NCBI RefSeq assembly: GCF_000479335.1
Contig: NC_022584.1
Location: forward strand, 868,001-932,000
Direction: 5' to 3'
Origin: Streptococcus ilei
GTDB lineage: Bacteria > Bacillota > Bacilli > Lactobacillales > Streptococcaceae
Length of the DNA: 64,000 bases
Shown: one piece after another, positions 1-64,000 of the stretch
Layout of the letters: every line of letters starts with the position of its first letter
How positions within the stretch are numbered: the stretch's first letter is position 1
Position numbers and translations under genes: made by a program
The notes under the pieces: model-generated
What the model was told of the DNA's origin: nothing
What the model saw: only the letters and a program-made list of their open reading frames with translations
Databases searched by the model: none

Positions 1-703
1 GTGAACCAGTTGCCTTATCCCAGTGAGGGAAGGCAATTGAAATCAAGGCACCTACTGCTGGTACTTGATCCAAGTGGTTCAAGACTTCTACTTGGTAGAT
101 ATTTTGTTCCAAAAGGTAGTATTCATTGACCAAGCCATGCTCTGCAGCAGGAATACCCGCGTCTGTATCGAAGGTCTCATGACCCACAGCCTTAACATGG
201 CGTTCATGGATCAAGAATTCCAAAGCTTCACGACTCCATCCTGGACTTTGTTGAACCCCATTTTCATCTAGGTTGCGCATAGCATCTTGATCTGGCCAAC
301 GTTTGGACCAATCACTACGGAAGGCGACAAAAGCTCCTTCTGCAATTTGTCCATGCTCTGCTTCGAAATCCAAAATATCTTGTTTGCTCAAGATAAAGTT
401 TGGATTGGCTGAAACTTCTTTCGATTTGTCGATGACATAAAGTGGCAAGAGGAGATCCTTGAGATCAATCTCATCCAACCAACGGCCTCCTTCTACAAAG
501 TGAATCGGTGCATCGATATGCGTTCCGTATTGACCAACTACTGTAAATTTTTGGACATGGAAGCCATCTTTTAGTGTGAAGAGGTCTTCTTGTTGCAAGG
601 CGGGAAGAGCTGGAAAGTGAGGACTTTCTGCATTGATTTGGTGACTCAAGTCCACCCATTTTTTAGCTTGTAATTCTTTGTAAATACTAAGTAAATCTGA
701 CAT
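1..703 (-). CDS. Cyclase-family (kynurenine formamidase-like) metal hydrolase, C-terminus cut by window edge
   Basis: The reading frame opens at ATG 703-701 and stays open to base 2, so the 3' end lies outside the window; about 234 residues are visible. The family signature GTHIDAPIHF lies at about residues 60-70. It is the metal-binding HxxxDxPxH-type motif of the cyclase/KynB family, which hydrolyses small amides or esters using zinc or manganese. The visible end (GALISIAFPHWDKATGS) is the usual C-terminal core strand, so only a few tens of residues are missing. The substrate is unknown; a kynurenine pathway is not otherwise visible, so the kynB name is not given. The gene has its own promoter (751-779). 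It is not coupled to the next gene upstream, from which it is separated by a repeat element. Confidence 0.85.
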   Translation of the reverse strand, partial: MSDLLSIYKELQAKKWVDLSHQINAESPHFPALPALQQEDLFTLKDGFHVQKFTVVGQYGTHIDAPIHFVEGGRWLDEIDLKDLLLPLYVIDKSKEVSANPNFILSKQDILDFEAEHGQIAEGAFVAFRSDWSKRWPDQDAMRNLDENGVQQSPGWSREALEFLIHERHVKAVGHETFDTDAGIPAAEHGLVNEYYLLEQNIYQVEVLNHLDQVPAVGALISIAFPHWDKATGS

Positions 704-750
704 AAGGGTTCCTTTCCTATAAGTGCGACATGAAATAAACGAATAAGGTT

Positions 751-779
751 ATTATAACAGTCAATGTCAACATCCACAA
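751..779 (-). promoter_or_regulatory. Promoter of the cyclase-family gene
   Basis: On the minus strand TTGTGG (779-774) and TATAAT (756-751) are separated by 17 nt. The box lies about 48 nt before the ATG at 703. Confidence 0.6.
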
Positions 780-802
780 TGATTTGCCTTAATCTTGTTT
801 TC

Positions 803-831
803 TTGAATAGGATATAGTTTCAAGCTATAAT
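803..831 (+). promoter_or_regulatory. Orphan plus-strand promoter firing into repeat copy 1
   Basis: TTGAAT (803-808) and TATAAT (826-831) are spaced by exactly 17 nt. No plus-strand gene follows. Transcription starting near 838 would run straight into the hairpin of repeat copy 1 and then antisense to the YdbC-like gene. Confidence 0.5.
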
Positions 832-850
832 TATAGAAAGCATCAAAAAA

Positions 851-1026
851 GAGGCTAGGACAAAAGTCCTAGCCTCTCAATTGTCTTTGGATTGTCGAGC
901 AAGACGCAGTGGTTGAGTGGGCTCTACTAGGCTGATTTCATCAGCTTTCACAGCCACACTCAACTGTGCGGAGGTGGAACGACGAAATCGAATTCTAACG
1001 AATGACCGATTTCTGTCCCACTCTCT
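851..1026 (+). repeat. Structured 176-bp repeat element, copy 1
   Basis: This is the first of five near-identical copies in the window (others at 7402, 22262, 25493 and 39181). The ends carry TGGGACA-type inverted repeats: the left end is GAGGCTAGGACAAAA and the right end reads in reverse as GAGAGTGGGACAGAA. The left end is also a perfect hairpin, GAGGCTAGGAC-AAAA-GTCCTAGCCTC. Read on the minus strand, the direction of the ydbC gene whose stop codon is 15 nt away, this hairpin comes last and is followed by six T residues, so it is an intrinsic terminator. Two further hairpins lie between the ends. The apparent ORFs inside are not believed to be genes. Confidence 0.9.
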
Positions 1027-1041
1027 TTCTTACTCTGTCCA

Positions 1042-1254
1042 TTACTGTTTAAATGCATCTAACAGAACTTGGAATTCTTCATTAGTGAGCGTAATCCCCT
1101 TGCCCATCTTCGTATGGTCTGGACTCCAAGTGCGGATATCATATTTAGCAGGTGCTCCATTAAAGCTCACCCGGTTTAACTCCTTGGTCCATCCCTTTTC
1201 ATTTTCAGATAACACCAAGAGTTGTTCTTCAATTTCAAAACTAAAATCTGCCAT
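1042..1254 (-). CDS. ydbC: YdbC-like PC4/p15 ssDNA-binding protein
   Basis: This 70-residue protein matches the YdbC/PC4 (transcriptional coactivator p15) family, small homodimers that bind single-stranded DNA. Recognisable family features are the N-terminal beta strands (FSFEIEEQLLVLSE) and the central motif KYDIRTWSPDHTKMGKGITL. The start at 1254 is chosen because GAAAGGAG lies 5-6 nt upstream. An in-frame ATG at 1269 overlaps that Shine-Dalgarno site and is unlikely. The gene is a single unit ending 15 nt before repeat copy 1, whose minus-strand hairpin probably terminates it. Its role in streptococci is not established; transcription or recombination on exposed ssDNA is the family-based guess. 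Confidence 0.85.
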   Translation of the reverse strand: MADFSFEIEEQLLVLSENEKGWTKELNRVSFNGAPAKYDIRTWSPDHTKMGKGITLTNEEFQVLLDAFKQ

Positions 1255-1299
1255 GAATACTCCTTTCAATGTCTTTCACCTTAATAATTCGTAAAAAAT

Positions 1300-1328
1300 T
1301 TTACAAAATGAATGAAATTTTCTATAAT
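1300..1328 (+). promoter_or_regulatory. Promoter of the small unknown gene at 1359
   Basis: TTTACA (1300-1305) and a perfect TATAAT (1323-1328) are separated by 17 nt. The predicted start of transcription is about 24 nt before the ATG. Confidence 0.7.
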
Positions 1329-1358
1329 ATATTGTATCAACTTATGGAGAATTATGCT

Positions 1359-1673
1359 ATGAAAAGATTTCTTGAGCTTCTCAAGGACCGAGCGAATGAA
1401 TTTTTTAACGATAAAACCTCCCAACCAGCCCCACTAGAGGATGATAAAATTATTCAGATTATTGAACTGGCCCTTCGAAAAAAACAAGGAGTCCATGTCA
1501 TTTTCCAAAATAAAAGCTTTACAGGCGATATCGTGAAATATGATCAGGAACGAAAACAACTCATTGTCAAGAATTTTAAAAAGAGTATGTCAACCATTAT
1601 TCGAATTTCTGACATTCAAAAGATTAGTCTTGTTCCACATACGATTCGAATCGCCCAACAAAAAACACCGTAA
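1359..1673 (+). CDS. Small hypothetical protein (104 aa)
   Basis: I do not recognise the family. The frame is open from 1269, but the ATG at 1359 is preceded by GGAG at a normal distance and lies just after a consensus promoter, so translation probably begins there (MKRFLELLKDRANEFF). The protein is basic and soluble, with no signal peptide or membrane segment. An N-terminal helix (about 1-45) is followed by alternating short beta strands (HVIFQNKSFTGDIVKYD, then KQLIVKNF and IRISDIQKISLV). This pattern resembles a small Sm/SH3-like barrel, but that is inference. It has its own promoter and a terminator overlapping its stop codon, so it is a complete monocistronic unit. The intact signals make it a likely real gene. 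Confidence 0.65.
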   Translation: MKRFLELLKDRANEFFNDKTSQPAPLEDDKIIQIIELALRKKQGVHVIFQNKSFTGDIVKYDQERKQLIVKNFKKSMSTIIRISDIQKISLVPHTIRIAQQKTP

Positions 1674-1708
1674 ACTTCCAAGCTAGGGAGGCATGCGGTG
1701 TTTTTTTC
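1662..1708 (+). terminator. Intrinsic terminator overlapping the stop codon of the 1359 gene
   Basis: AAAACACCG (1662-1670) pairs with CGGTGTTTT (1696-1704), followed by a T run. The stem begins inside the last codons. A run of A at the far end may let it serve the converging U32 gene as well. Confidence 0.75.
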
Positions 1709-1717
1709 TTGTACTTT

Positions 1718-3004
1718 TTAGGCACGAACTGTTTGACTCGTTCCATCTTCTTTATAGAGATTGATCAAGCCTTCTTTGAGAGCACGGATCATATCACCTG
1801 GTTCAACTGGTGTTGGCATATGAATGGTCAATAACTCCATCGGATTTGGTGCTCGGTCAATTTTATTGCCCTTGGCATCATGCAAATCTTCGATGACTGT
1901 TTCAAAATGTCGGAAACCAGGTCCGTAAAATTCCACTTGGTCCCCTTCGTTGATGACATTCCGTTGACGAATGGTCGCAATTTGCTTGTCCGCATCATAG
2001 GCAACCACTTCTCCAACGAACTTGTATTCTGGAATCTTCCGACGAGCCCCAAACAGTTGCTCGTTTTCTGAAGGAGTACCATAGTAAAAACCAGTCGCTA
2101 GCTCACGTTGGGCCACTTTCCACATCTCATCAATCAAATCTTGCTTAATGGCTTCGAACTTCTCAGGACTTTCCAAATAAGCATCAACAGCCGCCTTGTA
2201 GCAGTTCGTTACAGTAGAGACATAGTGAATGGACTTCATGCGACCTTCGATTTTAAGACTGTCCACTCCATTTTCAATCATATCAGGGATATGATCAATC
2301 ATCGACATATCAACTGCTGACATCGAGAATTCTTCAGGGATTTCCCCTTTGAGACTCTTGCGTTCTTGACCGAACGGCATATCGTAGAGATCATACTTCC
2401 AACGACAAGATTGGGAACAGCCACCACGGTTAGCATCCCGCATACTCATATGATTGGACAGGGTACAACGACCAGAGTAGGAAATACACATCGCTCCGTG
2501 AACAAAGGCTTCAATCTCAACGTCCGTCCGCTTACGAATCTCAGCTAGTTCTTCCATCGAAACTTCACGAGCCAAAACGACCCGTGTCAAGCCCAAGTCT
2601 TTCCAAAACTCAAGGGTCTCATAGTTGGTAGCACTAGCTTGCGTAGAAAGGTGAATTTCCAAACCTGGCGCTTCAGTCGCTGCGATGGTAATCAAGGCAG
2701 GGTCTGAAACAATGACCGCTGCGATTCCGATATCCCGTAAACGACGGAACCATTCTCCAGCTCCTACTTCATTTCCTTCGTGCATGACCATATTGGCCGC
2801 AACATAGACCTTGGCTCCATACTTAGCCGCAAATTGGACTCCTTCTTCCATTTGCTCAAAGGTGAAGTTTCCTGCACGGCTACGAAGACCATAGGCCTGC
2901 CCACCGATAAAGACAGCATCCGCACCATAGCGAACAGCGACTTTTAGTTTTTCTAAAGTTCCAGCGGGGGATAAAACCTCTGGACGTTTCAATTGTTTTG
3001 TCAT
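1718..3004 (-). CDS. U32 family protein, TrhP2/YrrO-like tRNA hydroxylation factor
   Basis: This 428-residue protein is annotated in the family as a U32 peptidase. Characterised relatives (E. coli TrhP, B. subtilis YrrO/TrhP2) act in prephenate-dependent 5-hydroxyuridine formation at the wobble position of tRNAs, so an RNA-modification role is more likely than proteolysis. Visible features are the N-terminal PEVLSPAGTLEKLKVAV, and the Cys-rich signature from about residue 170 (AMCISYSGRCTLSNHMS then GGCSQSCRW) that supplies four cysteines for an Fe-S cluster. A C-terminal beta-barrel region starts at about residue 330. GGAG lies 5 nt before the second of two adjacent ATG codons, so 3004 is preferred over 3007. 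The partner U32 protein is encoded just upstream on the same strand. Confidence 0.9.
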   Translation of the reverse strand: MTKQLKRPEVLSPAGTLEKLKVAVRYGADAVFIGGQAYGLRSRAGNFTFEQMEEGVQFAAKYGAKVYVAANMVMHEGNEVGAGEWFRRLRDIGIAAVIVSDPALITIAATEAPGLEIHLSTQASATNYETLEFWKDLGLTRVVLAREVSMEELAEIRKRTDVEIEAFVHGAMCISYSGRCTLSNHMSMRDANRGGCSQSCRWKYDLYDMPFGQERKSLKGEIPEEFSMSAVDMSMIDHIPDMIENGVDSLKIEGRMKSIHYVSTVTNCYKAAVDAYLESPEKFEAIKQDLIDEMWKVAQRELATGFYYGTPSENEQLFGARRKIPEYKFVGEVVAYDADKQIATIRQRNVINEGDQVEFYGPGFRHFETVIEDLHDAKGNKIDRAPNPMELLTIHMPTPVEPGDMIRALKEGLINLYKEDGTSQTVRA

Positions 3005-3128
3005 CATATCTCCTAGTATATTACAAGTATATTAGTTAGATTATCAATCTTGTCTATTTTATAGCAAATCCAGTCGAAAGGCAATGGTTTGGGAATTGTT
3101 TTGACAATTCTCATTCTTTACCATCATC

Positions 3129-3168
3129 AAAAAGGAAGGCCCGCACTCCTGGCAGGCTTTTCTCCTTT
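3129..3168 (-). terminator. Intrinsic terminator after the short U32 gene
   Basis: On the minus strand GCCTGC and GCGGGC form a GC-rich stem extended by flanking AAGG/CTTCC, followed by five T residues. Confidence 0.65.
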
Positions 3169-4096
3169 ATTTAACCATGTCTGGATCGTAGTCATAAAAT
3201 CCAGTATCGAGGAAGCGATTCTTGGGATGCAATTGGTGAATCTGTTCATCCAATAGGAAGGCCTGGTCCGAAGTGAAGGTTCCAGCTTCCAAGAGCTCAC
3301 GTGCTTTCACAAAACACTTGGCAATTTCCACAAAGTTTTGACCAGGTGTATAAATCCCCTCTAACTTCCAGTGGGTGAAACCATGCTCCACTAACTCAGA
3401 GAGTTTGGTCATCAAATCCAGGTCATTATTGGCAAAAATATGAGTTCCATGCTTGTCCTCAAAGATAGAATAGTGGCTTTCTGGATCTCCTGGTTCTGCC
3501 AAAAAGAGATCGCGCTCTCTCGTCTTTTCGTCATCGATGTGCGTAAAATTGTAGTAATTCTGCAAAAGAGGGCGTTTGGAATGATGAATCACACTGGCCC
3601 CATAAACCAATACTTCAGCAGGAATCTCTAAGATTTCTGGCATCTTGAAAAGCTCTGCAGATGGGATTTCTCGAGCAAGAACTGCTTCTGAAGCACCAGC
3701 CTTTTGTCCCCAGAAATTGATCTGACGGCTACTTGTCACCATGGTAGAAGCATCATAAATGGTTTTAAAGCTGTAGCCATCCCGCTTCAATACATAAAAG
3801 ACGCCTGCATCTCCTACCGTGATATAATCGACGTTAATCGAAGCAAGAAAATCTAAAAATGGTTTGATACGATCCATCATGTCTTGGTGCATCAAGGCAT
3901 TGACAGCCACTGTCATTTCCTTACCTGCCGCATGGACTAGATCAGAAATTCGACTTAATTCGTCATACGAGAAAGTGTGAGGAAGTCGTAATCCAAATTC
4001 CTTTTCTCCGACATAAATACGGTCCACACCTACTTCTAGAAGGGCTTGAACCTGTTCAATACTTTCAGCTGTAGCTGTAATAATTATCTTTTTCAT
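3167..4096 (-). CDS. U32 family protein, TrhP1/YrrN-like
   Basis: The 309-residue protein is the shorter member of the U32 pair that streptococci and bacilli carry together. By analogy with B. subtilis YrrN/YrrO it should take part with the longer protein in tRNA uridine hydroxylation. The N-terminus (MKKIIITATAESIEQVQALL) starts a TIM-barrel-like fold. Residues 90-230 hold the family core, but the dense cysteine cluster of the longer protein is absent, as is usual for this subfamily. An upstream extension of the open frame to 4237 has no family similarity. TATAAT lies only 7 nt before the ATG at 4096, so the mRNA is probably leaderless (see findings). The gene is separated from the downstream U32 gene by a terminator, so the two are not a simple operon. 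Confidence 0.88.
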   Translation of the reverse strand: MKKIIITATAESIEQVQALLEVGVDRIYVGEKEFGLRLPHTFSYDELSRISDLVHAAGKEMTVAVNALMHQDMMDRIKPFLDFLASINVDYITVGDAGVFYVLKRDGYSFKTIYDASTMVTSSRQINFWGQKAGASEAVLAREIPSAELFKMPEILEIPAEVLVYGASVIHHSKRPLLQNYYNFTHIDDEKTRERDLFLAEPGDPESHYSIFEDKHGTHIFANNDLDLMTKLSELVEHGFTHWKLEGIYTPGQNFVEIAKCFVKARELLEAGTFTSDQAFLLDEQIHQLHPKNRFLDTGFYDYDPDMVK

Positions 4097-4103
4097 GAAA
4101 ACT

Positions 4104-4109
4104 ATTATA
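4104..4109 (-). promoter_or_regulatory. Extended -10 box abutting the short U32 gene (leaderless start)
   Basis: On the minus strand TGGTATAAT is an extended -10 element (TG-N-TATAAT). Only 7 nt separate it from the ATG, which places the transcription start at or next to the A of the start codon. No Shine-Dalgarno site can fit. Confidence 0.6.
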
Positions 4110-4227
4110 CCAAAAAAGTCATTTTGCTCTCTAAATTTCTTAATTTTGTAAAAATTGTAACAGTTTTGTAACATTTCTATGCTTGAAAACGTGTTAAAAT
4201 AATAGAGTACTGTTAGGAGAGAGAAAT

Positions 4228-4524
4228 ATGCCCGCAAGAAAACTTAGAGTTGTTGAAGAATACGACTATGTCGAAGTCCCTCTTCAACAAGAGAATACAA
4301 CAACTAATTATGATTTTAACCTTGATACTGAACCAGCTCCGCAATTAAGTGAGCTACTATTTTTCCTTAATATTGCTGTGTTTTGTGTCTTAACTGTTTT
4401 ATTTAGTTTCGTCTTTTTATCAATGAAGATGAATACCTTTTTTGCTTTTGCCTCAGCAATTGCTTGTAGTTTGGGAAGTATCCAAGCTTTCCGCATTTTC
4501 CAGTTAAAACGGAAAAAGGACTAA
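4228..4524 (+). CDS. DUF3270 family membrane protein
   Basis: The 98-residue protein matches the streptococcal DUF3270 family. A hydrophilic N-terminal half (about 1-48, with the family-typical RKLRVVEEYDYVEVP start) is followed by two predicted membrane helices at about 50-70 and 74-92, and a basic tail (RIFQLKRKKD) that should stay in the cytoplasm. AGGAGAG precedes the ATG at a good distance. The function is unknown. It is monocistronic, divergent from the U32 gene and closed by a strong terminator. Confidence 0.8.
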   Translation: MPARKLRVVEEYDYVEVPLQQENTTTNYDFNLDTEPAPQLSELLFFLNIAVFCVLTVLFSFVFLSMKMNTFFAFASAIACSLGSIQAFRIFQLKRKKD

Positions 4525-4536
4525 GATGAATTTTTT

Positions 4537-4559
4537 AGCCTCCTTCGGGAGGCTTTTTG
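4537..4559 (+). terminator. Intrinsic terminator of the DUF3270 gene
   Basis: AGCCTCC-TTCG-GGAGGCT forms a 7-bp stem closed by a UUCG tetraloop and is followed by five T residues. Confidence 0.9.
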
Positions 4560-4594
4560 GCATTTCCCATCCACGTTTGTCATTGTATAAGAGA

Positions 4595-4619
4595 AATCCC
4601 TCACCAATGGTGAGGGATT
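4595..4619. terminator. Bidirectional terminator between DUF3270 and the hprK operon
   Basis: AATCCCTCACC and GGTGAGGGATT form an 11-bp stem around a 3-nt loop. T-rich stretches occur on both sides, and the site lies just beyond the stop codon of the YtxH gene. Confidence 0.75.
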
Positions 4620-4622
4620 ATT

Positions 4623-5093
4623 TTATTCTTCTTCTACAGCTGTTTCTTTGATCTCTTCTTCCACTTCTGGAAGAGCTGTTTCTTCTTCCAATTCAAGGAC
4701 AATCTCTTCACTTTCTTTTTCCTGTTTAGGCTGGAAAGGACTTGCTTGATTGCCGGTCTTTTGCTGGATTTTTTCCTTAATCGTTTGGATAGCATCTTGT
4801 GAAAATTCTACCACATCCTGCGTCTTATCTTTCACTGTCTCGATAACAGTGTCTTTGTTGATCTCGCCACTTTCAACTTTTTCCTTGGTTTGCTGAATAG
4901 CGTCTGATGCTTGCTTGGATAGTTCCATTGCAGATTGTTTCACAGAATCATGAACTTCTTGTGGATTCTCTTGGTATTCTTTTACAAAACCTTTGACTTT
5001 ACCAGTCAACTCTTTCCCTTTTTTGGTTGTCAGGAAGTAGGCTGCGGATGCGCCAGTGATCGTTCCAATTAATAATGATGATAAACGTCCCAT
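4623..5093 (-). CDS. YtxH domain-containing protein
   Basis: The 156-residue protein begins with a glycine-rich hydrophobic helix (about 4-22, LLIGTITGASAAYFL). It continues with the basic TKKGKELTGKVKGF stretch typical of YtxH proteins, then long amphipathic helices with coiled-coil character (about 35-115) and a very acidic tail (115-156). YtxH members are small, stress-associated, membrane-linked proteins of unknown biochemical role. It is the last gene of the hprK-lgt-DUF948-ytxH group, 15 nt after its neighbour, and is followed by a strong hairpin. Confidence 0.85.
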   Translation of the reverse strand: MGRLSSLLIGTITGASAAYFLTTKKGKELTGKVKGFVKEYQENPQEVHDSVKQSAMELSKQASDAIQQTKEKVESGEINKDTVIETVKDKTQDVVEFSQDAIQTIKEKIQQKTGNQASPFQPKQEKESEEIVLELEEETALPEVEEEIKETAVEEE

Positions 5094-5108
5094 AAGGTAC
5101 CTCTTTTC

Positions 5109-5492
5109 TTATTTAAATAATTTCATAGCCATGCGAGCTGCTTTTAATCCGACGGATGTTTTAACAGTCTTTCCACCAACAACGACAGCTTTTTTGCTAA
5201 TCTGACGTGCTTGATCATTCAGATCCGACACAGATACAGATAAATCTGCCACTGCTGTGAAGAGTGGATCAATGGTTGCAACTTTTTGATTCAAATCTTC
5301 TGTCAAAACATTCACTTTTGCTAACAACTCATTGGTTTGGTGTAAGGTTACATTTACATCTGATGTCAAGGTCTTAATCGTTACTTGAGTCTCATCTACA
5401 ACTTTTCCAATCTTTGAAAACAAGATAATCAAGTAGATGACCAAAACTACTAAAGCTAACCCTAAAAGCCCATAGGCAATTTCAATAAACAT
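5109..5492 (-). CDS. DUF948 domain-containing membrane protein
   Basis: The 127-residue protein has one N-terminal membrane helix (about 4-25, IAYGLLGLALVVLVIYLII). It is followed by a helical periplasm- or cytoplasm-facing region with a repeated VDETQVTIKTLTSDVNVTLHQ heptad-like pattern, and a basic C-terminus. This is the layout of DUF948 proteins, which are usually next to YtxH genes as here. Function is unknown. It sits between lgt and the YtxH gene with short gaps (11 and 15 nt), consistent with one transcript. Confidence 0.85.
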   Translation of the reverse strand: MFIEIAYGLLGLALVVLVIYLIILFSKIGKVVDETQVTIKTLTSDVNVTLHQTNELLAKVNVLTEDLNQKVATIDPLFTAVADLSVSVSDLNDQARQISKKAVVVGGKTVKTSVGLKAARMAMKLFK

Positions 5493-5503
5493 TTCTTTTC
5501 TCC

Positions 5504-6286
5504 TTAATCTATTTCCGTTCTATAAAATGGTGCATTCTTTTTTCGTTGATAGATCATGATGCTGATTCCAAGCAGGATGAGGACCAGGGAAAGCCATTGT
5601 GAAACTCGAATTCCCAAAAACATCAAGCTATCTGTCCGCATTCCTTCAATAATCATTCGACCAAAGCCATACCAGATTAGATAGAAAGCAGTAATTTCGC
5701 CCTTTCTCAACAGTTTCGGACGACGACGCAAGTAAAGAATCAGCACAAAACCAAGCAAGTTCCAACAAGATTCATATAAGAAGGTCGGTTGACGGTAATG
5801 TCCATCAATAAACATCTGATTCCGAATGAAAGAAGGTAAATAATCTAAATTCTTAACAATGGCTCCGTAGGCTTCTTGGTTAACAAAATTGCCCCAACGG
5901 CCAATACTTTGAGCAATCATGACACTCGGTGCAGCGATATCTAAAAAATCAACTGGGTCAATCAAACGACTGCGTGAAAATAGGTAGAGGACTAGAGCCC
6001 CTGCCAGGAGTCCACCATAGATAGCAATCCCACCGTTCCATACGGCAAAAATCTCTCCTGGGTGTTCCCTGTAATAAGACCATTGAAAAATAACATAGTA
6101 AAGACGGGCCCCTATGATCGCTACTGGAAAAGCAATCAGAATGAAATCAATAATATCGTCTGACTCTATCCCTTTACGAGGGGCTTCTTTCATAGACAGG
6201 ATAACCGCCAAAAGGAGACCGAGGACGATACAAATCGCATACCAGCGAATGCTAAAGGGACCAAGTTGAATGGCTACTGGATTCAT
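5504..6286 (-). CDS. lgt: Prolipoprotein diacylglyceryl transferase Lgt
   Basis: Lgt transfers a diacylglyceryl group from phosphatidylglycerol to the lipobox cysteine of prolipoproteins, the first step of lipoprotein maturation in the membrane. The 260-residue length and seven-helix profile are typical. The Lgt signature is present at about residues 120-150 ([18 protein letters not shown]), including the conserved arginine-glycine-asparagine core. The [14 protein letters not shown] segment near residue 212 contains the second essential arginine region. The gene overlaps hprK by 4 nt (ATGA type), the standard streptococcal hprK-lgt arrangement, so translation is coupled. Confidence 0.97.
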
Positions 6287-7215
6287 ACTTTCACCTCATT
6301 CTGATCAATCAACTGGGTCAATCGATCTTCAAAGGTTTTAGTAGCATCATATCCCATTTCTTTGGCGCGGTAGTTCATTGCTGCTGCCTCAATGACAACG
6401 GAAATATTGCGACCTGTCTTAACAGGGATGCGAATTCTTGGAATAGTCACTCCACAGAACTCAATTTCTTCTGCATTATTGCCAAGACGATCGTAGGTTT
6501 GTTCCTTGGTGTAGTTTTCTAAATAGACCGCGATTTGAACCTGTGAAGAATCTTTCACAGCACTGGCACCATAGAGACTCATAACATCAATGATCCCTAC
6601 TCCCCGAATCTCTAGCATATGACGTAGAATTTCAGCAGGCTCACCCCACAAGGTCATCTCATCACGGGCGAAGACATCTACCCGGTCATCTGCTACCAAA
6701 CGATGCCCTCGTTTGACGAGCTCTAAACCAGTCTCACTCTTCCCGATTCCACTATCTCCTTGGATCAGAACCCCCATGCCATAGATATCCATCAAGACAC
6801 CATGGACACTAGTTCTTTCCGCAAGGAGAGAATCTAGGTAGCTTGATAGTTCACCAGATAGGCGACTAGTTGGAACGCGACTGCTTAAAATCGCGATTTG
6901 CTTTTCCTCTGCAGCACGGAGCATTTCTTCAGGAACCTCTAGATCCCGCGCGATGATGAGTACCGGTGTTTCCGGCTGGAACATCTTTCTCAAAACTTGG
7001 TGACGATTGTGGGAGGTCATCTTGATGAGGTAAGACCACTCTTTCATCCCAACCAATTGAATTCGTTCTGGAGTATAGTAATCAAAATATCCTGTCATTT
7101 CAAGTCCAGGACGTGAAATATCTGCCGTTGTGATTTCTTTTTCAAATAGGCTTTCATTGCCGTACACAACCTTCAAACGAAGCTTATCAATTAAATCTCG
7201 GACTGTTATTGCCAT
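6283..7215 (-). CDS. hprK: HPr kinase/phosphorylase HprK
   Basis: HprK phosphorylates HPr on Ser46 when glycolytic intermediates are abundant and dephosphorylates it when phosphate is high, so it is the sensor of carbon catabolite control. The product, HPr-Ser-P, is the co-effector of CcpA, whose gene is also in this window. The 310-residue protein shows the Walker A motif GDSGIGKS at 153-160, the catalytic His138 in VHG, and the K3-type signature [20 protein letters not shown] near 248-270. An extended -10 promoter lies about 30 nt upstream. It is first gene of the hprK-lgt-DUF948-YtxH operon. Confidence 0.97.
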
Positions 7216-7244
7216 AGGCTTCTCCCTTTTTGTTTTCTCTTACT

Positions 7245-7250
7245 ATTATA
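7245..7250 (-). promoter_or_regulatory. Extended -10 promoter of the hprK operon
   Basis: TGCTATAAT on the minus strand is an extended -10 box. No good -35 is visible, as expected for this promoter class. The rest of the 389-base gap upstream of hprK holds repeat copy 2 and nothing else recognisable. Confidence 0.6.
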
Positions 7251-7401
7251 GCAAATTATCCCAGGTAAGACTTGCTCAAGCATCTTTTTTTAGTATCAAA
7301 ACTGATGCTATTATTCTCACACTCATTCCAGTACTCTTTGATGTTTCTCTTTATCCTTGTTATCCCATATTTCTATCGTTTCTTCATTTGAAAAAAAAGA
7401 T

Positions 7402-7576
7402 GAGAGTGGGACAGAAATCGGTAATTCGTTGGAATTCGATTTCGTCGTCCCACCTCCGCACAGTTGAGTAGGGCTGTAAAAGCTGATGAAATCAGCGTAG
7501 TAGAGCTCACTCAACCACTGCGTCTTGCTCGATAATCCAAAGACAATTGAGAGGCTAGGACTTTTGTCCCAGCCTC
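7402..7576 (-). repeat. Structured repeat element, copy 2 (inverted)
   Basis: Same element as at 851, in reverse orientation. It starts GAGAGTGGGACAGAAATC and ends GTCCCAGCCTC. It lies between the end of the pspC-like gene and the hprK promoter. It is the only copy whose relative orientation to the gene ending next to it is reversed. The minus-strand transcript would leave it through a run of T residues (complement of 7391-7398). Confidence 0.9.
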
Positions 7577-7604
7577 ACATTCTTATTCGATTCATGAAAA
7601 TTCT

Positions 7605-7886
7605 TTAAAAGAATGGATCATCGTCTTTGATTACTTGTGCATCCTTCCGTTTGCGAGGTCCGAGGCCATACTTTTCTCTTTCAAGATCTTCTTTATACGG
7701 CAAGGAGAAGGCACATAGGCAATAAATAGCCAAGCCTACAAGCCCATAAGCATGAAAGATACTAAAGAGCACAAAGAGAAAACGCAATAGGTTTGCATCG
7801 AGCCCAAATCGATCCGCTAGTCCAGCAAATACTCCGAAAACGATTCTGCCTCGACGTAATTTATAAAAAGTTGGATTCAAGGGCAT
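7605..7886 (-). CDS. PspC domain-containing small membrane protein
   Basis: The 93-residue protein carries one PspC domain. The sequence FYKLRRGRIVFGVFAGLADRFGLD (quoted region about residues 7-30) is the classic PspC opening, followed by the helix LLRFLFVLFSIFHAYGLVG and a second short hydrophobic stretch. The C-terminus is hydrophilic and acidic. PspC proteins sense or respond to envelope stress, and small stand-alone forms are common in streptococci. It is last in the tex-sprT-pspC group and ends close to repeat copy 2. Confidence 0.88.
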   Translation of the reverse strand: MPLNPTFYKLRRGRIVFGVFAGLADRFGLDANLLRFLFVLFSIFHAYGLVGLAIYCLCAFSLPYKEDLEREKYGLGPRKRKDAQVIKDDDPFF

Positions 7887-7940
7887 ACCTCCTATTATTT
7901 TAGAACAGTATATCCCGAAATCAAGTCACTGTCATCCGAC

Positions 7941-8393
7941 TCAAGGCCGATTTCCTGGATCAATTGTCCCTTGATACTTAAGTAGTCCTCGACACCGACC
8001 ACAGCGGTACTTTTGCAGATCAATCTGCCGCTTTCTCCTGAATTCTTGCCCACAGCTCGTACAAACATAAATCTTATAGTTTCCCTTATCAACTGAAGGG
8101 GCATACCGCAAGCCGTCTACCTTTTTGAGTAAGGCCTTGAAATCTTGATCCTGGTGGCGATAGCCCTTTTTCATATAGTAGAGATGGTAGTGACACAACT
8201 CATGACGGACAATCTTTCGAAAAATCTCCCAGCCAAATCTTTCTAGTATTTTGGGATTGAAATCCAGATGACCATCCTTTGGGAAAAAACGTCCACCTGT
8301 CGAACGCAAGCGGGTATTCCAGATGGCTTGATGGAGAAAGGGGCGACCAAAATCTTCCAACGAAACTTCTTGAACGTATTTAGTTAGATTCAT
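7941..8393 (-). CDS. SprT-like zinc metalloprotease family protein
   Basis: The 150-residue protein has the SprT/SprTLy architecture. A zincin motif [10 protein letters not shown] lies at about residues 64-73, and a C-terminal zinc ribbon has CTSC near 110 and CGRC near 132. Family relatives include the eukaryotic DNA-protein crosslink protease Spartan, but the bacterial SprT proteins have no settled substrate. The start codon lies 14 nt inside the end of tex, so the two are translationally coupled. This tex-sprT pairing is conserved in streptococci. Confidence 0.92.
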
Positions 8394-10506
8394 GTGGCGC
8401 CAAAAGGGAAAGATTTACTTTTTCACGTTCTACATCAATCTTGTAAACCCATACGGTCACTAGGTCGCCAACTGAAACAACTTGACTTGGATGCTTGATA
8501 AAGTGCTGGCTCATCTGTGAAATGTGGATCAAACCATCTTCATGAATCCCAATATCGACAAATGCTCCAAAGTCAACAACATTGCGGACAACTCCTTCAA
8601 GTTTTTGACCAATCTTCAAATCCTTCAAGTCAAGAACATCCTGGCGAAGGACGGGAGCATCAAAAGAATCACGTAAATCGCGACCTGGCTTGAGAAGATC
8701 CGCCACAATATCTTTCAAGGTTTCCGGACCAATTTCAAGTTCTTTGGCCATAGAAACCGTATCAATTTGTTTCAATTTGGCTTGGGCTTCTTCATCCATC
8801 TCCGTGATTCCAAGTAAGGTAAAGAGCTTTTTCACTGCAGGGTAACTTTCTGGATGGACCCCGGTCCGATCAAGGAAATTCTCACTTTCTGGAATCCGTA
8901 AGAAACCAGCTGCTTGTTCAAAGGCCTTCGCCCCCAGACGAGGAACCTTTTTAATCTGTGCACGCGAGGTGATCAACCCTTCTTCTTCTCGATACTTCAC
9001 GATGTTCTCAGAAATGGTTTTATTGAGACCGGCCACGTGAGACAAAAGAGCTGGACTAGCGGTGTTAATATTGACACCAACTTGGTTCACCACGGTATCG
9101 ACAACAAAGTCAAGACTCTCAGACAATTTCTTTTGGCTGACATCGTGCTGGTACTGGCCAACTCCAATTGATTTTGGATCAATCTTGACCAACTCAGCCA
9201 GCGGATCCTGCAAACGACGCGCAATGGAGATGGCTGAGCGCTTTTCAACCGTCAATTCTGGAAACTCATGGCGGGCCAATTCACTAGCTGAATAGACAGA
9301 TGCACCACTCTCATTGACAATGACATAACTCACATTTGGAACTTCTTTAAGGACTTCCGCAACAAAGGCTTCGCTTTCTCGACTAGCCGTCCCATTCCCA
9401 ATCGCAATAATTTCTACGCCGTATTCACGAATCAAACGCTTCAGCTCTTCTTTCGCCGCCTCAATTTGTGCTGGTTTAGCTGGTGCAACAGGATAAATCA
9501 CCTGAGTGGTCAACATCTTTCCTGTCTGATCGACAACAGCCAACTTGGCTCCTGTCCGGAAAGCTGGGTCAAAGCCTAAGACCACGCGCCCTTTGAGGGG
9601 AGCAATCAACAAGAGGTGACGAAGATTTTCAGAGAAAAGTTGAATGGCCCCATCTTCTGCCACTTCTGTCAATTCTGTCCGAATCCGACGCTCCATAGCT
9701 GGCAACATCTTCTTTTTCAGAGCCTGGTTGATAACTTCTTCGATGTAGCTATTTTTCGATTTAAATCGGGCTTCAAAATGACGAATCAAACGGTCTACAG
9801 GATGCTCAAATCCAACCTTTAATACTCCTAATTTCTCTCCACGGTTTAAGGCAAGGGTCCGGTAGCCCTGCATATTTGCAATCTTCTCAGAAAAATCATA
9901 ATAGATCTGGAAGACTTGCTTCTCGTCTTTGCTCTCATCCTTCAAGCTAGAGGTTATCAAGGAGTGTTTGCGAATCTCCTGGTAAGTGAGGTTACGCAAT
10001 TGCGGGTCTTCTGCAATCGCTTCGACTAAAATATCGATTGCTCCAGAAATGGCATCTTTTACAGTTGGAAAAGCTTCTGATAAAAATCCCTCTGCTACTA
10101 TTTCCAAATCCTTTTGATCTTGCAAAATCATCCGAGCAAGTGGAAAAAGTCCTGCCTCACGCGCAATGGTTGCCTTGGTCCGGCGTTTTTCCTTGTAGGG
10201 AAGATACAATTCTTCCACATCCGCCAATTTTTCAGCTTGCTCAATCGCTTCTTTTAAGGCTGGGGTCAGTTTCCCAAGCTCTTCAATCTTAGCGAGAACA
10301 GTTTCTTTCCGATCAGCTAAGGCTGTTAAAGACTTGTCCATGTCGATAATAGCTTTGATGGCTACTTCATCTAAATTACCCGTAGCATCTTTCCGATACC
10401 GAGCGATAAAGGGGATGGTGGATCCCTCTGCTGTTAAGGTCAAAACAGTATCAATCTGTTTGAGACTGACGCCCAATTCTTGGGCTATTTTTTCATATTT
10501 TTCCAT
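8380..10506 (-). CDS. tex: Tex family S1 RNA-binding transcription accessory protein
   Basis: Tex is a multidomain nucleic-acid-binding protein related to eukaryotic Spt6. The 708-residue protein shows the helical N-terminus, a YqgF/RNase H-like domain (about 320-450, beginning [19 protein letters not shown]) and helix-hairpin-helix repeats around 480-560 ([19 protein letters not shown]). It ends in an S1 domain at about 630-705 ([26 protein letters not shown]). The length is normal. TATAAT ends 7 nt before the ATG, suggesting a leaderless mRNA. It is the first gene of tex-sprT-pspC. Confidence 0.95.
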
Positions 10507-10513
10507 ATCTTCT

Positions 10514-10519
10514 ATTATA
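10514..10519 (-). promoter_or_regulatory. Extended -10 box abutting tex (leaderless start)
   Basis: TGGTATAAT on the minus strand lies exactly 7 nt from the ATG, the same spacing as at 4104 and 30336. The 7-nt gap reads AGAAGAT, which is too close to the start to function as a normal Shine-Dalgarno in a transcript that begins there. Confidence 0.6.
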
Positions 10520-10593
10520 CCATAGAAGGCCTTCTATACTGCTTTTTCATCTTACTTTTGGACTTGATTTTCCCCTCTTTTTTGAGAATTTGA

Positions 10594-10599
10594 TATAAT
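10594..10599 (+). promoter_or_regulatory. Extended -10 promoter of the 48-aa gene and permease pair
   Basis: TTTGATATAAT contains TG-A-TATAAT, an extended -10. It lies about 27 nt before the ATG at 10626, and AAAGGAGA follows as the ribosome-binding site. Confidence 0.6.
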
Positions 10600-10625
10600 G
10601 AGAAAAAAAGAAAAGGAGACCTATC

Positions 10626-10772
10626 ATGGCGATTAAATTTTCAAAAACAGACGATTTAGACAAACTCTTTGAGGAATTTGCTGTCTTCCCAGATCCCCCT
10701 CAAGTCACTTTACCAGATGACAAGAAGAATGAGAAAGCAGGGGAAAAAGAGCAGAAGGATTCTAACAAATGA
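10626..10772 (+). CDS. SPJ_0845-type small acidic protein (48 aa)
   Basis: The open frame starts MAIKFSKTDDLDKLFEEF and ends in a lysine/glutamate-rich tail. A good ribosome site (AAAGGAGA) precedes it, and its TGA overlaps the ATG of the permease (ATGA), so it is the first cistron of that operon. The start and charge pattern agree with the small streptococcal family known as SPJ_0845. It has no membrane segment, cysteine motif or known function. Its conserved position ahead of the permease suggests a joint role or use as a translational coupling leader, which is inference. Confidence 0.75.
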   Translation: MAIKFSKTDDLDKLFEEFAVFPDPPQVTLPDDKKNEKAGEKEQKDSNK

Positions 10773-11674
10773 GTTTCTTCCAACAACTGCCAACCAGTGT
10801 CCTTCAGGCTGGAGCGATTTTTCTTTCGATTATGATTGAAGCCCTTCCCTTTGTTTTAATTGGAAGTATCATTTCAGGGGCGATTGATGTCTACATTACC
10901 CCTGAAAAAGTCTACCGAGCCCTTCCCAAAAATAAATGGGGGAGAATTCTATTTGGGACCTTGATTGGCTTTATTTTCCCTTCCTGTGAGTGTGGTATCG
11001 TCCCCATCATCAATCGCTTTTTAGAGAAGAAGGTACCTAGCTATACAGCTGTGCCCTTCCTAGTGACAGCCCCGGTTATTAATCCCATTGTCCTCTTTGC
11101 CACTTATTCTGCCTTTGGCAATTCTATTCAAATGGCTCTCTTACGAGCGATCGGCTCTATCCTGGTGGCGACTGTTCTGGGAATTTTCCTAGGTTTTTTC
11201 CAAACAGCTTCTATTCAACGGGCCAACCGCAAGGAAGTCCATCTTCATGACTTTTCAAAACTATCTGCCGGTCAACGCTTCTTCCAAGTGTTTGTGCAGG
11301 CCATTGACGAGTTTTTCGACACTGGACGCTATCTGGTCTTCGGTTGTTTATTTGCCAGTGTGGTTCAGGTTTATGTGCCAACTCGCGTGCTAACTTCTAT
11401 TTCAGCGACGCCACTCCTAGCCATACTCCTCCTTATGCTTCTCTCCTTCCTCCTCTCCTTGTGTAGTGAGGCGGACGCTTTTATCGGCTCTTCCCTTCTC
11501 TCGAGTTTTGGCTTAGCTCCCGTTTTAGCCTTTCTGGTTATCGGACCTATGTTAGACGTCAAGAACCTCTTGATGATGAAGAATTATCTGACCAATCGCT
11601 TTATTGTCCAATTCATTAGCATCGTCAGTCTCGTTGTCTTGGTTTATGCTTGGTTTGTGGGGGTGGTCCTATGA
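10769..11674 (+). CDS. DUF318/YraQ-family permease
   Basis: This 301-residue polytopic protein of about eight helices belongs to the DUF318 (YraQ/YcgR) permease family. Two cysteine motifs typical of the family are visible: PSCECGIVPIINRF at about residues 70-83 and LCSEADAFIG at about 230-240. Both point to metal or thiol chemistry in the membrane. The transported substrate is not established. It is translationally coupled to the upstream 48-residue gene and to the downstream TIGR03943 gene by ATGA overlaps. The B. subtilis counterparts are the neighbouring genes ycgR and ycgQ, so the two proteins probably form one complex. Confidence 0.88.
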   Translation: MSFFQQLPTSVLQAGAIFLSIMIEALPFVLIGSIISGAIDVYITPEKVYRALPKNKWGRILFGTLIGFIFPSCECGIVPIINRFLEKKVPSYTAVPFLVTAPVINPIVLFATYSAFGNSIQMALLRAIGSILVATVLGIFLGFFQTASIQRANRKEVHLHDFSKLSAGQRFFQVFVQAIDEFFDTGRYLVFGCLFASVVQVYVPTRVLTSISATPLLAILLLMLLSFLLSLCSEADAFIGSSLLSSFGLAPVLAFLVIGPMLDVKNLLMMKNYLTNRFIVQFISIVSLVVLVYAWFVGVVL

Positions 11675-12486
11675 TTCGATTTCTCATTTTAGCAGGCTAT
11701 TTCGAAATTACTATGTATTTGCAGCTTTCTGGTAAGCTCAACCAATACATTAATATGCATTATTCCTATTTAGCCTATATCTCTATGATTCTTTCCTTCC
11801 TCTTGGCTGTCGTCCAGCTCTATATTTGGATGAAGAATCTGCCCGTTCATAGTCACCTCACCAGTAAAAAAGCCAAAGTCATGAGTATTCTTCTGCTCCT
11901 GATTCCCTTGATTGTAGGGATTGGATTCCCGACAGTGACCTTGGATTCCCAAACGGTTTCAGCCAAGGGCTATCATTTTCCCATCGCGGCTGGCTCTTCC
12001 AAAGATATTCAAAATGATGAGGGCACAACCAACCAATACCTCAAGCCAGATACTAGCAGTTATTTTACCAAGTCTGCTTATGAATCTGAGATGAGGGCTG
12101 CAGCCAAGAAGTACCTCAAGCAAGATCATATCCAGATCACGACAGAAAACTATATGGAAGTCATGGAAGTGATCTACGACTATCCAGATGAATTTGCTGG
12201 AAAAACCTTTACCCTAACCGGCTTCATTTATAAGGATCCCCAGGATCCGGGTAGCCAGTTCCTTTTCCGTTTTGGGATTATCCACTGTATCGCCGACTCA
12301 GGAGTCTATGGTCTGTTAACCAAAGGAGCCTCCCAAACCTATGACGATAACACCTGGGTCCAGGCGACTGGAACTCTCAAGATCCAATACCATAAACAAC
12401 TTGGCCAAAGCCTTCCTGTCTTAGACATAGAGGAAGCTCACTCAGTAGAAAAACCTACTAATCCCTATGTCTATCGAGTCTTCTAA
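11671..12486 (+). CDS. TIGR03943/YcgQ-family permease partner protein
   Basis: The 271-residue protein starts with two or three membrane helices (about 1-90). An exported or cytosolic domain from about 100 onward contains the family-typical KTFTLTGFIYKDPQDPGSQFLFRFGIIHCIADSG region, quoted here by position about 180-212. This is the TIGR03943 (DUF1980) family that accompanies DUF318 permeases. The ATG at 11671 overlaps the permease stop (ATGA) and has GGGGGTGG just upstream, so it is preferred to the in-frame GTG-like start at 11650. The single cysteine in IIHCIADSG is conserved in the family, and a metal link is only a suggestion. Confidence 0.85.
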   Translation: MIRFLILAGYFEITMYLQLSGKLNQYINMHYSYLAYISMILSFLLAVVQLYIWMKNLPVHSHLTSKKAKVMSILLLLIPLIVGIGFPTVTLDSQTVSAKGYHFPIAAGSSKDIQNDEGTTNQYLKPDTSSYFTKSAYESEMRAAAKKYLKQDHIQITTENYMEVMEVIYDYPDEFAGKTFTLTGFIYKDPQDPGSQFLFRFGIIHCIADSGVYGLLTKGASQTYDDNTWVQATGTLKIQYHKQLGQSLPVLDIEEAHSVEKPTNPYVYRVF

Positions 12487-12505
12487 AGGCTACTAAACAT
12501 TACTC

Positions 12506-12534
12506 GGTTGTGACCTTTCGGTCCAACCTTTTTT
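12506..12534 (+). terminator. Intrinsic terminator after the permease operon
   Basis: GGTT...ACC-TTTC-GGT...AACC forms an interrupted stem followed by six T residues. Confidence 0.65.
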
Positions 12535-12612
12535 CGTGGTTTCTTCCCTCATCCTTCTCTATGAAACTCAGAATCCTTTTACTTTCAAAGAGAAATTTTC
12601 TGAATTTTATGG

Positions 12613-12618
12613 TAGAAT
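12613..12618 (+). promoter_or_regulatory. Extended -10 of zwf
   Basis: TGGTAGAAT fits an extended -10 (TG-N-TAGAAT), 32 nt before the preferred zwf start. No convincing -35 is present. Confidence 0.45.
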
Positions 12619-12650
12619 ATGGTTTATCAAGTTAGAAAATAGGTATGAAC

Positions 12651-14117
12651 ATGTCCTCAAAAGTAATTGTAACCATTTTCGGGGCCAGTGGAGATCTAGC
12701 CCACCGCAAGCTCTATCCTTCCCTTTTTAGACTCTATAAAACTGGAAATCTTTCAGAGCATTTCGCAGTGATTGGAACTGCTCGTCGTCCTTGGAGCAAA
12801 GAATACTTTGAATCCGTTGTCGTTGAATCCATTTCGGATTTAGCAGACAGTCCTGAACAGGCGCAGGAATTTGCCAGTCATTTTTACTATCAAAGTCACG
12901 ATGTTAATGACACGGAGCACTACATCAAGCTTCGTGAACTTCAAAATCAGCTCAATGACACCTACCAAGCTGAGCATAATAAACTCTTCTTCCTATCCAT
13001 GGCACCTCAATTCTTTGGTACAATTGCCAAACATTTGAAATCTGAAGGCATTGTGGATGGAAAAGGCTTTGAGCGTTTGATCGTTGAAAAACCATTTGGA
13101 ACGGATTTAGAAACAGCTAGTCAGCTCAACAAAGAACTGGAAGAAACCTTTGAAGAAGAGCAAATTTTCCGGATTGACCATTACCTCGGTAAAGAAATGA
13201 TCCAGTCCATCTTTGCCCTCCGCTTTGCCAACCTAATCTTTGAAAACATCTGGAATCGTGACTATATCGACAATGTTCAAATCACTTTTGCAGAACGACT
13301 AGGAGTCGAAGAACGTGGTGGCTACTATGATGAATCTGGTGCCCTCCGCGACATGGTCCAAAACCATACCCTTCAACTGCTTTCTCTTTTAGCTATGGAC
13401 AAACCAGCTTCCTTCACCAAGGAAGACATCCGTAAAGAGAAGGTGAAAGTCTTTGAACAATTGGTCAACCCATCTGATGAAGAATTAAAGAAATTGTTTA
13501 TTCGAGGCCAGTATCGTTCTGGAAAAATCCAAGGGAAAAAGGACATCTCTTACCGTAGTGAACCAAATGTCAACCCTGAATCCATGACCGAAACCTTTGC
13601 TTCTGGTGCCTTCTTTGTGGATAGTGATCGCTTCCGTGGAGTACCTTTCTTCTTCCGTACAGGAAAACGTCTCACAAAAAAGGGAACCCATGTGAATGTG
13701 GTCTTTAAACAGATGGACTCTATTTTTGGTCAAGAAATTGAACCCAATGTGCTGACCATCTACATCCAACCAAACGAAGGCTTCTCTCTCTCTGTCAACG
13801 GGAAAGAAGTCGGCGAGCAATTCCAGATCGCTCCGATATCCTTGGATTATGAAACTGATGCGACAGCGACCGGTGCTTCTCCAGAGCCTTACGAAAAGTT
13901 AATCTATGATGTCTTAAATAATGACTCTACCAACTTTAGCCACTGGAACGAAGTAAAAGCATCTTGGAACTTGATTGACCGGATTGAGAAATTATGGGCA
14001 GAAAATCAAGTCCCTCTTCATGAGTACAAATCTGGAACCATGGGACCTCAAGCATCCTTCGACCTCTTGAAGGATTACAATGCTGAATGGGTCTGGCAAC
14101 CAACGATTGAAGAATAA
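12651..14117 (+). CDS. zwf: Glucose-6-phosphate 1-dehydrogenase
   Basis: Zwf oxidises glucose-6-phosphate to 6-phosphogluconolactone with NADP, opening the oxidative pentose phosphate pathway. The coenzyme motif GASGDLAHRKLYPSLF lies at the N-terminus and the active-site motif RIDHYLGKEMIQ at about residue 180. The C-terminal half carries the usual FFRTGKRL strand. The start is placed at the second ATG because AGGT lies 6 nt upstream of it, and because family members begin with this SSKVIVTIFG sequence; 12645 (two residues longer) is possible. It is a single gene between two terminators, converging with ftsY. Confidence 0.97.
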   Translation: MSSKVIVTIFGASGDLAHRKLYPSLFRLYKTGNLSEHFAVIGTARRPWSKEYFESVVVESISDLADSPEQAQEFASHFYYQSHDVNDTEHYIKLRELQNQLNDTYQAEHNKLFFLSMAPQFFGTIAKHLKSEGIVDGKGFERLIVEKPFGTDLETASQLNKELEETFEEEQIFRIDHYLGKEMIQSIFALRFANLIFENIWNRDYIDNVQITFAERLGVEERGGYYDESGALRDMVQNHTLQLLSLLAMDKPASFTKEDIRKEKVKVFEQLVNPSDEELKKLFIRGQYRSGKIQGKKDISYRSEPNVNPESMTETFASGAFFVDSDRFRGVPFFFRTGKRLTKKGTHVNVVFKQMDSIFGQEIEPNVLTIYIQPNEGFSLSVNGKEVGEQFQIAPISLDYETDATATGASPEPYEKLIYDVLNNDSTNFSHWNEVKASWNLIDRIEKLWAENQVPLHEYKSGTMGPQASFDLLKDYNAEWVWQPTIEE

Positions 14118-14147
14118 TCTATCCTTCTTACTAAAAAATGCAACTTA

Positions 14148-14179
14148 AAAACTCATCTCTAGAGAGATGAGTTTTTTTT
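14148..14179. terminator. Bidirectional terminator between zwf and ftsY
   Basis: AAAACTCATCTC and GAGATGAGTTTT form a long stem with T runs on both strands. It serves the converging zwf and ftsY transcripts. Confidence 0.85.
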
Positions 14180-15845
14180 ATATCAAGCCTTCTAACAAGC
14201 CACGCATAAAGTTCTCAGAATTGAATTCACCGATGTCATCGATTTTTTCACCAAAACCAATTAATTTTACAGGAATATCCAACTCTTCTCGGATTGCAAG
14301 GACCACTCCTCCTCGAGCTGTTCCATCAATTTTAGTGAGGACGATTCCAGTAATAGGCGTGATCTTGGAGAATTCCTTGGCTTGGACCAGAGCATTCTGT
14401 CCTGTGGAAGCATCTAATGCCAAGAAGGTTTCGTGAGGGGCTGTAGGATCCACCCTCTTGATAATGCGACCAATTTTTTCTAATTCAGCCATCAGATTGT
14501 CTTTGTTCTGAAGGCGACCAGCAGTATCAATCATCAAAACATCGACTTGCTCTGCCACGGCCCGTTCCATTCCATCAAAGACGACACTTGCAGGATCTGA
14601 CTTTTCAGGACCAGTGACAACAGGCACATCCACACGGCGTCCCCATTCAGCTAACTGAGCAACGGCACCTGCCCGGAAGGTATCTGCTGCGACCAACATC
14701 ACTTTTTTCCCTTCCTTCTTGTACTTATGAGCTAGTTTTCCGATAGAGGTTGTTTTCCCAACGCCATTCACTCCCACAAAGAGCATGACCGTCAAGCCAT
14801 CTTTAAAGTTAATTTGCTCATTGTATTGGCCATCTTTTTCGTAGAGATCCACCAATTTTTCAATGATCACGCGACGCAAGACATCCGGTTTCTTGGCATT
14901 TTCCAAACGGGCTTCATAGCGGAGCTCTTCTGTCAGATTCGAAGCGACCTGGACCCCTACGTCACTCATAATCAAGAGTTCTTCTAACTCTTCAAAGAAA
15001 TCTTCGTCGACAGAACGGAAGTTGGCAAAGAATGCATTAAGTGCTGCTCCAAAGCCTGTCCGAGTTTTCTTCAAGCTCCGATTGTATTTTTCTTGAACCG
15101 TTTCTGTAGGTTCAGCAATCTCTGGCTCACTTGTAGTTTCTTCTACTAAAGGCTCTTCTTCAACCTCTTCTGAAATTTCAGGTTCGCTAGCAGCTTCCTC
15201 TACTGACAATTCTGCTTCAAGCTCTTCTGTATCTTCAGGTTCGCTAGTTGTTTCTTCTACTGGAGTGTCTTCTTCAAACTCTCCTGTTTCTTCCTCTGAA
15301 CTTTCAGTAGTTGCTTCTTCAATTACTTCCTCGGGTTCTTTGGAAAGACTTGAAGTCTCATCCTCTGTTTCATTCTTTGCAAAAACATCCTCATCAAAGG
15401 CTTCTTGGGCAAGATCTGATGAAGAATTCAGAGGCTCTTCTTCAAGATTCTCTTCTTGTAACGTTTCTACTTCTATAGTCTGTTCTTCAGGAACAGGAGC
15501 AGGTTCGGTTACTTCCTCAGGAGAGGTAGCTTGCTCTAGTTGAGAAGAGCCCTCTTCCTCGATAGCTGTTTCCTGATTTACATGCTCTTCTGAAGGAACT
15601 TCTTCAATGGATGCTGTCGACTCTTGCGATGATCGCGCTGATTCGGCAGCCATTCGCTCTTTTAATTCTGCATAGTAGGCTTCCATTGCCGAAATCTTTG
15701 CTTCATCACTTTGTGAAGCCTTTTGTGATACTGGCTCAGCTGACGAGCTTGCTTTCTCAGGGCTTTCCACAAGCTCTTCTGTAAGATCCTGAACTTGTGG
15801 TTTTGTTTCTTCTTTTCTTCCAAATAGTCGGTCAAATAATCCCAT
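14178..15845 (-). CDS. ftsY: Signal recognition particle receptor FtsY with expanded acidic N-terminus
   Basis: FtsY is the membrane-associated GTPase that receives the SRP-ribosome complex for co-translational membrane insertion. The conserved NG domain covers about residues 270-555, with the P loop GVNGVGKTTS near 357, DTAGR near 440, TKIDG near 504 and the closing GFGEKIDDI. The first 265 residues are an acidic, low-complexity A domain rich in Glu, Ser and Thr. It includes at least three imperfect copies of an EETTSEPE-type unit (about 195-250). At 555 residues it is about 100 residues longer than the usual streptococcal protein. Last gene of rnc-smc-HAD-HAD-ftsY, starting exactly at the stop of the HAD gene. 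Confidence 0.96.
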   Translation of the reverse strand: MGLFDRLFGRKEETKPQVQDLTEELVESPEKASSSAEPVSQKASQSDEAKISAMEAYYAELKERMAAESARSSQESTASIEEVPSEEHVNQETAIEEEGSSQLEQATSPEEVTEPAPVPEEQTIEVETLQEENLEEEPLNSSSDLAQEAFDEDVFAKNETEDETSSLSKEPEEVIEEATTESSEEETGEFEEDTPVEETTSEPEDTEELEAELSVEEAASEPEISEEVEEEPLVEETTSEPEIAEPTETVQEKYNRSLKKTRTGFGAALNAFFANFRSVDEDFFEELEELLIMSDVGVQVASNLTEELRYEARLENAKKPDVLRRVIIEKLVDLYEKDGQYNEQINFKDGLTVMLFVGVNGVGKTTSIGKLAHKYKKEGKKVMLVAADTFRAGAVAQLAEWGRRVDVPVVTGPEKSDPASVVFDGMERAVAEQVDVLMIDTAGRLQNKDNLMAELEKIGRIIKRVDPTAPHETFLALDASTGQNALVQAKEFSKITPITGIVLTKIDGTARGGVVLAIREELDIPVKLIGFGEKIDDIGEFNSENFMRGLLEGLI

Positions 15846-16666
15846 TATTGACCCTCCTTCAATACATATTCTTCAATCGCTCTTCCGACTGCATCTTCAT
15901 CATTGGTGTAGTCTGAGACTAGTGTGGCAATCTCTTTCACCTTATCCACCGCATTAGCCATGGCGATTCCTAGGCCTGCCCATCTTAACATGCTGGCATC
16001 GTTGGCTTCATCTCCACACGCCATGACTTGGCTAGCATCGATTCCTAAATACGCAACCAAAGCTTCCAAGCCTCGATCCTTTTGAACGCCTTTGGGGCAC
16101 CATTCCAAGAGCATGTCTCTGGATTTAAAAATCTCAAAACGCTCCCTTAATTCAGGAGAAATCTTTGGAATAGCGCCATCCAAATAGTCCTGTTGAAAGG
16201 CCGTTACACACTTATTGTAGGAAATCTGACTGGACAAATCTTCAATAGAAACGGGAATAAAGTTCAAGTAAGGATTATAGAGAGGGTAAAGAGATTCTTG
16301 ATCAGATACAAGTGTATAAACAACCCCTTCGCTGATGGCATCTAGGGGCAAACCAAGGTCCTCTGTCTCCTCATAAATACGGACGACATCATCACGAGAG
16401 AAAACTGTCTTCGCAATGATCTCCCCTGTATTCTTTTGTACCAAGCCACCATTAAACGTAATGGTGTATTCATCTGACAAGCCGGCAGTCCCAATCTCTT
16501 GAAGCAGAAAATCCATAGCCTTGAGGGGACGACCCGTCGTCAAAACTACCTTGACCCCTTTTTCTTGAGCTGCACGAATGGCAGCTAAGTTCCGAGGGGA
16601 GATTTTCTTCTCTGAGTTTAAGAGAGTACCGTCCAAGTCTAGTGCGATAACCTTAATCTGACTCAT
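15845..16666 (-). CDS. Cof-type HAD-IIB hydrolase (downstream copy)
   Basis: The 273-residue protein is a HAD phosphatase of the Cof/YidA type, which dephosphorylate sugar phosphates, nucleotides or vitamin phosphates with broad specificity. Motif I is DLDGTLLNS with the nucleophile and acid/base aspartates at residues 10 and 12. Motif II is TTGRP near 45 and motif IV is GDEANDASML near 220. The IIB cap lies between. It overlaps the preceding HAD gene by 4 nt and touches ftsY by one base, so it is an interior gene of the smc operon. The physiological substrate cannot be told from the sequence. Confidence 0.93.
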   Translation of the reverse strand: MSQIKVIALDLDGTLLNSEKKISPRNLAAIRAAQEKGVKVVLTTGRPLKAMDFLLQEIGTAGLSDEYTITFNGGLVQKNTGEIIAKTVFSRDDVVRIYEETEDLGLPLDAISEGVVYTLVSDQESLYPLYNPYLNFIPVSIEDLSSQISYNKCVTAFQQDYLDGAIPKISPELRERFEIFKSRDMLLEWCPKGVQKDRGLEALVAYLGIDASQVMACGDEANDASMLRWAGLGIAMANAVDKVKEIATLVSDYTNDEDAVGRAIEEYVLKEGQ

Positions 16667-17460
16667 AATTCTTCCTCCATGAAGCGAAGGATAGATCCTG
16701 TCGAATGGTGAGCTAATACTTTTTCAGCCAATTCCAAAATCTCTGGACGGGCATTTTCTGGCGCAATTGGATGGCCAACAACCTGCATCATATGAAGATC
16801 ATTGAGGTTATCCCCAAAAGCTAGGACTTGATCTCGACTAATGCCTAGCTGATCCATTAGTGCTTGGATGGCGACTCCCTTGTCCACATAATCCAAGACA
16901 ATATCAATGCACTCATAACCAGTGGTCATAGCCTTAACACCCTCAACATTTTGGGTAACCCAGGCTTCCCCTTCCGCTAATACTTCTTGGTCAAAATTGG
17001 TGGTCATCTTAAAGACAAGATCATCAATTTCTGAAAAATCTGACACCATTTGAATATTTTCATTGTAGTTTTGCGAAGCAGCTAGATAGTCTGGATCAAC
17101 GGTCTTTAAAACATAGCTCCCGAGTTTTCCCGTTAACAAGCACTTATTTTTATCGAAATAAGGACTTTCTTGTAACTTGGCAAACAGAGCTTGGTAAAAA
17201 TCAGGACTCATGGTCGCTTCATAGACATCTTCACCATGAAACTCAACAACACTGCCGTTTTCAGCTATAAAAATAATTTGATCCTGAACCTCTTTAAAGA
17301 TTGTCTTCAAAGAGAGGAGAGGCCGACCACTTGCTGCCGCAAAGTAGATCCCTTTTTCTTGAAACTTCTTTAATACCTTTAGGAATAAAGCTTGATCAAA
17401 TTGATGATTTTCATCCAAAAAGGTCCCATCCATGTCTGTTGCGACTAATTTAATTTCCAT
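16663..17460 (-). CDS. Cof-type HAD-IIB hydrolase (upstream copy)
   Basis: This 265-residue HAD-IIB phosphatase has motif I DMDGTFLDE (aspartates 9 and 11), the AASGRPLLS motif near 42 and motif IV GDNLNDLHMM near 215. It is only distantly related to the adjacent HAD protein, so the pair is probably not a recent duplication. It overlaps smc by 11 nt upstream and the next HAD gene by 4 nt. The cluster of two HAD genes between smc and ftsY is usual in streptococci. Confidence 0.93.
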   Translation of the reverse strand: MEIKLVATDMDGTFLDENHQFDQALFLKVLKKFQEKGIYFAAASGRPLLSLKTIFKEVQDQIIFIAENGSVVEFHGEDVYEATMSPDFYQALFAKLQESPYFDKNKCLLTGKLGSYVLKTVDPDYLAASQNYNENIQMVSDFSEIDDLVFKMTTNFDQEVLAEGEAWVTQNVEGVKAMTTGYECIDIVLDYVDKGVAIQALMDQLGISRDQVLAFGDNLNDLHMMQVVGHPIAPENARPEILELAEKVLAHHSTGSILRFMEEEL

Positions 17461-20400
17461 TATCCATTCCTTCTATATCTTTCAGCTTCACAGATACAAT
17501 CTTAGAGACTCCAGATTCTTGCATGGTCACTCCATAGATGGAATCTGCTGCAGCCATGGTTCCCTTACGGTGGGTAACCACAATAAACTGACTTTCCTTA
17601 TCAAAACGATTGAGGTAATCCCCAAAACGTTTAACATTGGCCTCGTCTAGAGCCGCTTCTACCTCATCCAAGATGACAAATGGAATAGTCTTGACACGAA
17701 TGATTGAAAAGAGCAGCGCCAATGCTGACAAAGCTTTCTCCCCACCACTCATCAAATTCAAGGATTGAATTTTCTTACCAGGCGGTTGAACAGAAATCTC
17801 GACCCCAGCTGACAAGAGATCCCCATCCGTCAAGGTGAGATCAGCGGATCCTCCCCCAAACATCTGTTTAAAGGTTACTCGGAAGGATTCACGAATCGCT
17901 TCAAACGTAGACTTAAAGCGTTCTTTCACCTCATCATTCATGTCATTAATGGTTTCAAGAAGAAGATTCTTCGCTGCCAAGACATCTTCTCGTTGACCGG
18001 AAAGGAAATCAAACCGAGTCTTGACCTCATCGTATTGTTCGATAGCATCAATATTGACAGGGCCTAAGGCTTTAATCGCTTTCTCCAAGTCTTTTAAGAC
18101 TTGCTCAGACTGGGCTAGATTTTCTAGTTCGTTGGCCTGATTAGATGCCTCTTCAAAACTCATCTTGAATTCGTCTGTCAGTGCCAACATGAGTTTATTC
18201 AATTTGTCTGCCAAGCGATCACGATTGGATTCTGCTTTGGCCTGTAGGCGAATCCACTCCTCATTTTGACGACGGGCTTGTTCCATATGACCCGCTACAT
18301 CTTCAGACTGGCCTTCCAAATCCTCTAATTCAAATTGCTTACGAATCACAGCTTGCTCCAGAGCGGTTTTCTCTTGAAGGGTTGCTTGCAGTTGTTTTTC
18401 AAGGACAGAAACATCGATTTGCTCATGTCGATCTTCTCCCTGCTCAATCGCATATTGGAGAGCTTGGATTTCCCGTTCAGTAGAAGCCAACTCTTGCTGC
18501 AAGCGTTCGGCATCTGTTTGGTCATAAGTCAATCGACTCTTCAACTCTGTTTTCTGTAATTGGAGCTTGGCAATGGCTGCTCGTAAATTTTCAATTTTCT
18601 CGACAACGACATCTTTATTGAGCTTGACTTCTTCAATCTCAGCAGTGACTTGCTCTTTTTCCGCCTCAATTTCTTTCAGTCGCGCTTGCAAGTGATCCCG
18701 TTTTTTGAGAAGCTCCTGGTCGCTACCTTCATCCAGCTCTGTACGGATAAGTTCTAACAGTTCTTGGGCATCCAAGAGTTGCTGGTGAGCTTGCTCAAAA
18801 GCCAATTGAAGGCGTTGCTCTTCTAGTCGCGCCCCTTCTCCTTGGCCTTTCAAAGATTCTAGTTTTTCTTGTGATTGGGTCACTTGGTCCTGTTGCTCTT
18901 GAACCTGCCCTTCTACTTCTCGCAAATTCTTATGAAGAGAGGCCAATTCTTGGTGCAAACGATCCAGTTCTGGCTTGATAAAAATCGAATTATTGCTTCG
19001 ATTCGCACCACCTGCATAGGAACCACCTGTGCGCAGTTCAGTTCCATCCAGTGTCACGATACGAACTTGGTAGGCAACCTTGCGAGCAGCCGCCTTAGCG
19101 TGCTCAATCGTATCAAAAATAGCCGTGACACCTAAAAGGTTTTGGAAAATCGACTCGAGGGAAGGATCATAGTCAACCAAACTGCTAGCCATCCCTAGGA
19201 ACCCTGGACAGGCTTCAATCAGTTCTTGATTCTTTCCTGCAAGGTAGCGTGGTTTAATGGTTGTCAAAGGAAGGAAGGTTGCCCGACCCGAGCGATTCTT
19301 CTTCAGATGTTCGATTGCCCGTGTTGCTGCTCCTTCGTCTTCTACGATAATATGCTGACTGCTGGCTCCTAGAGCAATCTCTAAGGCAGTCTGATACTCT
19401 GGTGAGAAGGAAAGTTTTTCACTGACAGCTCCCACGATTCCACCTAAGCGAGCCGCTTCTTGCAAGACACTCTTTACGCCTGCATAAAAATTACTATGAT
19501 TTTTTTGAATCGCCTCTAAACTGTTAATGCGAGCCTGTTTCTCCTTACTTTGATCCAGTAGATCAAACATCTTGGCTTGGCCTGATTGATAGGCCTGGCG
19601 AGCTTCCTCAAACTGTTTCGCTTCTAACTGATAGGTCTCAAGCAAGTGTTTGAGATGCTCTTGAGCGAGTTGATAAGCCTCTTTAGCAACTTGCTCTTTT
19701 TCCTGCAATTCTGTCACCAATTGGATTTGATTTTTGTAATCTTCCTTTTTACTTTGTGACAATTGAGCTGAAGCTTCCAATTGATTTTCAATTGTTGTTA
19801 ATTCATTTGACCGCTCTGCTTCATCCTGCATCAAGGCCACGTATTTTTCACGTAGATACTCGATCACCTGATCTGGATCTTCTGAGAAGCTGGCCAATTC
19901 TTTCTCCAGACTTTCGAGAGCTTCTTGGCTCTTTTGGAGTTCTTCTTGAAGACTCTTTGTATTGGCTTGTTTTTCTTCCAATTGATTCCGAAGAACTTGT
20001 AGGCGTTCTTCCAGAGCATTGACCCGCTCTTGATTTTCCTGACGGCTTCGGGCGACCTGTTGTGACTCCAAGCGTGCCAATTCGATTTGTTTCTCTAAAT
20101 CGCTTAAGAGGCGAGTTAATTCTATGAGGCTAACCTGATCATCTGATAATTGGTGTTGAAGGGCCTGACGACTCTGTTTCAATCGGAGGCTTTCTGCCTC
20201 GTACTCTTCTCTTTTCTGGTAATAAGCCTTTAATTGCTCCTGGATAGAGGCCTCTTCTTGGACTGCTTGATCATAGTCTTTTTTATTGACTTCGATCTGA
20301 GCAATCAAAACATCCAAATAAAGGACTTGGCGTTGTTGATCCAATTCTAAGAAACGTTTGGCCACAAGCGCTTGCTTTTCAAGAGGTTTGATTTGCCCCT

Positions 20401-20995
20401 CTAACTCAAAAATAATGTCTTCTAAACGGTCCAAATTATCCTGGGTTTGGACCAACTTAGATTCCGTTTCCTTACGACGCGTCTTAAATTTAAGAACCCC
20501 AGCGGCTTCCTCAAAAATAGCCCGTCTCTCTTCTGGTTTCGAGTTGAAGATTTCCTCGACCTTCCCCTGAGAAATAATAGAGAAAGAGTCTCTCCCAAGT
20601 CCAGTATCCATAAAAAGATCATGGACATCTCTCAAACGGACTTTCTTGCCATCAATCTTGTACTCACTGTCACCCGAGCGATAGATATGACGTTCTACTC
20701 GAATTTCCTTAGCAGCATGTTTGATAAAGCCATCCCGATTATCCAGCACTACCGTTACACAGGCGTAATTCAAGGGTTTACGAGTCTCCGTCCCTGCAAA
20801 AATCACGTCGGGCATCTTGCCTCCACGTAGGCTCTTGACACTTGATTCCCCTAAGGCCCACCGTAGACTTTCTGTAATGTTTGATTTTCCAGATCCATTA
20901 GGGCCAACTACTGCGGTTACCCCTTGGTCAAATATGACCCGAGTCTTATCTGCAAAAGACTTAAATCCTTGAATCTCAATTTCCTTTAAATACAT
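17450..20995 (-). CDS. smc: Chromosome segregation protein SMC
   Basis: SMC is the condensin ATPase that organises and segregates the chromosome with ScpA and ScpB. The 1181-residue protein has the full layout: an N-terminal head with Walker [10 protein letters not shown] near 32 and a long coiled coil from about 165. A hinge follows at about 510-670 (starting [20 protein letters not shown]), then the return coiled coil. The C-terminal head has the ABC signature [14 protein letters not shown] and Walker [16 protein letters not shown]. It overlaps rnc by 10 nt and the next HAD gene by 11 nt. Confidence 0.98.
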
Positions 20996-21711
20996 GAGGG
21001 ATCCACCTTATTTTCCACTGCTTTTTTTGCTGCTTCTTGTTCTGCAGCCTTTTTAGACCGGCCACGTCCTTGACCGATGATTTTCCCATTGACAGACACT
21101 TGAACTTCAAATTCCTTGGCATGAGCCGGACCTGACTCACTCGTCACCTCATAAGTAATCTGTACATCGCCGTGGATTTGAAGGATTTCTTGCAAGCGTG
21201 TCTTATAGTCAATCACTTGTTCAAATTGACCTGCCTCGACTTTAGGAATCATGACTTGCTGAATGAAATTCCGAACAGTCTCCACTCCCTTATCCAAGAG
21301 CAAGGCCCCTAAAAAAGCTTCAAACAAATCTCCCAAGATGGTATCTCGGTTACGTCCTCCAGATTTTTCCTCTCCCTTGCCAAGTTTGATAAATTGATCG
21401 AAACCACAATCACGAGAAAAACCTGCCAGGCTTTCCTCACGAACAATCATGGAGCGCATTTTTGACAAATCACCCTCTGGCTTACTTGGGTAGAGGGCAA
21501 ATAAATATTCGGAAATCACTAACTGGAGAACAGCGTCTCCTAAAAATTCCAAACGTTCATTATGTGAAATTTTTAAGAGGCGATGCTCATTCGCATATGA
21601 GGTATGTGTAAAAGCTGTTTCCAACAATTCTGTATCGTCAAAAGTCAGCCGAAATTTCTCAGCAAGAAGGTTATATAAGGCTTGCATCACGTTACTACTT
21701 TCTTTCTTCAT
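20986..21711 (-). CDS. rnc: Ribonuclease III
   Basis: RNase III cleaves double-stranded RNA, including rRNA precursors and regulatory duplexes. The catalytic signature [20 protein letters not shown] lies near residue 46. The second metal-binding region [17 protein letters not shown] is near 122, and a C-terminal dsRNA-binding domain covers about 165-235 (ending [18 protein letters not shown]). At 241 residues the length is normal. The start is uncertain by a few codons because the purine-rich stretch AAGAAAGAAAG lies inside the first codons and an in-frame GTG/ATG follows at residues 8-9. It is the first gene of the operon; smc starts within its end. Confidence 0.96.
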
Positions 21712-21766
21712 TTATGCATCTGGATCGAATCTTATGACTCATTTCGTCCAAAAGATGCGCTCCTCT

Positions 21767-21772
21767 ATTATA
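21767..21772 (-). promoter_or_regulatory. Extended -10 of the rnc-smc-HAD-HAD-ftsY operon
   Basis: TGGTATAAT on the minus strand directly follows the T run of the terminator of the upstream DUF454 gene. No clear -35 is visible. The leader is about 55 nt. Confidence 0.6.
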
Positions 21773-21773
21773 C

Positions 21774-21797
21774 CAAAAAAGAGTGCGTATCGCACTC
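21774..21797 (-). terminator. Intrinsic terminator of the DUF454 gene
   Basis: GAGTGCG-ATA-CGCACTC is a perfect 7-bp stem followed by six T residues on the minus strand. Confidence 0.88.
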
Positions 21798-21845
21798 CTT
21801 TCCCTTGTTTTCACGATAGGATTTATAGGCTATTCTTTCCTTATC

Positions 21846-22208
21846 TCATTCTTCTTTATCCGGAATCACTTTGAACAAATAATAGCTTATAAAAATAGTT
21901 AATCCCACTAGACCTAATTTCACAAACCAGAGTGGAGCCAGGTAAATGGAAATCCCCATCAATAGGTAAATTTGTAGGATAATTCGTTTTTTCCGCTTCT
22001 TAGAGATCGACTTTGTTTCCCGATAATCTGCTACATAAGTTTGGTACAACTTGGTCCCATGTAACCATTTTTCAAATCGTTGAGAACTTTTTGCAAAACA
22101 AGCCATGGCTAATAAAAGAAACGGGGTCGTAGGTAAAATCGGTAAAGGAATCCCAATAATCCCTAATCCTAAGGAAATAAACCCCACTGTCATATATACA
22201 TATTTCAA
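21846..22208 (-). CDS. DUF454 (YbaN-like) inner membrane protein
   Basis: The 120-residue protein matches the YbaN/DUF454 family. The first helix is followed by the near-invariant IPLPILPTTPFLLLAMACFAKSS segment (about residues 20-42), then a charged loop (RFEKWLHGTKLYQTYV) and two more C-terminal helices. The frame is open to 22313, but that extension runs into repeat copy 3 and is not family-like. A TTG at 22208 preceded by AGGAG at 8 nt gives the usual N-terminus (MKYVYMTVGFISL), so it is chosen as the start. Function is unknown. It is a single gene with its own terminator. Confidence 0.82.
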   Translation of the reverse strand: MKYVYMTVGFISLGLGIIGIPLPILPTTPFLLLAMACFAKSSQRFEKWLHGTKLYQTYVADYRETKSISKKRKKRIILQIYLLMGISIYLAPLWFVKLGLVGLTIFISYYLFKVIPDKEE

Positions 22209-22261
22209 ACTTACTACTCCTATCTTTCCATTCATTTCCAGTCTACAATACTGACCTAAAA

Positions 22262-22436
22262 GAGGCTGAGACAAAACTCCTAGCCTCTCAATTGTCTTTG
22301 GATTTCCGAGCAAGACGCAGTGGTTGAGTGGGCTCTACTACGCTGATTTCATCAGCTTTACAGCCCTACTCAACTGTGCGGAGGTGGGACGACGAAATCG
22401 AAGTCTAACGAATTACCGATTTCTGTCCCACTCTCT
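22262..22436 (+). repeat. Structured repeat element, copy 3
   Basis: Same element as at 851, same strand. It lies 11 nt past the stop codon of vicX (minus strand), in the same antisense relation as copies 1, 4 and 5. The terminal hairpin is slightly degraded here (GAGGCTGAGAC against CTCCTAGCCTC) but ends in four T residues on the minus strand. Confidence 0.9.
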
Positions 22437-22446
22437 TTTTAATCAT

Positions 22447-23256
22447 TTAGATATCTACTAATGGAGTCGCTGTATCTGGAGATGTATCCAAGACGTCAAA
22501 ATCATGCCCCACTGCTAGATCTGCTCGAGCCAATTGATTGACCATGGTCATATGGGCCAATTCCTTGATATTGTTTTCCTTAGATAAGTGGCCTAGATAA
22601 ATTTTCTTGGTCTTATTGCCTAGGGTCCGAATCATGGCATCGGCACCATCTTCATTAGAGAGGTGACCCAAATCGGATAAGATCCGTTGCTTTAATCTCC
22701 AGGCGTAAGAGCCTGCCCGTAGGATTTCCACATCATGGTTGGACTCAATCAAATAGCCATCAGCATTTTCAACAATTCCTGCCATCCGATCGCTAACATA
22801 ACCTGTATCTGTCAGCATGACGAAACTCTTTCCATCCTTCATGAAACGATAGAACTGTGGAGCCGCAGCATCATGGCTGACACCAAAACTTTCCACATCC
22901 AAATCCCCAAAGGTTAAGGTCTTGCCCATCTCAAAAAGATGTTTCTGGGAGTCATCGATCTTCCCAAGGTACTTGCTTCCCTCCATGGCCTTCCATGTAG
23001 CTTCATTGGCGTATAGGTCCATCCCGTATTTACGAGCGAGTACACCAACGCCATGAATGTGATCCGAATGTTCATGTGTAATCAAAATAGCATCAAGATC
23101 TTCGGGTTTGCGATCAATTTCTGCAAGCAAACCTGTAATCTTCTTCCCGGACAAGCCTGCATCTACTAGAATTTTTTTCTTAGGTGTCTCTAGGTAAAAT
23201 GAATTACCACTCGATCCTGAAGCCAAAATACTATACTTAAACCCTTTTTCATCCAT
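22447..23256 (-). CDS. vicX: VicX/WalJ (YycJ) metallo-beta-lactamase-fold hydrolase
   Basis: The 269-residue protein has the MBL-fold motif THEHSDHIHG near residue 58, plus the second-shell HDAAAPQFY and the C-terminal GHLSKENN histidine. It is the third gene of vicRKX, 8 nt after vicK. Bacterial YycJ/WalJ proteins behave as DNA exonucleases linked to mismatch repair and to coordination of division with replication, while streptococcal VicX is linked to VicRK output and competence. The start is the ATG directly after vicK. Confidence 0.95.
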   Translation of the reverse strand: MDEKGFKYSILASGSSGNSFYLETPKKKILVDAGLSGKKITGLLAEIDRKPEDLDAILITHEHSDHIHGVGVLARKYGMDLYANEATWKAMEGSKYLGKIDDSQKHLFEMGKTLTFGDLDVESFGVSHDAAAPQFYRFMKDGKSFVMLTDTGYVSDRMAGIVENADGYLIESNHDVEILRAGSYAWRLKQRILSDLGHLSNEDGADAMIRTLGNKTKKIYLGHLSKENNIKELAHMTMVNQLARADLAVGHDFDVLDTSPDTATPLVDI

Positions 23257-23264
23257 TTGTTTTC

Positions 23265-24611
23265 TTATTCATCCTCATTATCCCATCCATCATCCCGGAT
23301 AGCATCTTTATCATATGGTAGAACAATCGTGAAAGTAGAACCTTTTCCATATTCACTCTTGGCCCAAATAAATCCATTGTGCTGCTTGATAATTTCCTTC
23401 GCAATGGCAAGCCCTAAACCAGTCCCACCCTGGGCGCGACTACGGGCTTTATCCACACGATAAAAGCGGTCAAAAATACGAGGGAGGTCCTTTTTAGGAA
23501 TCCCTAAGCCCTCATCCGAAATCGAAATAATCAACTGGGCATCCGTTGTTTTCATCCCCACACGAATTTCCCCACCATCTGGGGAATATTTAATGGCGTT
23601 ATTTAAGATATTGTCTAAGACCTGCGTCATCTTATCTGTATCAATTTCAACCCAGACAGGAGAAATGGGATATTCACGAACAATATCATATTTCTTCTCT
23701 CCAGCCTGATTCTTCATCTTATCAAAGCGGTTCAAAATGAAGGTAATAAAAGCTGTAAAGTTGGTCAATTCAACATCCAATTGACTGGTTTCATTATCAA
23801 TCCGTGAAAGACTCAATAAATCCGTCACCATCCGCATCATCCGGTTGGTCTCTGTCAAAGATACTTTAACAAATTCCGGTGCAACTGGATCAAAAATCGC
23901 TCCGTCATCCAAGGCTTCCAAGTAGGATTTGACACTGGTCAATGGAGTTCGGAGTTCATGACTAACGTTGGATACGAATAAACGACGCTCCCGCTCTTCC
24001 TTGTCCTGTTCAGTTGTGTCATGCAAAACGGCAACCAGACCAGAAATAAAACCAGACTCTCTCCGAATCAAGGCGAAGCGAACCCGTAAAGAGATGTACT
24101 CCCCATTTTCATCCTGCGAATCGATCGTCAGTTCCGGAACATTGGTAATCAAGTCACGCAGTTCATACTCTTCACTAATGCCAAGCAAATCCAGAATACT
24201 AGTGTTCATGACCTCTTCGACCACGACATTGAGTTGTTTGGCAGCCATTTCATTAACCAGGATAATCTGTCCTCGACGATTGGTCGCTAAGACTCCATCT
24301 GTCATATAGGAAAGAATACTGGTCAAGCGCTTGGTTTCTTGCTCCAAATTTTCATGCGTCAAACGGATAACTTCTGATAAATCATTGATATTGTTGGAAA
24401 TCTCTGTCAATTCAGGACCTCCTTGTAAATCAATAATATCTGAATATTCTCCGGTAATCAAACTCTTAATTTTATCATTCAACAAACGTAGCTTCATGTT
24501 ATCCCGGCGATTTTCTAGGATCAGCAAGGCCACCACGATAATAAATCCAAGAGTGATTAATATAAAAACAAAATTATAAGAGGTCATGACTTCTTTGATG
24601 TGATTAATCAT
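23265..24611 (-). CDS. vicK: Sensor histidine kinase VicK (WalK)
   Basis: VicK phosphorylates VicR in the essential cell-wall homeostasis system. The streptococcal form has a single N-terminal membrane helix (about 13-33) and no large extracellular domain, exactly as seen here. HAMP (about 35-90), PAS (about 95-200), HisKA with His218 in [14 protein letters not shown], and an HATPase domain with [10 protein letters not shown] and [12 protein letters not shown] follow. The start overlaps vicR by 8 nt. Both catalytic and phosphatase-associated residues look intact. Confidence 0.97.
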
Positions 24612-25305
24612 TGTTTCTCATATAGTAACCGACACCGCGGCGCGTTAAAATATACTCCGGACGACCTGGAATATCTTCGATTTTTTCACGCAAACGTCGA
24701 ATCGTTACGTCCACTGTCCGAACATCTCCAAAATAATCGTAGCCCCAGACTGTTTCCAGTAAATGCTCACGGGTCATGACTTGCCCTACATGGGTCGCCA
24801 AGTGATAGAGCAACTCAAATTCGCGATGGGTCAGCTCGAGCTCTTTGCCTTTTTTCTGAGCAAGGAAGGCATCCGGAATGATTTTCAAATCACCAATCAC
24901 AATATCTGAATCTGATATAGACTCTGTCTGTGATTCTACCGTTAGTTCTGTCCGACGCAACAAAGCTTTTACGCGAGCTTGAAGCTCACGATTTGAGAAT
25001 GGCTTAGTCACATAGTCATCCGCACCAATTTCAAGACCGATAACCTTATCAAATACGGTATCTTTAGCAGATAGGACAATAATCGGTACATTACTGGTCT
25101 TTCGAATGGTACGCGCTACTTCCAAACCATCAATTTCAGGAAGCATGAGGTCCAGAATCAAAATATCTGGGTTCTCAGCTTCGAAAACAGCCAGTGCTTC
25201 TTTCCCATCGAAGGCAGTCAAGACTTCATAACCTTCTTTCACCATATTGAATTTTATAATATCCGAAATCGGCTTTTCATCATCTACAACAAGAATTTTC
25301 TTCAT
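24604..25305 (-). CDS. vicR: Response regulator VicR (WalR/YycF)
   Basis: VicR is the OmpR/PhoB-type regulator that controls peptidoglycan hydrolases such as PcsB and surface proteins, and is essential in many streptococci. The receiver domain has Asp52 in [11 protein letters not shown] as the phosphorylation site with acidic residues in VVDDE and the Lys in SAKDTVF. The winged helix spans about 130-230, ending [11 protein letters not shown]. First gene of vicRKX; an extended -10 promoter lies about 50 nt upstream. Confidence 0.98.
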
Positions 25306-25356
25306 ACATGTACCTACTTCTATTTTTTCTTTGCTTCTTCAAATCTCTTTCCTTTC

Positions 25357-25365
25357 ATTATAGCA
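25357..25365 (-). promoter_or_regulatory. Extended -10 promoter of vicRKX
   Basis: TGCTATAAT on the minus strand, the same form as at hprK. No -35 match is seen. Between this box and repeat copy 4 (25366-25492) nothing else is recognisable. Confidence 0.6.
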
Positions 25366-25492
25366 AATTTCTTTTAAAAATGGGAGTTATACTTTGATTT
25401 GTAAAGAAAGAGAAAGAAAAAGGTTATGCAATGGAAAAATGATATCTAGATAATAGAAGCCACTCGAACAGCACTTAACCATCCACATAAAA

Positions 25493-25668
25493 GAGGCTGG
25501 GACAAAAGTCCTAGCCTCTCAATTGTCTTTGGATTGTCGAGCAAGACGCAGTGGTTGAGTGGGCTCTACTACGCTGATTTCATCAGCTTTTACAGCCCTA
25601 CTCAACTGTGCGGAGGTGGGACGACGAAATCGAATTCTAACGAATGACCGATTTCTGTCCCACTCTCT
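25493..25668 (+). repeat. Structured repeat element, copy 4
   Basis: This is the copy in which the folds are easiest to see. Hairpin 1 has GTGGGAC/GTCCCAC at 25616-25663, extended by an inner GAAATCG/CGATTTC stem. Hairpin 2 has GTTGAGT/ACTCAAC at 25554-25606, with an inner GCTGAT-GAA-ATCAGC stem. Hairpin 3 is 25493-25519. It begins 8 nt beyond the thrS stop codon and its minus-strand hairpin 3 ends in four T residues, so it is probably the thrS terminator. Confidence 0.92.
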
Positions 25669-25676
25669 TCTATCTT

Positions 25677-27620
25677 TTATTTTTCAACACGTGATTTATT
25701 TGCGATATCAGCAAGAATCAATTCGACAAATGCATCTACCGGCATGGTTTCTGTTTCTTTTTGACCATAACGGCGAACGTTGACGGCTTGCTCTTCCATT
25801 TCCTTGTCACCAACGATCAATTGGTAAGGAATCTTTTGCGTTTGTGAAGCCCGGATCTTGAATTGCATTTTCTCATTGCGTTCATCCACATCGGCACGAA
25901 CCCCACGGTCACGAAGTTTCTTCGCTACTTCCCATGCGTAGTCCACATGTTTTTCATTAGAAACTGGGATAAGGGTTACTTGGTGTGGTGCTAGCCATGT
26001 TGGGAAGGCACCCTTGTAGTTCTCAATCAAGATAGCTGTGAAGCGTTCCATAGTTGAAATAACCCCACGGTGGATCATAACTGGACGGTGCTCTTCACCA
26101 TCAGCTCCGATGTATTTAAGGTCGAAGCGTTCTGGAAGCAAGAAGTCAAGCTGGATTGTAGAAAGAGTTTCTTCTTTACCAAGAGCTGTCTTAACCTGGA
26201 TATCCAATTTTGGACCGTAGAAGGCAGCTTCCCCTTCTGCTTCAAAGTAGTCTACGCCCATTTCATCAAGTGCTGCACGAAGCATAGTTTGGGCATTTTC
26301 CCACATCTCATCGTTGTCAAAGTACTTGTGGGTATCTTGAGGGTCACGAAGTGAGAGACGGAAGCGGTATTCAGTCAAGTTGAAGTCTTCATAAACATCG
26401 ATAATCAACTGAAGGGCACGTTGGAATTCTTCTTGGATTTGTTCTGGAGTCACAAAGAGGTGACCATCGTTAAGAGACATTTCACGTACACGTTGAAGAC
26501 CTGTAAGGGCTCCAGATTTTTCGTAACGGTGCATCATACCGATTTCAGCGATGCGGATTGGCAACTCACGGTAAGAGTGAACATGGTGTTTGAAGACTTG
26601 GATGTGGTGCGGGCAGTTCATTGGACGAAGAACAAATTCTTCACCGTCACCCATATCCATAGTTGGGAACATATCTTCTTGATAGTGATCCCAGTGACCA
26701 GAAGTCTTGTAAAGTTCTACAGAAGCAAGTGGTGGAGTATAGACGTGTTGGTAGCCTGAAGCCAACTCTTTGTCAACGATATAACGTTCTAATTCACGAC
26801 GAATGGTCGCACCATTTGGCAACCAGAATGGAAGTCCTTGTCCAACTTCTTGAGAAATCATGAAGAGGTCAAGCTCTTTACCAAGTTTACGGTGGTCACG
26901 CTCTTTGGCTTCTTCACGCATTTGAAGGTAGTTTTTCAAGTCTTTCTTATCAAACCAAGCTGTACCGTAGATACGTTGCATCATCGCGTTGTCGCTATTT
27001 CCACGCCAGTAAGCACCTGCTACATGGAGAAGGTGGAAGATTTGGATACGACCAGTTGATGGGACGTGAGGTCCACGGCAAAGGTCCACATATTCACCTT
27101 GACGATAGATGGTCAAACCGCCTTCATCTTCAGAGTGCTCTTCAATCAATTCTAACTTGTAAGGGTCGTTTTTGAAGATTTCACGTGCTTCATCCTTGCT
27201 CACTTCCTCACGGATAGATGGGAAGTTTTCTTTAACGATTCTTTGCATTTCTTCTTCGATACGAGGAAGGTCTTCGTTAGAAATTTGACCAGCTTGGTTA
27301 TCTGTATCGTAGTAGAATCCATCCTCAATCGCTGGCCCAACACCCAAGTGGATGTCTGGGAAAAGGCGACGAGCAGCTTGAGCGAACAAGTGGGCTGCTG
27401 AGTGGCGCAAGATTGGAAGGGCATCTTCGTGATCAGGTGTCACGATTTCGATGCTTCCATCTTCAGTGATCGCACGAGTCGTGTCGATGAGTTTGCCGTT
27501 GAATTTACCAGCAAGAGCTTTTTTAGCTAGGGAATTGCTGATGGATTGAGCAATTCCAAAAGTTGTAACGCCAGATTCGAATTCACGAACAGCGCCATCT
27601 GGGAAAGTAATCTTAATCAT
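25677..27620 (-). CDS. thrS: Threonyl-tRNA synthetase
   Basis: ThrRS charges tRNA-Thr and edits mischarged serine. The 647-residue protein has an N-terminal TGS domain (about 1-62) and the editing domain with [14 protein letters not shown] near 73. The class II catalytic core (about 240-535) includes motif 2 around [20 protein letters not shown] and motif 3 [15 protein letters not shown]-terminal anticodon domain (540-640) starts PHQVTLIPV. It is expressed from a T-box leader, so transcription depends on uncharged tRNA-Thr. A tRNA-Thr(GGU) gene is also present in this window at 60403. Confidence 0.98.
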
Positions 27621-27691
27621 GATGTTCTCCTTATATTGGTTATCTATTATTTCTAAAACAGAAGTGTTTCCTTATTTTGTAGTCTTAAATC

Positions 27692-27907
27692 AAGAAAAAC
27701 AAAAAGCGACATCCAAAAAGGACGTCGCAACGTGGTTCCACCTTCATTTATGACACTCAAAAAGAGTCTCACCTCTGATTGGCTCTAACGTGGCCACCGT
27801 TTTATGTTTGCATAAAAGTATCTCGAGTAGTCCCAAATCCATCCTCTACGCGATTTCCAGCTCCACGCGCTCTCTATCAGATTTCCTAGATTTGATATGT
27901 CTCTGAC
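27692..27907 (-). promoter_or_regulatory. T-box riboswitch leader of thrS
   Basis: The minus-strand leader carries the T-box core AAGGTGGAACCACG (27744-27731), followed at once by an intrinsic terminator. In that terminator GCGACGTCC and GGATGTCGC (27728-27706) form a 9-bp stem with a 5-nt loop, then a T-rich run. In this family uncharged tRNA pairs with the T-box bulge and favours the antiterminator. A Stem I-like structure lies upstream, and ACT codons in GGGACTACTCGAG (about 27825-27835) are candidate Thr specifiers, which is a less certain assignment. Confidence 0.92.
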
Positions 27908-27911
27908 TAGT

Positions 27912-27939
27912 ATTATAGCACGATTGAAAATTTTTGCAA
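27912..27939 (-). promoter_or_regulatory. Promoter of the thrS T-box transcript
   Basis: TTGCAA (27939-27934) and TATAAT (27917-27912) are separated by 16 nt on the minus strand. The start of transcription falls at the beginning of the T-box leader. Confidence 0.7.
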
Positions 27940-27942
27940 GAG

Positions 27943-28000
27943 AAAAAAACTCCCATCCAATAAGGAAGAAGCCCTTCTTTAGGCCCCCTGCTTATTGGAT
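27943..28000 (-). terminator. Terminator of the glycosyltransferase operon
   Basis: ATCCAATAAG (28000-27991) pairs with CTTATTGGAT (27964-27955) around a structured 26-nt loop. GGGAG and seven T residues follow on the minus strand. Confidence 0.7.
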
Positions 28001-28005
28001 AAAGG

Positions 28006-29328
28006 CTAATCCAACAACTTGGTGATATGACGAATTTTCTTGACCTGTTTAAAAGATCCCTTCATGATTCGCACAGACCCATTCACTGGCATAGCGATGA
28101 CCTTTTGTGGAATTTTCACAATGGACTTGGTTACCCGTTTGGTACGACTTTCCTCAGGATGACGCTCATTATAAAAATCTTTCGAAATAATGGCGTCTAG
28201 ATAGAACTCATAGACCCTGCGACCAAAGTTTGTAGAAGAAATTTCATACAGCTTCTCCTCCCACTTAGCCTCATCCTTCTCTGGGGTGGCTATAGTAGCT
28301 TCTAGAATAGCTGCAGCCAAATCTTCTTCCTGATCATACAAGATTCCGAACATCCGATCATTGATCACATTATCTAAATAAGGATTTTTCTGAGCAATTA
28401 AGGGGGTCCCACTAGCGATGCTCTCCAGATAAGTAAGACCTTGCGTCTCACTCGTTGAAGCAGAAATGAAGAAATCTGCCGCCTTATAGTAAAGGGCTGT
28501 TTCGTTCGGTGGAATCATCCCTGTGAAGATCACAGCCTGTTCGATGCCTAAATTTTGCACCTGTTTTTTCAAATCCCCTAAATAAGGCCCATCTCCTGCC
28601 ACAATCAATTTAATATGCGCATTTTCTTCTAAGACTTCAGGCAGGGCAGCAATGACCGCTTGGATATTTTTTTCATAAGAAACCCGTGACAAGCTCAAGA
28701 GCATGGTTTCACCCTCTTGAATTCCTAATTTTTTACGAAGGGCTTGCGTTTCTACTTGCGTGATTTCAGGTCGTTCAAACTTTGCCAACTCAATTCCTGT
28801 TGGAATAATCCGTTTCTCAGCCTTGACCTTGTATTTTAGCAAGAGGTCATAGACAATCTCACTCGGACAGATCACCCCATCCAAGTCATTCATATACCCA
28901 CGGACGATGTATTTGACCATACTTGGTCGGATAACCATCCCCTTAGCAATATAACGCACGTAATCTTCATACTGGGTATGATAGGTATGAATCACTGGGA
29001 TTCGAAGCTCCTTAGCAATCCAAACCCCGAGTAGTCCTAAAGAAAACTCTGTCTGTGTATGGATCATATCCAGTTTGTATTGTTTGGCAATGGCCAAAGC
29101 CTTGGTAAAGCCGCGATAAGCAATCCGCCGATCCTTAAAAGCAAAGAAAGGGATACTTGGAATGCGGATAATTTGCCAGTCCTCATAGCGGTTGACATCC
29201 TTATCCGTCGTCGTAAAGATAAAAACAGTATGTCCCAACTTCTCCAATTCTGTTTTAAGGGTTCGAATACTGGTCGCAACCCCCGATACCTGCGGAAAAT
29301 AAGTATCTGTAAATAATCCAATACGCAT
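28006..29328 (-). CDS. GT4 glycosyltransferase, glucosyl-diacylglycerol synthase-like
   Basis: The 440-residue protein is a GT-B, family 4 transferase. It has the N-terminal GLFTDTYFPQVSGVATSI motif, the nucleotide-sugar region LSRVSYEKNIQAVI near 210 and the GT4 EX7E-type motif SASTSETQGLTYLESIASG near 295. It closely resembles the pneumococcal glycosyltransferase that makes alpha-monoglucosyl-diacylglycerol, the lipid anchor precursor of lipoteichoic acid and a major membrane glycolipid. A basic C-terminal region (about 395-440) with amphipathic character fits membrane-surface attachment. It starts one base after the upstream CpoA-like gene ends, so the two are co-translated and probably act in sequence. 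Confidence 0.85.
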   Translation of the reverse strand: MRIGLFTDTYFPQVSGVATSIRTLKTELEKLGHTVFIFTTTDKDVNRYEDWQIIRIPSIPFFAFKDRRIAYRGFTKALAIAKQYKLDMIHTQTEFSLGLLGVWIAKELRIPVIHTYHTQYEDYVRYIAKGMVIRPSMVKYIVRGYMNDLDGVICPSEIVYDLLLKYKVKAEKRIIPTGIELAKFERPEITQVETQALRKKLGIQEGETMLLSLSRVSYEKNIQAVIAALPEVLEENAHIKLIVAGDGPYLGDLKKQVQNLGIEQAVIFTGMIPPNETALYYKAADFFISASTSETQGLTYLESIASGTPLIAQKNPYLDNVINDRMFGILYDQEEDLAAAILEATIATPEKDEAKWEEKLYEISSTNFGRRVYEFYLDAIISKDFYNERHPEESRTKRVTKSIVKIPQKVIAMPVNGSVRIMKGSFKQVKKIRHITKLLD

Positions 29329-29329
29329 A

Positions 29330-30328
29330 TTACATCTCCAATACCTGCTGATAAGCTTTGACTAGTTGATCGGCTACCAAATCAATTGAGCGGCTTTGAG
29401 CGACCTGGTCTCCCGCATCTCGCTTATCCACTTGACCAGACAAGACTTTTTCAAGAGAGTCCACAAACTCATCCACTGAATGACACAATTCTGCTGACTC
29501 TTGGTCCACCCAACCATGATAAACTGGAATATCCCGGAGAACGACATGCTGGTGACCCGCTAAGGCCTCTAGGACAACAATTCCTTCCGTTTCCTCGTAA
29601 GACGGGAAGAAGAAGGCATCCGCACCTGTCATGGCCCCTTGGAATACAGCTCCCTTAAAATAGCCAGGGAATTCAACATTGCTCGGATGATCTTTCTCGA
29701 CCAGACGACGAATAGCCCGAGGAATCAACCATTTATTAATCGACCCCAACCAAATAAAGCGGACATCTGGCATCCGACGAGCCACTTCTACAAAGTCTTC
29801 AATCCCTTTTCGTCTAAAGTAGAGACCCGCACATAAAACGACCTTCTCTCCTTCTTGGATATTAAAGTGCTTCCGAAAAAACTCTTCTTTTTTGGGATCT
29901 TTTTTATATTTAGACAAATCAATCCCATTAGAAACAGCGACAATTGGAGTCTTGACCCCGTAGGACTGAATCAGTTGTTTCGAATACTCTGAAGGGGTAA
30001 TAATAAAATCGGCTTTTTTATACATATGAGCCAAATATTTGCCAAATAAGGGAGCAAACAAATTGGATCCGATAAAGGAATTTTGGAAATCTTCCCGTGT
30101 GGAATGCCCATGCATAATGACCTTTTTCCCCCGACGTTTGGCAGCATGTAAGAGTAACAAACTCCGAGGACCATAGGTATTAATATGGACCACATCATAA
30201 TCTCCTAAAATATCTGTCGTATAGGGAATCCCAGCCAAATCCAAGGCATGCATCTGATGTTGGAGGGCACGGCCAATCCCTGATTTTTGTAAAACGGATT
30301 TTCCTTCAAGATACAGTAAAACTTTCAT
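29330..30328 (-). CDS. cpoA: CpoA-like glycolipid glycosyltransferase
   Basis: The 332-residue GT4 transferase resembles pneumococcal CpoA, which adds galactose to glucosyl-diacylglycerol and whose mutation affects beta-lactam susceptibility. Visible features are the start MKVLLYLEGKSVLQKSGIGR, MHGHSTREDFQNSF near 82-95, SNGIDLSKYKK near 143 and the acidic FFFPSYEETEGIVVLEALAG active-site motif near 250. The open frame extends to 30364, but the ATG at 30328 gives the family N-terminus. It has TATAAT exactly 7 nt upstream, so the messenger is probably leaderless. The gene pair sits downstream of ccpA but is separated from it by a terminator. Confidence 0.85.
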   Translation of the reverse strand: MKVLLYLEGKSVLQKSGIGRALQHQMHALDLAGIPYTTDILGDYDVVHINTYGPRSLLLLHAAKRRGKKVIMHGHSTREDFQNSFIGSNLFAPLFGKYLAHMYKKADFIITPSEYSKQLIQSYGVKTPIVAVSNGIDLSKYKKDPKKEEFFRKHFNIQEGEKVVLCAGLYFRRKGIEDFVEVARRMPDVRFIWLGSINKWLIPRAIRRLVEKDHPSNVEFPGYFKGAVFQGAMTGADAFFFPSYEETEGIVVLEALAGHQHVVLRDIPVYHGWVDQESAELCHSVDEFVDSLEKVLSGQVDKRDAGDQVAQSRSIDLVADQLVKAYQQVLEM

Positions 30329-30335
30329 ACCCTCT

Positions 30336-30341
30336 ATTATA
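30336..30341 (-). promoter_or_regulatory. -10 box abutting the cpoA-like gene (leaderless start)
   Basis: TATAAT on the minus strand lies 7 nt before the ATG (gap AGAGGGT). The gap contains a GAGG-like purine run, which would not be transcribed in full if initiation is at the usual distance. Confidence 0.55.
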
Positions 30342-30393
30342 CCTGATTTGGCAGACCCCTTCAAGTTTTACCGGAGATTCATGCAGAGACAAG

Positions 30394-30419
30394 AAAAAAG
30401 GAAGCCTTGGCTTCCTTTT
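30394..30419 (-). terminator. Intrinsic terminator of ccpA
   Basis: AAAAGGAAGCC-AA-GGCTTCCTTTT is an 11-bp stem with extra T residues, just beyond the ccpA stop codon. Confidence 0.88.
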
Positions 30420-30423
30420 GTTT

Positions 30424-31428
30424 TTACTTCTTCGTAGTCCCACGATGATTGATGGTATGGGCAAGAAGAACTTCTCTTTCTTCCAATTCTTCCTTATGCA
30501 TAATTTTTGTCAGCATCCGCATACTGATAGCCCCCAAATCATAAAGTGGTTGGCCAACAGTTGAAAGATTTGGACGAGTGTAGCGTGTAATTTGTGAATC
30601 ATCACTGGTAATCAACTCAAAATCTTCCGGTACGTTCACACCTTGATCAGCTAGACCATTAAGCAAACCTGCTGCCAATTCATCCCCAGTTACAAAGGCT
30701 GCTGTTGCTTTAGATGCAATGATGCGTTCAGCCAAGTTATAGCCTTCTTCATAGCGGTACTTAGACTCAAAGACCAAGCCTTCACTGTAAGACAATTTTT
30801 TTGCTTTCAAAGCATCTTTGTAGCCAGCCAAGCGAATCTTACCGTTGATATCATCTACTAATGGTCCACTTACAAAAGCAATCTTTTTATTTCGTTTAGC
30901 CAATAGTGTAACCGCGTCTACTGTCGCTTGCTTGTAATCGATATTGACACTTGGCAATTGATGTTCGACATCAACTGTCCCAGCAAGGACCACCGGTGTC
31001 CGAGAACGAGAGAATTCTGAACGAATCTTTTCTGTCAAGTGATAACCCATGAAGATAATCCCATCGACCTGTTTTGAGAAAAGAGTATTGACAACAGAAA
31101 CTTCTTTATCATCGTCTTCATCGCTGTTGGCAAGGACGATGTTGTACTTGTACATTTCAGCAATGTCATCGATCCCCTTTGCCAGAGTAGAGAAATAACT
31201 ATTGGTAATATTTGGAATCACAACACCTACCGTTGTGGTTTTCTTACTCGCAAGTCCACGAGCTACTGCATTCGGACGATAGTCCAAACGTTCAATGACT
31301 TCCAATACTTTTTTACGAGTATTTTCCTTAACGTTCTTATTTCCGTTCACGACACGGCTAACAGTCGCCATTGAGACACCCGCCTCTCGGGCAACGTCGT
31401 AAATGGTTACAGTATCGTCTGTATTCAT
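30424..31428 (-). CDS. ccpA: Catabolite control protein A
   Basis: CcpA is the LacI-family master regulator of carbon catabolite repression. With HPr-Ser46-P, made by the HprK encoded in this window, it binds cre sites. The helix-turn-helix VTIYDVAREAGVSMATVSRVV lies at about residues 7-27, with the hinge helix RPNAVARGLASKK near 50-62. The PBP1-like effector domain fills the rest of the 334 residues. It is divergent from pepQ, the arrangement also known in lactococci and lactobacilli. A cre-like site overlaps the -35 box, pointing to autoregulation. Confidence 0.97.
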   Translation of the reverse strand: MNTDDTVTIYDVAREAGVSMATVSRVVNGNKNVKENTRKKVLEVIERLDYRPNAVARGLASKKTTTVGVVIPNITNSYFSTLAKGIDDIAEMYKYNIVLANSDEDDDKEVSVVNTLFSKQVDGIIFMGYHLTEKIRSEFSRSRTPVVLAGTVDVEHQLPSVNIDYKQATVDAVTLLAKRNKKIAFVSGPLVDDINGKIRLAGYKDALKAKKLSYSEGLVFESKYRYEEGYNLAERIIASKATAAFVTGDELAAGLLNGLADQGVNVPEDFELITSDDSQITRYTRPNLSTVGQPLYDLGAISMRMLTKIMHKEELEEREVLLAHTINHRGTTKK

Positions 31429-31479
31429 ATTACTTCCTTTCTTTATTGAAAATTTCGTTTTCAGTCTTCTATAACAACT

Positions 31480-31508
31480 ATTTTATCACTTATTGTAAAC
31501 ACTTTCAA
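31480..31508 (-). promoter_or_regulatory. ccpA promoter with overlapping cre-like operator (31494-31507)
   Basis: TTGAAA (31508-31503) and TAAAAT (31485-31480) are separated by 17 nt. The overlapping TGAAAGTGTTTACA differs from the cre consensus TGWAANCGNTNWCA only in the central CpG. A second imperfect palindrome, TGAAAATTTCGTTTTCA, lies at 31447-31463 in the ccpA leader. Confidence 0.6.
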
Positions 31509-31534
31509 GCATTTTAACATCTTTTTGCAAACTC

Positions 31535-31563
31535 TTGATTTTTTAGGGAAAATCTGACAAAAT
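31535..31563 (+). promoter_or_regulatory. Candidate pepQ promoter
   Basis: TTGATT (31535-31540), 17-nt spacer, CAAAAT (31558-31563). The cre-like site lies 28 nt upstream of this -35, so CcpA could affect both divergent genes. Confidence 0.5.
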
Positions 31564-31588
31564 ATTATCAATAGAAAGAAGGTAGCTT

Positions 31589-32671
31589 ATGTCTAAATTA
31601 GATCAAATTGTAGCATTTCTTGAAACCGAAAAAACGGATGTTGCTGTTGTATCCGATCCTGTCACCATCAATTACCTAACTGGATTTTACAGTGATCCTC
31701 ACGAGCGTCAGCTCTTCTTGTTCGTTTATCCAGACCATGAACCACTTCTTTTTGTCCCTGCTCTTGAGGTAGAACGGGCGACTGCAGTTGTGGATTTCCA
31801 AGTGGTAGGGTACGTGGATTCTGAAAATCCTTGGGAAAAAATCAAAGGGGCTAGCGCTAATCCAGAAGCCAAAAAGGTCGCTTTGGAATTTGATAATTTG
31901 ATTTTGACCAAGTACCATGGGCTTCGTTCAGTCTTTGAACAAGCAACATTTACCAATCTCAGCCCTCGGATTAACCGCATGCGCTTGATTAAATCTGCTG
32001 ATGAGATCCAAAAGATGTTAGTTGCTGGTCAATATGCGGATAAGGCTGTCAATATGGGATTTGACGCCATCTCACTGGATAAAACAGAAACTGATATCGT
32101 CGCAGAAATCGACTTTGGCATCAAACGCTTGGGCTATGAAATGAGCTTTGAAACTATGGTCTTGACTGGTAATAATGCAGCCAACCCACACGGCATCCCA
32201 GGAAGCAACAAAATTGAAAAAGATGCTCTTCTTCTCTTCGACTTGGGCTGTATGGTGAATGGCTATGCTTCAGATATGACGCGAACCGTTGCGGTTGGAA
32301 AACCCGATGACTTTAAAAAAGAAATCTACCACTTGACTTTAGAAGCTCAACAGGCTGCTCTAGATATGATCAAACCAGGTGTAACGGCGCATGAAATAGA
32401 CCGTGCTGCCCGAAGCGTCATTGAAAAAGCAGGATACGGCGAATACTTCAACCACCGCCTCGGACACGGTATCGGAATGGATGTGCATGAATTCCCTTCT
32501 ATCATGGAAGGAAATGACATGGTCATCGAAGAAGGCATGTGCTTCTCAGTCGAACCAGGCATCTACATCCCTGGAAAAGTCGGAGTTCGGATTGAAGACT
32601 GTGGCTATGTCACAAAAGATGGCTTTGGTCTCTTTACCGAAACCAGCAAAGACTTGCTCTATTTTGATTAA
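31589..32671 (+). CDS. pepQ: Xaa-Pro dipeptidase PepQ
   Basis: PepQ is a cytoplasmic M24 metallopeptidase that splits Xaa-Pro dipeptides. The 360-residue protein has a creatinase-like N-terminal domain (about 1-125) and a pita-bread catalytic domain. That domain shows the metal ligands LLLFDLGCMVNGYASDMTR near 210-228, HRLGHGIGMDVHEFPS near 290, EEGMCFSVEPGIY near 313 and GVRIEDCGYVT near 331. AGAAGGT precedes the ATG. It is divergent from ccpA with a shared control region of 160 nt. Confidence 0.96.
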   Translation: MSKLDQIVAFLETEKTDVAVVSDPVTINYLTGFYSDPHERQLFLFVYPDHEPLLFVPALEVERATAVVDFQVVGYVDSENPWEKIKGASANPEAKKVALEFDNLILTKYHGLRSVFEQATFTNLSPRINRMRLIKSADEIQKMLVAGQYADKAVNMGFDAISLDKTETDIVAEIDFGIKRLGYEMSFETMVLTGNNAANPHGIPGSNKIEKDALLLFDLGCMVNGYASDMTRTVAVGKPDDFKKEIYHLTLEAQQAALDMIKPGVTAHEIDRAARSVIEKAGYGEYFNHRLGHGIGMDVHEFPSIMEGNDMVIEEGMCFSVEPGIYIPGKVGVRIEDCGYVTKDGFGLFTETSKDLLYFD

Positions 32672-32695
32672 GTTAGATAATAAGGAGATTGTTGT

Positions 32696-33034
32696 ATGAT
32701 TGTTTGGCGTGGTAAAGGCTTGCTCGTTCCCCTTGCTCTTATGATTGGAGGAGCTTTGGCGAATATGATTTATTCCTTCCTGCATCTTAATGTAAATAAG
32801 AGTACAGATAGTATCATCTTAGGATGTATGTTGGGAATTCTTGCTGCAGCAGTCAATTATTTGCTAACAAAGAAATTTGTTTCCGATCAAGTTCGATATA
32901 TGATTGATGAGGAAACAGGGCAACGCATTGCTTTCCGCGATCGTTCTTCCTTCATGTTCATTCCTAATCGTTACTGGACATGGATTTTTGCAATTGGATT
33001 TATTCTAGTCAGCTTCGTAGCCCTAGTGAAGTAA
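32696..33034 (+). CDS. Hypothetical three-helix membrane protein
   Basis: The 112-residue protein is not recognised as a named family. It has predicted membrane helices at about 8-28, 42-60 and 92-110. A cytoplasm-like loop from 62 to 88 contains DEETGQRIAFRDRSSFMFIPNRYW. A good ribosome site (AAGGAG) precedes the ATG. It lies 24 nt after pepQ on the same strand and may share its transcript. A link to PepQ function is not evident. Confidence 0.7.
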   Translation: MIVWRGKGLLVPLALMIGGALANMIYSFLHLNVNKSTDSIILGCMLGILAAAVNYLLTKKFVSDQVRYMIDEETGQRIAFRDRSSFMFIPNRYWTWIFAIGFILVSFVALVK

Positions 33035-33131
33035 AGCTAGAAGGAGTGTTGCTATTTTACTCAATGAACACAAAACGTCCTTTCAGTCTATACTAGAAGC
33101 TTTTTTACTTCAAGTTTCTTACAGACTCAAA

Positions 33132-33581
33132 TCAAGAAACGGTTGCTAGCTCCATCTGTTTCTTGGTTTGCTCCACCACTTCTTTGAGGCTGGTCTGAGC
33201 CATTTCCTTTTCCATGGCCAATTGAATCTTTTCCAGCTTCCCATCTAAAACACCATGGATACTATTTCCAATCGGACAAGCTGGATTTGGATGCTCGTGG
33301 AAACCAAATAATTGACCAGTCTTCCCAAGGCATTCAACCGCCTGGTAGATATCTAACAAACTAATGGCTTCCAATTCTTTGGCCATCTCGGCCCCACCTG
33401 TTCCACGCGCTACATGGATCAAGCCTGCCTTTTTTAATTGAGACAAGGTTTTCCGAATAATGACCGGGTTCACCCCAACACTGCCAGCAATCATATCACT
33501 GGTCACCTTGGTACAATCTCCTTTTAAAGCAATCATGACTAATACATGGGTTCCAATGGTAAAACGACTTGAAATTTGCAT
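33132..33581 (-). CDS. Rrf2-family transcriptional regulator
   Basis: The 149-residue protein has the Rrf2 winged-helix N-terminus (SSRFTIGTHVLVMIAL, then VTSDMIAGSVGVNPVIIRKTL near 25-47 and the wing VARGTGGAEMAK near 57). Cysteines at about 23, 83 and 101 (C-P-I-G) could sense redox or metal state, but the tight three-cysteine Fe-S cluster of IscR is absent, so YwnA-type regulation is more likely. A consensus promoter with an inverted repeat over the -35 lies 108 nt upstream and suggests autoregulation. Confidence 0.88.
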   Translation of the reverse strand: MQISSRFTIGTHVLVMIALKGDCTKVTSDMIAGSVGVNPVIIRKTLSQLKKAGLIHVARGTGGAEMAKELEAISLLDIYQAVECLGKTGQLFGFHEHPNPACPIGNSIHGVLDGKLEKIQLAMEKEMAQTSLKEVVEQTKKQMELATVS

Positions 33582-33688
33582 GGATACTCCTCTCTTCCAT
33601 CTAGATAGGGATGTCTTAAACTGGATCTAAAGCCATCAGTAACTAGATACATTTACTCTTCCGACGTTAAAGTTCTTTCTTTTAGTCT

Positions 33689-33724
33689 ATTATACCCTTA
33701 TTTGTTGTAATGTCAACTGTTACA
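33689..33724 (-). promoter_or_regulatory. Rrf2 gene promoter with inverted repeat (putative autoregulatory operator)
   Basis: TTGACA (33716-33711) and TATAAT (33694-33689) are spaced by 16 nt. The -35 box is enclosed by TGTAA...TTACA arms (33706-33710 and 33720-33724), a plausible operator. The promoter overlaps the end of the metallophosphoesterase gene. Confidence 0.6.
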
Positions 33725-34567
33725 CTAGTTGAAAAAATCTCTCAACCATGCGTCTACTTCTACATTGTGTCCCTCTCGCTGGGCTATTTCATGTAGAAGC
33801 TCCTGATTATGGGTATGGTGAATCCCATTGACTAAACTTTCATAGTAAACTTGGAAGTAAGGTAGTTTCAGATCCTTAGCGAGTTTGAGTTCTTTCTCAA
33901 TGTCATAGGACACCCGCCGAAAGTCAACATCTTTCAAACCCGATTCATCAAACTCTAGAATAGCATACATGGCCCGGAGATCCTTTCGAAGATTGGCTTG
34001 CAAAAAGAAGGGCTGGCCGATAGAACCTGGATTCAAGATGAGCTCTCCACCACTTCCATATCGGAAAAACTGCTGATGGATATGGCCATAGACTGCTATA
34101 TCACAAGGGGGATTGCTTACGAGGCAATCAAAATCTTTCTGGTCTCCTATATGGATCAATTCTCGTCCCCAGTTTTTGTCCGGCAAATGATGAGTGATGC
34201 CCACTCTTAAGCCAGAAACCTCCCGATGCACTTGCATGGGCAGACTTTGCATGGCCTCTATTTCTTCTGGACGAATTTCTTCTAAGATATACTGACAATG
34301 GCGCATCAAATAACGGTGACTAGCCCTTGATGGATCCAGCATCCCCTTCATCGCTCGCCACAAGCTATCTTCCCAATTTCCTAAAATCTGTACGGTGATA
34401 GGCAATTCTTCAAGTAGGTTCAAAAGATGTCGTCTACCAGTCCCCGGCATAAGGACATCCCCTAATAACCAGTATTCTTCTACACCTGCCCGCTTGGCAT
34501 CTTTAAGCACAGCCTCTAAAGCAGTTGTATTCCCATGTATATCCGAAAGCAAAGCAATTTTTATCAT
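33725..34567 (-). CDS. Calcineurin-like metallophosphoesterase
   Basis: The 280-residue protein has the complete metallophosphoesterase motif set: LLSDIHGNTTAL at the N-terminus, WLLGDVLMPG near 35, ILGNWED near 61, HHLPD near 126 and YGHIHQQFFR near 160. These bind a di-metal centre. It is YfcE/MJ0936-like in the core with an extra C-terminal region (about 200-280) of unknown role. The physiological phosphodiester is not known. It is a single gene, with an extended -10 (TGGTATAAT, 34591-34586) and AAGGAG before the ATG. Confidence 0.88.
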   Translation of the reverse strand: MIKIALLSDIHGNTTALEAVLKDAKRAGVEEYWLLGDVLMPGTGRRHLLNLLEELPITVQILGNWEDSLWRAMKGMLDPSRASHRYLMRHCQYILEEIRPEEIEAMQSLPMQVHREVSGLRVGITHHLPDKNWGRELIHIGDQKDFDCLVSNPPCDIAVYGHIHQQFFRYGSGGELILNPGSIGQPFFLQANLRKDLRAMYAILEFDESGLKDVDFRRVSYDIEKELKLAKDLKLPYFQVYYESLVNGIHHTHNQELLHEIAQREGHNVEVDAWLRDFFN

Positions 34568-34601
34568 GTCTCTTCTCCTTTTCTCATTATACCAAAGCTA
34601 T

Positions 34602-34631
34602 TAAAAACTTCCACCCTAGGGTAGAAGTTTA
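34602..34631 (-). terminator. Terminator of the FtsX-type ABC exporter operon
   Basis: AAACTTCTACCC and GGGTGGAAGTTT pair on the minus strand and are followed by extra T residues. The A run on the other side gives possible bidirectional use. Confidence 0.75.
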
Positions 34632-34635
34632 TTTT

Positions 34636-37353
34636 CTATTCAACAGATTTCAAAGCCTCCAGCATGTCTACCTTGCGTAGATGGTGATTGACCAAGATTC
34701 CTAAGCTAGCTAGGATCAGAATGACACCAACAATAGGATAAAGATAGACACCAAGAGCTACTCGTGGATAAAAGAGAATGGCATCTGGGGCTATCATGGC
34801 AATCAAGAAGCGATGGAGATAATAGCCTCCTACCAAGCCCAATCCTATCCCAACAAGAGATAAAAGGATGGTTTCTCGATATATATAAAGTGTGACTTCT
34901 TGATGATGAAAACCTAATACCTTTATGGTTGATAACTCACGGATTCGTTCTGCAACATTGATATTGGTTAAATTGTATAAAATAACAATCGCCAGCAAAA
35001 TAGATACTAGAACTAAAATCATCATGGTCTTATTCAATGATTGGGCTACGGAATGAAAGAGAGAAATCAAGGAAGTGTTTTGCGTGACAGCAAGCACGGC
35101 TCCATCTTCCATCATGTCCCGACTGACCTTCTGGACCGACTGATGCGAAGGTGACTGTAATCGGACCAAATAGGCATTCTTCTTAGCCTTTTTTCCATAG
35201 ATCTTCTGATAACTTGCTTGATTCATATAGACGAAATGGCCTACATAATTTTCAGTAATCGCAGCTACCCTAATCTTATGACCATCTATCCGCAAGTCAT
35301 CTCCAACGCCCACCTTGGCCAGCTGCGCTAATTTGCTGGTAATTACCGCCCCATTGGATAGGTCGAGTCTTCCCCCTTCTGAGCGGAGACTGATAAAAGG
35401 TTCCAAGCTGTCTTTAGAGGACACCATTAAGGTCATGCTTTGTTTTCCACGTCCGGAAGGATAAGAAGCCTCCACTTGTTTTGTAAAAATGGCTTCTGTC
35501 TCTTTTATATCTGCTTGCTTCAAGCGCTTCTTCAAGGATTCTTCCTCTTCGTCTGTCAGGCTGGATTTGGTCGAGAGAATCATATCGTACTTGAGGATTT
35601 CCCCAAACTGGCGTTGGGGTACTCCACCGACTGAGGATTGAATCCCCAAGCCCGCAAAAAGAAGAGCAACCGAACCGGCAACACCAAATATGGTCATCAC
35701 CATCCGCTGTTTATAGCGAAAAATATTTCTAGCGGTCACCTTTTGGGTGAAACTCAGACGTTTCCACAAAAACGGTAGCCGTTCGAGCAAAATACTGGAT
35801 CCGGAAACTGGCGGTTTTGGAAGGAGGAGGTGACTGGCTTCTTCCTTCAACTCTCTCTTAGCGACTAGATAAGCTGGAAAGACGCTAGAAAGAAGGGAGA
35901 GCCCCAAGGCTAATAAGCTATAGGACCCATAAAAATACTGTTGACTAGTTCCTACGACCATCCCCTGCGTAATAATTTGCGAAATGGTTCCAGATAAAAC
36001 ATAATGACCGAGAAGAGTTCCGATGCCTGTCCCAACTGTTCCAGCAACCAAGCCATACAAGAGAAACTTTGCTAAGATATCTTTCGTTCGATAGCCCAAG
36101 GCTTTGAACAAGCCCGCATGGCTCCGTTCTTCATCAACAAAACGAGTCATGGTCGTAAACGTGACCATGGCAGCGACTGCGTAGAGTACCACAGGAAATA
36201 GATTGCCTACTGCGGAGATACTGGCACTGGCATTACTATACATGAGGTAACCCTGGCCACCTGGAATGGTTTTTCGATCATAGACATGATAGTTTGGTTG
36301 CTCTAGATTTTTCAGATCTTCCTTGGCCTTTTCCAGGTCCTTCTGTTTAGTTGCTAGTTCCGATTCACCTGTCTGAATGTTGACCAATTGCTGATCTAGT
36401 TGCTTTTGAGCTTCTGCCAACTTGAGTCGCCTTGTTTCTATTTCTTCCTTGGGCAAGAGTGTAGACAGTTGATTCAGTTTATTGGATTGCTCCGTTAGTT
36501 GTGTCTGTGCTTGACCTGCCTTTTCGCGTGCGTCTGCTAACTGTTTGTTGGCAGCATCAAGTTCTTCTTGCCCTTTTTGGATCTTTTGTTTCCCATCAGC
36601 CTGCAACTTTCGATAGCGCTCCTGACCATTTCCAGCTAAGAGTTCTTCCAGGTCCTTTTGATGGGAGACCAGACGATCTTGATAGCTAGTTGAGAATGGA
36701 TTGAACCCCCTCAAATCATCAAACCGAATCCGAGCAAGGCTATAAACAGGACTAGTAAAGGCATCTTTTGAGAGGACGCCATAGGCATCCAAGGAACCAC
36801 TCCCACTTGTAGCTTGGCCCAAGTCTTTTTCGGACCACATCTCAGCAGACTTTACAAAGCCAACAATTCGATAGTTTTTTGTCTTTAAAACAGATGGACT
36901 TCCAGCTTTTTCATGTATCCTTAGCTGATCCCCAATCTGGTAACGATCTTTCCAAAACGCTGCTAGAGCGACCTCATCTTCCTTCTGCGGAAGCCGCCCT
37001 GCAGCCAGCTGAAAGCGTGAGATGGTTTCTGGAGTGGAAAAAAGTCGAACAGCTTCGTCCTTTCCGTCAATCGTCACATCTGTCAGGTAGGAAAACTCCA
37101 AGCTGGCCCCCGTCAATCCTTGTAGCTCTTCTTGGTCAGTCTTATCCAAACCAAGATCTCCCATGACAGCTAGGTCCAGCATCTCTTGTTGGTCTATAAA
37201 GCGCTGGGCAGTCCGATGCATATTTGGGGTCGTTACTTTTAAACCGACCAGAGCTAAGGTACCCAGCATCATCAGCGTTAAAATGGACAAAAAGCGCCCT
37301 TTGGAACTGGTAAAGGAATGACATAGATCTTTCCAATATACTTTTCGCTTCAT
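34636..37353 (-). CDS. Large FtsX-family ABC transporter permease
   Basis: The 905-residue permease has the MacB/FtsX layout duplicated. The first helix is at about 18-38. A long extracytoplasmic segment with a coiled coil (about 230-345, many Gln/Lys/Glu/Leu heptads such as KIQKGQEELDAANKQLADA) is followed by a first FtsX domain of three helices around 370-490. A second extracellular region and a second FtsX domain cover about 770-895. It pairs with the ATPase encoded 11 nt upstream. Such pairs (type VII ABC systems) act as mechanotransmitters or lipoprotein/peptide extruders rather than classical importers. The ATG at 37353 has GGGAGG at a good distance; a TTG two codons upstream is ignored. 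Confidence 0.88.
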   Translation of the reverse strand: MKRKVYWKDLCHSFTSSKGRFLSILTLMMLGTLALVGLKVTTPNMHRTAQRFIDQQEMLDLAVMGDLGLDKTDQEELQGLTGASLEFSYLTDVTIDGKDEAVRLFSTPETISRFQLAAGRLPQKEDEVALAAFWKDRYQIGDQLRIHEKAGSPSVLKTKNYRIVGFVKSAEMWSEKDLGQATSGSGSLDAYGVLSKDAFTSPVYSLARIRFDDLRGFNPFSTSYQDRLVSHQKDLEELLAGNGQERYRKLQADGKQKIQKGQEELDAANKQLADAREKAGQAQTQLTEQSNKLNQLSTLLPKEEIETRRLKLAEAQKQLDQQLVNIQTGESELATKQKDLEKAKEDLKNLEQPNYHVYDRKTIPGGQGYLMYSNASASISAVGNLFPVVLYAVAAMVTFTTMTRFVDEERSHAGLFKALGYRTKDILAKFLLYGLVAGTVGTGIGTLLGHYVLSGTISQIITQGMVVGTSQQYFYGSYSLLALGLSLLSSVFPAYLVAKRELKEEASHLLLPKPPVSGSSILLERLPFLWKRLSFTQKVTARNIFRYKQRMVMTIFGVAGSVALLFAGLGIQSSVGGVPQRQFGEILKYDMILSTKSSLTDEEEESLKKRLKQADIKETEAIFTKQVEASYPSGRGKQSMTLMVSSKDSLEPFISLRSEGGRLDLSNGAVITSKLAQLAKVGVGDDLRIDGHKIRVAAITENYVGHFVYMNQASYQKIYGKKAKKNAYLVRLQSPSHQSVQKVSRDMMEDGAVLAVTQNTSLISLFHSVAQSLNKTMMILVLVSILLAIVILYNLTNINVAERIRELSTIKVLGFHHQEVTLYIYRETILLSLVGIGLGLVGGYYLHRFLIAMIAPDAILFYPRVALGVYLYPIVGVILILASLGILVNHHLRKVDMLEALKSVE

Positions 37354-37364
37354 GAACAACCTCC

Positions 37365-38066
37365 CTAATACTCTAGGCTATCGATATCTAACGGAGATTT
37401 ATGGATGGTCACGGTTTTTACTTGGGCATCATGCATCTGAATGACGCGATCTGCTATTGGTGCTAAGGAAGCATTATGGGTGACGATGATCACTGTTGCT
37501 CCTTTCTTACGAGACATGTCCTGAAGAATTTTTAAAACCTGTTTGCCGGTTTGGTAATCCAAAGCCCCTGTTGGTTCATCACAAAGGAGAATCTTAGGAT
37601 TCTTTGCCACTGCGCGTGCAATAGCCACCCGTTGTTGTTCCCCACCAGATAACTGGGCTGGGAAGTTGTTCATTCGCTCTCCCAATCCAACCTCTCGCAA
37701 GACTTGTTCAGGATCTAGGGCGTCAGAAACAATTTCAGATGCTAGCTCAACATTTTCCTTGGCCGTCAAATTGGGAATGAGATTATAAAACTGAAAAACA
37801 AAGCCAACATCATTTCTGCGATAATCCGTTCGTTGGTGTGATGAGAAACTTGAGATGGCTTTCCCATCCACCAGAACCTCTCCTTCATCATTGGTATCCA
37901 TGCCTCCCAAAATATTGAGAAGGGTTGATTTTCCTGCGCCTGATGCTCCCAAAATGATGACCAATTCGCCTTTCTCAATTTCAAAAGTAACATCTTTATT
38001 GGCAATGATGTGAGTCTCACCTGTTTGATAGCACTTGTAACTATGTTTCATCTCAATATAAGCCAT
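37365..38066 (-). CDS. ABC transporter ATP-binding protein of the FtsX-type exporter
   Basis: The 233-residue ATPase is of the LolD/MacB type. Walker [17 protein letters not shown] lies near 42, the Q-loop region [14 protein letters not shown] near 92, the signature [14 protein letters not shown] near 144, and Walker [13 protein letters not shown] near 164. The ATG at 38066, with GGAG upstream, gives the usual N-terminus ([14 protein letters not shown]). An upstream in-frame extension to 38141 is not credible. It is the first gene of the two-gene operon, divergent from a TetR-type regulator that may control it. Confidence 0.92.
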
Positions 38067-38102
38067 ATTTCTTCTCCCACTTAAACACAAGTTCCTATCT
38101 TT

Positions 38103-38131
38103 ATTATAGTCCTTTTTCACGGGAAGACCAA
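38103..38131 (-). promoter_or_regulatory. Promoter of the FtsX-type ABC exporter operon
   Basis: TTGGTC (38131-38126) and TATAAT (38108-38103) are spaced by 17 nt on the minus strand, 37 nt before the ATPase start codon. Confidence 0.6.
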
Positions 38132-38530
38132 GGATAATCAATCTATGAAAACGACTAAAATTCCTGGAATGAACAAGCTCTTGACAATCATAAACTTATG
38201 GAGAAATCTGGACTATAAACTAATACTTTTCTATGCAAAAATAGACAATGAATAGGCTTGATCTTATCTAGTTCAAGAGAGAGAATTCTCCAAGCATCAT
38301 CTGACCTCCTTTTCTTAGTTTGTGATATAATAACAAATATATTCGAATTATTTAATTGGTTTAGATAACTGATATTTCAAGTTTTTTCTTGTTTTTTTAT
38401 ATAATAGCCCCTTTGAAAGTAGAGCTGGGAAAAAATTTTATAATCCTGCCAAAGTGGCTTTCACAGTATAAGAACAAGACCCGATTTTAAGCTATTTAGA
38501 CTTATAGAATGATACTAAAATTTTATTCTG

Positions 38531-38559
38531 TTGAGGAATAAATTTGATTTCTGTATAAT
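38531..38559 (+). promoter_or_regulatory. Promoter of the tetR gene
   Basis: TTGAGG (38531-38536), 17-nt spacer, TATAAT (38554-38559). AAGGAGG precedes the ATG at 38613. Confidence 0.7.
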
Positions 38560-38612
38560 ATGATGATTAGTGAACAATAATTTATACCAAACTACATGAT
38601 AAAGGAGGAACT

Positions 38613-39173
38613 ATGACCCGAAAAAAGAGAAAAACGAATTCTAAAAATGCTATCCGAAGTGCCCTATCACGCCTACTTCTTGAACAATCACTTGAGAGTC
38701 TTACCATTAGCCAATTAACAAAAGAAGCCGGCATTAATCGAGGGACATTCTATCTCCATTATGTAGACAAACAAGATATGTTCAACCAACTAAAATCTGA
38801 ACTATTAGGCGAGTTGGGAGAACTATTCGCTACAAGCACTGTCAATCGAGCAAATTTTCTTGCCTCCCTTCAATATATTCAAGATAATTATGATTTTATT
38901 TACGCCTTGATGCAGATGGATTACCAAGAGTTTCAGTTTCTAATGAAAAATTTCACCCTGCAACTTCTTGACGATACTCCACACGCCAAAGACCATTTGG
39001 TAAATAAATTCCAAGTTCCTTATAAGTATGCTGTTGAAATCTTTGCAGCTACGATTGAAGCAGTGATCACGAAATGGTTGTCAACTGGAGCAAAAGAAGA
39101 GCCGATCGAAATCGCAACTGTCGTATTAAGTGTTACTGACTTTACCACTTGGAACCAACCTATAACTGAATAA
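38613..39173 (+). CDS. TetR/AcrR-family regulator
   Basis: The 186-residue protein starts with a basic tail (TRKKRKTNSKNAIRSAL). A TetR helix-turn-helix follows at about 28-60 (LTISQLTKEAGINRGTFYLHYVDKQDMF). The C-terminal ligand domain is of the streptococcal TetR_C_33-like type, without recognisable ligand residues. It is divergent from the FtsX-type ABC exporter, and local repression of that operon is the simplest inference. The stop codon lies 7 nt before repeat copy 5, which probably provides the terminator. Confidence 0.88.
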   Translation: MTRKKRKTNSKNAIRSALSRLLLEQSLESLTISQLTKEAGINRGTFYLHYVDKQDMFNQLKSELLGELGELFATSTVNRANFLASLQYIQDNYDFIYALMQMDYQEFQFLMKNFTLQLLDDTPHAKDHLVNKFQVPYKYAVEIFAATIEAVITKWLSTGAKEEPIEIATVVLSVTDFTTWNQPITE

Positions 39174-39180
39174 GAAAATG

Positions 39181-39356
39181 GAAAGTGGGACAGAAATCGA
39201 TAATTCGTTAGAATTCGATTTCGTCGTCCCACCTCCGCACAGTTGAGTAGAGCTGTAAAAGCTGATGAAATCAGCGTAGTAGAGTCCACTCAACCACTGC
39301 GTCTTGCTCGACAATCCAAAGACAATTAAGAGGCTAGGACTTTTGTCCCACTCTCT
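39181..39356 (-). repeat. Structured repeat element, copy 5 (inverted, hybrid end)
   Basis: Same element as at 851, in reverse orientation, starting 7 nt after the tetR stop. The final hairpin reads GAGGCTAGGACTTTTGTCCCACTCTCTTTTTT: the outer right arm has been replaced by the sequence of the element's other terminus (GTCCCACTCTC). The tract ends in six T residues on the plus strand, the direction of tetR transcription. Confidence 0.9.
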
Positions 39357-39454
39357 TTTTTATTGCTAAGGCCAACTAGATGAAACACCAAAGCTCGCAC
39401 AAGAATTATTTACCCAAGCATCAGAAATCGTTTTCTTTTTCTTCTATTTTTAGC

Positions 39455-39460
39455 TATAAT
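39455..39460 (+). promoter_or_regulatory. -10 box of the surface nucleotidase gene
   Basis: TATAAT at 39455-39460, 37 nt before the ATG. The -35 region is only T-rich. The rest of the 323-base gap from 39174 is repeat copy 5 and about 100 bases without recognisable features. Confidence 0.5.
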
Positions 39461-39496
39461 ATTTAGTACGGAATAAAATAGAAAAGAGGACCGTTT

Positions 39497-41698
39497 ATGA
39501 AAAAGAAGAAACTTCTTTTACCGATCTTATTGCTTGCTCCTGCCTTCCTAGCTTCTCAGGTAGCTGCAGATGAGCAAACAGCTCCTGAAACTAGCCTTGA
39601 AGCAGCTCCTGCTTCAACAAATGCTACGGATGCTGCAACTCCTGCTTCAACAGAAGCTAGTACTGCTACTTCCGAAGGTGCTACAGAGAGTTCAGCTGAG
39701 TTGCCTGAAGCAAATATCCTACATACCAACGACGTTCATGGTCGGATCGTCGAAGAAAAGGGTGTGATTGGAGATGCTAAATTAGCCGCCGTCATCGATG
39801 AAGAACGGGCGAAAAATCCATCTACATTGGTCGTAGATGCTGGTGATGCCTTTCAAGGACTCCCGATTTCAAATAGTTCGAAAGGGGAAGAACGGGCGAA
39901 AATTTTGAACGAAATTGGCTACGATGCTATGGCAGTCGGAAACCATGAGTTCGATTTTGGTTTGGATGAGGCTAAGAAATACAAAGAAATCTTAAACTTT
40001 CCACTTCTCAGCTCCAACACCTACATCAACGGTGCTCGCTTATTTGAAGCTTCAACCATTGTCGATAAAGATAAGAATGTAGTTGGGGATGAGTTTGTCG
40101 TTATCGGTGTAACAACTCCTGAAACAGCTACTAAAACCCACCCTAAGAATGTCCAAGGTGTCACCTTCACGGATCCTATATCAGAAGTAAACAAGGTCAT
40201 TGATGAAATTGAAGCACGTGCTACTGCTGAGGGCAAGACATACAAAAACTATGTTGTCCTTGCTCACTTGGGGGTAGATACTACTACACCAGTCGAATGG
40301 CGAGGATCTACCTTAGCTGAAGAACTTTCAAAAAATCCAAAACTGAAAGGTAAACGCGTCACCGTCATTGATGGACATTCCCATACGGTTCAATCAACCA
40401 CTTATGGAGAAAACGTAACCTATAACCAAACCGGTAGCTACCTGAACAATATCGGCAAAATCACCTATCAAGCCAACCAATTGCTTGGAAATCCTCAACA
40501 AATTTCAGCTGCTTCAACAAAAAATGTAGTGCCAAATGCAAAAGTAGCTGCCATGGTCCAAAAGATCAAGGAACAATACGATGCCGAGAATGCAAAAATT
40601 GTTCGTGACAATAGTCCTGTAGAACTAAATGGTCAACGGGAAAATGTCCGTGTCCGCGAGACCAACCTTGGAAATGTCGTAGCGGATGCCCTCTACGAAT
40701 ATGGTCAAACCGGATTTAGTCATAAGACTAACCTCGCTGTAACTAACGGTGGAGGCTTGCGCGAAACCATTGCCAAAGATAAGCCAATCACTAAAGGAAG
40801 CGTCATTGCTGTTCTCCCATTTGGGAATACCATTTCTCAAATTAAAGTAACCGGTCAGAATATTGCTGATATGTTTACGAAATCTCTTGGATCTATTTTA
40901 CAAGAAAAAGATGGCAAAACAGTTCTTGATGAAAACGGTCAACCCCTCCTTGAACCAAGCGGAGGCTTCCTCCAAGTTTCTGGAGCAAAAGTTTATTACG
41001 ATACTAGCCTACCAGCTGAAAAACGCGTCCTCTATGTCGAAATTAAAAATCCAGAAACCGGTCAATATGAACCTCTCAACCTTGCTAAAGACTACTACTT
41101 GACTACCAATGACTTCTTAGCAGCAGGTGGGGATGGTTACACCATGTTAGGAGGAGCTCGTGAGGAAGGTCCTTCCATGGACGTTGCCTTTGCAGATTAC
41201 CTTGCTAAGGCAGATCTCACAGCTTATGCAGTGATTAATCCAAATTCTCGTACAATCTCTCTTTCTGCTAGCAAAGATTCAGATGGAGATGGTGTGGCAG
41301 ATATTGAAGAAATCAAACAGGGAACAGATCCTGCTGATCCAAAGTCCTACCCAGGAAGCAATGACCAACCAGTTATCCCATCTACCGGTAAAAATGAGCA
41401 ACCAACTAATCCATCTACCGGTAAAAAGGATCAAACATATATTCCAGCTCTAGTTGGTACGAATTCTCCTAATCAACTAACTCACCAAACAAAGAATACT
41501 TTACCATCTGCTAAGGATGATAAACAGGTCGATGCCAGCAACTATCACTTGTCATTGACAGTCGCTAAAACATTCACAGCAGGCTCTGCTACCCTGCCAG
41601 AAACAGGAACAACTGACTCTCCTGCTATCTATATGCTCGCTCTGTTGACATCCGTCTTAGCCTTCTTTGGTCTAAAGAAAAAAGAAGAAAGCAAATAG
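39497..41698 (+). CDS. nt5e: Cell-wall-anchored 5'-nucleotidase (Nt5e-like)
   Basis: The 733-residue surface enzyme dephosphorylates nucleotides outside the cell, and family members in S. sanguinis and S. suis generate adenosine that dampens host responses. A signal peptide (about 1-24, cut after QVAA) is followed by a Thr/Ala-rich linker. The metallophosphoesterase domain has HTNDVHGR near 77, VDAGDAFQG, VGNHEFDFG and DGHSHT. A 5'-nucleotidase C domain (about 375-550) follows. A thrombospondin type-3-like repeat DSDGDGVADIEEIKQGTDP lies near 594, with a Pro/Ser/Thr/Gly spacer and LPETG at 700-704 ahead of the membrane helix and KKKEESK tail, so sortase A should attach it. Monocistronic. Confidence 0.93.
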   Translation: MKKKKLLLPILLLAPAFLASQVAADEQTAPETSLEAAPASTNATDAATPASTEASTATSEGATESSAELPEANILHTNDVHGRIVEEKGVIGDAKLAAVIDEERAKNPSTLVVDAGDAFQGLPISNSSKGEERAKILNEIGYDAMAVGNHEFDFGLDEAKKYKEILNFPLLSSNTYINGARLFEASTIVDKDKNVVGDEFVVIGVTTPETATKTHPKNVQGVTFTDPISEVNKVIDEIEARATAEGKTYKNYVVLAHLGVDTTTPVEWRGSTLAEELSKNPKLKGKRVTVIDGHSHTVQSTTYGENVTYNQTGSYLNNIGKITYQANQLLGNPQQISAASTKNVVPNAKVAAMVQKIKEQYDAENAKIVRDNSPVELNGQRENVRVRETNLGNVVADALYEYGQTGFSHKTNLAVTNGGGLRETIAKDKPITKGSVIAVLPFGNTISQIKVTGQNIADMFTKSLGSILQEKDGKTVLDENGQPLLEPSGGFLQVSGAKVYYDTSLPAEKRVLYVEIKNPETGQYEPLNLAKDYYLTTNDFLAAGGDGYTMLGGAREEGPSMDVAFADYLAKADLTAYAVINPNSRTISLSASKDSDGDGVADIEEIKQGTDPADPKSYPGSNDQPVIPSTGKNEQPTNPSTGKKDQTYIPALVGTNSPNQLTHQTKNTLPSAKDDKQVDASNYHLSLTVAKTFTAGSATLPETGTTDSPAIYMLALLTSVLAFFGLKKKEESK

Positions 41699-41707
41699 AA
41701 TCTAGAA

Positions 41708-41741
41708 AAAAAGCTTAGAAACAAAAGTTTCTAAGCTTTTT
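41708..41741. terminator. Terminator between nt5e-like and prsW-like genes
   Basis: AAAAAGCTTAGAAAC-AAAA-GTTTCTAAGCTTTTT forms a 15-bp stem. It has T runs on both strands and serves the converging genes. Confidence 0.9.
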
Positions 41742-41768
41742 AATGTATGATAGCTACTGAATCTTTCC

Positions 41769-42599
41769 TTAGTTTTTCTTTAAAAGGGCTAGATTCGGTT
41801 TTTTATAAGCAAAGAGAACCACCTCAATAAAGGTTCCAACTTGGAAGGCAAAGAGCAAGCCTACCAAAATATTGATCCGATGATCTGTTTCATAGAATGG
41901 GGAGTTCCATAAGAAGTGATTCGCCACCGTGGAGACCACACACCAGAGACCAAAGAGCTTTTCTTTTTGTTTGGTGCTCTGAGATAAGATGAGAAAGGCT
42001 CCAACAGAGACAACAGCCGTGTAGACTGCATGAGATGCTAAGCCACCAGAAATACGGTTCACTGCCTCCGTTACTGCTGAGAGGTCTCCAGATCGTGTTT
42101 GACGCGCCACATAACCAAGGTCTTCAATGATTTGGAATCCGAGACCAGATCCAAAACCGGCGATTAAAATCGATTTCAAATCTTTACGACCCAAAATCAA
42201 GAGAATCCAGAAGGCCACTAGAGCTTTAAAAAATTCTTCAGCAAATGGGGCTGTCAAAGCATCTGTCCATTTATTAAAGGTACTAACATCCTGAATGAGA
42301 TGACTATTAAAATGGTCAATTAGGCTGTTCCCTGAAAAACTGAGCCAGCCAGCAACAAAAGCACCGCCAAACATGGTAGCCCACAAAACAAGCAGGGGAA
42401 CCTCAAATCTTTTTGCAAGTCCTTTAATAAAGAGATAAAGAGGAACGACAATCACTCCTAAAACGAGCAGGTTTAAAACCAAATCTCTCCCTGCTACTTG
42501 GCTAAACTCTTGTTGAGAGAGAAAACCTAGCTCAAACTCCATACCAATCCCTGCTAAGACCAGAAATAGGAAGAGCAATATTCGTTGAAACTTATTCAT
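41769..42599 (-). CDS. PrsW-family intramembrane metalloprotease
   Basis: The 276-residue polytopic protein of about eight helices shows the PrsW motif set. APFAEEFFKALVAFW near 117 is the EExxK helix. QIIEDLGYV near 156, SGGLASHAVYT near 184 and ANHFLWNSPFY near 227 supply the histidines. PrsW proteases cut membrane proteins such as anti-sigma factors in B. subtilis, but streptococcal substrates are unknown. It overlaps the upstream C69 dipeptidase gene by 8 nt, suggesting co-expression, and is the last gene before a shared terminator. Confidence 0.88.
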   Translation of the reverse strand: MNKFQRILLFLFLVLAGIGMEFELGFLSQQEFSQVAGRDLVLNLLVLGVIVVPLYLFIKGLAKRFEVPLLVLWATMFGGAFVAGWLSFSGNSLIDHFNSHLIQDVSTFNKWTDALTAPFAEEFFKALVAFWILLILGRKDLKSILIAGFGSGLGFQIIEDLGYVARQTRSGDLSAVTEAVNRISGGLASHAVYTAVVSVGAFLILSQSTKQKEKLFGLWCVVSTVANHFLWNSPFYETDHRINILVGLLFAFQVGTFIEVVLFAYKKPNLALLKKN

Positions 42600-44253
42600 C
42601 CTTCTTACCTCCCTTTGCTTTCTTTGTTTTGATGAAGAAAACTCCTACACCGATCACTGTCACAAGGGCTAGGCCAATCGTGATGATGAAGTCATAGTCA
42701 AATGGTACCAAATTGATCTCTTCTTCTTGGTTTGCATCTTCTTCATCCGTTAAATCGTCAATGGCGCCTTGTCCATATTGAGCAATCACTTTTTCTTCTG
42801 CTTCTTGACGAATTTCTTGTAGACGATCAAAGGTCTTTTGCGCACGAGCCATGCTCGTTTCTGTCGCTTTTAGACTCGCCTGCTCTGGCTGTGAAGCGAG
42901 GGCAATTTGTTCTTGGTCACTGATTTCTTGCTCAGCCATCCATTGAGATTCTAAGCGTTCCATTTCGGTACGGATTGCTCCATCTCCAAATAAATCAGGA
43001 TATTTAGCAACTAAATCATTGATCCGAGACATAGTCCAATACCAAGATTGGGGATTATAGGCTGTTCCTAATTCTTGATAAGCTTGATAAGTATTGGTGA
43101 TGTTTCCATAGTATGGAAGATATGGGGCATTTCGTGGGCTTCCCATCGCTAACCACATGGTTCCCCCACCAGCACTATCAGGAACATTGTCCTTTAGTTG
43201 GAAAATATGGGCTTCCATAACATTCGGATTTGAAATCGGGTATTTATAGACTTCATCAAACTTCCCTTTTTCTGGGATCCCTTTTCCATCTAACTCCATT
43301 TGATCTTGTGGTTTGAAGTCTGTTCCTTCTAATCGATTGCGTTGGAGATTCATCGCATCTCGTAGCGTCAATTTCCGATCCGTTGTATGCATCAAGTCAA
43401 AATAGTCGTCATCATAGTTCACATCTGCATCTGGATCCAGTGATTTAATACCAGACCAAACACGAGAACGGTCCGCCTCATGCAAAGGGGGATTGTAGGA
43501 TTGAGATACATGGAATTGGCCATCGATTTCTTTATAGGATCCTGCATCACGGGCAACTTTTTCAACATCCTTGGAGGCAATCGTCCGTTCTGTATTTGTA
43601 AAATCTACATGTCCTAAGAAGAAGGTGTTTGGGAAGACAGCATAGCGATCTTCTGGGAAGAGAATCGCTACATACTGGTGACCAGAAAGAATCTCCATGT
43701 ACCAGATTCCTTCCTTGTCCGCAATCGTCACAATATTACCTTCTGCCGCCCCTTTTTCTTCCACAATTTTTGCAATTAGCTCGACTCCTTCACGAGCCGT
43801 TTTTACACTCGGAAGAACAACACTAGTGAGAGCAGACTCAGCCAATCCGTCCTCTACATAAGGATCGACCTTTTGAATCTTGTCATTTGCAGAAGCTGAG
43901 ACAGTCGCTGAAATGGACACTCCATGCTCATTAAAACCAGCTTCATCAAATACACCCTGTTCTGGTGTCACATCTGGGACAGCTGTATATTTATAACTTA
44001 CTTCAGGGAGCTCATACTTAAAGCCATTGGTTGCATCTTCAAAGACATCCCCTTTCTTGTTATAAGTTCGTTCTCGCACCACAAAGTTCTTATTGTGGTT
44101 CGGTTCTAAGTCCTCTGTACGTCCGTACAAAGCATTCCCATCTGCTGTTAATTTTTTTCCGATGATAAAACCTGTACAGGCCTCTACCGGTTGGGCAAAG
44201 AGGAAGAGAGCAGTGATCAAGCCCAAGGCTGATCGAGCATATCGTTTCTTCAT
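42592..44253 (-). CDS. Exported C69-family dipeptidase (PepD-like), paralogue A
   Basis: The 553-residue protein is an Ntn-hydrolase dipeptidase of peptidase family C69. A signal sequence (about 1-25) ends in VEA, and the next residue, Cys26 in CTGFIIGKKLTADGNALYGRTED, is the predicted N-terminal nucleophile freed by processing. The core runs to about 445. A Glu/Gln-rich helical stretch and a C-terminal membrane helix (about 520-540, DFIITIGLALVTVIGVGVFF) with a KTKKAKGGKKDE tail follow. There is no LPXTG motif, so the enzyme is probably held by the C-terminal helix. It should feed extracellular dipeptides to the cell. The PrsW-like gene overlaps its end. Confidence 0.9.
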   Translation of the reverse strand: MKKRYARSALGLITALFLFAQPVEACTGFIIGKKLTADGNALYGRTEDLEPNHNKNFVVRERTYNKKGDVFEDATNGFKYELPEVSYKYTAVPDVTPEQGVFDEAGFNEHGVSISATVSASANDKIQKVDPYVEDGLAESALTSVVLPSVKTAREGVELIAKIVEEKGAAEGNIVTIADKEGIWYMEILSGHQYVAILFPEDRYAVFPNTFFLGHVDFTNTERTIASKDVEKVARDAGSYKEIDGQFHVSQSYNPPLHEADRSRVWSGIKSLDPDADVNYDDDYFDLMHTTDRKLTLRDAMNLQRNRLEGTDFKPQDQMELDGKGIPEKGKFDEVYKYPISNPNVMEAHIFQLKDNVPDSAGGGTMWLAMGSPRNAPYLPYYGNITNTYQAYQELGTAYNPQSWYWTMSRINDLVAKYPDLFGDGAIRTEMERLESQWMAEQEISDQEQIALASQPEQASLKATETSMARAQKTFDRLQEIRQEAEEKVIAQYGQGAIDDLTDEEDANQEEEINLVPFDYDFIITIGLALVTVIGVGVFFIKTKKAKGGKKDE

Positions 44254-44412
44254 ATTGAACTCCTTTAACTAAATATTAACCGTATAACCTCTTTTAGTAT
44301 ACCTTTTGGTCCAAGGTTTGGCAAGCGCTTACAACTACTGTAACCAATTAGTAATCTATCTGAAAATTGTTTGAAATTCAAATTATCATACACCTTCTCA
44401 ATCTACCTGTAC

Positions 44413-44446
44413 AATAAAAAAACTCGGAACTTCTTCCAAGCTTTTT
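44413..44446 (-). terminator. Terminator of the lrgAB operon
   Basis: CTTGGAA-GAAG-TTCCGAG forms a 7-bp stem (one G-U pair) and is followed by seven T residues on the minus strand. Confidence 0.78.
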
Positions 44447-44466
44447 TCTGAACACTATCATCCTTT

Positions 44467-45165
44467 TTAGGAAAGAATAAGGCTCGCCACAAGGGGACTT
44501 ACAAAGACGTAGAAAACACCTGTTATCCCAATTGCTAAACCTCCCATAGCCCCGGCTACTTGACCATACTGAAAGGCTGTGCCAGTACCCACCGCATGAC
44601 CTGTCCCTCCAAGGGCCAACCCAATGGCAACAGGATCCTCTACTTTTAGGAATTTAAGAATAGTCGGCCCCAAGACACTGGTTAGAATCCCTGTTGCCAC
44701 AACGACGACCAAAGTTATTGTGGTAATCCCCTGCATTTTCTCAGTAATCCCCACTGCCATGGCTGTTGTCACAGACTTAGGAAAGAGGGAAATAGCTAGA
44801 AAGTACTTCATCCCATAAATCTTAGCCAAGACAGCTGTGAAAACTGTGTTGACCACTACTGCTAAAAAACTACTAAGAAGAATACTCTTGGCATGGTGCT
44901 TCATCAAATGGAAACTCTTATACAAGGGAATACCTAAGACAACCGTTGAGGGGACAATCAAATTGCTGAGGTAAGTCCCCCCAATATTATAAGCCTTATA
45001 GGAAATCCCTGTCAGTTTCAAGAAGGCGATGACCAACACCGTAGCAACTAAGAGAGGAGTCGTGATGGGATGAGGGAAGCGACGAAAAATCATCATCCCA
45101 ATTAGATAGGCAAAGATGGATAAAGATATCCCAAAGAGAGGATTTGACCATAAATTTTCCATCAT
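44467..45165 (-). CDS. lrgB: LrgB-family antiholin-like/export protein
   Basis: The 232-residue polytopic protein matches LrgB/CidB. The family pattern GISYKAYNIGGTYLSNLIVPSTVVL lies at about 52-76, FPKSVTTAMAVGITEKMQG near 125 and LALGGTGHAVGTGTAFQYG near 185. LrgAB and CidAB proteins affect murein hydrolase activity and autolysis and can transport small acids such as pyruvate. It overlaps lrgA by 4 nt. No LytST regulator pair is present in this window. Confidence 0.93.
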   Translation of the reverse strand: MMENLWSNPLFGISLSIFAYLIGMMIFRRFPHPITTPLLVATVLVIAFLKLTGISYKAYNIGGTYLSNLIVPSTVVLGIPLYKSFHLMKHHAKSILLSSFLAVVVNTVFTAVLAKIYGMKYFLAISLFPKSVTTAMAVGITEKMQGITTITLVVVVATGILTSVLGPTILKFLKVEDPVAIGLALGGTGHAVGTGTAFQYGQVAGAMGGLAIGITGVFYVFVSPLVASLILS

Positions 45166-45533
45166 TTTTCCCCTCCTTCATAATTACCCTCATATCTGGT
45201 CTTGATAAATCCAACAACAAGCGCAATGAGACTAATATTGATGATGATAGCTCCCAGAATCATCAACACGATTGGAAATAAATAAGGCTGGATGACATCA
45301 AACTTATCCATAATCCCAACCGCTGGAGGTAAAAATAAAATGGTCATATTGGCTAATAGAAAAGACCCTACCAGGTTCACATGACGGAGGCGGAGCCATT
45401 TTAATTGCAAACAAAGAAATAGAATCAATAAGCCAATCATACTACCAGGAACTGGTAAATGAAATAATGTCGATATTCCCTCCCCGACTAAAGAGATGGT
45501 AAAGATAATCATCAGTTGAACATAGAGCTTCAC
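45162..45533 (-). CDS. lrgA: LrgA-family holin-like protein
   Basis: The 123-residue protein has four predicted membrane helices and the CidA/LrgA core LFHLPVPGSMIGLLILFLCL near 22-41, followed by NLVGSFLLANMTILFLPPAVGIMD. The start is a GTG at 45533 with GAGG upstream; an overlapping ATG one base away is in another frame and stops at once. Forms an ATGA-coupled operon with lrgB. Confidence 0.92.
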   Translation of the reverse strand: MKLYVQLMIIFTISLVGEGISTLFHLPVPGSMIGLLILFLCLQLKWLRLRHVNLVGSFLLANMTILFLPPAVGIMDKFDVIQPYLFPIVLMILGAIIINISLIALVVGFIKTRYEGNYEGGEK

Positions 45534-45616
45534 ATGTTTTACCTCAATATTGTTAAAAGATACACTACCAGTCTACTCCTTTTCTGTAAAAAATCAAGTG
45601 TTCTCAGAAAGTTTTC

Positions 45617-45655
45617 AAAAAAGACAAGGTGCCTCCTCAAAGGGAACCTTGTCTA
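45617..45655 (-). terminator. Intrinsic terminator of tehB
   Basis: AGACAAGGT and ACCTTGTCT form a 9-bp stem with a smaller inner stem (TCC/GGc). It is followed by five T residues on the minus strand. Confidence 0.82.
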
Positions 45656-45664
45656 GCTAATTAT

Positions 45665-46525
45665 TTATTTTTTCTTTGCCAACATAGTCGCAAAGCGTAA
45701 GGCAATCCGATTGCCCTCTTCATCTCGTCTATGAAGATGACCTGGATTCTCATTGTATTTAATAAGTTCCCAATCTTTGTAGTAATCTGCTAGTTCACCT
45801 TCTTTAAAAGTAAAGGAGAAAGGTACCTGACAAGGATAGTCCTCTGTATCCATGGCACAAACAATCAAGTTATAGCCACCAGGATTGGTCTGGTCTTGCA
45901 TATTTTGGATAATAGCTGGAATGCGGTCTGCTTGTAAGAACATGAGGACTACCGTTGAAACAATCAAGTCATAGGTTTGCGTCAGGGCTGCTGAGTTAAT
46001 ATCATAGAGTCCCACCGTCATTTCCAAATCTTCTTGTTCCACAATACTTTGTAGGATTTCCAGAGCCAATTCATTTTGATCGACCGCCGTCACTTCAAAG
46101 CCCTGTTGGGCTAAAAATAGGGCATTGCGTCCTTGCCCACATCCCAAGTCCAGGGCCTTCCCTGGAGAAAGGGACTCCATAGCTTCTAGTACTTCTGAAT
46201 GGACGGGGTTGCTATTATATTTTTTTGGGAAATAATCTTTGGGCTCACAGTAGAATTCTAAAAACCATTCTACATCATCTGTAAGGGCCTCTACACGGTG
46301 CCAAGCTTGCGGTTGAACCATAGGATTATCCGCACCTGCTTCAAAAACATGGCTGGCTACTTCTTCCCCATCTTCTGTCAGCTCGACAAACTTCAACTTT
46401 CCTTTGAGGACGGTAATCTTTCCCCAGGTTCCTATCTTGGTATTGTGCTTTCTTTGGACTGCTTCTGGCATGGTATCCTTAGTCCACAAAGGCATCCGCT
46501 TATAGGCAATCAATTTTTTAGGCAT
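45665..46525 (-). CDS. tehB: SAM-dependent methyltransferase TehB with N-terminal cupin-like domain
   Basis: The 286-residue protein has the same length and organisation as Haemophilus TehB. A DUF1971 cupin-like domain (about 1-95, KLIAYKRMPLWTKDTMPEAV to PQAWHRVEAL) is joined to a class I methyltransferase with the SAM motif ALDLGCGQGRNALFLA near 122. TehB detoxifies tellurite or selenium oxyanions by SAM-dependent methylation, but the natural role in streptococci is unclear. The ATG at 46525 with GGAG upstream is preferred to an open extension to 46585. No tehA exporter gene is nearby. Monocistronic. Confidence 0.93.
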   Translation of the reverse strand: MPKKLIAYKRMPLWTKDTMPEAVQRKHNTKIGTWGKITVLKGKLKFVELTEDGEEVASHVFEAGADNPMVQPQAWHRVEALTDDVEWFLEFYCEPKDYFPKKYNSNPVHSEVLEAMESLSPGKALDLGCGQGRNALFLAQQGFEVTAVDQNELALEILQSIVEQEDLEMTVGLYDINSAALTQTYDLIVSTVVLMFLQADRIPAIIQNMQDQTNPGGYNLIVCAMDTEDYPCQVPFSFTFKEGELADYYKDWELIKYNENPGHLHRRDEEGNRIALRFATMLAKKK

Positions 46526-46585
46526 CCGTTTCTTCTCCTTCTTTCTATCTATTCCTATCATACAAAAATTGCAAGCAAATAACAA

Positions 46586-46637
46586 TAAAAAGAGTGGAAT
46601 TGCAAGCTTCCTTTGTGAAGACTTCTATTCCACTCTC
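46586..46637 (-). terminator. Terminator of C69 dipeptidase B
   Basis: AGAGTGGAAT (46636-46627 on the minus strand) pairs with ATTCCACTCT (46600-46591) around a 26-nt loop with its own small AAGCTT stem. Four T residues follow. Confidence 0.7.
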
Positions 46638-46684
46638 TAAGAATCCATTTGAGACAGGAGGCTTATCTATCAGTCTCTATCTTC

Positions 46685-48430
46685 TTATTCTTCATTTTCA
46701 TTCTTTTTTGATTTTTTAAAGTAGAAACCTGCCAAGCCAAATCCTGCAAGGGCTAAAACTCCTAAGATGGCGGTTAAACTGCTATTTGAATCACTTGCCT
46801 TCGTAGAAGACTGACTAGAAGCTGTTTCTTCCTTCTTATCCGTTTCTTTTGCTGATGCTTTTTCAGCTTCAGCTGCTGCTACCAGATTGGCCTTGTTATA
46901 GCCGTCATAAACAAAGTCTGCTTCCAAACCTTTTTCCGTACGAATCTTATCTTCCATCTCGCTTTCAACTTGCTTGATTTGTTTGAAGATGGTTTCCGCA
47001 CGTTTGATAGAATCACTTGTTACTTCGTCTGCAGTAGCTTTCGCTTGATCATCAGTGAGTCCACTGTATTTTTGATCCAAAGCTGCTTGTTCCTTAATCC
47101 AACCTTTTTCCAATTCTTTCCACTTCTCTTGGATGGTGTTGCCAAAGAGGTCTGGGTACTTCATGACCATTTGGTCAATATGCCAAACAGCCCAGTACCA
47201 AGAAGTTGGATCGTACTTAGCAGAACGAACCTTGAATGGTGCATAGGTATCATTGACAATACCATAGAATGGCACATAAGGGGTGTTCCGGCTTTGAGCG
47301 AGCCCCAACCAAACGACACCACCAAATGGAGTTGGCAAGTCCTTCTTAATTTGGTAAACGTGGGCGTTGATGACGTTTTCATTTCCAAGAGCATACTTAT
47401 ACTTATTGGTATCTACTTCTTTACCTGGTTCCACCAAGTCATCTGGAGTATATTGTTTGAGGTGTTCGAAACGGTTCCGTTGTTCAGCGAAAACATCTTC
47501 TAGACTATACTTTTTAGAAGGATCCGTTGGTTTGCGCAAGAGGTCAAAGTGCTTATCATCATATTTGATGTCCGCTTTCGGATCCATCAAGGTAATCCCT
47601 GCATAGGTCCGTGAGCGGTTGCGTTCGGTATATTCATCTGGACCATAAGAGTCTGCGATATGGAAGTTCCCATCTTTATCAGTCTTGTAGTGGTCTGCCT
47701 TTTTAGCAACTGCTTCCACATCTTTCGAAGCAATGACATTGTCCTTGTCCTTGAAATCCACATTTCCTAGATAGTAGGTATTGGCAAAGATGGCATAGCG
47801 GTCTTGAGGGAATTTAATAGCTACATATTGGTGTCCAGATAGGATTTCCATGTACCAGAGTTCATTTTTATCTGCTACGACAATAATGTTTCCTTCGGCA
47901 GATCCTTTTTCATCAAGTACCTTGGCAACCAACTCAATTCCTTCACGAGCTGTTTTGGCACGTGGAAGAACCAAGTCTACCATAGCAGCCTCAGCCAATC
48001 CATTTTTCACGAGTGGGTCTGCTTTCAAAATTTTATCGTGTGGGGTTGCCGATACGGTAGAAGTCATGGAAACGCCCGCTTCGTTAAAGCCGTGTGCTCC
48101 GAAGTTCCCGTTGGAACCATCTCCATGCGCCGCATCATAAGTTGCGGTATATTTCATTTCATGACTCAAGTGCGGATAAGCAAAGCCATTGGATTCATCC
48201 TCCAACATATCCCCATCCTTATAGTCTTTGGCAGGTACCACTTCGTAAGTTTTATTGTGGCGACCACCATCGGGCGCATAAGGATAGTCTTCAGTCCGCC
48301 CAAAGAGCATGGAACCATCTGTCGTGAGTTCCTTCCCAACAATGAAGGCTGAGCAGGCCTGCGCAACTTGAACTGGAATCAAGGCAAAGGCCATCAAAGC
48401 AATCATCAGTTTGACCAGTAGTTTTCTCAT
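46685..48430 (-). CDS. Exported C69-family dipeptidase (PepD-like), paralogue B
   Basis: The 581-residue protein is a second secreted C69 dipeptidase, clearly homologous to paralogue A. It has a signal sequence (1-25, ending AQA) and the predicted nucleophile Cys26 in CSAFIVGKELTTDGSMLFGRTED, the same position as in A. The core extends to about 470, followed by a helical region. A Ser/Lys/Ala-rich spacer and a C-terminal helix LTAILGVLALAGFGLAGFYF with a KKSKKNENEE tail complete it. This C-terminal profile looks like a sortase substrate whose LPXTG motif is missing. It is a single gene between terminators. Confidence 0.9.
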   Translation of the reverse strand: MRKLLVKLMIALMAFALIPVQVAQACSAFIVGKELTTDGSMLFGRTEDYPYAPDGGRHNKTYEVVPAKDYKDGDMLEDESNGFAYPHLSHEMKYTATYDAAHGDGSNGNFGAHGFNEAGVSMTSTVSATPHDKILKADPLVKNGLAEAAMVDLVLPRAKTAREGIELVAKVLDEKGSAEGNIIVVADKNELWYMEILSGHQYVAIKFPQDRYAIFANTYYLGNVDFKDKDNVIASKDVEAVAKKADHYKTDKDGNFHIADSYGPDEYTERNRSRTYAGITLMDPKADIKYDDKHFDLLRKPTDPSKKYSLEDVFAEQRNRFEHLKQYTPDDLVEPGKEVDTNKYKYALGNENVINAHVYQIKKDLPTPFGGVVWLGLAQSRNTPYVPFYGIVNDTYAPFKVRSAKYDPTSWYWAVWHIDQMVMKYPDLFGNTIQEKWKELEKGWIKEQAALDQKYSGLTDDQAKATADEVTSDSIKRAETIFKQIKQVESEMEDKIRTEKGLEADFVYDGYNKANLVAAAEAEKASAKETDKKEETASSQSSTKASDSNSSLTAILGVLALAGFGLAGFYFKKSKKNENEE

Positions 48431-48561
48431 AGTCGATCTCCTTTATGACTACAAAAGAGGCTAGAAAATCAATTTCAAGCCGACGAAAAACAACTATACC
48501 AACGCTACCTTCAGTATACCCCTATCCAGATAAAAATGCAAGCGGTTTCAAGAAGAGAAAT

Positions 48562-48609
48562 TTAAAAATAGGAACAGTTTTCAGCCCTTGCTTCAGCTGT
48601 TCCTATTTC
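48562..48609 (-). terminator. Terminator of smpB
   Basis: AAATAGGAACAG and CTGTTCCTATTT form a 12-bp stem around an 18-nt loop on the minus strand, followed by T-rich sequence. Confidence 0.82.
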
Positions 48610-48614
48610 TTACT

Positions 48615-49082
48615 TTAACGCGTATTGTATTGTTTCATGACACGAGCAATGTCACGATTTTGTTCCCGCCGTTTGATGGATTCACGTTTGTCATAATCGT
48701 GCTTCCCTTTGGCTAAGCCTAACAAGAGCTTAGCATAACCATCCTTAAGGTAAACCTTAAGGGGAACTAGAGTCATCCCAGTCCCTTTAGTTTCCTGCTC
48801 CAGTTTTTGAATCTGTTTCTTATGCAGCAAGAGTTTGCGACGGCGTTCTGGATCTTGGTTCCAGATATTGCCTTCCTCATAGGGAGCAATATGAACATTG
48901 CTGAGCCAGACTTCCCCATTTTTGACTTGGGCAAATCCATCCTTGAGGTTGATACGAGCTGCTCGAACACTCTTGATTTCTGTACCAGTCAGGACCATTC
49001 CTGCTTCAATGGTATCAACAATTGTATAATCGTGGCTTGCTTTCTTATTTTGTGCGACGACCTTTCCCTCGCCCTTTGCCAT
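48615..49082 (-). CDS. smpB: tmRNA-binding protein SmpB
   Basis: SmpB binds tmRNA and guides it to stalled ribosomes for trans-translation. The 155-residue protein has the OB-fold core ([27 protein letters not shown] near 24-50), the [27 protein letters not shown] segment and the basic C-terminal tail [20 protein letters not shown] that enters the ribosomal A site. Its start lies 38 nt inside the end of rnr, so the two are translationally coupled. RNase R itself degrades non-stop mRNAs with tmRNA-SmpB, so the coupling makes functional sense. Confidence 0.98.
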
Positions 49083-51402
49083 GCTTAGCTCCTTTCTTAG
49101 CTACTTCCTTGTAAAAAGGTTTCTTACTCTTTTTCTTCTTGTCTTTTGAAGAATGCTTGCGCTTGTTCTCTCTAAAGCCCCCTTGCTTTCGTTCTTCTTT
49201 CTTAGAAGAAGGGCGCTTAGAGTGTCCATTTCGATCTTTACGATCCGATGCTTTAGTGACTTTTTCAATCAAATCCAGCTCACTTGGGATATACGAAAAA
49301 TCAATCTCGCCAGTCATCTTATCCGCTCTTTCGACCCTGATTCGGATCTCCTGACCGACACGGAAGGTCACGCCTGATTTTTCCCCGCGCAAGGTCAAAT
49401 CGCGCTCGTTAAAATGATAAAAACCAGGTAAGGTGGTGATGTGGATCAAACCTTCTACAGTATTTGGCAATTCAACAAAGAGACCAAACTTGACGACACT
49501 GGACACCAATGCATCGTACTCTTCGCCAACATAGTCCTCCATGTACTCTGCCTTCTTCATGGCTTCTACTTCCCGTTCCGCATCAATGGCGCGGCGTTCC
49601 CGGCTAGAGGATTGGCTAGCAATATCTGGAATGACCTGTTCAAAATGGCTAGCCACTTCAGAATCTTTTCCATACTCTCGCACCATGCGGTGGACTAATA
49701 AGTCTGGATACCGGCGAATCGGACTGGTGAAGTGAGTATAGAACTCAGCTGCTAGCCCATAGTGTCCGTGGTTGTGCTCGGAATAACGCGCTTGCTGCAT
49801 GGAACGAAGCAACATCATAGACAAGACATCAGCATAGGGTTCCCCTTCTACCTTCTTCATGATGTCCTGCAAGGTTTCCTGACTCATGGAACTAGCTGTC
49901 CCATAAATTGGAAGGCCAAAACTAGAAGCATAATCGATAAACTTTTGCACTTTCTCTGCTTTGGGTTCTTCGTGAATCCGGTAAATAAAGGGAAGTTTTC
50001 GTTTGGCAAAATGCTCAGCTACTGTCTCATTTGCAATCAGCATAAAGGATTCAATCATCCGTTCTGCAACCCCACGTTGGCGCAAGACGATGTCTACTGG
50101 TTTTCCTTGAGGATTGACCAGGATTTTAGCTTCGCTGGTATCAAAGTTCAGGGCTCCTCGTTTTTCCCGCATTCCTTCTAAGATCTGATGAAGGCCAACC
50201 ATAGCTTCAATACTTGGCACAATGGCTTGGTATTCCTCACGCTTCTCCTGGTCTCCAGCAATGATCTCATTGACATCGCTATAGGTCATCCGGAAAGTCG
50301 TTTTAATGACCGTTTGGGTGATCTGGTAGCGAAGTACCCGACCACGCTGGTCGATCTCCATAATGGCTGACTGGGTCAAGCGATCCACTTGAGGGTTTAA
50401 GGAACAAATCCCGTTTGATAGACGCTCAGGTAACATGGGCACGACCCGGTCTGTCACATAGACAGAGGTCGCGCGGTTGAGGGCTTCCTTGTCCAAGGCA
50501 GAACCTTCGGTTACATAATAAGAGACATCGGCTATGTGAACGCCAAGCTCAAAATTCCCACCTTCCAAGCGTTTAATGTGAACCGCATCATCCAAGTCCT
50601 TGGCATCGGCACCATCAATGGTAAAGATGATTTCATCTCGAAGGTCCAAACGTCCCTCCATATCTTTCTCACTAGGCTTGTCTGGAATGCTTTCTGCTTC
50701 TTTGAGGACTGCTTCTGGAAATTCTGAGACGATATCCATGGACTCCAGGACTTCCAAGACATCGATTCCAGGATCTGTCACATGTCCAACCACATCTTGA
50801 ACAGTGGCCACAAAGTAGTTGTGCTTCCGACTCGGATACTGTTCAATGGCAACCTTGAGAACTTCGGTCCCCTCCAATTGCAGGGCTGGCTTTTTCACGT
50901 AGATCCGTTGGCTAATCTTTTGATTCTTTGAAACGATGTAGCCTGCATACTTGGGCTTTTCTTCATCCAGAACGATTTGGCCGACAACTGTTTGGAGACT
51001 ATGCTCCAAGACATCAACGATTCTCCCCTCTGCCGCTGTCCCCTTTTGGCGATCAGCTACCTTGGTGATGACAACTTCAACTGTATCCCCATCAATAGCA
51101 TGGTTGACATCATTTCGTCCAATAAAGAGATCCTCTTCTTCCCCCTCTAAGCTGACAAAACCAAAGCCACTCTTATGAGCATGGAAAATTCCTTTCACAG
51201 TAATGGTCCCTTTTGGTTTAGCATCAAGGAGACTTAAATAGCCATTTTCTTCAAAGGTTAGTTGACGACGTCGCTCCATCAGCGAAATGGTCTTAATCAG
51301 TTCACGAAAACCTTTGGCATCTGTACTCCCAATGGCTTGTGCCAATTGATCAACCTGAGCTTTTCCCTCCTGTTTTAAATAATCAATAATTTTACTTTTC
51401 AT
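49045..51402 (-). CDS. rnr: Ribonuclease R
   Basis: RNase R is a processive 3'-5' exoribonuclease able to unwind structured RNA. The 785-residue protein has an N-terminal winged-helix region and two cold-shock domains (about 60-230). The RNB catalytic domain has [14 protein letters not shown] near 265 holding the metal-binding aspartates, and the S1 domain lies at about 625-705. The C-terminal 75 residues form a very Lys/Arg/Ser-rich tail of the kind that binds ribosomes and tmRNA-SmpB. It is the second last gene of the secG-side operon, overlapping smpB. Confidence 0.97.
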
Positions 51403-51493
51403 ATCTTGCGCTGGATAGCCAGCCTCCTTTATTTTCTTTCTTTTAGAGAGATTTCTTTACAAGTGACAATCTCCCCATCAAACGACTCATAGA

Positions 51494-51528
51494 TGAAAAA
51501 ATAGGCAAAGACAATGTCTAAGCCTATC
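51494..51528 (-). terminator. Terminator between secG and rnr
   Basis: ATAGGC (51527-51522) pairs with GCCTAT (51506-51501) with an inner AGAC/GTCT stem, followed by six T residues. It abuts the secG stop, so rnr-smpB needs some read-through or its own promoter, which I did not find. Confidence 0.78.
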
Positions 51529-51762
51529 TTATTTACTGGATAATACCATTAAAATCATCGCAATGAGTAACCAAAGGAAAATCATTACTCCTGTTAGTCG
51601 TTGCATCACTGCTTCGAATCCACGAGCTTTTGAACGTTCGAACAAATCATTTGAACTTGCATCGAATACGTTGCTAGATTGATTTTTAGTTGGTTGCATG
51701 AAGATAGCGATAATAATTAATACAGATAGTACCAATAAAATAGTAATCAACGGTTTAGTCAT
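51529..51762 (-). CDS. secG: Preprotein translocase subunit SecG
   Basis: SecG is the small auxiliary subunit of SecYEG. The 77-residue protein has the expected two membrane helices (about 5-25 and 55-75) around the conserved loop MQPTKNQSSNVFDASSNDLF and RSKARGFEAVMQRLT. The ATG at 51762, with AAGGAG upstream, gives the usual length; a 19-residue extension to 51819 is rejected. It follows rpmG on the same strand at 43 nt. Confidence 0.95.
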   Translation of the reverse strand: MTKPLITILLVLSVLIIIAIFMQPTKNQSSNVFDASSNDLFERSKARGFEAVMQRLTGVMIFLWLLIAMILMVLSSK

Positions 51763-51805
51763 AATTAAAAAACTCCTTAAAATCTTACCTATTTTACCAT
51801 AAAAA

Positions 51806-51955
51806 TCATTTCGTTTCAAGATGTAATGTCACTTTTCTCTCTTTGGGACAATACTTCAAAACTTCAATTTTTTCCGGGTGGGTCTTCATATTTTTGCTTG
51901 TCAAATAATTCTGACTGCCACAACTCGTGCAGGTTAGTTGTACTTTAATGCGCAC
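51806..51955 (-). CDS. rpmG: 50S ribosomal protein L33
   Basis: This 49-codon gene starts with GTG at 51955 and reads [20 protein letters not shown], ending KVTLHLETK. It is a typical L33 ribbon protein. Cysteines 9, 12 and 36 are present (CTSC and KYCPKERK), but the fourth zinc ligand is replaced, as in several streptococcal L33 paralogues, so zinc binding is doubtful. The start lies 11 nt inside the end of pmrA. The pmrA-rpmG-secG order is the conserved streptococcal one. Other L33 paralogues probably exist elsewhere in the genome. Confidence 0.93.
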
Positions 51956-53075
51956 TGATTTCTCTCACTTTCAAATACTTTCTAAAGATGAATAAAAGGA
52001 AGGCCAAATCTATAAAGGCAAGAATAGCGGTCCCATAAAATACCCAATGGTAATTGACATGCATAGCAATACTAGAGCCCATCATCGGACCAAGAACTCC
52101 CCCAACATAAAAGAAGAGTTGATTGTAACTAAAAATCCGAGAGATCCCTTCTTTGGGAGTCATACGGTTTAAGAGGGCGGTCACACCTGGCATCAAGGCC
52201 CCTGTTCCAATACCAAATAAGAATCGAAAAAGACCTAATTGAAAAGGGGTCTGCGCAAGGGCGCAGAAGATATAGAGGATCCCACTATAGAGAAGGGCCA
52301 AGAGCAAAAGGCGGTGATTGCCAATTCTATCTCCTAGCTTACCCATCCAACCAGAGGTAAGAATACTGGAAATCCCCATCGCTGATACAATCAAGCCGGA
52401 AACAAAGATAATATTGTTACTCTGGCCTAACTCCCGCACATACAAAGGAAGAATGGGAGAAATGGACTGGCCAATCATCTGGATGGTCATACTGGTCAAA
52501 AAGAGACCTAGTAAAATGTCCTTATGCTGGATAGAAGCCAGTAAAGTCCAGCTTGAAATGTGCTCCTCCTTCGAAATTTGTTGGTAGTCTTCCTCAATGC
52601 CCCACCAGGTCAAAACAGAGACGAGAAAGAGGAAAAAACCAACGAGGAGAAAGACATTACGCATACCAAATTGCTCAGCAATCAATCCCCCCAACAGGGG
52701 TCCCATCAAGGTACCTGCAATGGTTCCTGTCGATAAGGTCCCTAAAGCATACCCAGATTGATTCTTTGGCACCTGACTAGCAATGAGAGCCGTGCTGTTA
52801 GGAACAAAGCCTGAAAAGACACCATTTAATAAGCGTAGGAGCAATAACCAAAAGACGGAGGGGACAAAAGCGATTCCTCCCATGGTCAAGGTCATGGCAA
52901 TCGAGGCTCTCAGCATCATGGGTTTACGACCATAGCGGTCTGCCAAACTCCCCCAGATTGGGGCCATCAGGGCAGATGTCAAGGAGGAGGAGGCAACAGC
53001 AATCCCTGCATAAAAAGGAACGGCCGGACCTCTCACTCCCAACTCCTCCACAAATAGGGCCATAAAGGGGACCAC
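51945..53075 (-). CDS. pmrA: PmrA-type MFS multidrug efflux transporter (start unclear)
   Basis: The protein matches pneumococcal PmrA, a major facilitator drug exporter linked to fluoroquinolone efflux. The MFS motif [15 protein letters not shown] lies near residue 42, with the second-half equivalent [15 protein letters not shown] near 245. The first standard start codon is the GTG at 53075, which would remove most of helix 1. The same frame continues upstream with a family-like N-terminus (EIKWRRNLFIAWIGCFFVGASLSL, about 53075-53150) but holds no ATG, GTG or TTG before a stop. Candidate true starts are an ATT at 53156, or the ATG overlapping the coaE stop if one base has been lost. See findings. 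Confidence 0.85.
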
Positions 53076-53160
53076 TAATGAAAGACTGGCCCCTACAAAA
53101 AAACAACCAATCCAGGCAATGAAAAGATTTCTACGCCATTTTATTTCCTGTGAAATAGGA

Positions 53161-53757
53161 TCATCTTCTTTCTATTTGTTCTAAAACCCTATCAATTTGC
53201 TGATAGAGGTGATCACGCTTGCTATTGTTATCAATCACGAGATCCACAAGAGCTTTTTTCTCCTCCAGAGACATCTGGGCCGCCAAACGATCGCGCACCT
53301 GGTCCTCTGTCAAAGCATTTCTTTCCATCAAACGTTCTAACTGAGTATCCTCCGTCACATAGACCAGCCAGACTTGGTCAAACCAGTCCAGATATCCCTG
53401 CTCGATTAACAAGGGGATATCCATGAAAAAGAGGTCTTCTGTTTCTGCCAATCGATCCCGTTCTCGCGCCAGGGCTTTGCGAATCATTTCGCCTTGTACC
53501 TGGTTGGACCAGGCGATCTCATTCTGGCTTGAAAAAATGCGTTCAGCCAGAGCAGGACGATTCAAATCTCCAGTATCTAGAAGGATTTCTGTCCCAAAAT
53601 GCTCTACCAAAGCTTGATAGAGCTCTCCACCTTGTGCCTGTAAGTCATGGACCACACGATCAGCATCAATGACAGCATAGCCTTTTTCTCTCAAATAGGA
53701 GGTCACAGTCGACTTACCAGAGGCAATCCCTCCTGTTAATCCAATAATCTTTCCCAT
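53161..53757 (-). CDS. coaE: Dephospho-CoA kinase
   Basis: CoaE phosphorylates dephospho-CoA in the last step of coenzyme A synthesis. The 198-residue protein shows the P loop GLTGGIASGKSTV near 6, the ADRVVHDL motif near 32 and the lid-region NALTEDQVRDRLAAQMS near 140. It begins exactly at the base after the mutM stop codon, so translation is coupled. This mutM-coaE-pmrA order is conserved in streptococci. Confidence 0.97.
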   Translation of the reverse strand: MGKIIGLTGGIASGKSTVTSYLREKGYAVIDADRVVHDLQAQGGELYQALVEHFGTEILLDTGDLNRPALAERIFSSQNEIAWSNQVQGEMIRKALARERDRLAETEDLFFMDIPLLIEQGYLDWFDQVWLVYVTEDTQLERLMERNALTEDQVRDRLAAQMSLEEKKALVDLVIDNNSKRDHLYQQIDRVLEQIERR

Positions 53758-54582
53758 TTACTTTACCTTTTGACAATGGGGACAAAAATGAGTCCCCCGT
53801 CCCCCAAGTTGGATTTTCTCGATTGGAGAGCCACAACGACTACAAGGCTGACCCGTTTTCCCATAGACTTGGTGTTGTTCCTGCATAGTGCCATCTTCTC
53901 CGAAGGCATTGCTGTAGGAGCGAATGGTGGAGCCTCCCTTTTCGACAGCCTGAGCTAATACGGCAATTGTTTCTTTGCGAACGGCTCTGGCTTCTGGAGC
54001 AGTCAAACTTTGCCCCAAACGGGCTGGATGAACCTTGGCTCGATAGAGCACCTCGTCCACATAGATATTGCCCAGACCAGCCACCAATTTTTGATCCAAA
54101 AGGGCTGATTTAATGGGTTTCTTTGATTTTTTCAGAGCTGCTTGGAAGGCAGGCCATTTAAATTCCGCTTCTGTCGGCTCTGGACCAATTTTTTTATTCA
54201 CAAAATAGCTGTCTACAAGCTCAGGCACTAGGACTTCCATGGTCCCAAACTTGCGGACATCTTCATAGACCAGGGTGCTACCATCTGTAAAATGAAAGAA
54301 GACATGGGCGTGCTTGCGAAAAGGGACTTCGTCTGGATAAAAGAAATACTTGCCTTCCATCCGCAAATGCGAGATCAAAACCAAATCCGTCAGATGAAAC
54401 AAGAGGTATTTCCCACGACGCCCCATGGATCGAATCTCTTGACCTGGAAGATCTTGACGAAAAGCATCCAGATCCGTCTGAATCATCTTAGGATACTTTA
54501 CTTCCACGGATTGGATGGTTTTCCCTAGAATTAATTTCTCAAGACCACGTCGGACGGTCTCAACTTCTGGTAACTCGGGCAT
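53758..54582 (-). CDS. mutM: Formamidopyrimidine-DNA glycosylase (Fpg)
   Basis: MutM removes 8-oxoguanine and formamidopyrimidines from DNA and nicks the strand. The mature N-terminus [13 protein letters not shown], with catalytic Pro after the initiator Met, is present when the start is set at 54582; an upstream extension to 54621 would destroy this. The helix-two-turn-helix [20 protein letters not shown] lies near 155. The C-terminal zinc finger has CSRC near 245 and CPHC near 265. At 274 residues it is normal in length. It lies in the era-mutM-coaE group. Confidence 0.97.
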
Positions 54583-54627
54583 AGAACTCCTTTCAAAAAC
54601 AAGAAGCAGGCTTCTGCCCACCTCTTC

Positions 54628-55527
54628 TTAATATTCTTTTTCGTTGTATCCGAAATCGGCAAGGTCTAATTTCTTATCCCGCCAATTTTTCTTAACCTTG
54701 ACCCAGGTTTCTAGGAAGACTTTGTCCCCCAGCATCAGTTCAATATCCTTACGCGCAAGGGTTCCAATCTTCTTGAGCATGGCACCGCCTTTTCCGATGA
54801 TAATCCCTTTTTGGCTATCACGTTCCACCATGATGGTCGCACGGATATGGACTTTATCGGTCTCCTCATCCCGCTTCATGGAATCCACGACTACTGCAAC
54901 AGAATGGGGAATTTCTTCCCGCGTCAAGTGCAAGACCTTTTCCCGAATCATTTCAGAAACCAAGAAACGCTCTGGATGGTCCGTAATCTGATCAGCAGGG
55001 AAATATTGGAAACCTTCTTCCAAGTTTTCGCTCAAAATATCAATCAAATGCGAAACATTATTTCCTTGCAGGGCTGAAATCGGCACAATTTCCTTGAAGT
55101 CCATTTGACTACGGAAATCATCGATTTGTGCCAAAAGTTGGTCTGGGTGTACCTTGTCGATCTTATTCACCACAAGGATAACGGGCACCTTGGCTGCTTT
55201 GAGGCGTTCGATAATCATATCGTCACCCTTCCCACGTGGTTCATCTGCCGGCACCATAAAGAGAACCGTATCGACTTCCCGAAGGGTACTATAGGCAGAC
55301 TCTACCATGAAGTCTCCAAGGGCTGTCTTAGGTTTATGAATCCCTGGCGTATCGATAAAGACAATCTGTTCCTTATCGGTCGTGTAGATTCCCATAATCT
55401 TGTTGCGCGTTGTCTGCGCCTTATCACTCATGATGGCAATTTTTTGCCCCATGACGTGGTTCAAAAAAGTTGACTTCCCAACATTGGGACGTCCTAAAAT
55501 AGCTACAAAGCCTGATTTAAATGTCAT
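54628..55527 (-). CDS. era: GTPase Era
   Basis: Era binds the 3' end of 16S rRNA and assists maturation of the 30S subunit. The G motifs are GRPNVGKST near 12, the switch [16 protein letters not shown] near 60 and VNKIDK near 123. A KH domain follows at about 200-285 ([20 protein letters not shown]). Length 299 is standard. It sits after dgkA in the conserved ybeY-dgkA-era cluster, whose products YbeY and Era act together in 16S processing. Confidence 0.98.
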
Positions 55528-55556
55528 AGTTTCCTTTCATGAGGGAAATATCCCCC

Positions 55557-55955
55557 TTATCCAAGTACTAGAGCCCATAATTTGGGCACAAATATCATGA
55601 GACCTGTCACCAAGGCAAAACCCGAAATAACGAGAACTGCTCCTGCCGCCATATCCTTGGCATTTTTGGCCAGCATGGAGAAATGGTAATCACTCGCCAA
55701 ATCCACTACATTTTCAAGAGCAGAATTCATGATTTCAAAGGCAATCACCAAAGAAACACTTAAGAGTAGAAAGAGCCACTCTGTTGCTGAAATGCCAAAA
55801 AGGAAGCCGGCAACAATCGCTAAGATAGCTGAAAGAGCATGCTTGCGCATATTTCTTTCTTCTTTAAAGGCTGTAAAAATCCCTGTTAAAGCAAATTCAA
55901 GACTGGCAATCAGTTCTCGATTTTTCCATTTTCGTTTATTGTCTTGTGAGTCCAT
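55557..55955 (-). CDS. dgkA: Undecaprenol/diacylglycerol kinase DgkA
   Basis: The 132-residue integral membrane kinase has three helices and the DgkA signature [15 protein letters not shown] near 75-89, with the N-terminal amphipathic region [20 protein letters not shown]. In Gram-positive bacteria it phosphorylates undecaprenol to supply lipid carrier for the cell wall, and in S. mutans it supports acid tolerance. It overlaps the end of ybeY by 20 nt, so the two are co-translated. Confidence 0.95.
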
Positions 55956-56433
55956 AGGCTGTCAAAATCTCTTCCTGTAAGCCAAACATTTCCTTCTCTT
56001 CTTCCGGAGTGTAGTGATCATAACCGTTGATATGAAGGAAGCCATGCACTGCTAAAAAGCCCATCTCGCGCTCAAAGCTATGGCCATACTCAGCCGCTTG
56101 CTCACGCGCCTTATCTACAGAAATAAAGAGCTCTCCAATATAGGTATCAAACTCTGCCATCATTTCTGCTAATTCTGGATGGTCTTCTAAATCTTCTTCT
56201 GAAAAAGCAATATCCATCTCTGGTTTGTATTCCAGACTAATTACATCCGTTGGGCGATCCGTATCACGGTATTCCAAGTTCAATTCATGGCTGCGTTCGT
56301 TGGTTACAAAGGTCACTGCCATTTCCTTGTCTTCTTTGCCCAATTTTTTTGCAGCAAATTCTAAAATTTCCTGGGTTTGTTTGATTATTTCTTGAGAGAC
56401 TTGACCGGTCTCATCAACCATTTCAATATACAT
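55936..56433 (-). CDS. ybeY: Endoribonuclease YbeY
   Basis: YbeY is a zinc-dependent endoribonuclease needed for 16S rRNA 3'-end maturation and ribosome quality control. The 165-residue protein shows the signature [13 protein letters not shown] near 127-139, with three histidines as metal ligands, and the conserved [18 protein letters not shown] region near 53-70. It is first in ybeY-dgkA-era-mutM-coaE-pmrA. An extended -10 (TGCTATAAT, 56464-56459) lies 25 nt upstream, inside the T run of the preceding terminator. Confidence 0.97.
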
Positions 56434-56469
56434 CTTGGATCACCTCACTATCATTTCAATTATAGCATA

Positions 56470-56500
56470 AAAATAGCGTATATACTAGAATACACGCTAC
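56470..56500 (-). terminator. Terminator of the heterodimeric ABC exporter operon
   Basis: TAGCGTGTA (56499-56491) pairs with TATACGCTA (56482-56474) on the minus strand, followed by five T residues. The T run adjoins the ybeY promoter. Confidence 0.8.
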
Positions 56501-56535
56501 TTTTACTATTTGAAGACTGACATTCATAGCCATCC

Positions 56536-58272
56536 TTATTCAACCGTTTGTTGGATGGCATGCATCTGGGCATAAATGCCACCATGGGCAATTAAGTCTG
56601 CATGTTGCCCACGTTCGACAATACGTCCTTCTGATAGAACCAGGATCTGATCCGCATCTTGAATGGTCGATAAGCGGTGTGCAATGATAAAGGTGGTCCG
56701 ACCTTTCTGTAGGACTGCCATGGCCTGTTGAATAATCTCCTCTGTCTCCGTATCAATGTGGGAGGTCGCTTCATCCAGAATCAAAATTTTCGGATTCATA
56801 TAGAGGGTTCGAGCAAAGGAAATCAGTTGACGCTCCCCACTTGAGAAGGCGGAACCCTTTTCAACCACTGGATGGTCGATTCCCTTTTCAAGGCGCTCTA
56901 CAAAAGGCCAAGCCCCGACTTTTTTCAGCGCATCTTTGATCGCATCCCGGTCAATATGATCCTGACTCATGGCCACATTACTGGCAATGGTTCCTGTAAA
57001 TAGATAAGGATCTTGCAGAACAATGCCCATGTGGCTTCGCAGGCTCTCACGAGAGACTTGGCGAATATCTTGCCCATCGATCAAAATCGCTCCATCTTGA
57101 GGATCATAGAAACGATAGAGCAGGTTCATAATGGAAGACTTACCTGACCCAGTATGGCCCACAAGGGCGATGGTTTCCCCAGGGCTCGCCTGAAAGGCAA
57201 TATCCTGTAAAACTGGCTTGCCTTCTTCATAAGCAAATTGAACATCATCAAACACGACTTGAGCCTTTTCTATCTTCAGCTCCAATACACCATCGGCCTC
57301 TAAGGGTTGATCCAAGAAGGTAAGGACACGACTCCCCGTCTCTAGTGATCGCCGAATATTCGGAAATTGACGACTAAGGGCAGCCATTAGTTCAAAGAGG
57401 TTCATGACATAGTTGATATTGATAAACAAGAAACCAGCCGTCACACCAATATTCCCTTTTAAGTAAGACATGCCAGCGATGGTCAAAATACCTGCAATGA
57501 CCAAATACTTGAGCAATTCCGTCAAGGTCCAAGAAGCGATTGAATCAGCTAAAAGGATCCGGTCATTAGCCCATAGCATCTTCTGGGTAGTGGCTTCAAA
57601 CTCCTCGATAACATGGGGCTCTTGCCCGTAGAGTTGGATCATGCTGGCACCATGCAAGAGTTCATTGACCTGGGTATTGACCTCGCTTCTCGCATCAAAG
57701 AAATCCTTCATTGGCTGGTCCGTCATGACCTTGTAGAGATACTGGATCCCGTAGAAAATCGGAAAGACCAAACACAAGAGAAGGCCCATCATAGGGCTCA
57801 GGTAAAAGAGAATCCCTAGAACAAAGAGAAAACGTACTAAAAAGATAATCAACACCATACAGGAGTTATAAAACTGAGTCCGCAAGGTTTCCGTATCATT
57901 GACAATTCTTGTCGCGATCTTTCCAGCCGGCTTATCATCAAAATAAGAGATCGGTAGACCTTGCATGACTTGAAAGGCTTGGTCTCTTAGGTTAGCCGTT
58001 ACTTGATTGCTTCCGTGTAGCAAGATCCGATTCCCTAGGTAGCTAATCAGCTGTCCAATGCTTAAGACCAAGAGATAAAAACCTCCCATCTGGAGTAGCT
58101 GACCTTGCTCTCCACTATGGGTCAGTGCGGTCAAAGGCCCATCAATCATCTTTTGAAGAATGAATGGAGACAACTCAGAAAAGATGGTCGCTAATAAGAG
58201 ACAAATAAAGCCAACAAGAAAGACTGTAGGATAAAGCGTGATCCTAGATAATAATCGTTTCAATACTTTCAT
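56536..58272 (-). CDS. Heterodimeric ABC exporter subunit, canonical catalytic site (BmrD-like)
   Basis: The 578-residue half-transporter has six membrane helices (about 15-310) and a C-terminal ATPase. The ATPase has Walker A GHTGSGKSSIMNLL near 370 and Walker B ILILDEATSHIDTET with the catalytic Glu present. The signature, however, is the degenerate FSSGERQLISFAR. Paired with the next gene, whose Walker B ends in Asp, this is the asymmetry of heterodimeric exporters such as BmrCD, LmrCD and TM287/288, where one composite ATP site is inactive. The ATG at 58272, with GGAG upstream, is used; the long in-frame extension to 58518 lies over the partner gene. Likely drug or lipid efflux. Confidence 0.9.
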   Translation of the reverse strand: MKVLKRLLSRITLYPTVFLVGFICLLLATIFSELSPFILQKMIDGPLTALTHSGEQGQLLQMGGFYLLVLSIGQLISYLGNRILLHGSNQVTANLRDQAFQVMQGLPISYFDDKPAGKIATRIVNDTETLRTQFYNSCMVLIIFLVRFLFVLGILFYLSPMMGLLLCLVFPIFYGIQYLYKVMTDQPMKDFFDARSEVNTQVNELLHGASMIQLYGQEPHVIEEFEATTQKMLWANDRILLADSIASWTLTELLKYLVIAGILTIAGMSYLKGNIGVTAGFLFININYVMNLFELMAALSRQFPNIRRSLETGSRVLTFLDQPLEADGVLELKIEKAQVVFDDVQFAYEEGKPVLQDIAFQASPGETIALVGHTGSGKSSIMNLLYRFYDPQDGAILIDGQDIRQVSRESLRSHMGIVLQDPYLFTGTIASNVAMSQDHIDRDAIKDALKKVGAWPFVERLEKGIDHPVVEKGSAFSSGERQLISFARTLYMNPKILILDEATSHIDTETEEIIQQAMAVLQKGRTTFIIAHRLSTIQDADQILVLSEGRIVERGQHADLIAHGGIYAQMHAIQQTVE

Positions 58273-58273
58273 C

Positions 58274-59998
58274 TTATTCTCCTTCCTGTTTTTGTTGCCG
58301 TTGGTATTGTTCGTAGTACCAACCCTCTTGAGCCAGCAGATCACTAGCTCTGCCTTCTTCGACAATCTGTCCTTGATCCAAGACAATGATCCAATCCGCC
58401 TGATGGACAGCAGACAAGCGATGAGAAACAATGATGGTCGTCTTGCCTTTCCGCTCTGTTTGAATGCTGTCAATAATGGCCTGTTCGGTCTTGGCATCCA
58501 CTGCAGAAAGGGAATCATCTAACAACAAGAGATCTGCATCCCTTAAAAAGGCACGCGCCAGAGAGATCCGTTGTTTTTGACCTCCTGATACAGAGACCCC
58601 TTTTTCACCGATCATGGTGTCCATTCCCTGAGACATCCGCTCGAGATCATCCGCAAAAGCAGCTTGGGCTACCGCTTCCACTAAATCCTCTTCACTAGCA
58701 CCATTTTTACCCAGAGCAATATTGTCACGAATGGATTTCGAGAATAAAATATGTTCTTGGGAAACATAGCCAATTTTATCTTCAATGGAGCGCCGGTTGT
58801 AGGCAACGATCGGTTGCTGGTTGACCAAGAATTCTCCCTCACCAACTGGGTACTGCCGCAAGAATTGTCGAACCAGACTAGTCTTTCCTGATCCGGTACG
58901 ACCAACAATCCCTACTATTTGGCCTTTCTGAACGGTCCAATCAATACCTGACAGGCTCTCTCGTTCAGCACCAGGATAGCGGAAGGAATAATCCTTAAAC
59001 TCTACCGAATCAATTTGTTCCAAGAAATGCGGACCATCTGGCTCTAAATCATCTGTTTCATCAATCACTTCTTTTAACTTCTTAAAGGACATTTGCCCAG
59101 TCTGGTAGACCAAGATAAAATCTGATAGCATCCACATAGGCTCAACCAAGAAGACCAAATACAGTTGCAAGGCCAATAGTTTTCCTAAGCTCAATTGCCC
59201 ACTAGCTAAGGATTGACCTCCAAATACCAAGAGTAAGACAGTCGAAACTCCAATAAACAAAAGGGCTAAAGGGCCAAAAGAATATTGAATAGAGGCGATT
59301 TTATCTCCTGTTTTAGCAAGACTAGCTGTTTTTGTTTGGAACTGTTTGACCTGCTGGTCCCGTCTACTATAGGCACGCATGACCCGAATCCCTTCGATAG
59401 ACTCCAAGACCTCATCGTTTAACTGCGCGACTGCTTCCCTGTTTTGCTCAATGTAATCCTCCTGCTTTTTACTCAAAAAATAGGTGGATACGACAAGAAA
59501 TATCATGGGGATAAAACAAATCAAAGTCAATTGCCAAGAAAGGAAAAACATGGCCAATATAATAAAGGTAAATAAACCGCCACCATAAAGGATGATCATC
59601 ATTCCGTAACCAGCCATATCGGCCATGCCATCGACATCTGTCGTAAAGCGCGTCAAGAGATCTCCTGAGCGGAATTTCTCAAAAAAGGGACGCCGCATGG
59701 CTACTAGCTTACGAAATGCTTGCTCCTGAAGGGTCGACTTAAAATGAATGGACGACTGAAAAAGGCGCAACTGCCAATAAAAAGCCGTCAGGTAATTGAG
59801 GATGGCTGATCCTACCAAGAGGACCATATCCCATACAAAGTTGGATTTCGTCAGCGTCTGCTGACTCAAATGATCCACTAAACGCTGAATAACTTGAGTC
59901 GGGATCAATAAGGTATAATCATAAAGAATCAGGACCACAGCAATGCTAATATAGCGCCACTTGCGCTCTCTGATATACTCCCAAATAGCTCTTATCAT
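58274..59998 (-). CDS. Heterodimeric ABC exporter subunit with degenerate catalytic site (BmrC-like)
   Basis: The 574-residue half-transporter has six membrane helices and an ATPase domain with Walker A GRTGSGKTSLVRQF near 370 and a canonical signature VSGGQKQRISLARA near 475. Walker B LLLLDDSLSAVDAKT has Asp in place of the catalytic Glu. The protein therefore donates the degenerate half-site in a heterodimer with the following gene, which starts one base after its stop codon. GGAGAG precedes the ATG. It is the first structural gene after the attenuator-like leader at 60024-60297 and is expected to be induced by compounds that stall translation. Confidence 0.92.
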   Translation of the reverse strand: MIRAIWEYIRERKWRYISIAVVLILYDYTLLIPTQVIQRLVDHLSQQTLTKSNFVWDMVLLVGSAILNYLTAFYWQLRLFQSSIHFKSTLQEQAFRKLVAMRRPFFEKFRSGDLLTRFTTDVDGMADMAGYGMMIILYGGGLFTFIILAMFFLSWQLTLICFIPMIFLVVSTYFLSKKQEDYIEQNREAVAQLNDEVLESIEGIRVMRAYSRRDQQVKQFQTKTASLAKTGDKIASIQYSFGPLALLFIGVSTVLLLVFGGQSLASGQLSLGKLLALQLYLVFLVEPMWMLSDFILVYQTGQMSFKKLKEVIDETDDLEPDGPHFLEQIDSVEFKDYSFRYPGAERESLSGIDWTVQKGQIVGIVGRTGSGKTSLVRQFLRQYPVGEGEFLVNQQPIVAYNRRSIEDKIGYVSQEHILFSKSIRDNIALGKNGASEEDLVEAVAQAAFADDLERMSQGMDTMIGEKGVSVSGGQKQRISLARAFLRDADLLLLDDSLSAVDAKTEQAIIDSIQTERKGKTTIIVSHRLSAVHQADWIIVLDQGQIVEEGRASDLLAQEGWYYEQYQRQQKQEGE

Positions 59999-60023
59999 CT
60001 ACTCTCCTTTTCAAAATGGCACA

Positions 60024-60073
60024 GAAAAAACCCAAGCAAGGAGCTGAGAGCGTGCTCAGTCCACACTTGGGCC
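60024..60073 (-). terminator. Leader terminator T2 of the ABC exporter operon
   Basis: On the minus strand GGCCCAAG (60073-60066 region) pairs with CTTGGGTT (60036-60029 region) with an inner CTGAG/CTCAG stem, followed by six T residues. It lies 26 nt before the start codon of the first ABC gene. The outer arms repeat those of T1. Confidence 0.82.
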
Positions 60074-60120
60074 TTCTGATGCCTATCACCAATTCAGTTA
60101 AGGCAGGCAAAAATGCATAC

Positions 60121-60155
60121 AAAAAACCCAAGACAGACTCCTCCACCTTGGGTTT
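60121..60155 (-). terminator. Leader terminator T1 of the ABC exporter operon
   Basis: AAACCCAAG (60155-60147) and CTTGGGTTT (60132-60124) form a 9-bp stem around a 14-nt loop, then T residues. It starts 10 nt after the leader peptide stop codon, so a ribosome paused at the end of the leader would cover its 5' arm. Confidence 0.85.
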
Positions 60156-60165
60156 CATTCATTTT

Positions 60166-60237
60166 TTAAATCGAACTCAACTGAGATTGGAGAAGTTGTG
60201 TATTCAATTGTGTCATCAAAACATCTACTTTGTTCAT
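60166..60237 (-). CDS. 23-aa leader peptide of the ABC exporter attenuator
   Basis: An ATG at 60237 preceded by AAAGGAG opens a 23-codon frame, MNKVDVLMTQLNTQLLQSQL followed by Ser-Ser-Ile and TAA. It lies directly after a consensus promoter and directly before two tandem terminators, ahead of the two ABC exporter genes. It is Leu/Gln rich (five Leu, five Gln), has no codon run typical of amino-acid operon leaders, and has no export signal. The arrangement is that of a sensor peptide whose translation controls termination, like B. subtilis bmrB in front of bmrCD. That it acts this way is inference. Confidence 0.7.
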   Translation of the reverse strand: MNKVDVLMTQLNTQLLQSQLSSI

Positions 60238-60268
60238 GATGGTTTTCTCCTTTCTCTTTGTTGCTATA

Positions 60269-60297
60269 ACTTTACCACGTATTTCTATGCTTGTCAA
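60269..60297 (-). promoter_or_regulatory. Promoter of the leader-ABC exporter transcript
   Basis: A perfect TTGACA (60297-60292) and TAAAGT (60274-60269) are spaced by 17 nt on the minus strand, about 32 nt before the leader peptide start. Confidence 0.8.
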
Positions 60298-60359
60298 CGT
60301 TTTTTTGAATATTGTTGAAAAAGAGTTTGCAAATAGACTCCCAGTTAGAAGATAAAGAC

Positions 60360-60390
60360 AAAAAAGAAGCCTAGATCCTCTCTAAGCTTC
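60360..60390 (-). terminator. Terminator after tRNA-Thr
   Basis: GAAGC-T-TAGA-GAGGA-TCTA-G-GCTTC forms a 9-bp interrupted stem followed by six T residues, 12 nt after the tRNA 3' end. Confidence 0.82.
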
Positions 60391-60402
60391 TCTCTTCTAC
60401 TA

Positions 60403-60475
60403 TGCTAGTTGCCGGGATTGAACCGGCGACCTCATCCTTACCATGGATGCGCTCTACCGACTGAGCTAAACCAGC
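60403..60475 (-). tRNA. tRNA-Thr (anticodon GGU)
   Basis: The minus strand folds as a 73-nt tRNA. The acceptor arms are GCTGGTT/AACTAGC (one G-U), and the D arm is GCTC AGTCGGTA GAGC. The anticodon stem CATCC/GGATG encloses the loop ATGGTAA with anticodon GGT, and the T arm is CCGG TTCAATC CCGG. The discriminator is A and CCA is not encoded. It reads ACC and ACU, and is the ligand class expected to control the thrS T-box in this window. It stands alone, with its own terminator. Confidence 0.97.
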
Positions 60476-60525
60476 AGTACCTATCTACTATATCATGGAG
60501 ATAGGCCTTTTGTCAATATCCTGAC

Positions 60526-61095
60526 TCATTTTTCTGCCAAATATTCTTCCTTCGCGAGGACATAATGGACTCTCGTCACCATTCGCCCTTTTTCATGCGG
60601 GTCTAGCATCGCATAAGCTTCTTCGTGGGAAAATTGCATCCCTGCTTTGGCCATCACCCGTCCAGAAGCTGGGTTTTCCTTATCATGAACGGCAATGAGC
60701 TTGTTCATCCCTAACTGTTCAAAAGCTAGGGCAATCACTGTCTTGGTAGCTTCTGTCGCAAGACCTTGGTTCCAATAGTCTTTATTCAGAACATAGCCTA
60801 TACTCCCCTTCTTCAGAGAAAGATCCAAATCCAGTAAATCAATCGTTCCGATAAATTTTCCATTTTCTTTGAGCTCGATCCCCCATCTTCCAAGTGGGCT
60901 AGCTAGGTAAAAGAGGGCAATGTTATTACACGTCTCTTCAAGACTTTGATTGGTTGGAAAGGTATAGCGCGTAACAGTCTCATCAGAAGCGTACTCAAAC
61001 ATAGCCGGTGCATCTTCAAGAGTGACCGGACGCAAACGTAAACGCTCTGTCTCCATTTCACGATAAGCCGCTAACTTCACATATAAATTTTCCAT
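60526..61095 (-). CDS. GNAT-family N-acetyltransferase (RimJ/RimL type)
   Basis: The 189-residue protein has the Acetyltransf_3 pattern seen in RimJ/RimL and spermidine-type acetyltransferases. TERLRLRPVTLEDAPAMFEYA lies near 16-36, then GRWGIELKENGKFIGTIDLL near 88. The acetyl-CoA region IGYVLNKDYWNQGLATEATK near 118 is followed by KLIAVHDKENPASGRVMAKAGM near 148. The target (ribosomal protein, antibiotic or small amine) cannot be predicted. Single gene, divergent from ald. Confidence 0.9.
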   Translation of the reverse strand: MENLYVKLAAYREMETERLRLRPVTLEDAPAMFEYASDETVTRYTFPTNQSLEETCNNIALFYLASPLGRWGIELKENGKFIGTIDLLDLDLSLKKGSIGYVLNKDYWNQGLATEATKTVIALAFEQLGMNKLIAVHDKENPASGRVMAKAGMQFSHEEAYAMLDPHEKGRMVTRVHYVLAKEEYLAEK

Positions 61096-61161
61096 TAGAC
61101 ACTCCTTCTTTAGGGATTAGTTTAGCAGAAAACATAAAGGAAGGCAATCTAAAATTTTTTC

Positions 61162-61190
61162 TTGATTTTTGACTAGCTTTTATATAAAAT
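61162..61190 (+). promoter_or_regulatory. Promoter of ald
   Basis: TTGATT (61162-61167), 17-nt spacer, TAAAAT (61185-61190). Transcription would start near 61197, leaving a leader of about 107 nt. Confidence 0.55.
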
Positions 61191-61226
61191 AAAATCATTC
61201 GATTAAAAAATTGGGATGAGGAGTGA

Positions 61227-61273
61227 AAAGGTCATTGAGTTAGGAGAGCAATCTCACACCAATGGCCTTTTTA
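61227..61273 (+). terminator. Attenuator-like hairpin in the ald leader
   Basis: AAGGTCATTG (61228-61237) pairs with CAATGGCCTT (61260-61269), 10 bp with one G-U, followed by five T residues. It lies between the only visible promoter and the ald ribosome-binding site, so it could stop transcription before the gene. Confidence 0.6.
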
Positions 61274-61303
61274 CACCTATATTCAAGCAAGGAGAAGAAA
61301 ACA

Positions 61304-62416
61304 ATGTTAATTGGTATTCCAAAAGAAATAAAAAACAACGAAAATCGGGTCGGTTTGACACCAGCTGGCGTACACAGCTTGGTGGGCAAGGGCCATCAAG
61401 TTTTGGTGGAAACAAATGCTGGACTTGGCTCTGGCTTTGCGGATGAAGATTACACAAAACAAGGGGCAACTATCGTTGCGACTGCTGCAGAGGCTTGGGC
61501 AGCTGAATTGGTCGTCAAAGTAAAGGAACCCCTCGCTGAAGAATACGGCTTCCTTCGTGAAGACCTCTTGCTCTTCACTTACTTGCACATGGCTGCCGCT
61601 CCTGAATTAGCAGATGCCATGGTTGCTGCTAAGACAACTGGGGTAGCTTACGAAACAGTGCGAGACCTTGAAGGACAATTACCACTCTTGGTCCCAATGA
61701 GTGAGGTTGCTGGACGGATGGCCGTGCAAATCGGAGCACACTTCCTCACCAAACAAGAAGGAGGATCAGGCGTTCTCTTAGGTGGTGTACCTGGTGTTCC
61801 TAAAGGAAAAGTCACCATTATCGGAGGTGGGGTCGTTGGAACCCATGCAGCTCGTATCGCTCTTGGACTCGGTGCCCAAGTCACCATCTTGGATATCAGT
61901 GCCAAACGTTTGTCAGTTCTAGAAGATGTCTTCGGTCACCAAATCCAAACCCTCATGTCCAACCCATTTAACATTGAAGCCAGCGTCCGTGATGCCGATG
62001 TTGTCATCGGGGCTGTCTTGATTCCTGGTGCAAAAGCTCCAAAATTAGTGACGGACGATATGGTCAAACAAATGCGTCCAGGTTCTGTGATCGTCGACGT
62101 TGCAGTTGACCAAGGTGGGGTTATTGAGACAGCAGACCGTGTGACTACTCATACGGAGCCTGTTTACGAAAAACATGGTGTGCTCCACTATGCCGTTGCC
62201 AATATTCCAGGTGCTGTCGCTCGCACGTCTACCATCGCCCTTACCAACGTAACTCTTCCTTATGTGGAAGCTTTAGCTGACAAAGGGTTCCATAAGGCTA
62301 TCGCCCTTGATGAAGGCTTACGCCAAGGGGTTACTACTTATCAAGGCCACATCACTAGCCAACCGGTTGCAGAAGGCCTAGAGCGCGACTTCACACCAAT
62401 CGACGAATTAGTATAA
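61304..62416 (+). CDS. ald: Alanine dehydrogenase
   Basis: Ald converts L-alanine and NAD to pyruvate, ammonia and NADH, and can also run toward alanine synthesis. The 370-residue protein has the family N-terminus [20 protein letters not shown], the catalytic region [12 protein letters not shown] near 72, and the Rossmann motif [20 protein letters not shown] near 171. The central [11 protein letters not shown] and [16 protein letters not shown] segments are also present. The ATG at 61304 is preceded by AAGGAG; an open upstream extension covers the leader hairpin and is rejected. Monocistronic with strong terminator; expression may depend on the leader hairpin. Confidence 0.96.
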
Positions 62417-62428
62417 TTTCTGACATTT

Positions 62429-62461
62429 AAAAGGCAAAGATCACAAGATCTTTGCCTTTTT
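62429..62461. terminator. Bidirectional terminator between ald and phoH
   Basis: AAAAGGCAAAGATC-ACAA-GATCTTTGCCTTTT is a 14-bp stem with T runs on both sides, serving the converging genes. The last bases overlap the phoH stop codon. Confidence 0.9.
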
Positions 62462-63458
62462 ATTCTGCTTCTTCTTCCACATCCAGTTTTTCTTTGAACA
62501 CTGGATTTGGGATTGGCTCGTAGGCCCGAATGATTTCTGCTACAACAGGATGGCGAACAACATCCTTAGCAGAGAAATGCACAAAGTCGATCTGAGAAAT
62601 ATTTTTTAATTTCTCCTGGGCATCAATCAAGCCGGATTTGACATTTCGAGGTAGGTCAATCTGGCTGGTGTCTCCATTGACAATCATCTTGGAGTTAAAA
62701 CCAAGACGGGTCAAGAACATCTTCATCTGCATGATGGTTGTATTTTGCGCTTCATCGAGAATGACGAAAGCATCATCCAAGGTCCGACCCCGCATATAAG
62801 CTAAAGGAGCAATCTCAATAATCTCCCGTTCCATCATCCGAGTGGTCTGGTCCTTGCCCAAGATTTGGTAGAGGGCATCATAAACTGGACGTAGATAAGG
62901 GTCTACCTTTTCCTTGAGATCCCCTGGAAGGAAACCAAGGCTTTCTCCTGCTTCTACAGCTGGACGTGTCAAAATGATCCGCTTGACTTGACCACGCTTG
63001 AGGGCGGTCACTGCCAAGGTCACCGCTAGAAAGGTCTTACCAGTCCCCGCTGGTCCAATCCCGAAGGTGACATCATGGTGCTTGACACTATCCACATAAA
63101 TCTTTTGACCCAGTGTTTTGACCCGAATGGGCTTGCCGTAGCTATCCTTGATGATTTCTTCTTCATACAAGGCAACAAACTTATCCAACTCATCATTACG
63201 AACCATTTGAATAGCTGTTACGACATCCGGCGTCCCGATAGTCATGCCACGATTCACCAAGATTAGCAAAGCCTCAATAACTTGTCTAGCTTTTTCACAA
63301 TCTTCTTCTTGACCGATGACCTGGACAATTTCTGTTCGGGCATGGATCACCACATCCAACTCTTGCTCCATCAAGCGCAAGTGACGTTCATTGGATCCAA
63401 ATAAATGGAAGAGATCATCTGGATGACTTAATTGAATATCAATTGAATGTTCTTTCAA
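62460..63458 (-). CDS. phoH: PhoH family ATPase
   Basis: The 332-residue protein is a PhoH-type P-loop ATPase, related to helicases and linked to RNA metabolism; streptococcal genomes carry it next to yozE and cvfB as here. Walker A is GPAGTGKTFLAVTLA near 131 and Walker B is DDAFVILDEAQNTT near 235. The N-terminus is KH-like. The TTG at 63458 with GAGAGG upstream gives the usual start (MKEHSIDIQLSHPDDLFH); the open frame to 63533 reads through the promoter (TATAAT near 63500) and is rejected. Confidence 0.93.
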   Translation of the reverse strand: MKEHSIDIQLSHPDDLFHLFGSNERHLRLMEQELDVVIHARTEIVQVIGQEEDCEKARQVIEALLILVNRGMTIGTPDVVTAIQMVRNDELDKFVALYEEEIIKDSYGKPIRVKTLGQKIYVDSVKHHDVTFGIGPAGTGKTFLAVTLAVTALKRGQVKRIILTRPAVEAGESLGFLPGDLKEKVDPYLRPVYDALYQILGKDQTTRMMEREIIEIAPLAYMRGRTLDDAFVILDEAQNTTIMQMKMFLTRLGFNSKMIVNGDTSQIDLPRNVKSGLIDAQEKLKNISQIDFVHFSAKDVVRHPVVAEIIRAYEPIPNPVFKEKLDVEEEAE

Positions 63459-63549
63459 ATAAAGAACCTCTCTATTTCTGTAAGTTTTCTCTATTATAAC
63501 AAAGAGACCGAGAATTGACCATCCCCGGCCCACTTTGTTTTTCTTGTGC

Positions 63550-63765
63550 TTAATGACCTAGGTATTCTTCCCAAATTGCATCAAAATCTCCTAAATTAAA
63601 GGAGAAACTGGCATGCTCTTCCAGAAAGCGACTCACCTCATCAAAATCATCTGTATGCTTTGGAAAGGCTGTCTCATGAAAGGCCAGATCTGCCAGAAGG
63701 GCCTTGGGAGCATTGCTTTTGGGATTGCGCTCTGTCATCAGCCAAGTATAAAATGATTTTCGCAT
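63550..63765 (-). CDS. YozE family protein (UPF0346)
   Basis: The 71-residue protein matches the YozE/UPF0346 family. It begins [18 protein letters not shown] and ends [15 protein letters not shown], a small all-helical protein of the SAM-like fold found across Firmicutes. Function is unknown. It lies between cvfB and phoH, 10 nt after cvfB, so it is probably in one transcript with cvfB. Confidence 0.93.
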
Positions 63766-63775
63766 AGAACTCCCT

Positions 63776-64000
63776 TTATTTTAATTCTGTACCAAAGGCA
63801 TCCTGTGTAATTTTCCCTGCTTTCATCAAGCCTCCCAGAGCTTTTTTGAACTGCCCCTTGGAAATGCCAAAGATTGCCTTAATTTCTTCTGGGGAAGACT
63901 TATCATTCAAGGTCATAAAGCCTCCATTGCTTTCTAAATATGCCAAAATCATCTGTGCATCATTTTCCAGCATTTCAAACGAGCGTGGCTTTAGTGACAA
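63776..64000 (-). CDS. cvfB: CvfB-like S1 RNA-binding protein, C-terminal part only
   Basis: Only the last 75 codons lie in the window and the frame is still open at base 64000. The visible segment ([20 protein letters not shown] and [21 protein letters not shown]) is the winged-helix C-terminus of CvfB, an RNA-binding protein with S1 domains first linked to virulence control in staphylococci. The position next to yozE and phoH supports the call. The S1 domains lie beyond the window edge. Confidence 0.85.

What the first reader, a model, noticed from the sequence alone, without database searches (positions are those of the whole stretch)
60024..60297. Leader peptide plus tandem cross-pairing terminators upstream of a BmrCD-like ABC exporter: a likely translation-sensing attenuator
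Seen directly: a TTGACA-17-TAAAGT promoter, a 23-codon ORF with AAGGAG, then terminators T1 (60155-60121) and T2 (60073-60024), then the two exporter genes. T1 and T2 use the same outer arms (CCCAAG and CTTGGG). In RNA order P1-P2-P3-P4, pairing P1:P2 and P3:P4 makes both terminators, while P2:P3 (CTTGGGUU with GGCCCAAG, 8 pairs counting two G-U) breaks both at once. P1 starts only 10 nt after the leader stop codon, so a ribosome held at the end of the leader would hide P1 and favour P2:P3. Established precedent: B. subtilis bmrB-bmrCD and other antibiotic-responsive leader ORFs. Inference: drugs that slow translation switch on this exporter. The leader peptide and the double-terminator switch appear unlike described leaders.
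Basis: partly seen in the sequence, partly recalled or inferred. Interest (0 to 1): 0.88.

Follow-up and report, generated by a model that had tools for sequence, protein, structure and literature searches.

The report
Tetracycline-pump leader with Shine-Dalgarno decoy
A very short gene and two RNA stop signals sit in front of a tetracycline pump in Streptococcus, and comparison with about a hundred relatives suggests that a ribosome stuck at the start of the short gene lets the pump genes be read.

Summary
In detail: promoter, 23-codon leader ORF with its own Shine-Dalgarno (SD), tandem terminators T1/T2 with shared arms, then an exporter pair above NCBIfam's cut-offs for TetAB(46), a tetracycline pump. 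The attenuator reading is well supported; the proposed sensing step (a ribosome at the leader's end hiding P1) is not the best one. Relatives reveal a missed element: an anti-SD (ASD) in the leader's last third pairs with the leader's own SD or with an SD-like stretch in T1. The leader meets a strict definition in 98 of 104 Streptococcus orthologues with upstream DNA and in 0 of 20 more distant homologues. The ASD occurs in all three frames, so RNA rather than peptide is conserved. Over 28 clusters the ASD prefers its own terminator (p 0.0002; four control windows p 0.07-0.69). Best model: a ribosome stalled at the start codon, where tetracycline stalls ribosomes in E. coli, frees the ASD; ASD:T1 blocks T1 and frees P2; P2:P3 (13 pairs) then blocks T2. 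Mechanism steps are computed or inferred; there are no expression data. A new variant of ribosome-mediated transcription attenuation; not found in the papers I could search.

The parts
60269..60297 (-). Promoter TTGACA-17-TAAAGT with TG before the -10; transcription start inferred near 60262
   Evidence: pattern found in 24 of 26 tet(46)-clade leaders
60245..60256 (-). Leader Shine-Dalgarno region GAGAAAGGAGAA (segment 1)
60166..60237 (-). Leader ORF, 23 codons plus stop: MNKVDVLMTQLNTQLLQSQLSSI
   Evidence: one search lists it as a longer TTG-started ORF; conserved in relatives
60183..60195 (-). ASD, CTTCTCCAATCTC (segment 2): pairs with the leader SD or with the T1 SD-like stretch
   Evidence: CTTCTCCAATCTCA identical in 26 of 26 clade leaders; counterpart CTCCTTTC or variants in other relatives
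60121..60155 (-). Terminator T1; P1 60152-60147, P2 60132-60127, then U-tract
   Evidence: -16.9 kcal/mol, z -3.6
60138..60145 (-). SD-like decoy TGGAGGAG in the 5' arm/loop of T1 (segment 3), partner of the ASD
   Evidence: coevolution test
60066..60078 (-). CAGAAGGCCCAAG (P3 plus flank): pairs with P2, the T1 U-tract and the next G (60132-60120, 13 pairs); its P3 part alternatively pairs with P4 in T2
   Evidence: AGAAGGCCCAAG present in 26 of 26 clade leaders
60024..60075 (-). Terminator T2; P3 60071-60066, P4 60036-60031
   Evidence: -25.0 kcal/mol, z -4.3
58274..59998 (-). tetA(46), ABC exporter subunit, 574 aa
   Evidence: NCBIfam NF000474 1321.3 bits, cut-off 1250
56536..58272 (-). tetB(46), ABC exporter subunit, 578 aa
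   Evidence: NCBIfam NF000475 1296.3 bits, cut-off 1250

Best explanation
It is a ribosome-mediated transcription attenuator that senses slowed translation at the start of a short leader ORF and controls the tetracycline exporter TetAB(46). (1) With normal translation the ribosome covers the ASD, T1 forms, and polymerase stops at T1 or, failing that, at T2. (2) With no translation, the ASD pairs with the leader's own SD as soon as it is made, and T1 also forms. (3) When a drug such as tetracycline holds a ribosome on the start codon or the first codons, the SD is covered and the ASD is free; the ASD pairs with the SD-like decoy and 5' arm of T1 before P2 emerges, so T1 fails. (4) In the tet(46) clade P2, freed with its U-tract, pairs with P3 and disables T2 (a relay), and the exporter genes are transcribed. 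Shown by sequence and comparison: the leader, the ASD, the coevolution of ASD and terminator, and the association with this exporter. Computed: the dependence on ribosome position and the P2:P3 pairing. Inferred: drug induction, kinetics and the effect on transcription.
For: Exporter identity. Leader conservation: strict criterion met in 98 of 104 genus orthologues and 2 of 2 same-order ones given, in 0 of 20 more distant homologues, and once, with weak ASD:T, in 847,630 control bases. Exact pattern search of 98 genomes: 13 sites, 11 of them upstream of this exporter, reversed-pattern control 0. ASD in all three frames (54, 9 and 4 of 90 distinct leader ORFs; 23 carry variants not classed). 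ASD start lies 33-81 nt (median 44.5) after the ATG, beyond a start-codon footprint. ASD:T better than every other leader window in 80 of 83 distinct leaders and p<0.05 against shuffles in 54 of 83. Cognate pairing beats swapped partners over 28 clusters, z -5.3, p 0.0002; four control windows p 0.07-0.69 (p 0.00005). Codon scan: P2:P3 0.98-0.99 at codons 1-9, 0.00-0.35 at codons 10-22. P2:P3 13 pairs. In E. coli tetracycline stalls ribosomes at start codons with the edge at +16 to +18 (PMC12121999 section 9; PMC4909307 passages). Removal of the homologous TrexAB lowers tetracycline MIC 16- to 32-fold (PMC12256430).
Against: Once P2 is out, T1 is thermodynamically preferred in every ribosome state tested (0.98-1.00), so step 3 must be kinetic. 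With no ribosome, ASD:T1 beats SD:ASD at the T1-loop stage (0.93 against 0.02) and P2:P3 also reaches 0.97 once P3 is out, so step 2 too needs SD:ASD to form first and persist. In this sequence alone ASD:T1 is not significant (p 0.08-0.10), and the 129-nt pre-P2 fold is not more stable than shuffles (z -0.98). In 6 of 28 clusters the cognate terminator is no better than the median foreign one. P1-P4 hardly vary within the clade, so P2:P3 has no covariation support. A ribosome at codons 23-24 also exposes the ASD. In the bmrB paper the 30S drugs kanamycin and gentamicin did not induce, and tetracycline is a 30S drug. No expression data.
Confidence: 0.72

Rival explanations
1. One reading: a drug-stalled ribosome at the end of the leader covers P1, so P2 pairs with P3 and both terminators fail at once.
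For: P2:P3 is strong (13 pairs, -16.8 kcal/mol). With the ribosome at codons 23-24, P2:P3 reaches 0.89-0.99 once P3 is out.
Against: In that computed state the ASD:T1 pairing is also high (0.87-0.94) and P1 is at most grazed (footprint to 60155 or 60152), so P1 occlusion is not needed. The shared-arm T2 was seen only in the tet(46) clade, while the ASD is found across the Streptococcus orthologues examined. Normal termination also passes through this position.
Confidence: 0.1
2. Nascent-peptide arrest: the leader peptide with a drug stalls the ribosome at a set codon, as in Erm leaders (recalled); RNA switch as above.
For: Residue 2 is Asn in 67 of 90 distinct leaders, and many leaders end in LLS.
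Against: LLS is one frame of the ASD; others read it as TPF/TPY/TPL or SFL, and the middle residues vary widely. A-rich second codons may only favour initiation (inference).
Confidence: 0.1
3. Two ordinary terminators that insulate the exporter from upstream transcription (tRNA-Thr), with a chance leader ORF.
For: A tRNA gene lies upstream; shared arms could come from duplication.
Against: A promoter lies between the tRNA and the leader; leader, ASD and terminator are conserved and coevolve; T1 and T2 differ inside the arms.
Confidence: 0.05
4. A ligand-binding riboswitch (for example for tetracycline itself) with an incidental ORF.
For: Long structured leader before a drug pump.
Against: No Rfam riboswitch at the gathering score; the recurring parts are SD, ORF, ASD and terminator, and I saw no other conserved core by eye.
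Confidence: 0.03

Closest known systems
bmrB-bmrCD attenuator of Bacillus subtilis (PMC4191407, sections 14, 15 and part 1 of section 17 read)
   Same: Leader ORF, terminator and antiterminator before a heterodimeric ABC exporter; induction by ribosome-targeting drugs requires leader translation. In the B. halotolerans locus L121 a leader SD region also pairs with the ORF's later part (-19.6 kcal/mol, p 0.004).
   Different: There one terminator lies inside a 53-residue coding region; here two lie after the stop of a 23-codon ORF. That paper leaves the role of its anti-antiterminator open, and kanamycin and gentamicin did not induce.
vmlR attenuator of B. subtilis (PMC9226507, abstract and passages)
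   Same: Antibiotic-stalled ribosomes on a short uORF prevent an anti-antiterminator, so an antiterminator forms and termination fails.
   Different: The uORF is Met-Ile-Asn and its SD is described as single-stranded; here the SD itself is one strand of the anti-antiterminator. Gene and drugs differ (ABC-F; lincosamide, pleuromutilin, streptogramin A).
toiL uORF of Escherichia coli topAI (PMC12121999, abstract and section 9)
   Same: A start-codon stall by tetracycline on a uORF changes RNA folding to turn genes on.
   Different: Acts on a ribosome-binding site and Rho-dependent termination, not on intrinsic terminators; toxin-antitoxin target.
patAB terminator of Streptococcus pneumoniae (PMC4319486, abstract and discussion)
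   Different: Fluoroquinolone pump.
tet(M) leader attenuation (one table row in PMC5418344, passages)
   Same: Tetracycline-linked transcription attenuation before a resistance gene.
   Different: Ribosome-protection gene; the passages seen describe no SD-decoy design.

Membership tests
Tet(46) tetracycline ABC exporter | Both subunits above NCBIfam curated cut-offs | tested here: met
   1321.3 against 1250 and 1296.3 against 1250 bits
Ribosome-mediated transcription attenuator (leader-peptide type) | Translatable leader ORF with SD before the regulated genes | tested here: met
   translation itself not shown
Ribosome-mediated transcription attenuator (leader-peptide type) | Intrinsic terminator between leader and genes | tested here: met
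   (T1, T2), by folding; the pattern scan did not list them
Ribosome-mediated transcription attenuator (leader-peptide type) | Mutually exclusive antiterminator whose formation depends on ribosome position | tested here: met
   by computation and comparison only; equilibrium favours T1 once P2 is out
Ribosome-mediated transcription attenuator (leader-peptide type) | Drug-induced read-through that requires leader translation | not testable with these tools
   needs Term-seq and reporter work
bmrB-type attenuator | Terminator inside the leader coding region | tested here: not met
   T1 starts 10 nt after the stop codon
bmrB-type attenuator | SD region of the leader sequestered by later leader sequence (my comparison; not stated as defining in the sections read) | tested here: met
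   window -13.9 kcal/mol p 0.007; L121 -19.6 p 0.004
Known Rfam cis-regulatory families | Match at gathering score | tested here: not met
   only the tRNA matched in the window

The most novel reading that the evidence does not exclude
A genus-wide class of attenuators in which the leader's own Shine-Dalgarno and a Shine-Dalgarno copy inside the terminator compete for one anti-SD strand, so that a ribosome merely parked on the start codon is the sensor. In the tet(46) clade a strand-exchange relay (ASD:T1, then P2 plus U-tract with P3) opens two terminators in series from that single event.
Probability: 0.45. Interest if true: 0.72.

Novelty: new variant of a known kind. Interest (0 to 1): 0.6.

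Why it matters
It offers an explanation, open to test, of how a tetracycline pump of streptococci could be kept silent and switched on by the drug. It suggests a simple, peptide-independent way to sense start-codon stalling. The coevolution points to precise pairings to test. It may also give a role to the unassigned anti-antiterminator of the related bmrB leader.

Tried and rejected
End-of-leader stall hiding P1: not needed and rejected as the main step. Peptide arrest: disfavoured by the ASD in three frames. Rfam: no family but tRNA. Mobile origin: the leader has no plasmid match; TetA on plasmids only below 60% identity in the 5000 records kept (a capped list). Spread beyond Streptococcus: (looser start codons; L020-L030 and L061-L140 where upstream DNA was held) 8 of the 10 same-order loci L020, L021, L023-L030 meet the definition, but ASD:T is -8.2 and -9.9 kcal/mol in L020 and L021 and only -0.4 to -6.6 in L023-L026, L028 and L029 (also L070, L073); Bacillales hits are sporadic with mostly weak ASD:T (L127 with -14.0 is an exception). 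The claim is therefore kept to Streptococcus and a few near relatives. The looser detection passed 173 of 194 upstream regions, many of them from Bacillales, so it is not counted as evidence; it also chose each ORF by its SD pairing, so SD:ASD strength there, and the SD:ASD test, is biased upward (ASD:T was not used in the choice). In one search, where several hairpins followed a leader of the S. suis-like group, I took the one with GCCTAG. Covariation by column (68 of 83 rows; 14 tet(46)-clade rows and L186 dropped for lack of the anchor motif): columns -2 and -1 exceed permutation (p 0.0005), columns 6, 7 and 11 weakly (0.01-0.05), the others are invariant or show nothing; the register was chosen by energy, so the swap tests are the ones relied on. 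The Wilcoxon p 2e-15 treats related sequences as independent and is not relied on. Literature: nine searches ran (one search was on tetracycline stalling); in their listings and in what I opened I saw no account of this leader. Not visible to me: the Tet(46) paper and the Term-seq paper (it included oral bacteria according to a review) are not held, and the full lists behind PMC4448216 (11 attenuators outside Rfam in S. agalactiae, passages) and PMC2965389 (205 ABC-transporter candidates, passages) were not read. Any of these could already list such transcripts.

Full report
OBSERVATION. On the minus strand the window holds a promoter (60297-60269), a 23-codon ORF (60237-60166) with SD AAGGAG nine bases before its ATG, terminators T1 and T2 with the shared arms CCCAAG/CTTGGG, and two exporter genes. 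T1 folds at -16.9 kcal/mol (z -3.6) and T2 at -25.0 (z -4.3). P2 with its U-tract and the next G pairs with CAGAAGGCCCAAG (60078-60066) over 13 pairs at -16.8 kcal/mol; p 0.003 for the best partner of P2 in 60119-60037 against shuffles. The exporter subunits pass NCBIfam's cut-offs for Tet(46) A and B.

RELATIVES. The leader DNA occurs nearly whole in 26 of 284 genus genomes, the window's own included (31 of 284 have some match), in each of the 26 before a TetA(46)-like gene that starts 237-239 bases after the leader ATG. Orthologues at E<=1e-150 occur in 105 of 284 genus genomes. Upstream DNA was read for 104 of these (one contig began inside the gene) and for two same-order genomes. A strict definition (SD, ATG ORF of 15-40 codons, at least 6 exact bases in the ORF complementary to the SD region and holding CTCC or CCTT, terminator of -12 kcal/mol or better within 170 bases) is met in 100 of 106 (98 of 104 in the genus), against 0 of 20 upstream regions of more distant homologues (12 same genus, 8 same order; 34-40% identical; short ORFs with an SD are visible by eye in a few, such as L217, L220 and L221) and 1 hit in 847,630 control bases with weak ASD:T. 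In the window the definition also catches two other ORFs, with weak ASD:T (-1.8 and -7.7 against -12.2). The six misses: L178 and L186 have a looser version, L007's leader lies about 0.9 kb upstream of the exporter behind extra sequence, L151 is only 302 bases, L019 holds N and repeats, and in L017 I saw none.

THE MISSED ELEMENT. In the relatives the leader ORF ends with CTCCTTTC or a variant, the complement of its own SD. It sits in different reading frames: of 90 distinct leader ORFs, 54 read it as LLS and the like, 9 as TPF/TPY/TPL and 4 as SFL/TSF; 23 carry variants, such as CTTCTCC of the tet(46) clade, not classed by frame. Of the 9 and 4, three (L018, L201, L202) and one (L015) are from the genus, the rest from other genera. 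L015 and its close relative L016 differ by one base in length between ATG and ASD (61 and 62 bases), which shifts the frame but keeps the ASD. So the RNA is conserved rather than the peptide. The same strand is complementary to an SD-like stretch in the 5' arm or loop of the terminator: it is the best leader window for that terminator in 80 of 83 distinct leaders, and p<0.05 against shuffles in 54 of 83 (12 at p<0.01). Over 28 clusters the cognate ASD:T duplex averages -11.72 kcal/mol against -9.67 for permuted partners (z -5.3, p 0.0002); the window before the ASD, the start region, the window after it and the SD show no such preference (p 0.69, 0.27, 0.07, 0.60), while SD:ASD does (p 0.0018, but ORFs had been chosen by that pairing). 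With looser clustering the result holds: 17 clusters p 0.0004, 7 clusters p 0.008. In 22 of 28 clusters the cognate terminator beats the median foreign one. Within the tet(46) clade the base before CTTCTCCA and its partner after TGGAGGAG read G-U 17, A-U 8, G-C 1 of 26: all can pair.

SPECIFICITY. An exact SD-ATG-ASD pattern occurs at 13 sites in 98 genomes, 11 of them before this exporter; the other two (G056, G041) look like the start of another ORF and were not followed; the reversed control has none. The pattern does not match the tet(46) variant, so the window's own genome shows none.

MECHANISM. With RNA up to the T1 loop and the ribosome at codons 1-9, ASD:T1 has probability 0.94-0.95; it falls to 0.37 at codon 10, 0.00-0.04 at codons 11-21 and 0.24 at codon 22, and rises to 0.92 at 23-24. 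With RNA to the end of P3, P2:P3 is 0.98-0.99 at codons 1-9, 0.00-0.35 at codons 10-22 and 0.89-0.99 at 23-24. So a ribosome near the start allows both pairings and one on the ASD mostly prevents both. With no ribosome at all, both also form at these two stages (0.93 and 0.97), so silence without translation requires the earlier-made SD:ASD helix to persist (inference). Tetracycline in E. coli stalls ribosomes at start codons with footprint edge +16 to +18 (PMC12121999 section 9; PMC4909307 passages); the scan used +16. The ASD starts 33-81 nt after the ATG in the 90 ORFs (median 44.5) and 20-39 nt before the ORF end (median 25), so a start-codon ribosome leaves it free. Weak points: T1 wins at equilibrium once P2 is out in every state (0.98-1.00), and the complete leader folds as T1 plus T2, so the switch must be kinetic; P2:P3 has no covariation because the arms hardly vary.

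COMPARISON. It works like bmrB-bmrCD and vmlR: leader translation, antiterminator, intrinsic terminator. It differs from bmrB by terminators outside the ORF and from vmlR by using the SD itself as an anti-antiterminator strand. A B. halotolerans locus (L121, before a bmrC-like gene) also has a leader SD region that pairs with the later ORF (-19.6 kcal/mol, p 0.004), a lead that the design may be older. I saw no account of this leader in nine paper searches and the passages opened (see Tried and rejected), but the Tet(46) and Term-seq papers were not readable.

VERDICT. A conserved attenuator of a tetracycline exporter; sensing most likely by an early stall through an anti-SD/SD-decoy switch, with a clade-specific tandem-terminator relay. 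New variant of a known kind.

Noticed in passing
L032, L034, L035, L037, L040, L048, L049 (G102, G272, G239, G320, G103, G258, G024): In six genomes leaders 95-98% identical to the window's stand before TetA only 74-76% identical; in G024 the leader is 94% and TetA 90% identical overall with a start of the divergent type. Leader and exporter seem to recombine as modules.
   Followed up: partly
L234 about 1760-2440: In G014 extra sequence with a small ORF lies between the leader terminator and the exporter (leader 0.9 kb upstream), which may uncouple the attenuator.
   Followed up: partly
L121, upstream 565 bases: Bacillus halotolerans: a leader before a bmrC-like gene whose SD region pairs with its later ORF (-19.6 kcal/mol, p 0.004), a possible role for the bmrB anti-antiterminator.
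   Followed up: partly
60043-60038: CTCCTT in the 3' side of T2 is complementary to the SD of tetA (AAGGAG shortly before 59998); a second, translational layer is possible.
   Followed up: no
60402-60476: tRNA-Thr (GGT) lies upstream; the same tRNA sequence precedes the leader in L009 and L234, and its end is seen in L013, so the locus is syntenic in several genomes.
   Followed up: partly
L036 (G275) and L054 (G260): The TetA match has one in-frame stop in G275 and is partial with a stop in G260, while their leaders remain.
   Followed up: no
L005, L006, L064 and kin: In the S. suis-like group the terminator lies about 120-130 bases after the leader stop, with an unexplained stretch between.
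   Followed up: no
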